Of a stretch of 20,003 nucleotides of DNA, positions 1-20,003 are shown in pieces (position 1 is the first letter of the stretch; each line of letters begins with the position of its first letter). Origin of the DNA: a virus; the IMG/VR virus record IMGVR_UViG_3300017728_000154, positions 1 to 20,003 of that record; one strand, 5' to 3'. The position numbers and the translations under genes are program-made. The notes beneath the pieces were generated by a model that searched no databases, was not told the DNA's origin, and saw only the letters and a program-made list of their open reading frames with translations.

Positions 1-614
1 AAGGCGAAGGTAAAAGTAGGAGTCCCATCAGTCAGCCTGGTCTGCCAAATCAAGCCAACCTCAAGGGTTGTGTTTGCGATTTGAGGTAGTACATTAAAAT
101 CAAAACGGATAAGGGCTAGGTCGCCTGCTCTGCATTCAGTAAAGTCAAAAGAACCTTCGGCTGCCGTGTAACGAAGATCGCCGGTTGACACCTCGTCGCT
201 ATAAGATGAGTCGTTAAAATCAAAGTCGAACATACTCGTCACACCAGAAGGCATGTACGATCCTCCAAATAGTCCTACACCTGCAGTAGGCGCAGGAGTA
301 GGCTCTGTCCAGTAAGCAACATCGTTGGTCTGCTGTTGGGTAGAATCGAAACCCATACGCCGCCAAATCTGGTCGTTGACCATGTCTTGGGTGTAAAGAA
401 CGTTAGAACCCGCGTCAGAAACGCCTCCACTACCCGTAGTTCTGTCAACAAAACCAGCGGTAAATTCGTAGCCACCGTCAGAGCGCTCACCACCTAGTGC
501 AATTTCTAGCTCTTCGTAGTTATCACCTCTTATAGGTGTAGAGAATTTATCAGTATTTATGTTATATACAAGATCTCTATAGCCAAGAATTTTTTGTGCG
601 CTATTAGTAGGCAT
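1..614 (-). CDS. Virion-like protein of unknown function, C-terminus cut by window edge
   Basis: An open frame runs from an ATG at 614 leftwards off the window, giving about 204 residues starting MPTNSAQKILGYRDL. It is rich in Gly, Asp, Thr and aromatic residues in short segments, as expected of a beta-rich virion or tail protein, and I see no catalytic motif. The start is supported by a TAAAAT hexamer ending exactly 24 nt upstream, the spacing used by other genes here. A smaller frame within 275-493 is an out-of-frame shadow of this gene. Position at the end of the late cluster fits a tail or accessory virion component, but I do not recognise the family. Confidence 0.7.
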   Translation of the reverse strand, partial: MPTNSAQKILGYRDLVYNINTDKFSTPIRGDNYEELEIALGGERSDGGYEFTAGFVDRTTGSGGVSDAGSNVLYTQDMVNDQIWRRMGFDSTQQQTNDVAYWTEPTPAPTAGVGLFGGSYMPSGVTSMFDFDFNDSSYSDEVSTGDLRYTAAEGSFDFTECRAGDLALIRFDFNVLPQIANTTLEVGLIWQTRLTDGTPTFTFA

Positions 615-621
615 TAAATTA

Positions 622-634
622 ATACTGACAGTAT
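622..634. repeat. 13-nt perfect palindrome at predicted transcription start
   Basis: ATACTGACAGTAT has 6-bp arms around a central A, between the -10 element and the start codon of the left-edge gene. It could be an operator or a small leader hairpin, or chance. Confidence 0.35.
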
Positions 635-638
635 CTTT

Positions 639-644
639 ATTTTA
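639..644 (-). promoter_or_regulatory. -10-only phage promoter, TAAAATAA
   Basis: TAAAAT followed by AA ends 24 nt before the ATG at 614. The predicted start of transcription falls in the perfect palindrome at 622-634. The element abuts the stop codon of the DUF5872-type gene. Confidence 0.55.
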
Positions 645-645
645 A

Positions 646-1017
646 CTAAGCTGGTTGCGTACTATATTGCTTACCTTTGGCGGTATCAGCACGCTTTTTG
701 GCGCTTGTTCTTGCGTAATCTTTATCAGACATTGCATCACGCTTTTTCTTTGGCAGGTAACGTTCGCCAGTAGCGTCTTTACCTTCAGTTGAATTCTTGC
801 CTGACTTAGTGCCCCAGTCCTCGGCGGTCCACTTCTTCATTTTGTTTGACTTAGCAGAAGGCTTCTTACCTTCGTAACCACCGCCACTGTCTTTGTAGTA
901 TTTAGTCGCTAGCTGCATAGCACGAGCACTGTGCTTGCCTCCCATCTTGGCTTTAGCTTTTGCTTTAGCCCTTGCCCATTTCTCTGGAGATTTCTTTTTT
1001 GCTATACCGTCAGCCAT
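646..1017 (-). CDS. Small Lys-rich DUF5872-type protein
   Basis: A 123-residue, very basic protein. The pattern KWARAKAKAKAKMGGKHSAR near the N-terminus, the central KKWTAEDWGTKSGKNS and the later ATGERYLPKKKRDAMSDKDY with a TSAKKR tail match the DUF5872 type I recall from cyanophages and algal viruses; this is recall, not a search. Its biochemical role is unknown. High Lys/Arg content and location in a late region suggest nucleic-acid binding or packaging in the virion, which is inference. It is the last gene of the unit starting at 1687, and its ATG overlaps the stop of the preceding 51-aa gene as TAATG, implying translational coupling. Confidence 0.8.
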   Translation of the reverse strand: MADGIAKKKSPEKWARAKAKAKAKMGGKHSARAMQLATKYYKDSGGGYEGKKPSAKSNKMKKWTAEDWGTKSGKNSTEGKDATGERYLPKKKRDAMSDKDYARTSAKKRADTAKGKQYSTQPA

Positions 1018-1172
1018 TACTTCTTACCTTTGTTTTCGAAGTGCTTACGTAAACCTTCAGGCATCTTGCTGGTGTCTGGACCTTTGCTGTCCTCACCATC
1101 TTTCTCTTTCATCTTGCCTTTGGTTTCTTCTTTCTTCTTATCGAAGAATGCTTGTGCTTTTTCTTTAGACAT
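1017..1172 (-). CDS. 51-aa charged protein with KEKAQAF motif
   Basis: A 51-codon frame beginning MSKEKAQAFFDKKKEETK and ending HFENKGKK. It is almost entirely charged and probably a helix or disordered. Its stop shares one base with the start of the next gene (TAATG). The N-terminal KEKAQAF motif recurs in the 27-aa gene upstream and inside the M23-like protein, with a 19-nt identical DNA stretch in the latter. No function can be assigned. Reality as a gene is supported by tight packing with its neighbours and the similar start of its neighbour. Confidence 0.6.
   Translation of the reverse strand: MSKEKAQAFFDKKKEETKGKMKEKDGEDSKGPDTSKMPEGLRKHFENKGKK
1150..1168 (-). repeat. 19-nt direct repeat, copy in 51-aa gene
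   Basis: Identical to 1903-1921 and in the same coding frame (KEKAQA), so shared protein motif and recent DNA duplication are both possible. Confidence 0.8.
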
Positions 1173-1183
1173 CGTTAGTTTCC

Positions 1184-1267
1184 TTAGGAGTGTTTACAAC
1201 CGCATTTTTTCTTAGCGACCGCTTTTTTCTGTTCTAAAAATTTTTGAGCTTTTTCTTTGTTAGACAT
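1184..1267 (-). CDS. 27-aa basic micro-protein with CGCKH tail
   Basis: A 27-codon frame starting MSNKEKAQKFLEQKK and ending KKKCGCKHS. Its start resembles that of the 51-aa gene downstream, so the two are likely duplicates of one leader. The CxCxH tail could hold a metal ion with other ligands, but this is speculative. Its ATG lies inside the end of the 43-aa gene (the 8 bases ATGTCTAA), a typical phage overlap. Confidence 0.5.
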   Translation of the reverse strand: MSNKEKAQKFLEQKKAVAKKKCGCKHS

Positions 1268-1391
1268 ACTTCTGACCTAGTAACGGAGGACCGTGACTTA
1301 CGCCGCCTTTTGGTTTAGCGGGGTATGTCTCAGGTTTGGTTGCACAACCTTCACCTGTGTTTACCATCGGCTTAAGAGCCTGACCTGCCAT
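1260..1391 (-). CDS. 43-aa Gly/Pro-rich small protein
   Basis: A 43-codon frame starting MAGQALKPMVNTGEG and ending GGVSHGPPLLGQKYV. It begins 5 nt after the stop of the DUF6321-like gene and overlaps the next gene by 8 nt, so it fits the unit. Repeated Gly-Pro and Lys-Pro steps suggest an extended, poorly folded peptide. I do not recognise a family. Confidence 0.5.
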   Translation of the reverse strand: MAGQALKPMVNTGEGCATKPETYPAKPKGGVSHGPPLLGQKYV

Positions 1392-1396
1392 ACGTA

Positions 1397-1687
1397 CTAA
1401 CATTTCCACCTTTTGCGTGCTGCTTTACCACGTTCGCCAGTCCATCCGACGCTCCTCGCGCAAAATGATTTCTTACGTGCTCCAGCTTTTGTTCCTGGCT
1501 TACCGTTAGGTGCAGGAGCTTTGAGATTGCTGCCTGTCCGACGATTGATTGACTCTCGTCCTTTAGCCGTTAGACCAGCACCTTCTTTGACAGATAACTT
1601 ATGACCGCCTTTAACAGTCATACCATCCATTGCACCTTTCTTTTTTCTTGATTGTGCTTTGGACTTAGCACCTGCCCTGTCAGCCAT
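1397..1687 (-). CDS. Small basic DUF6321-like protein
   Basis: A 96-residue basic protein. The segment GLTAKGRESINRRTGSNLKAP followed by a Lys/Arg-rich KKSFCAR and a closing RKRWKC matches the pattern of small phage proteins I recall as DUF6321-like; the name is from memory. The two Cys (in SFCAR and at the very C-terminus) could bind metal or crosslink. The function is unknown. It is the first gene of a unit of five small genes (1687 to 646) and has a full TAAAATAG promoter 24 nt upstream, with no clear Shine-Dalgarno in the short leader. Confidence 0.75.
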   Translation of the reverse strand: MADRAGAKSKAQSRKKKGAMDGMTVKGGHKLSVKEGAGLTAKGRESINRRTGSNLKAPAPNGKPGTKAGARKKSFCARSVGWTGERGKAARKRWKC

Positions 1688-1711
1688 AGTTATATAACAA
1701 TGTCTCTGACT

Positions 1712-1717
1712 ATTTTA
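1712..1717 (-). promoter_or_regulatory. -10-only phage promoter, TAAAATAG
   Basis: TAAAATAG ends its hexamer exactly 24 nt before the ATG at 1687. No TTGACA-like box is visible 16-18 nt upstream. It would drive the five-gene small-protein unit. Confidence 0.65.
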
Positions 1718-1721
1718 GCAA

Positions 1722-2360
1722 TTACTTTTTATCAAACCTTGGGTCAAATCCACCACGTGCACTAACGTCACGGTCACGAATGTCAAACGGTTTTGCTTTA
1801 CCGTATGTTGGCTTTGGAGGTTCTGCTGCAACAGGTGCACTATCTGCAAGAGCAGTTGCTTGTTCAGTGTTTGTGTCTAGACCTTCACGCATTTGTTGGA
1901 AGGCTTGTGCTTTTTCTTTAGCGTCTGATCTAGTAGGTGTAGGTGCTGCTAATCCTCCTGTTACAGCAGCGTCACTAAGCACAGTATTTTTATCACTGCC
2001 ATGCATGAGCAGAGCTTCGTAGCTACGTCCGTCTGCTCCAGTAAATGCATACTGATTTGTAATCCCACCACCTTTATCATTGAAGGTTGTTAGATAAGTG
2101 CCGTCGATGTTGACTTCTGTATTTGCAGGTGTTCCGTAGTCAATGCCGTGGTGCATTTTTTGCCCACCTGTGACTGGATGATTACGTATACCGTAATCAC
2201 TAGTGACACCAAACTGATCAGTCAATGGTTTACCACCTACTGACATAATGCCTGTGTGACCACGAGGGTCTACATAAGAACCTTTCTCAACGTCCCATAC
2301 ACGAAAGTCAAGATGATTGCCTGTACTTCTGCCGGTATTACCTGTATAGAATTTAGCCAT
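1722..2360 (-). CDS. M23-like peptidase with apparently permuted motif order
   Basis: A 212-residue protein when started at the ATG 2 nt past the upstream gene's stop; a longer frame from 2396 would overlap that gene. Residues 55-78 (SDYGIRNHPVTG then HHGIDYGTP) match the core of M23/LytM metallopeptidases, with H70 and D74 in the HxGxD zinc position, and LLMH at 117-120 matches the usual yaHL strand. The closing M23 motif GxTGxSTGxHLHFEV, normally C-terminal, appears instead at residues 7-21 as GNTGRSTGNHLDFRV, with Asp18 in place of the second His. The C-terminal 80 residues are Ala/Pro-rich and look disordered, with a KEKAQAF motif. A role in cutting host peptidoglycan at entry or lysis is likely by family, but activity is uncertain because of the changed ligand. 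Confidence 0.7.
   Translation of the reverse strand: MAKFYTGNTGRSTGNHLDFRVWDVEKGSYVDPRGHTGIMSVGGKPLTDQFGVTSDYGIRNHPVTGGQKMHHGIDYGTPANTEVNIDGTYLTTFNDKGGGITNQYAFTGADGRSYEALLMHGSDKNTVLSDAAVTGGLAAPTPTRSDAKEKAQAFQQMREGLDTNTEQATALADSAPVAAEPPKPTYGKAKPFDIRDRDVSARGGFDPRFDKK
1903..1921 (-). repeat. 19-nt direct repeat, copy in M23-like gene
   Basis: The plus-strand string GCTTGTGCTTTTTCTTTAG occurs here and at 1150-1168. On the minus strand it encodes the KEKAQA segment in both genes, and a diverged copy begins the 27-aa gene near 1240-1260. Confidence 0.8.
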
Positions 2361-2361
2361 A

Positions 2362-2634
2362 TCACTTGTTAGCTTTAATGAACTCCAGCTCCGCATTCAT
2401 GAGGTCACTCAGGTTAGAGACTTGAGCACATGCATTCATAATCAAGCCGCGTTGGTTAGCGGTGAGATTTTCTGCGTCAATAGCGTCTTCCGAAAGGACA
2501 ACTGAGATATCACCGAGCGCCATAATAATTGCGGGTAGTCCCCACTTTTCTACGAGTGATGACATAGCAGACAGCAGAGGATTTTCCCCAGTTTCTATTT
2601 TAGTCCAAAATTGTTCTCGCTCGATTTGAGTCAT
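2362..2634 (-). CDS. 90-aa helical protein, unknown function
   Basis: A 90-residue protein starting MTQIEREQFWTKIETGENP, predicted mostly helical with a central hydrophobic stretch (LPAIIMALGDISVVL) that is too short and polar-flanked to call a confident membrane segment. The start has a TAGAATAG promoter 22 nt upstream, and no Shine-Dalgarno is visible. Its stop is followed after one base by the ATG of the M23-like gene, so the two are probably translated together. Pairing with a wall hydrolase suggests a lysis or entry accessory, which is inference only. Confidence 0.65.
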   Translation of the reverse strand: MTQIEREQFWTKIETGENPLLSAMSSLVEKWGLPAIIMALGDISVVLSEDAIDAENLTANQRGLIMNACAQVSNLSDLMNAELEFIKANK

Positions 2635-2656
2635 ATAGCTAAAGACATATACAACT

Positions 2657-2662
2657 ATTCTA
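2657..2662 (-). promoter_or_regulatory. -10-only phage promoter, TAGAATAG, leftward half of divergent pair
   Basis: TAGAAT ends 22 nt before the ATG at 2634. With the rightward copy at 2668-2673 it forms the inverted repeat ATTCTA-5 nt-TAGAAT. Confidence 0.65.
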
Positions 2663-2667
2663 TCTAT

Positions 2668-2673
2668 TAGAAT
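2668..2673 (+). promoter_or_regulatory. -10-only phage promoter, TAGAAT, rightward half of divergent pair
   Basis: TAGAAT ends 22 nt before the ATG at 2696. It covers the alternative ATG at 2672, which argues that the peptidase starts at 2696. Confidence 0.6.
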
Positions 2674-2695
2674 GCTGATAGTCGATATTAATTAT

Positions 2696-3391
2696 ATGGC
2701 TAACATTAGCAAGCAAGACTTTAAGAATTTTTTCAAGTATTACAAAGAGGAGTCACAACAGGTAGCTGGCGTTGAAATTTTATATGATCAAATACGTGAT
2801 GTGCTTAAAGATGACGAGCACGCTTGGATTACAACGTATCGTTCGAAGGCTGAGGTTAGCTCTAGTAATCCATTAGATGTGCCTTATCAAAGTCAGAATG
2901 ATAATGCAAGTGGCACTGGTTATCGCGAATGTTTCTCAAGTAGTTGTGCGATGGTTGCAATGTTTTACGGCAAGATTGCTAATGACGATGCTTATAACTT
3001 AGTTAGACAGAAGTATGGTGACAGCACGGATGCACAAGCACAGTTGAGAGCACTGCGGTCACTTGGCCTTGAGGCTAACTTTATTACAAACGGAACCACT
3101 TGTGACATCCGTGAGTGTATTGACGCTGGACGACCTGTGCCAGTTGGCTGGTTACATAAAGGTCACGTGACTGCACCTAGCGGTGGCGGCCATTATTCAG
3201 TCATTATTGGTTATGACGATAGTGGTTGGATTGTTCACGACCCGAATGGTGAAGCTAATTTAGCGAATGGTGGTTATACCAATAACCTCAATGGTGCAAA
3301 GCAGCACTATAGTTATAAAAACTTTAACCCACGATTTATTGTCGAGGGTGAGCATTCGGGTTGGTACATAGATATCAGACTGCCGTCTTAA
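2696..3391 (+). CDS. C39-like papain-fold peptidase, putative endolysin or entry hydrolase
   Basis: A 231-residue protein from the ATG at 2696, chosen because a -10 element overlaps the earlier ATG at 2672. The fold pattern is that of bacteriocin-processing-like C39 peptidases: LDVPYQSQNDN at 60-70, the nucleophile region ECFSSSCAMVAMF with Cys84, the GGHYSVIIGY strand with His166, and VHDPNG with Asp182. The N-terminal 55 residues are helical and charged, perhaps a binding or delivery segment. No signal peptide is seen. Proteins of this kind occur in phages as putative wall-degrading enzymes or virion proteases, and the nearby holin-like and M23-like genes favour lysis. Its substrate cannot be told from sequence. 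It is one of three plus-strand genes here and has its own promoter. Confidence 0.75.
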   Translation: MANISKQDFKNFFKYYKEESQQVAGVEILYDQIRDVLKDDEHAWITTYRSKAEVSSSNPLDVPYQSQNDNASGTGYRECFSSSCAMVAMFYGKIANDDAYNLVRQKYGDSTDAQAQLRALRSLGLEANFITNGTTCDIRECIDAGRPVPVGWLHKGHVTAPSGGGHYSVIIGYDDSGWIVHDPNGEANLANGGYTNNLNGAKQHYSYKNFNPRFIVEGEHSGWYIDIRLPS

Positions 3392-3413
3392 AATTAGACT
3401 TTTGGTTATGGAA

Positions 3414-3435
3414 TGAGCTACCGAGCTTTAGCTCA
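3414..3435. repeat. Inverted repeat between convergent gene ends
   Basis: TGAGCTA and TAGCTCA form a 7-bp stem with an 8-nt loop between the ends of the C39-like gene and the shorter spike gene, including the latter's stop codon. There is no T-tract on either strand, so it is at best a weak bidirectional terminator or an RNA-end stabiliser. Confidence 0.4.
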
Positions 3436-5079
3436 AATTAACTTAATACTAAACCTGTCTACTAAAAAAGTAGCTGTTCCGCTCGGACCGTCAGGAGCTA
3501 GTTCAAAGCTACCGATATCATAGTTTAAGGTGTCATCAGTAGCGGCGGTTGGAACGACGGCTTCGTGATAGCCTTCCGAAGTGGCAGTAAAAAGAAGACG
3601 TCTATTGCCAAGAGCTGCTAACAATGAAGCCCAAACCCTGACACCAGTACAATTCACAAAAGACCTGACCTTAAGTTTAATTTTGTAGTTTCTACCAGCG
3701 AGTTGAAGAGTTGGGGGTATTGGAGAAGCGAGCGTAGTAAAGGCTCTCCTTTTTGCGCCTCGTTGAGGCGATGAGCCGCTTATTTGGAGTGCATTTTCGG
3801 CATCCACATAAGCAAAACTTCCGCCGCTTGAATTTTGCCATTGATTTAGCGAGTAAATAAATCCAAACTTATCCGAAAACAGTGTTGACTCGCTTAGTCT
3901 GGGAACTATTTGAAAATTAGATTTACCGTTCATTCCAGTGGAAGATATACCCCCTGTGATCTCAACATTCCCATTGGAGGCACTAGGATAAAATATATCA
4001 GACCCAGGTGCAGTTTCAGTAAACGCTGTAGCATTTGTTATGGCAAGATTTCTTCCATTTAGACTAAATCTAGGGCCTACTGCGCGGACATTACTAGGAA
4101 CATTTATGGCGGATTTACGTCCGCCGTTATACTCTCCATCAACAAATAAAAGACCGCCGCCGCCGCCGCCTCTTAATTCGAGACAGAAATCAATATCATA
4201 CTTTCCTCTTTCGTGAATCCCATAGTAGAAGGATATATTTCTGCTGTGGTCGCTGGTTCCAGACTGATTATCTATTAGTATGTTACGGCTATCATAGGTT
4301 AGCGCTGGTGTAAAAGTTTTATCTTGATCACTATTTATATTTACAAATTTACAGTTTTCCAACTCATTCAAGTAGAAACATGACTCAGGGCAAAATTTGA
4401 TTTGTATGTCGCTTAAAAGACTGTTTTGGGTGTTGTCAGCGTATAGGCCATTCCTGAAGGATTCTATCCTCATTCTATTGATAGAGACTTTGTTGGAACC
4501 TTTTTGTATCTCTATGCCCTTAGTTGGAACATTGTTTATGTCGGCGTCTTTGACACCTATCAGTTCAAGTTCTTCTACGCGACCTCCGGACGCTATCTTT
4601 ATCAAAGGATTGTTGAGGTTAAATCCGCTATGGGTTCGAATCGTTACTCCAGTTTTACCAAAATTTCCCGGCGCTGGGCCTTCTAATCTGTTCTGGCCAA
4701 CGTTAATCGTGTCTGTGACAAAATACTGTAGGTTTGGTTTGTTTCCCGGCACAAAAACATATGCGCTAGCTGCAAAAGCGGCGTTAAAAGCGTCAGTATT
4801 AGCCTGAGCAACCGCAAGACTGGGCTCAGCATTTGTGCTAACGGCAACGGCCCCAAAGTCTTCAACGCTCACATACTGCTCTAGACGTGCCTGTACCGTT
4901 TGCTCTACACCGCCGAGGTAGGTGTAATTTAACTTTGTAATATCAATCGGTAGGCTGGAATCAGGAGCAAATGTCCAGGCGTAACCGTTCCATATATAGA
5001 CTTCATCGGTTGGAGCTCTGTAAGTAAAGCTACCGTCAGTAGGTTGTCCTGTAGTATCTGGAAAATCGTATGCGGCCAT
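3433..5079 (-). CDS. Tail spike, beta-helix with shared N-terminal adaptor (shorter paralogue)
   Basis: A 548-residue protein. Residues 1-75 carry the DFP...VYIWNGYAW and EQTVQARLEQYVSVEDFGAV pattern also found at residues 224-287 of the neighbouring 925-aa protein, so the two share an adaptor. Next comes a right-handed beta-helix region (about 100-380) with repeating short hydrophobic strands and Asn/Gly turns, including a run of six Gly in LELRGGGGGGLLF. The last 150 residues look like a jelly-roll, carbohydrate-binding or trimer-capping domain. The usual pectate-lyase-3 motif DFGAVGDGxADDT is degenerate here (DFGAVAVSTNAEP). Probable role is receptor binding or degradation of host surface glycan. 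The promoter TAGAATAG lies 24 nt upstream, and no Shine-Dalgarno is seen. Confidence 0.8.
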   Translation of the reverse strand: MAAYDFPDTTGQPTDGSFTYRAPTDEVYIWNGYAWTFAPDSSLPIDITKLNYTYLGGVEQTVQARLEQYVSVEDFGAVAVSTNAEPSLAVAQANTDAFNAAFAASAYVFVPGNKPNLQYFVTDTINVGQNRLEGPAPGNFGKTGVTIRTHSGFNLNNPLIKIASGGRVEELELIGVKDADINNVPTKGIEIQKGSNKVSINRMRIESFRNGLYADNTQNSLLSDIQIKFCPESCFYLNELENCKFVNINSDQDKTFTPALTYDSRNILIDNQSGTSDHSRNISFYYGIHERGKYDIDFCLELRGGGGGGLLFVDGEYNGGRKSAINVPSNVRAVGPRFSLNGRNLAITNATAFTETAPGSDIFYPSASNGNVEITGGISSTGMNGKSNFQIVPRLSESTLFSDKFGFIYSLNQWQNSSGGSFAYVDAENALQISGSSPQRGAKRRAFTTLASPIPPTLQLAGRNYKIKLKVRSFVNCTGVRVWASLLAALGNRRLLFTATSEGYHEAVVPTAATDDTLNYDIGSFELAPDGPSGTATFLVDRFSIKLI

Positions 5080-5103
5080 TGTATTGCAAGTCTATGTATA
5101 TCT

Positions 5104-5109
5104 ATTCTA
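5104..5109 (-). promoter_or_regulatory. -10-only phage promoter, TAGAATAG
   Basis: The hexamer ends exactly 24 nt before the ATG at 5079. The rest of the 5110-5169 gap shows no gene and no clear terminator. Confidence 0.65.
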
Positions 5110-5169
5110 CTTGTTGTTTAGTATGCTCAGATTGTTTAAGAGTTAGGTTTTGTTTGAGTCATAGCTTTA

Positions 5170-7947
5170 TTACGGTGTGTAAGTTGTTGAGTTAATCAAT
5201 GCACGAATAGACCAGTTAAAACTATCCCCAATAACTCCAACCCTTACTAAATTGCTGGTAGGTTGGATGTTAGGATTAACTGAACTTGTACCACCATTTT
5301 GATCAACTAATGTGTAGTCAGTATTTGCCATGAGAGTTGCATTACCACCAACGTTTGTGTAGACACCACCAAATCTTTTATTCCTAGCTTGTGTGCCATC
5401 CGTTTTAAATCCTATACACGTGACATCAACGTTGCTAATTGTTTCAGGTAGCAATGCAAAAGACAAAGGATATACTCTTGTTCCTGTTTGTGTCTGAATT
5501 CCAAAAGTAAAATCAGCTTCTAAACGTGCAAATTGAACGTTTGCGTTTCTTTGAATAATCTGTGTTCCTACAGGCAGGGGTTCAATAAAAGTGATGTTAT
5601 TTAGAATCAATTCATCCCACGATCCCGTACCTCCACCACCGGATGACTGCTCTACCCTAAGTAGGCTTACGGTAGGCGTACCACTTGGTATGTTGATGTT
5701 AATTAAAACATTTTCAATTTTAACGTATTCAAGGTCGATGTCACTCTGGCTTAAATACAGAAAATTATAATTTCCATTACTTGAAGTGCGTATTTTCAAA
5801 TTTGAACCACTGAAATCATAAGATGCTTTAGTACCACGAGGAGTAACTTGCTCTGCAACTCTGATTCCTGCGTAATTGCCAGTAATGTTTAGGGGGTCAG
5901 AGATGATAGCTTGCACTTTACATGAACTAAATCCACCTTTAATGTATACGCCTTTATCAGCTCCATTCTGATTGTAAATCTTAAATGTACCAGAAAACTT
6001 AGAGTTATCGCTATCTTGCCCATTCATGATGACAGCTTCTTTGTTGCAGCCGGTGATAGTGACGTTATCTCCTACTGTGACTTGATATGGAACATTGATA
6101 GCGATGCCAGTGCATCCTAAATCAACATCAGTTCCATTGTTGTTGTACGTGTATCTATCAAAGATAATTCTGACATCATCAATAGAAGCATAGCCACCGG
6201 GAACGCTGGTACCGCTGGTTGCTCTTGGGTCAAGACCTTTGATGCAAATAGTGCCTTCGGTTGTTCCACAGTTGACTGCTGTAATACCATTAACAACAGT
6301 GTACTTACCTTTGCAATAAATAAACTCGCAGTCTAGCTGGACTCCAGTTACATCTTTGCCAATGATGTTGTGGAATTGAACTGAATTTCCCATGATGCGA
6401 ATGCCACTGCATTCCACATTGTTGTTACCAGAATCACTGGTTAAGTTTCTGTTGACGACTGTATCAATATTAATGTCATGACAAATGACATTACCAAGCA
6501 AGTCGTAGATGGGATCGTCAAACTCTTGCCCATCCATAACACAACTAATAGCTGCTACTAATCTTCCTGACCCGTGAATTTTTTTATAAAATCCATGAGC
6601 TATCTCTAAATCGCTATAAACACAATGAAGGTGAATAGGGTTCACACATTCCTCAGCAGAGCTGTAGATCCATGATGGACCAGCAACACTACTCGTAACA
6701 TCAACAGCTAAATCGGATGTATCACTACCTGAGCGAATACCGCAACGACATTGATAGAAGATGACACCACGATCTATCTGAATGTATTTAATCGTTGAAC
6801 CAACTGGAAAGTAAATTGCTGATGTTGTGTAGTTAGTTACCTGTCCCTCTCTATCTGTCGAATCTTCAAAACCTTGAAAAGTTAAATGCCCAGAGATGCA
6901 AACGCTGTTAGTTACCGAAAAGCCAGGGCCATTAAATCCTATAATGACAGCATCATTGCCTGTCAGTCTTAAGTCAACTGCATTAATAGTTGATGTGATT
7001 TTGTACGTGCCTTGAGGCAGTAGTAAACTCTCGCCTGAGCTAACAGCTGCTTGAATGGCAACCGTGTCGTCAGCTACGCCATCACCTACAGCACCAAAGT
7101 CTTTAACGCTGACATACTGCTCTAATCTTTCTTGTACTGTCTGTTCTTCTCCGCCAGGGTAAGTATATTTTAAATCTGAACTATCAGCGTTAGCATCCCA
7201 CTTTTCGCCATCCCATACATAAACGATATCGTTTGGACCGGTGTAAGTATCATCAACTGAAGGTCCTACTGGAAAATCTAAAGTATTTGTAGCTGTAGGA
7301 TCTTTAAAAGCTGATGCAGGAGTTGCAGCCACCCATTGTGCACTGTTGCCATCCTCATAATAAATATACAGTCTTCCATATAAGCTGCTCCACCATAGAT
7401 CACAGGGGTTGGAATTAGAAGTTGAAGGAGCATTATCACTAATCGTTACGTTTGCATCTCCGTCGCCACCGCCAACTGCTGGTACTGCAATAACCCATTG
7501 TGAAGTATTTGGATCTTCATACCAAACGTATAATGTTCCGTCTTCTGTGTTCCACCATAGATATCCATTTGTCCTTTCATTTACCGGAACATTTGTATCA
7601 ATCTCAGTCAACGTGCCGACGTAAATTTTAGCCGAATTTTCTTCGCCACCAATTTCTACCCATTCTGAACCATCCCAATAAACGAGAGAGTTTAATGTTG
7701 TATCAAAGAAGATATCACCAATTTTGTTTCCAGTTGATGGTGGAATTGGACCACTAGGTGTATCACCAGAGTTGACATTACCTTTACCAGCAATACGAAT
7801 GATATTATTTGTATTATCTTTTACAAAAATAGCTGGATCGCCATTGTTATAGTTAACGGCAAGTTCGCCGTATTCCATCTGAGCAGCGCTTGGTTCTTTT
7901 GCTGCACCTGACTCAAGAACGTTACTACGCTTTACTTGTAATTTCAT
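5170..7947 (-). CDS. Large tail fibre/spike with WW-type repeats and beta-helix
   Basis: A 925-residue protein. Residues 1-55 (MKLQVKRSNVLESGAAKEPS and so on) resemble a virion-anchoring N-terminus. Residues 76-100, 128-156 and 183-211 are related repeats of the form (L/F)WW-x-GxLYVWYEDxxxxQWV, seen in tail-fibre proteins of cyanophages as I recall them. Residues 224-300 carry the adaptor shared with the shorter spike, leading into a canonical DFGAVGDGVADDTVAIQAA pectate-lyase-3 start at 284-301. A long beta-helix follows to about 780, then a C-terminal beta domain. Likely a host-recognition spike onto which the shorter paralogue may also dock. Promoter TATTAT lies 24 nt upstream. Confidence 0.85.
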   Translation of the reverse strand: MKLQVKRSNVLESGAAKEPSAAQMEYGELAVNYNNGDPAIFVKDNTNNIIRIAGKGNVNSGDTPSGPIPPSTGNKIGDIFFDTTLNSLVYWDGSEWVEIGGEENSAKIYVGTLTEIDTNVPVNERTNGYLWWNTEDGTLYVWYEDPNTSQWVIAVPAVGGGDGDANVTISDNAPSTSNSNPCDLWWSSLYGRLYIYYEDGNSAQWVAATPASAFKDPTATNTLDFPVGPSVDDTYTGPNDIVYVWDGEKWDANADSSDLKYTYPGGEEQTVQERLEQYVSVKDFGAVGDGVADDTVAIQAAVSSGESLLLPQGTYKITSTINAVDLRLTGNDAVIIGFNGPGFSVTNSVCISGHLTFQGFEDSTDREGQVTNYTTSAIYFPVGSTIKYIQIDRGVIFYQCRCGIRSGSDTSDLAVDVTSSVAGPSWIYSSAEECVNPIHLHCVYSDLEIAHGFYKKIHGSGRLVAAISCVMDGQEFDDPIYDLLGNVICHDINIDTVVNRNLTSDSGNNNVECSGIRIMGNSVQFHNIIGKDVTGVQLDCEFIYCKGKYTVVNGITAVNCGTTEGTICIKGLDPRATSGTSVPGGYASIDDVRIIFDRYTYNNNGTDVDLGCTGIAINVPYQVTVGDNVTITGCNKEAVIMNGQDSDNSKFSGTFKIYNQNGADKGVYIKGGFSSCKVQAIISDPLNITGNYAGIRVAEQVTPRGTKASYDFSGSNLKIRTSSNGNYNFLYLSQSDIDLEYVKIENVLININIPSGTPTVSLLRVEQSSGGGGTGSWDELILNNITFIEPLPVGTQIIQRNANVQFARLEADFTFGIQTQTGTRVYPLSFALLPETISNVDVTCIGFKTDGTQARNKRFGGVYTNVGGNATLMANTDYTLVDQNGGTSSVNPNIQPTSNLVRVGVIGDSFNWSIRALINSTTYTP

Positions 7948-7962
7948 CTACTAAAAAGCTAT

Positions 7963-8054
7963 TTAACTGGGATAATAATCCTCAATTAATTCTAACGAAT
8001 TAGTATGTTCTGCCATCAATTACTGAAGATGCAATCCATTCCTGGTTTAGCCAT
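7963..8054 (-). other. Two possible overlapping micro-ORFs (12 and 17 codons)
   Basis: Downstream of the 77-aa gene, an ATG at 8054 preceded by GGGAG opens a 12-codon frame (MAKPGMDCIFSN). Its stop overlaps the ATG at 8016 (TGATG) of a 17-codon frame (MAEHTNSLELIEDYYPS) ending at 7963. The chained overlap looks like phage gene packing, but both frames are too short to trust. Another frame reads VNLWLNQEWIASSVIDGRTY without a start codon and could be the remnant of a fibre C-terminus. Confidence 0.25.
7972..7977 (-). promoter_or_regulatory. Probable -10 element, TATTAT, of fibre gene
   Basis: TATTAT ends 24 nt before the ATG at 7947. It departs from TANAATAG but keeps the spacing. Confidence 0.4.
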
Positions 8055-8058
8055 AAAT

Positions 8059-8292
8059 TTACTCCCTCGATATTTCTATTTTATCGGATATAAGATTTGG
8101 ATATCCTTCTTGAACTATAAGTTGTTTGACTGCAATCTCAAGCAAGTGTTGATACTGAGTAAATAATCGAGTTACATTAATGAGTTGTTTGCGAAGTTCG
8201 TCAATGTTATCGCATTGATTAATTTCGTCATTGACCATACGAAGCCGGAGCTCTTTCTCCATACTGATTTTAAAGTCTTCTTCATTAAACAT
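8059..8292 (-). CDS. 77-aa helical protein with NblA-like pattern
   Basis: A 77-residue, all-helical, charged protein. The stretch FKISMEKELRLR followed about 20 residues later by LINVTRLFTQYQHLLEIAVK resembles NblA (LSLEQEFKLR, then a helix ending in NLYKHLIK), the small adaptor that triggers phycobilisome breakdown and that is known from some freshwater cyanophages. The match is by eye, weak, and the protein is longer than the roughly 60 residues usual for NblA, so this is a hypothesis. It could equally be an unrelated phage or cyanobacterial coiled-coil protein. Start: AAGGAG lies 7 nt before the ATG. The gene follows the holin-like gene by 4 nt in the same unit. Confidence 0.7.
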   Translation of the reverse strand: MFNEEDFKISMEKELRLRMVNDEINQCDNIDELRKQLINVTRLFTQYQHLLEIAVKQLIVQEGYPNLISDKIEISRE

Positions 8293-8296
8293 GATG

Positions 8297-8506
8297 TTAC
8301 TCCTTTTTAGATAATGCAGAACCAGTCATTAATGCCAATACTGTTGCGATCATGACGTTAAAAGTTTCCTCGTATATTTCACCTATCTTAGGACAACTAT
8401 CTACTCCGCCGTTGTTTGCACAATAATAAAGTCCCATGCCAAATACACTGGCTTGGAATGTAAATATCCCAGCGAGCATATATAGTAGGAATTTATCTTT
8501 AGCCAT
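8297..8506 (-). CDS. Holin-like small membrane protein
   Basis: A 69-residue protein with two hydrophobic segments, about residues 6-28 (FLLYMLAGIFTFQASVFGMG) and 48-64 (FNVMIATVLALMTGSAL), separated by a short polar loop with Cys residues, and a charged C-terminus (SKKE). Size and layout fit a class II-like holin that opens the cell membrane for lysis, but any small two-pass membrane protein would look the same. It is the first gene of a unit with a TAAAATAG promoter 24 nt upstream and a terminator just before that promoter. The leader has no Shine-Dalgarno. Confidence 0.65.
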   Translation of the reverse strand: MAKDKFLLYMLAGIFTFQASVFGMGLYYCANNGGVDSCPKIGEIYEETFNVMIATVLALMTGSALSKKE

Positions 8507-8530
8507 CTAACTACAACTAGTTATATTACT

Positions 8531-8536
8531 ATTTTA
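8531..8536 (-). promoter_or_regulatory. -10-only phage promoter, TAAAATAG
   Basis: The hexamer ends exactly 24 nt before the ATG at 8506 and sits 7 nt downstream of the T-tract of the preceding terminator. Confidence 0.65.
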
Positions 8537-8543
8537 TTGCATT

Positions 8544-8570
8544 AAAAAAGCCCCTCCGAGTAGGAGAGGC
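8544..8570 (-). terminator. Rho-independent terminator after the 597-aa gene
   Basis: On the minus strand, an 8-bp stem (GCCTCTCC / GGAGGGGC, one mismatch) with a 5-nt loop is followed directly by six T. It ends the unit that starts at 11893. The 8571-8621 gap otherwise holds nothing I can identify. Confidence 0.85.
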
Positions 8571-8621
8571 CGTGCTTGTTAGGCAGAGGTTATCAACCTT
8601 CAGCTTCCAATATTGTATCTA

Positions 8622-10415
8622 TTAGAAGTTACTATTCAAAATAACGAAAGCTGTTTCTACTTCGTCTAAATTCAGTCCTTGTGCTAATGCAAATACAACT
8701 TCTAGTGTCGTTATTCCCCCACGTTTATATGACGCTATAAATTCGTCCCCTACTTCTGCAACGTCTTTCTCAAGTTTGGATTCAAATGCTTCACGTGCAT
8801 CAACTGTTGGATACGTGTTAGGTTCTTTTACTTTCAAGTTTTCAATAAACATTGCAGCAATTGAATGCTTACACATCTTAAAAGACATGCGATGTTCTCT
8901 TGATTCCCAACTTTCAATTCGACCAGCAGCAGTGCTCAGACCAATCTGATCAAATTCACTTTTACCTTTTACTGTTGGTAAAGGATACTTACGTTGCCTA
9001 TTAATTTTTCTTGTATCTTCATCTTGTGTATCTTGCGGAGCCCTTAACATTGACTGTGAGTGATTAGGACAGCTACATGTGTAGATAGTGGCTGGTGCAA
9101 GCGTATTACCTGTTGTAAATATTTCATCCATCCATGGGTCTACGTCTGTATCAAGACGCATCCATAGTTTGTCATTAACACTTCCTGCCTTGTGATAATA
9201 GGTCTGCCCATCATCGTAATCATCAATCTCTAGTTTTGTAAAACTATAGTCTGTAAAAATCAATGTATTATTAGTGACTGGCTTGTATAGCTTTAGTTCA
9301 CTAATAAATGGCACTGACCTTAATAGTATTTTCCCTCCTCTCCGTTCAATACCTTGAATTACAAATGGCATGACAGAGTAAGAAATAATGTCTATATTTT
9401 CTGTTGCTAGCTCACCAGTTAAATACTGCTGTCCATAGAATCTTTGATAGATGTCTTTCTTGTAGATATAGGTTCCAGAGATTGTATAGCCTCCATTGCT
9501 GTCACTGAGGATAGGCGTCAGTGTTGAGATGTCATAGATTGATGGTGGAAACGTGGTGTCATTATCTAAGATTTGTATTTCACCTACACCTTTATCAACT
9601 AGTTCAATACTCCAATAGTTCGTGTAATCTGTTACGTCAAATGTAGAAGGACTTGTGACTGGCCTTTCAACAAAAAATTCTGGAATATATACAACCTTGC
9701 CAACTAATTCCTGTTCATTACCGTTTCGCTCTTGCAACCATTTCGTACTATCCAGTGCAGTCTCATCTACTTCAGCAATGACTTCTGTTAAATCTTCTGG
9801 CCAACTTTTGCCAATAAACAGGGCAGGGCGTTCATCTTGGTCCAATATAAAATCTAAGTTTGCTTCTGTTTCTCCATCTGTAATTCGTTCACCAATCATT
9901 TGAAAAAGCAAGCGTGACTGAGCTCCTGAAGTTCCTCTTGCCCATATCTCACGATTAGCTTTCTGCCTTGGATATTTAATTGGGTCATTTAATACTTGAG
10001 TGATGACACCTAGGTCTGGATTAGACACCGTCGTTCGTTTCATCACATAGTGATTATTACTATCTGCATTCTTTGTTGCAAATTTATAGCCATCAAATAC
10101 TACATCAACTTCATACTCAGTCCCTTGATATAGCTTTGATTTTATCTGACTATCTTCGTATGTCTGTGTAATAGGGTCATATGTTTTTAATCGATACCAT
10201 GCACCCTTGTTGTAATACTCGAAGCCACGCCTCCATTTCACCCAGTCACTAGCTAGGTCATACTGCTCGATAACTGTACGATTAACAGACGAACCATAAC
10301 GCCGGTCACTGGGGTATAAGCCGACAGCACCTACACCTTTACCTTTGTTGATGTTTTTTGACGGTTTAAAAGCTAGCGACTTAGCATTACCAAAACCGTT
10401 TTGCTTTCTAGGCAC
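8622..10415 (-). CDS. 597-aa probable virion protein with SWIM-like CxC...CxH motif
   Basis: I place the start at a GTG that overlaps the upstream stop as TAGTG, with AAGGTGG about 10 nt before it; the longer frame to 10487 would overlap the previous gene by 73 nt. Residues 1-440 are beta-rich with many Tyr, Trp and Asp and look like a virion structural domain. Residues 447-517 carry C447-x-C449, H452, then C515-x-H517, the CxC...CxH layout of SWIM zinc fingers, within a basic linker (RKINRQRK). The C-terminal 80 residues are helical and acidic. The protein may bind zinc and DNA or protein at a head or tail vertex. Last gene of its unit, followed by a terminator. Confidence 0.75.
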   Translation of the reverse strand: MPRKQNGFGNAKSLAFKPSKNINKGKGVGAVGLYPSDRRYGSSVNRTVIEQYDLASDWVKWRRGFEYYNKGAWYRLKTYDPITQTYEDSQIKSKLYQGTEYEVDVVFDGYKFATKNADSNNHYVMKRTTVSNPDLGVITQVLNDPIKYPRQKANREIWARGTSGAQSRLLFQMIGERITDGETEANLDFILDQDERPALFIGKSWPEDLTEVIAEVDETALDSTKWLQERNGNEQELVGKVVYIPEFFVERPVTSPSTFDVTDYTNYWSIELVDKGVGEIQILDNDTTFPPSIYDISTLTPILSDSNGGYTISGTYIYKKDIYQRFYGQQYLTGELATENIDIISYSVMPFVIQGIERRGGKILLRSVPFISELKLYKPVTNNTLIFTDYSFTKLEIDDYDDGQTYYHKAGSVNDKLWMRLDTDVDPWMDEIFTTGNTLAPATIYTCSCPNHSQSMLRAPQDTQDEDTRKINRQRKYPLPTVKGKSEFDQIGLSTAAGRIESWESREHRMSFKMCKHSIAAMFIENLKVKEPNTYPTVDAREAFESKLEKDVAEVGDEFIASYKRGGITTLEVVFALAQGLNLDEVETAFVILNSNF

Positions 10416-10882
10416 TAATACCAGCCACCTTGGCAACCTAGCAGAGGACCATCTGTCGCAATCGCTGTTGACTGACGTGCAGCCCATAGTGCTTTTCCTT
10501 TTGGAATATATAAAGCACGGAACTGTGATTCATTACCTGTTTGTGGCATTGGTGCTAGTACCTTGGGCATACTATCCCAACTTGTCACTTCACCTATTGT
10601 TGTTGCAGATTCAAACTGGCCGATCAATACACCTTCGTTTGGACGAAGATAATCAGATGATGAACTTATGTATAAGTTAATTGTAGATTCTGAAGTACCA
10701 CGTGCAATGCTATAAATATCTTCAATAATTGCACCGTCTGACGATGTTGCATCAACAATCAATAGTGCTGTGTTTGTTCCAGCGACATCGATTGCACTTA
10801 CAGCTGCTGTGTCTAGATTGACAACATAATGTAATACTCTATCAACCAGAAGTGGTTGCTTGTTAGTAGAAGTAGCGGCCAT
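10415..10882 (-). CDS. 155-aa beta-rich probable virion protein
   Basis: A 155-residue protein starting MAATSTNKQPLLVDRVLHYV. Alternating hydrophobic strands (ALLIVDA, TINLYISS, GVLIGQF) and few charged residues suggest an all-beta virion or tail component. The start lies 2 nt after the preceding stop codon plus a short AAGGG-like site. Its stop overlaps the GTG of the 597-aa gene, so the two are likely made together. I do not recognise the family; a tail adaptor or decoration role is only a guess from context. Confidence 0.7.
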   Translation of the reverse strand: MAATSTNKQPLLVDRVLHYVVNLDTAAVSAIDVAGTNTALLIVDATSSDGAIIEDIYSIARGTSESTINLYISSSSDYLRPNEGVLIGQFESATTIGEVTSWDSMPKVLAPMPQTGNESQFRALYIPKGKALWAARQSTAIATDGPLLGCQGGWY

Positions 10883-10884
10883 TT

Positions 10885-11460
10885 CTATTTACCCTTTTTC
10901 TTGATTTTAGTAGGTGTTGAACCTGGAGTCATAGGACCCATTGAATTTTGCGGTGACATTCCACCAGCCGCTTGTTCAGCACTTTGCATTCCTTGCATCA
11001 TTGGTGGACCTGAGCTACCAGGAAAGGCACCAGGAAATGCTCCAGGGGCTGGCTGAGCAGGCATACCTGTCATTCCCATTGGACCTGGGTTCAGTCCATA
11101 CTTCTGTGCTTCTCCAGCTAAGCGACCAGATTCCATACCATCAGGTGCCATTGATACACCTGAAGTATCAGGCTGCTTCTGCATATTGAAGGGCTGTGCA
11201 TTCAAGCGTTGTCCCATTGGGAAGTTCTGTTGTAATCCTGATGGTCCTACATTAATTGGATTAAGAATTGCACTTCCCATTTGTTGATAGTTTTGTGCGT
11301 AATCATTGTATACACTTCTTCCGTTAATTGGCTCACCAGATGATTGAACTACTGGGTCAGGAGCATTAGTCTGTGGTCCACCTGGAACTACTGAATTTTG
11401 TTTTGCAATCTTGAATCGCATTGGATCAAGCATTCGTGCATTCTGTTCTTTCTTATTCAT
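10885..11460 (-). CDS. 191-aa Met/Gly/Pro/Gln-rich low-complexity protein
   Basis: A 191-residue protein of biased composition, with repeated GMxGMPAQPAPGAFPGAFPG-type stretches in its second half and a basic end (KIKKKGK). It is likely disordered. It starts 1 nt after the upstream stop, with GGGAGG 6 nt before the ATG. Such proteins in phage head-to-tail gene runs can be minor virion or assembly proteins, but no family is recognised. The Met-rich repeats are unusual. Confidence 0.65.
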   Translation of the reverse strand: MNKKEQNARMLDPMRFKIAKQNSVVPGGPQTNAPDPVVQSSGEPINGRSVYNDYAQNYQQMGSAILNPINVGPSGLQQNFPMGQRLNAQPFNMQKQPDTSGVSMAPDGMESGRLAGEAQKYGLNPGPMGMTGMPAQPAPGAFPGAFPGSSGPPMMQGMQSAEQAAGGMSPQNSMGPMTPGSTPTKIKKKGK

Positions 11461-11461
11461 C

Positions 11462-11893
11462 TCAAACCTCCCGGTTACGATTGTTTAGTCCAGGGAAACC
11501 TTGACCGCCTTTAGCCATCATTGTTAGACGGCGTTCTAGTGCATCTGTTTCCATTGTTTCTGGATCTTGCTGTGGAACGTTAGTGCTTGATACTTCTGTA
11601 TCTACACTTCCTGTTTGATTAGGCAAGTCTGCCATGGGACGATTACCTGGAGCATCAGTCTGTTGAAAGTTACTTTTTTCACCTTGCAGCACTGAGTTTG
11701 GCATTAAGTTTGCATTGGCATACTTGGTACTACGTGTATTAGCAATTGCTGAACCAGCACCTTCATCCATTACAGATTGAACACCTTGGATATAAGAGTT
11801 CTGACCTGACTGTGCAACAGCAGCACGTTTCTTACCTTCGTAGTCATCACTACGCATTTTATGGGAGGTCCATCCTCCTGCTACTGGATTCAT
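11462..11893 (-). CDS. 143-aa polar, probably disordered virion-associated protein
   Basis: A 143-residue protein starting MNPVAGGWTSHKMRSDDYEGKKRAA, rich in Gln, Asn, Ser and Thr, with a helical acidic region (DPETMETDALERRLTMMAK) near the C-terminus. It has similar composition to the next gene, with which it is tightly coupled. It starts a transcription unit (promoter TAGAATAG 26 nt upstream) that runs through the 191-, 155- and 597-aa genes to the terminator near 8550. Function unknown. Confidence 0.65.
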   Translation of the reverse strand: MNPVAGGWTSHKMRSDDYEGKKRAAVAQSGQNSYIQGVQSVMDEGAGSAIANTRSTKYANANLMPNSVLQGEKSNFQQTDAPGNRPMADLPNQTGSVDTEVSSTNVPQQDPETMETDALERRLTMMAKGGQGFPGLNNRNREV

Positions 11894-11919
11894 AATTTAA
11901 CAGTGCTATTCCTATGCCT

Positions 11920-11925
11920 ATTCTA
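11920..11925 (-). promoter_or_regulatory. -10-only phage promoter, TAGAATAG
   Basis: The hexamer ends 26 nt before the ATG at 11893 and follows the stop codon of the connector-like gene by a few bases. Confidence 0.6.
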
Positions 11926-11928
11926 CAC

Positions 11929-12426
11929 TTAACGCCACATCGTACGAAGCAACATTCGTGAGCCTACGCTTGTATCTGCTGGACCGGGAACTGACATAAT
12001 GAATTCACTACCTGCTCGTTCGAATGCGTAGCGACGCACTTCAGGACGCCTATAGTTTGGTACATACAAAGTCTCTGCTAAACGGTCTACTTCACGTAAA
12101 TAAATCTCACGAAAGTATTCATCACCTTTCAGTGGATCAGAAGTGTTAATCGTTCGTTGAACATCACCACTGATGATCTCTTGACGTGACGGGTTCAAGA
12201 CACGGCTACCGTCTGAATCAAAGTAATCATCAGGAATTGCAGCACTTGCTCTCCATGCAATATCACAACGCTTGATGTGATACACAATTTCGTTATACCA
12301 AAGCTCATCTGGAACTAATGACATCGCTTCTTCTAAGCGTGCACGGTCTCCAGCAGGTATTTGTGCACCTGCATTAAAGCCAAGGTGATAGCGAACTTTA
12401 GACTTTAGATACTCGTCTAACTGCAT
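11929..12426 (-). CDS. 165-aa helical protein, possible head-tail connector
   Basis: A 165-residue protein that is mainly helical: MQLDEYLKSKVRYHLGF, then RARLEEAMSLVPDELWYNEIVYHIKRCD, ending in a basic SRMLLRTMWR. Size, helical bundle character and position downstream of the capsid genes fit a neck or head-tail completion protein, but this is inference from context and not a recognised family hit. It is coupled to the glycine-zipper gene, whose stop lies 1 nt before its ATG. Confidence 0.7.
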   Translation of the reverse strand: MQLDEYLKSKVRYHLGFNAGAQIPAGDRARLEEAMSLVPDELWYNEIVYHIKRCDIAWRASAAIPDDYFDSDGSRVLNPSRQEIISGDVQRTINTSDPLKGDEYFREIYLREVDRLAETLYVPNYRRPEVRRYAFERAGSEFIMSVPGPADTSVGSRMLLRTMWR

Positions 12427-12427
12427 T

Positions 12428-12805
12428 TCACATACCTGGATTGTTATAGATATCTTTCAGTACGGACTGCAGTTGCTGACGGTCCATAGGATTAAGCGTA
12501 CCTTGTGCTTGCATCTTGGCAAGCATATTTGCTGCAGGTGACTCGTTAATCATCATTTGTCGTGCGCCCATACCTAGGCCACCACCAAGGATTGCTCCAA
12601 CTAGTCCGCCTGCCATACGGAAGCCTGGACGCATACTTGGTTTTGCTCCAAGCATGTTGCCAATGTTGTGAGGAACTGAACCAGCAACAGCGCCAAGAGT
12701 TCCACCAATTGCTGCACCGCCACCCATAGCAACTGCTGGATCAGGACGCTTCTCTGCGTCCGCCATCGCCTTTGCCAAAAGAATATCTTCAATGCTACTA
12801 GCCAT
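12428..12805 (-). CDS. 125-aa glycine-zipper protein
   Basis: A 125-residue protein with a central Gly/Ala-rich hydrophobic region (about residues 27-85) in two blocks: GGGAAIGGTLGAVAGS and GGLVGAILGGGLGMGA. These are glycine-zipper patterns typical of segments that insert into or pack within membranes. The ends are polar and helical. In a virion gene run this suggests an ejected protein that reaches the host envelope at infection, or an internal head protein; both are inference. A TAAACT element lies 24 nt upstream of the ATG. Confidence 0.65.
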   Translation of the reverse strand: MASSIEDILLAKAMADAEKRPDPAVAMGGGAAIGGTLGAVAGSVPHNIGNMLGAKPSMRPGFRMAGGLVGAILGGGLGMGARQMMINESPAANMLAKMQAQGTLNPMDRQQLQSVLKDIYNNPGM

Positions 12806-12829
12806 TGTTACGACACTAATACTATTAAT

Positions 12830-12835
12830 AGTTTA
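12830..12835 (-). promoter_or_regulatory. Probable -10 element, TAAACT
   Basis: The hexamer ends 24 nt before the ATG at 12805. It differs from TANAAT at one position and lacks the following AG. Confidence 0.4.
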
Positions 12836-12889
12836 ACTAATCTTTGACCAGCGCTTTTTAGCAGCGTAAACGTAGCAGTAGTGCTTCAC
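12833..12889 (-). CDS. Possible 18-aa micro-protein
   Basis: A GTG overlapping the stop of the HhH gene (GTGA) opens an 18-codon frame (MKHYCYVYAAKKRWSKIS) whose stop lies within the next -10 element. The overlap and aromatic/basic composition are suggestive, but the frame is short enough to be chance. The rest of this 80-nt gap shows nothing else. Confidence 0.25.
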   Translation of the reverse strand: MKHYCYVYAAKKRWSKIS

Positions 12890-13314
12890 GAGATGAAAAT
12901 GAGGTCTTCTTCGATTAGTTGGTCCCAGTTGACACGAGGGATATTCTCTAGTTGCTTGAGGTTTGCGAAACGTTCACCACTAAGTGACATACGCATCTCT
13001 ACAATCTTCTTCGCTGTAGCAAAGCCAACGCCAGGTAGACGCTTTTGAATGTACTCAGCAGTAGCAGTATTAAGATTCAATCGTGTTTCTTCAAGCGGTA
13101 CAACACGGCTAGGCGCTTGCTCTTCTTTAACTTCCAATACTGGTGCAGTTACTTTTGCAAGTCGTCCTTTACCTTGCTCATAAGGAACCATCTGATCTAG
13201 TGTTAGATATGTAACGTTACCACCTGCATCACGCACCATCGCGTAGTCTTTATCGTGCTTGCTAATAAACTCTACAAGTTTGCCTGTCTTTGTGTCCTGA
13301 AATAGATTACTCAT
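12886..13314 (-). CDS. ComEA-like helix-hairpin-helix protein
   Basis: A 142-residue protein. Residues 1-52 form a small beta domain (FQDTKTGKLVEFISKHDKDY and a YLTLDQMVPYE end) like a KOW/SH3-type barrel. After a Pro/Glu linker, residues 80-142 (LNLNTATAEYIQKRLPGVGF, then AKKIVEMRMSLSGERFANLK and LENIPRVNWDQL) match the ComEA-type helix-hairpin-helix that binds the DNA backbone without sequence preference. Just downstream of capsid genes it may contact packaged DNA or the packaging vertex, which is inference. Own promoter TAGAATAC lies 21 nt upstream. Confidence 0.8.
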   Translation of the reverse strand: MSNLFQDTKTGKLVEFISKHDKDYAMVRDAGGNVTYLTLDQMVPYEQGKGRLAKVTAPVLEVKEEQAPSRVVPLEETRLNLNTATAEYIQKRLPGVGFATAKKIVEMRMSLSGERFANLKQLENIPRVNWDQLIEEDLIFIS

Positions 13315-13335
13315 ATTAATTATGTATCTTTGGGT

Positions 13336-13341
13336 ATTCTA
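13336..13341 (-). promoter_or_regulatory. -10-only phage promoter, TAGAATAC
   Basis: The hexamer ends 21 nt before the ATG at 13314, 20 nt after the T-tract of the preceding terminator. Confidence 0.55.
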
Positions 13342-13360
13342 ACTTCTTAAGTATAGACAT

Positions 13361-13390
13361 AAAAAAAGAGCCTCATTAGTGAGACTCTTT
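13361..13390 (-). terminator. Rho-independent terminator after capsid operon
   Basis: On the minus strand AAAGAG-T-CTCA / TGAG-G-CTCTTT pair in an 11-position stem with one mismatch and a 4-nt loop, followed by seven T in all. It closes the capsid and decoration-like unit. Confidence 0.85.
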
Positions 13391-13409
13391 AGTTAATTAA
13401 TTGATTAAA

Positions 13410-14039
13410 TCAATAGCCTTGACCAGCCTCAACAGCATAAGGAATATGTGCATCCTCAGTGTCAGGAGCAGGAGCTGCACGGTAATAGCAGACTTCAACC
13501 AAAATGGCGGAAGGTGAATTACGACATGCACCAGCTGAAGGGTTCAACGAAGCGGTAAAGACTCCATCTGTTGTGAACTGAACTGGTGTATCAGCAGTCA
13601 AGTTGACAGCAGTACCATCAACAATACTATTAAGTACAGAAGATACGCCTTCAGCAGGGAAGTAAGAGTCTGCTTCTGCGGTGAGAGTTCCAGTAGCAGG
13701 AGCATTGCTGCCCAAGCTTTCAAGAACAATAGTGTCACCAGCAGCAGATGCTTTCACACCAGGTGCTGAAATTGCAGTGCGGTATACAACTGAACCAGCT
13801 GGAACCACAAATGGCTTGTCCTTACGAGGCTTGTCATCTTGACGAAGGTCAGGAGACAGAATCTGCAGACTATAAGTGCCAACTGGCAACTCATTAGCTG
13901 TAAGAATACCATCGTTATCAGGGTTAAGTACAACGGCACCGACGGCACGGTAGAACTCAACGCCTGGAAGAGCCACAACACCCTGTTCGCGATATGCGTT
14001 CAGGTGGGCTATATAGTTACCGGGAAAAACAATAGACAT
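13410..14039 (-). CDS. 209-aa beta-rich protein, probable capsid decoration protein
   Basis: The start is the ATG at 14039, with AGGAG 8 nt upstream; a TTG frame from 14057 would overlap the capsid gene. The protein begins MSIVFPGNYIAHLNAYREQG and is mainly beta strands with Gly/Ala/Thr-rich turns (ELPVGTYSLQIL, GSVVYRTAISAPG, GDTIVLESLG). The position directly after the major capsid gene, on the same message and before a terminator, is typical of head decoration or stabilising proteins. I do not recognise a named family. Strong Shine-Dalgarno implies high expression. Confidence 0.7.
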   Translation of the reverse strand: MSIVFPGNYIAHLNAYREQGVVALPGVEFYRAVGAVVLNPDNDGILTANELPVGTYSLQILSPDLRQDDKPRKDKPFVVPAGSVVYRTAISAPGVKASAAGDTIVLESLGSNAPATGTLTAEADSYFPAEGVSSVLNSIVDGTAVNLTADTPVQFTTDGVFTASLNPSAGACRNSPSAILVEVCYYRAAPAPDTEDAHIPYAVEAGQGY

Positions 14040-14053
14040 AGTTAGTACTCCTA

Positions 14054-15420
14054 TCAATATACGAAAGAGTAACCAACCGTGATGAAATCCTTATTAAGGG
14101 TTTCAAAACCGGCGAACAAGCTCCAAATCATGATGATGAAACGTGAGAAATCATCGTTGTTGTTCAACAAGATTTGAGCGTTGTTACCACCAATGCCGAC
14201 GCCGACAGCTTGAGGACCGAAGAAAATCAACTGAGCTGCATCGTAATCAGCAGCGACAGCGGACTCATCAGTAATCGTCAGGTTGTATGACGTTTCGGGA
14301 AGGTTGGTGGACTCGAACCAACGGACACCCTCAAAGAGGAAGCCAGTAGGCATTACAGGTTGACCAGCGACAAAGCCAGCTTGGCCATATGCAGGACCCA
14401 TTCCTTGGAAGAAGTTCGCAGAAGGACCGGCAAGTGGGTTCATGGGATCAGCCATCCCGGTTCCGGGATAACGTGCGATTTCGCGGAAGTCACTGTTCTG
14501 ACGCAGATGCATCATTGCAGTGGGGTCCACGATGCAACGGTAGTAACCATCAGCGAAGGTAGGAACGTTGCGCTTACGCATGTCCTTGACGACTTCGAGA
14601 AGGTCGGTAGTTACATCAAATTTGGCAGACTCACCAGCGGCATACTGAGCAATGTTGGAAGCACCAGCGGCTTTTTCTTTGCCACCGGGAAGGTAGTAAC
14701 CGCCTTGCTCATTCGAAGCCTTGCCAGCGGCCTCAGCCTTAAGCAGTTCGTTTGCAAAGACGCGGTCACGCCAACGACGATAGTCATCAAGCAGCGTCAA
14801 GCTACCGATTGACTGGTGAAATACGTTGAGATTACCGGTATCAAGCAGCAAACGCTGAGCGGTGATCAGGGTCTCGCGAGCTACCTTGAAGGTAGAAGGC
14901 TGAGTGGTATCGCGGGAATCGGCGGGGCCTGTATACTCTCTGAGAGTTACTAGAACCTTGTCCTTAACGATATTGCGTGCGGAAGCGGATCCAAGTGTTT
15001 GGTCGGCTGTCCTTTCACGGGACTCCTTAGTGCCAGGCTTACCCCAGAAGCGGTAACGATCAAGCTGAACAGTTTGACCGGGTTGCTTACTGAAGTCATG
15101 GACAACTACGGGCTCAACTGCCATCTCAATGATGTAGGCAGGATGAGGCCGATACAGTTCAGCACCAAGGAGTTTTGGGAAATCATTCGGTTTATCTAAG
15201 ACTTTCGTCAAAGGCCGGACTATCTCTTCAACAAGATCATCTTGTTGCTGGGCGCTGATCTGGTCTTACGAAACACGCTTGTTTCCCCCAGTAGTCTCTG
15301 CACCTTCCTCACAAGTTCGTGTGAGGCTTGGCTCAGGATTAGCATCGTCTATACGTTAAGCCTTCCCTGAATTCACCCAGTTTTAAATCGACAGGAGAGC
15401 TACACTCTATCGATCCACAT
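14054..15420 (-). CDS. Major capsid protein, gene split by a group I intron
   Basis: Proposed exons are 15420-15409 (MWID) and 15187-14054, in frame, giving 381 residues. The body has the features of HK97-fold capsid proteins of the N4gp56-like kind: GQTVQLDRYRFW, an internal helical region (RRWRDRVFANELLK), CIVDPTAMMHLRQNSDFREIA, GVRWFESTNLPE, then QLIFFGPQAVGVGIGGNN and a closing DFITVGYSFVY. It would form the head shell. Exon 1 has GGAG 10 nt before the ATG and a TATTAT element 22 nt upstream. A simple gene call would start at a TTG at 15211, but that lies inside the intron's predicted P9 stem. Unspliced RNA would stop after six codons. The exon limits are my structural inference; the capsid assignment is firmer. 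Confidence 0.8.
15188..15408 (-). ncRNA. Group I intron (IA-like) at the 5' end of the capsid gene
   Basis: Minus-strand pairings make a full core: P3 CTGGGTG (15380-15374) with CGCCCAG (15254-15248); P4 TCAGG with CCTGA (about 15370-15333); P6 CCTCACA (15326-15320) with TGTGAGG (15313-15307); P7 GACTA (15296-15292) with TAGTC (15222-15218); P7.1/P7.2-type stems CTGG/CCAG and GAAACA/TGTTTC; and P8 CAACAAG/CTTGTTG. The conserved boxes AATCCTGAGCC and GCAGAGACTA are clear. P9 is CTTTGAC-GAAA-GTCTTAG, P9.0 is GG/CC, and the last intron base would be G15188. P1 could pair exon ATCGAT with GTCGAT, putting a U.G pair at the 5' splice site. The intron is about 221 nt and encodes no protein. P7.1/P7.2 extras point to subgroup IA. 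Confidence 0.85.
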
Positions 15421-15442
15421 AGATCGTTAACTCCAAAACTAA

Positions 15443-15448
15443 ATAATA
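15443..15448 (-). promoter_or_regulatory. Probable -10 element of capsid gene, TATTAT
   Basis: TATTAT ends 22 nt before the proposed capsid ATG at 15420, the same spacing as other genes here. The leader carries GGAG 10 nt before the ATG, unlike most promoter-proximal genes. Confidence 0.45.
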
Positions 15449-15452
15449 TATA

Positions 15453-15471
15453 GTGACTTCGACTTAGTCAC
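15453..15471. repeat. Inverted repeat just upstream of capsid -10 element
   Basis: GTGACT and AGTCAC form a 6-bp stem with a 7-nt loop immediately upstream of the TATTAT element. It could be an operator or the end of an HNH-associated insert; the role is unknown. Confidence 0.35.
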
Positions 15472-15525
15472 ATGATTAAATAATAACTGCTATATTTAAC
15501 AGGTAATGTTAATAATCGAAAATCA

Positions 15526-16224
15526 ATGGAAAATACAACGACTGGTTCATTTGTTGACACTAACGAATGGGTTCCAATTCATACACTTCCAGGATTTAAT
15601 GCATGTATTGAGTACTTCATTAATAGGCAGGGTCAAGTCAAGAGCACAAAAGGCAACATTGAGCGTATTCTTAGACCTTGTCTAAATGAACAAGGGTATC
15701 CTCAAGTATCACTCACGCAAAGAATTGGTCGTCAAAAACCAAAGAAAGTGCCTATACATAAATTAGTTGCATTTGCATTTCTTGGACTGCCTCCTACCCC
15801 ATACGGAAGAGGTGCTGGCTGTTGTGTCATACACCATAAAGATGAAGATCCCGCTAATTGCTGTGCTGACAATCTCGAATGGATGACAAATAGTGATCAT
15901 CGATTACATCATGGCGCGTCGCTGCATGAAAGTACATCTTTAGAAACCAACGGTTATTCAGAATCTCATAGAAAATCTCAACGCGAGTACCTAAGAAGAC
16001 GTCGTCAAGACCCTGCATTTTTAGAAGCAGAAAAACTTCAGCAACGTGAACGTCGTGCTGCTAGGACACCTGAAGAGAAAGAAGCTCACTTAGCGCGTGA
16101 ACGTCAACGTGATGCAGTGCGCCGTAAACGTAAATCTCAAGATCCCGATAAACTTGCTAAGAAACGTGAGTATCAACGTCAGTGGATGGCAAACAAAAGA
16201 GCAGAACAAAAGCGGTTAAAATAG
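15526..16224 (+). CDS. HNH homing endonuclease (NUMOD4-HNH)
   Basis: A 232-residue protein. Residues 15-50 (EWVPIHTLPGFNACIEYFIN, then GQVKSTKG) match NUMOD4. Residues 76-129 (VPIHKLVAFAFLGLP, IHHKDEDPANC, NLEWMTNSDHRLHH) match the HNH_3 nuclease core, with H103/H104, N111 and N116 at the expected catalytic and metal positions. The C-terminal 90 residues are a long Arg/Lys/Glu-rich helix likely to bind DNA. It lies outside the intron and on the opposite strand, 105 nt from the capsid start, so it is free-standing. It lacks both the TANAATAG element and a clear Shine-Dalgarno, unlike its neighbours, which fits a recent arrival. The likely target is the nearby intron-free capsid allele. Confidence 0.9.
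   Translation: MENTTTGSFVDTNEWVPIHTLPGFNACIEYFINRQGQVKSTKGNIERILRPCLNEQGYPQVSLTQRIGRQKPKKVPIHKLVAFAFLGLPPTPYGRGAGCCVIHHKDEDPANCCADNLEWMTNSDHRLHHGASLHESTSLETNGYSESHRKSQREYLRRRRQDPAFLEAEKLQQRERRAARTPEEKEAHLARERQRDAVRRKRKSQDPDKLAKKREYQRQWMANKRAEQKRLK
16217..16222 (+). promoter_or_regulatory. -10-only phage promoter, TAAAATAG, inside the end of the HNH gene
   Basis: The hexamer ends exactly 24 nt before the ATG at 16247. The octamer includes the last Lys codon and the stop codon of the HNH gene. Confidence 0.65.
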
Positions 16225-16246
16225 TAGAAAGTGATAACTAATTCAG

Positions 16247-16909
16247 ATGGCTGATAGTCTCGTATTAACTGGTGTAAAAGACGTCAGGAAGCACACTGGC
16301 ACTGAGATGCTTCGTCTTAATCCGAAGGGTGGTGGTGATACTTTTCAACTGAAGCGTTGGTGGGTTGCTGGTGGTGTTAGCACCTGCTACGAACCTTGCA
16401 CAGTATTTGATGTGACCACAGCTGCTGGCACTGTGAAGCTTGCACTGGCTACTAAAGCAGAAGGCTCACGTGTTCGTATTGACCACGATGGCTCCTTTAA
16501 CTTCAGCTTCTTTGGTGCTGGTGAAATCAGCCGTGCCTGCCTATTCACTGATGCATTTGAGGTCATCGAGCACTATGTGTTCCCCTCAATCAGTGGTGGA
16601 AAGGTGATGACTGTTACACCACCTGGTGGTGCTAGTCGTCCTTCTGTTACTCCTCCAAAAACCTTCACTGGTGTTACCTTATCCGGTTCTAGTACTGCAA
16701 ATGATTCAGATACTGAAACCTACACTGCTAGTAAGACTGGAACCGCTACTGATGTGACTTATGTCCTCTCTTCAGATGACCCATCTGACGTTGTTAGCAA
16801 CCTAGATGTAACCTTCAGTGGGACAGGTAATCGTGTTTTGACACTAACCGGCTCTTCTACAGAAGTAGGCAACAGTCAGACTGATACCTTGACCGTAACC
16901 ATCAGTTAA
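16247..16909 (+). CDS. 220-aa virion protein with C-terminal Ig-like domain
   Basis: A 220-residue protein. Residues 1-125 are a beta-rich domain (VKDVRKHTGTEMLRLNPKGG, RRIDHDGSFNFSFFGAG-like strands). A Pro/Thr linker (TPPGGASRPSVTPPKTF) leads to residues 135-220, an Ig-like beta-sandwich (TATDVTYVLSSDDPSDVV, then FSGTGNRVLTLTGSS and TDTLTVTIS). Ig-like domains of this kind decorate phage capsids or tails and are thought to bind surface carbohydrate. It is divergent from the capsid gene, with its own TAAAATAG promoter, and its end overlaps the end of the next minus-strand gene by 8 nt. Likely a surface-exposed virion protein; exact position unknown. Confidence 0.75.
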   Translation: MADSLVLTGVKDVRKHTGTEMLRLNPKGGGDTFQLKRWWVAGGVSTCYEPCTVFDVTTAAGTVKLALATKAEGSRVRIDHDGSFNFSFFGAGEISRACLFTDAFEVIEHYVFPSISGGKVMTVTPPGGASRPSVTPPKTFTGVTLSGSSTANDSDTETYTASKTGTATDVTYVLSSDDPSDVVSNLDVTFSGTGNRVLTLTGSSTEVGNSQTDTLTVTIS

Positions 16910-17567
16910 CTTTAGCAATCAGCTTAGGATCAACATCGTTATATGATTTGTAATCAGTTCCAATGAGGCACTCTACGTTGTAGGGTAGCCTCTTTGTATT
17001 ACGTGCATGAAATCCAATATAAAAGTAATCACGAATTGGTAAATACATTTCATCGTATGGATGCTCTTCTCTGGCTTTAGTATATAACCTTACATCAAAC
17101 CAAGCATCGATATACTTATTGCCTGTTTTTAAATTAGCAATTGATACTCCAACGTATGGATTGTTTATTTTCGCAAGGCTGTTTGTAATCTGTGCAGGCT
17201 CATAGGTATTTACAATCTCTAAATCTTTTTTTACATCCATCAATGCTGTTTCGTACGTATTTTCTATTGGAAAGGCTCCAAATATCATATTGAGACACTG
17301 CCATCCTTCTTCTTCAAAGCAAAGGTTACCTGTATCAATAATGTTTAAATCTACTTTTACAAATACATTCTCTGCTCCAAAAAGTCCTACTGTATCTGCA
17401 TACTTAAGAAGACGAGGAATTACAGTTACTCTTTCTAATACTGGCTTTTGTATTGATGCACCTTTTGCATAGTTCAGGGACTTTGCCGCAGCTAATCCTG
17501 CAGGAGCTGTATTATCACTAGAACCATATACAAGATGGTTGTTCAATATCTGTTCTGTGACATCCAT
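16902..17567 (-). CDS. 221-aa protein of unknown function
   Basis: A 221-residue protein starting MDVTEQILNNHLVYGSSDNT. It is mixed alpha/beta with a central acidic aromatic region (LCFEEEGWQCLNMIFGAFP) and many Tyr in the C-terminal half (YIDAWFDVRLYTKAREEHPYD, YFYIGFHARNTK). No membrane segment, signal peptide or known catalytic motif is visible. It has a TACAATAG promoter 23 nt upstream, which abuts the sigma gene stop, and no Shine-Dalgarno. Convergent with the Ig-like gene. Context suggests a late virion or tail gene, but I do not recognise it. Confidence 0.65.
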   Translation of the reverse strand: MDVTEQILNNHLVYGSSDNTAPAGLAAAKSLNYAKGASIQKPVLERVTVIPRLLKYADTVGLFGAENVFVKVDLNIIDTGNLCFEEEGWQCLNMIFGAFPIENTYETALMDVKKDLEIVNTYEPAQITNSLAKINNPYVGVSIANLKTGNKYIDAWFDVRLYTKAREEHPYDEMYLPIRDYFYIGFHARNTKRLPYNVECLIGTDYKSYNDVDPKLIAKVN

Positions 17568-17590
17568 CTTACACGTGCACTCTTTTCTCT

Positions 17591-17596
17591 ATTGTA
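17591..17596 (-). promoter_or_regulatory. -10-only phage promoter, TACAATAG
   Basis: The hexamer ends 23 nt before the ATG at 17567 and directly abuts the stop codon of the sigma gene. Confidence 0.65.
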
Positions 17597-18535
17597 TTAG
17601 AGATATTCGCTTACTTGATTACCGTTCTCCTTAAGTCCACGCAAGGCTTTATGCTCTAGTGTGCGGACACGGTCACGGCTCATATTAAGTACTTGTCCAA
17701 TGGCTGTCATTGACATTGGCTCCAAGATATCTTCACCGATACCGTAACGCATACTGATTACGGCAGCTTGCATTTCAGGCAGGTCTCTAATCATTTCACG
17801 CATATCATCTTTAATACATTGACGCTCAAGTATTTTCTCTGGTAACTGGCTTTCGTCCTCAAGCAGGTCAATTAATGCCGTATCACGATTTTCACCAATT
17901 TTAATCTCAAGCGACGTCGGTTGACGAGCCTTACACATCAAGTCTTTGATATCATCGACTGTCAGCTCAAGATGGTCAGACAGCTGAAATACAGACGGCA
18001 TATAACCATTTATCTGTGACAACTCACGCTGTGCTTTCTTCAGTTTGTTTAGGTTCTCAGTAACGTGGATAGGAAGTCTGATGGCACGGGACTTCTCAGC
18101 AATGGCTCTTGTAATACCTTGGCGAATCCACCAATAAGCATAAGTACTAAATTTGTAGCCACGACCAGGGTCAAACTTTTCAACGCCACGGACGAGACCA
18201 ATCGTTCCTTCTTGGATAATGTCCAAGAGTTCCATATTTCTCTTCGTGTACTTTTTGGCAACAGAAACCACGAGTCTGAGGTTAGCGGTAACCATCTTGT
18301 CTTTTGCTTTCTGTCCATCGCGTAACTCTCTTTTAATTGTTTTCAGCGGAATATCCCAAGCCTTTGCTAGTCCTTCATTGTCTAGCTCTAGCTCTTTCTT
18401 TTGTGTCTCTAGTTCCATCAATCGTTGAACTTTACGACCTAACAGAATCTCTTCGTCGTGCTCAAGAAGTGGAATCCTTCCAATGTCACGCAAATATGCA
18501 CGAACTGAATCACCTGAAATCTTTGGTTGCGCCAT
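17597..18535 (-). CDS. Phage-encoded sigma-70 family factor (primary/group 2 type)
   Basis: A 312-residue protein with region 1.2 (DSVRAYLRDIGRIPLLEHDE, 10-29), an intact region 2 (NLRLVVSVAKKYTKR, LLDIIQEGTIGLVRGVEKFD, then GYKFSTYAYWWIRQGITRAI), region 3 and region 4.2 (SMTAIGQVLNMSRDRVRTLE, HKALRGLK). The -10-reading residues of region 2.4 (Gln and Thr in WWIRQGIT) are kept. The FSTYAYWWIRQ and IRLPIHVTENL pattern is like cyanobacterial group 1/2 sigma factors, suggesting capture from a host. It lacks region 1.1. Region 4.2 has Thr-Leu where the primary factor usually has Gln-Ile, so -35 contacts may differ. It would bind host core RNA polymerase and redirect it. It has the only canonical -35/-10 promoter seen here and AAGGA/AGGAG sites before the ATG. 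Confidence 0.95.
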   Translation of the reverse strand: MAQPKISGDSVRAYLRDIGRIPLLEHDEEILLGRKVQRLMELETQKKELELDNEGLAKAWDIPLKTIKRELRDGQKAKDKMVTANLRLVVSVAKKYTKRNMELLDIIQEGTIGLVRGVEKFDPGRGYKFSTYAYWWIRQGITRAIAEKSRAIRLPIHVTENLNKLKKAQRELSQINGYMPSVFQLSDHLELTVDDIKDLMCKARQPTSLEIKIGENRDTALIDLLEDESQLPEKILERQCIKDDMREMIRDLPEMQAAVISMRYGIGEDILEPMSMTAIGQVLNMSRDRVRTLEHKALRGLKENGNQVSEYL

Positions 18536-18557
18536 ATACTCCTGTCCTTATGTATTA

Positions 18558-18586
18558 ATCATAGCCTCTAATTCTAGCTACGTCAA
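18558..18586 (-). promoter_or_regulatory. Canonical sigma-70 promoter of the sigma gene
   Basis: TTGACG (18586-18581), a 17-nt spacer and TATGAT (18563-18558) lie in the gap after the upstream gene, 22 nt before the ATG. It is the only site in the window where I see a clear -35 box, consistent with reading by host polymerase. Confidence 0.75.
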
Positions 18587-18589
18587 CAT

Positions 18590-18871
18590 TTAACCGTGCA
18601 TTCTTGCAAACCTAAGTGACTCTTTAGGCTCTTCTTCTCTACCTTCTAATGCTTCTACTGCCATTGCTTGTGCAGCATGTTCGTTAAATCCTTTGGATTT
18701 ATAATTATCTTCGTATTGCTGATACTTTTCTACGGAACCTTCAAAGTCGTCATGTGTAATCATCTCAGCTGCCATCTGATTAGCAGCTTGATCTGGAATA
18801 CCGTCTGACTTTAGGTGTTTCCAGATATTCTGATATAGTTCAGGAGTTACCTCTTCACCAGCTTTACGCAC
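18590..18871 (-). CDS. 93-aa helical acidic protein, unknown function
   Basis: A 93-residue protein from a GTG at 18871; the first residues are MRKAGEEVTPELYQNIWKHL. It is helical and acidic, with two similar helices, IPDQAANQMAAEMI and FNEHAAQAMAVEAL, that look like a duplicated UBA-like or Gln/Ala helix pair. The GTG start is supported by a TACAAT element 25 nt upstream and by the lack of a suitable ATG. It ends just before the sigma gene promoter. Function unknown. Confidence 0.65.
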   Translation of the reverse strand: MRKAGEEVTPELYQNIWKHLKSDGIPDQAANQMAAEMITHDDFEGSVEKYQQYEDNYKSKGFNEHAAQAMAVEALEGREEEPKESLRFARMHG

Positions 18872-18896
18872 GATAATTACTAATCAGACTATTAAT

Positions 18897-18902
18897 ATTG
18901 TA
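18897..18902 (-). promoter_or_regulatory. -10-only phage promoter, TACAATAT
   Basis: The hexamer ends 25 nt before the GTG at 18871. Confidence 0.5.
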
Positions 18903-18911
18903 GTCAATTGA

Positions 18912-19394
18912 TTACATATACTGGTTCTTAGTAGCAACCTCACCACCGAGGTCAGGGCTCATTCCAGCGGACATTGCTTTACCTGTAGCAATACCATTCA
19001 TGAACTTAGCTTTCTCAGGTGATTGCATCACTGCATTCATCTTCATCAGTGCTGTTCCTGACTGATTGGCATACAGTGCTTCTGACATACGCTCGGCAGC
19101 AAAGAGTTGTGCCTTTGCTTCTTGATCTGATTGAGCAGCTGTCTGACTACGGACTTGGCCCATTGCATTGGTAGCAGCTTGAGGTGCTGCACTGACAATG
19201 TTCTGAAGAGTGTTCTGTTCAGCAAGACGCTGATTGTTATATGATTGAACATTTGTAGCGGCTGCGTTTGATACACCGTCATATGCATTCGGACCAGGAC
19301 GAACAGGGCTAGTCATTCCGCCCAATCCTCTTTGCATTGAGGACATGCCGAGGGTTTCTTGTGCAACTGAATATGGAGTTCTGTTGATAGCCAT
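18912..19394 (-). CDS. 160-aa Gln/Ala/Met-rich probable virion protein
   Basis: A 160-residue protein starting MAINRTPYSVAQETLGMSSM. After a flexible N-terminus (GGMTSPVRPGPNAYDG), residues 45-125 are a long Gln/Ala-rich amphipathic helical region (QSYNNQRLAEQNTLQNIV, QSDQEAKAQLFAAERMSEAL), followed by a Gly/Met-rich tail. Its composition resembles internal core or scaffold-associated phage proteins. It lies between the acidic right-edge protein and the capsid locus. Full TACAATAG promoter exactly 24 nt upstream, no Shine-Dalgarno. The family is not recognised. Confidence 0.65.
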   Translation of the reverse strand: MAINRTPYSVAQETLGMSSMQRGLGGMTSPVRPGPNAYDGVSNAAATNVQSYNNQRLAEQNTLQNIVSAAPQAATNAMGQVRSQTAAQSDQEAKAQLFAAERMSEALYANQSGTALMKMNAVMQSPEKAKFMNGIATGKAMSAGMSPDLGGEVATKNQYM

Positions 19395-19418
19395 TACTTA
19401 ATACCGTTCTATATATCT

Positions 19419-19424
19419 ATTGTA
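19419..19424 (-). promoter_or_regulatory. -10-only phage promoter, TACAATAG
   Basis: The hexamer ends exactly 24 nt before the ATG at 19394. An inverted repeat (19425-19448) lies directly upstream. Confidence 0.65.
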
Positions 19425-19448
19425 AGGGGACTGAATTAACAATCCCCT
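19425..19448. repeat. Inverted repeat AGGGGA/TCCCCT next to promoter
   Basis: A 6-bp perfect stem with a 12-nt loop between the stop of the right-edge gene and the TACAAT element. There is no T-run, so it is a weak terminator candidate or a site for a regulator touching the -10-only promoter. Confidence 0.4.
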
Positions 19449-19456
19449 AACAGTGA

Positions 19457-20003
19457 TTAGCCTTCTTGGACAAGCATCTTGGCTTGCAGTGCACCCTGTG
19501 GTGCCTGTGCCAAATACTTCCAAGCATTCTCAGGGTTGTTATCCATCATCTGACCGAAGCCACCCCAGAAGTCATTTGCCTGATTTACCTGGCGACCGGG
19601 TGTAGGCATTTCCATTTCAGGACGCTGGAAGTTCTGAGGAATTTGACCTTGCTCTTGAGCGAGAATTTCTTGCTCGAACTGTGCACGTGCTTCATACTGC
19701 TGACGCTCGTAAGCTTCTTGCTCAGTCTCAGTAGGATAAGGACCTTCAGGACCGTAGAAGTCGTTGACGTAGTCAGCAAGGACGTCTGGGTCAGTGAGCA
19801 TCAGGTTCATTGCTGCACGCTCTTCACCAGCAGCTTCAAGCATCAGTGACTGTGACTGAACGGCTTGCACTTGCTCGATCAATGCATCTTCCACAGCACA
19901 GGCGTACTGATTAAGAAGCACGGGAGCTTCAGCACCGAAGTGCTCAAGAACTTCAAGACTTTCGTCGCTGATCTGACTTAGATACGCGTCGCTTACCGCC
20001 TCT
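19457..20003 (-). CDS. Acidic Gln/Glu-rich protein, possible scaffold, N-terminus beyond window
   Basis: An open frame enters from the right edge and stops at 19457, giving about 181 residues. It contains EERAAMNLMLTDPDVLADYV, then NDFYGPEGPYPTETEQEAYE, a long Glu/Gln-rich helix (AYERQQYEARAQFEQEIL), and an end NAWKYLAQAPQGALQAKMLV. An acidic helical protein with a compact basic-aromatic C-terminus, located before the capsid gene, fits a scaffolding protein, but no signature proves it; a portal-associated protein is an alternative. A GTG at 19921 is internal because the frame continues without a stop to the window edge. Confidence 0.7.
   Translation of the reverse strand, partial: EAVSDAYLSQISDESLEVLEHFGAEAPVLLNQYACAVEDALIEQVQAVQSQSLMLEAAGEERAAMNLMLTDPDVLADYVNDFYGPEGPYPTETEQEAYERQQYEARAQFEQEILAQEQGQIPQNFQRPEMEMPTPGRQVNQANDFWGGFGQMMDNNPENAWKYLAQAPQGALQAKMLVQEG

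Follow-up and report, generated by a model that had tools for sequence, protein, structure and literature searches.

The window examined here is the entire 20,003-base virus record IMGVR_UViG_3300017728_000154. The major capsid gene is encoded by the minus strand in two exons, a four-codon exon 1 (ATG TGG ATC GAT; 15409–15420) and an exon 2 (14054–15187) that reads AAT GAT TTC from 15187 and matched the major head protein family phrog_1357 (E 4.7e-19); the two are contiguous in intronless relatives. Upstream, a divergent intergenic region (15421–15525), with a ribosome-binding site and a hairpin, separates the capsid gene from a plus-strand gene (15526–16224) that encodes a free-standing, I-HmuI-like HNH endonuclease of 232 amino acids. 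Relatives retain the hairpin (15453–15471); they share its AGTCGA loop, and two of the four stem pairs are changed on both sides. A gap of 105 nt separates the start of the HNH gene from that of the capsid gene, in agreement with a preliminary description of this DNA, which had placed the gene outside the intron and in reverse orientation. On its 3′ side is a gene (16247–16909, plus strand) that gave no match in Pfam or PHROG and is a conserved neighbor, with tblastn matches to it found beside the HNH homologue in relatives. A sigma-factor gene (phrog_351) is located near the capsid locus, at 17597–18535 of the window, and was also present beside the locus in the related contigs L003 and L013.

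The closest cultured match to the capsid protein was a protein of Synechococcus phage S-EIV1 (69.6% identity), the sole cultured relative found, all other relatives being metagenomic contigs. This one cultured relative makes a cyanobacterial host likely, and the virus group as a whole probably infects cyanobacteria.

The intron in the capsid gene

The intron comprises 221 nt (15188–15408, minus strand) directly after capsid codon 4 and was recognized by the Rfam group I model RF00028, which matched at 15446–15196 on the minus strand with 92.1 bits (E 8e-23; cut-off 50 bits). About 80 relatives, mostly intronless, read ATG TGG AT(T/C/A) GA(T/C) AA(T/C) GA(T/C) TTT, and this reading fixes exon 1 at 15420–15409, the intron at 15408–15188, and the beginning of exon 2 at 15187. 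A different junction at the end of the Rfam match, TTAG/ATAAACCG, was dropped because the intronless relatives put the junction 9 nt further, at AAACCG/AATGAT, in frame. The last U of exon 1 can form a U.G pair with the intron guide sequence (AUCGAU with GUCGAU), and the 3′ end of the intron is a G (AAACCG). As previously described, the capsid intron carries no reading frame of its own: no ORF of at least 60 amino acids fell wholly within it. The span formerly given for the paired elements, 15188–16224, begins at the last base of the intron and takes in the intron, exon 1, the intergenic region, and the HNH gene. In unspliced RNA a stop codon follows after six codons (ATG TGG ATC GAT AGA GTG TAG), which, together with the four-codon exon 1, indicates that capsid synthesis should depend on splicing. 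The intron is predicted to be self-splicing and to leave the capsid protein unchanged.

Copies of the intron were 99% identical to that of the window in L013 and L018 and 94% identical in L029, where two stems had changes on both sides. A search with an intron DNA pattern recovered no carriers beyond those already known. The capsid genes of L099, L100, and L159 were interrupted by as many as three group I introns each, including at the 5′ end, with internal sites around residues 33, 44, and 128; the HNH of L159 is dead. The jumbo Klebsiella phage Muenster has a 79–80% match to the core of the window intron (L327:2501–2593), with tRNA genes around it and an HNH gene nearby.

HNH homologues and their metal-site residues

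The window protein, initially proposed to be of the NUMOD4-HNH type, matched Pfam HNH_3 above the cut-off and NUMOD4 just under it (22.8 bits against 23.4). The family profile matched the I-HmuI structure 1u3e (E 1.7e-11), as did the AlphaFold model of the window protein (pLDDT 89.8) in a Foldseek comparison (E 1.3e-6). Relatives of the protein in cultured phages were all below 60% identity, and S-EIV1 gave no HNH match. D74, H75, and N96 are conserved catalytic residues of I-HmuI (PMC12724721). The equivalent residues in the window protein are H103, H104, and H125, position 96 being the ninth residue past the Asn of the NLxW motif, an equation that rests on the 1u3e alignment. With His, not Asp or Asn, at 74 and 96, both of them metal-ligand positions, the activity of the window enzyme is uncertain. 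In other HNH enzymes, His can act as a metal ligand. N-H occupies the corresponding place in all eight distant HNH relatives, making D or N the usual state.

An HNH homologue with the same placement and orientation was present in 70 of 70 relatives with enough upstream sequence, mostly intronless, from a first sample of 80; loci without one ended no more than 131 nt upstream of the capsid match. Because the homologue occurred in every clade member with enough upstream sequence and the intron in few, possession of an HNH gene is not in itself tied to the intron, and presence–absence co-occurrence of gene and intron was uninformative given an HNH homologue ubiquitous in the clade. Nor was the gene optional, in the sense of being present in some members and absent from close relatives; rather, its alleles were swapped. 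The arrangement of intron and HNH gene together recurred in contigs of several samples. In the 80-kb record of the relative L151 (G001), a group I intron was found at the capsid gene alone, and a second HNH_3 match lay elsewhere, at 55482–55604.

The homologues were of two kinds, a long form with the canonical DH...N...NLxW and mostly a basic tail, and a short form, mostly of 116–135 amino acids, that usually lacks the Asp and ends soon after NLxW. The short form that was modelled is without the helix in which position 96 falls. Across 111 alleles, residues 74, 75, and 96 were D, H, and N in 17, N, H, and N in one, and H, H, and H in the window. A last capsid scan and a genome scan, the latter giving four contigs, together yielded at least three new HNH alleles among the matches listed, all dead. 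Although the short homologue of most relatives is probably nuclease-dead, its median dN/dS of 0.034 over 26 pairs indicates strong purifying selection, such that it is being maintained and is not decaying.

In a sister clade with capsids about 80% identical, the HNH slot was filled, in the records examined, by a LAGLIDADG-type gene together with a companion ORF (L231–L251; L253:962–2198). The one copy tested matched Pfam LAGLIDADG_2, and no match to the gene was found among cultured phages. This clade, which is without the HNH, was mostly intronless and had both GAT and GAC at codon 4; its one intron-bearing member, L253, has a site 2 intron and no HNH neighbor. The LAGLIDADG gene was considered as a partner of this intron and dropped, since L244 is intronless despite carrying a nearly identical gene.

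HNH allele type and the capsid 5′ end

We compared 111 distinct alleles, treating the capsid site as altered if it had a 5′ intron or a synonymous GAT to GAC change at codon 4, and the HNH as competent if the residues at I-HmuI positions 74, 75, and 96 were kept, with His allowed. The window (H/H/H) was thereby counted as competent by choice, and the position-96 criterion was post hoc, having been added after the data were seen. All 19 competent alleles adjoined an altered capsid 5′ end (10 introns and nine GAC), versus seven of the 92 others (p 6e-16), of which 85 had an uninterrupted, plain GAT. Under a simpler D/N-H rule, the site was altered in 21 of 22 alleles versus 5 of 89 (p 6e-17). 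Ten of the 11 5′ introns adjoined a competent HNH. Hence, the pairing of intron and HNH gene in relatives foreseen in the preliminary description did not hold by presence, where the two were independent, the result it had named as refuting, and did hold by allele.

The idea that the long form goes with an intron or GAC was recorded after the first 80 loci and before later loci were fetched. Among the latter, the six intronless D-H alleles that had not been seen before all carried GAC, and the additional 5′ introns of the HNH clade had D-H alleles alongside. The informative alleles of a further scan comprised two that fit (L260 and L263) and two that did not (L258 and L276). Overall, the exceptions were an intron next to a dead HNH (L276), a short D-H form with GAT (L258), and GAC beside either a dead HNH (L035, L207, and L220) or a D-H allele without N at position 96 (L076, L170, and L263). 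Common descent is a concern in such counts. The trait changed 11–12 times on the capsid DNA tree, on which phylogenetically independent pairs were divided 7:0 (p 0.016, the window being hand-counted as active), or about 6:0 under the plainer rule (median p 0.03). In the HNH tree, all active-type alleles were placed in one supported group that also contained 12 Asp-less members from several lineages, none of which had GAC or a 5′ intron.

In 1446 tests along the capsid gene, run on 93 intronless alleles, HNH type was linked most strongly to the third base of codon 4, which lies at the intron junction (p 3.5e-11); codon 5 came next (2e-6), and then values of 1e-4. Capsid starts other than ATG were found in four of 22 D/N-H alleles versus none of 89 others; the codons were ATC in L005 (near 120) and L260, GTG in L022 and L076, and TTG in L107. 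Judged from the sequences, introns were inserted after codon 4 in the window, L011, L018, L029, and L276, after codon 6 in L003 and L107, and one base into codon 7 in L102, L098, and L253, placing three junctions within 7 nt. As a blastn query, the window intron matched no site 2 intron, and therefore at least two intron lineages are present at this spot. A recognition site around codons 4–6 would explain the codon 4 association, the start-codon changes, and the intron positions, and exon 1 is the presumed core of the endonuclease target.

Several comparisons pointed to movement at this locus. L102 (long D-H, with intron) and L258 (short D-H, intronless) have flanks about 94–100% identical and differ in an HNH block and in a precise intron, with some 95 nearly identical bases between the two; the outer edge of the block is the 3′ end of the HNH gene, at the border with the gene found at 16247–16909 in the window. 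A similar HNH swap distinguishes L025 and L004, accompanied by GAC versus GAT. The introns of the window, L013, and L018 were 99–100% identical beside very different HNHs, indicating that transfer of the intron was recent and did not always include the HNH. In exon 2, the window and L018 were 98% identical over the first 100 bases and 87–89% further on, a drop resembling what a short conversion tract would leave. HNH alleles were exchanged freely, both active-type and dead (rho of HNH and capsid distances 0.24 and 0.33); a greater mobility of competent over dead HNHs was considered, and no difference was found.

Proposed mechanism and comparison with known systems

We propose, with a probability of roughly 0.7, that the capsid gene is here a site of collaborative homing, at which an intron or a silent substitution confers self-immunity. 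The HNH protein would act as an I-HmuI-type endonuclease with a recognition site in the first capsid codons, around codons 4–6, and a genome with a competent HNH would have to avoid offering that site. By one route, a group I intron would split the site and be spliced from the mRNA, yielding the same capsid protein; by the other, codon 4 would change silently from GAT to GAC, sometimes together with a changed start codon. In cells infected by both types of virus, an intronless capsid gene with GAT would be cleaved by the enzyme; repair templated on the donor would then transfer the intron and, in some cases, the HNH allele. Collaborative homing as for F-CphI (PMC6083498) would account at once for the competent alleles, the inserted introns, and the silent changes. 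The resemblance to such homing suggested earlier gains good comparative support at the level of alleles, and not as a simple pairing of gene and intron. The sequences themselves establish the intron with its junctions, the HNH family, the link between competent alleles and altered sites, its focus on the junction base, and a nearly isogenic pair of genomes that differ by replacement; that the enzyme cuts, where it does so, that the intron is spliced, and that homing occurs during infection we infer from them.

A pattern of this kind might also arise through linkage only, if ordinary recombination swapped the HNH gene together with the 5′ end of the capsid gene, about 120 nt away, as a haplotype block, with the enzyme cutting elsewhere or nowhere and GAC and introns inherited passively. 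The free exchange of active-type and dead HNH alleles and the confinement of all active-type alleles to a single group of the HNH tree are in line with this explanation, which we nevertheless regard as unlikely: codon 5, three bases off, is associated much more weakly than codon 4, the Asp-less alleles in several separate lineages within the active group have GAT, and the association tracks metal-site residues, not relatedness alone, and persists in independent pairs. The HNH could also target the capsid 5′ end and spread by intronless homing, with introns that came otherwise, via another endonuclease, reverse splicing, or recombination, and were tolerated as one way to lose the site. Near-identical introns next to very different HNHs, the L253 intron without an HNH neighbor, and the extra off-site capsid introns of L099, L100, and L159 (in L159 alongside a dead HNH) agree with this scenario. 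We consider it improbable given that nearly all 5′ introns adjoin a competent HNH, that the insertions cluster within a few bases at the presumed target, and that in the L102–L258 pair the intron and the long HNH occur jointly on a single background. Finally, it is highly improbable that the locus is an assembly chimera or that the HNH is a decayed remnant unlinked to the intron. The window HNH does lack D or N at position 74 and N at 96, and relatives other than S-EIV1 are metagenomic contigs, but the same arrangement is found in contigs from several samples, and both odd positions are His, which random decay would seldom yield twice.

A further, tentative suggestion concerns the short HNH form, which could have been domesticated. 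Bound to the 5′ end of the capsid gene or to the divergent promoter, it might regulate capsid expression or shield the unprotected GAT site from competent invaders. If so, the locus would record a long contest among competent alleles, immunity by intron or silent substitution, and a dead decoy. The locus also offers a homing-endonuclease homologue retained, probably dead, across a phage clade, such that the step from selfish to useful gene is open to study. Few systems of collaborative homing are known; here, approximately 110 natural alleles indicate the presumed target with single-base resolution and suggest that self-immunity can be gained in two ways. We found no published collaborative homing at the capsid gene of this phage group, in a literature covering few subscription journals.

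I-HmuI is an intron-encoded enzyme, located in a DNA polymerase gene. The window HNH shares its family, fold, and HNH motif (PDB 1u3e), and differs in being free-standing and in having a different C-terminal region. The terminase intron of phage ICP1 (PMC10448857) is likewise in an essential phage gene, with the endonuclease gene adjacent and not inside; there, the nuclease belongs to the T5orf172 family and the gene is a terminase, and the available portion of that account contains no allele survey linking catalytic residues to a target base. Introns of major capsid genes have been reported from Cluster J mycobacteriophages, including LittleE, for which splicing was shown (PMC3706429). Unlike the window intron, the LittleE intron carries its own endonuclease-like gene, and a free-standing partner is not described in the part of that source available; a capsid intron in Tuc2009 is cited there as well. 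The most similar system is that of F-CphI and the psbA intron of S-PM2 (PMC6083498), in which a free-standing endonuclease is also next to an intron-bearing gene. That the intron blocks self-cleavage and that the enzyme acts on the intronless allele was shown for F-CphI, and we infer the same here. The F-CphI system involves a photosynthesis gene and an enzyme with an Endo VII motif, whereas the present locus combines a capsid gene with a divergent, upstream, I-HmuI-like HNH, and differs further in the putative immunity route by silent substitution and in the probably dead homologues that have become fixed in relatives.
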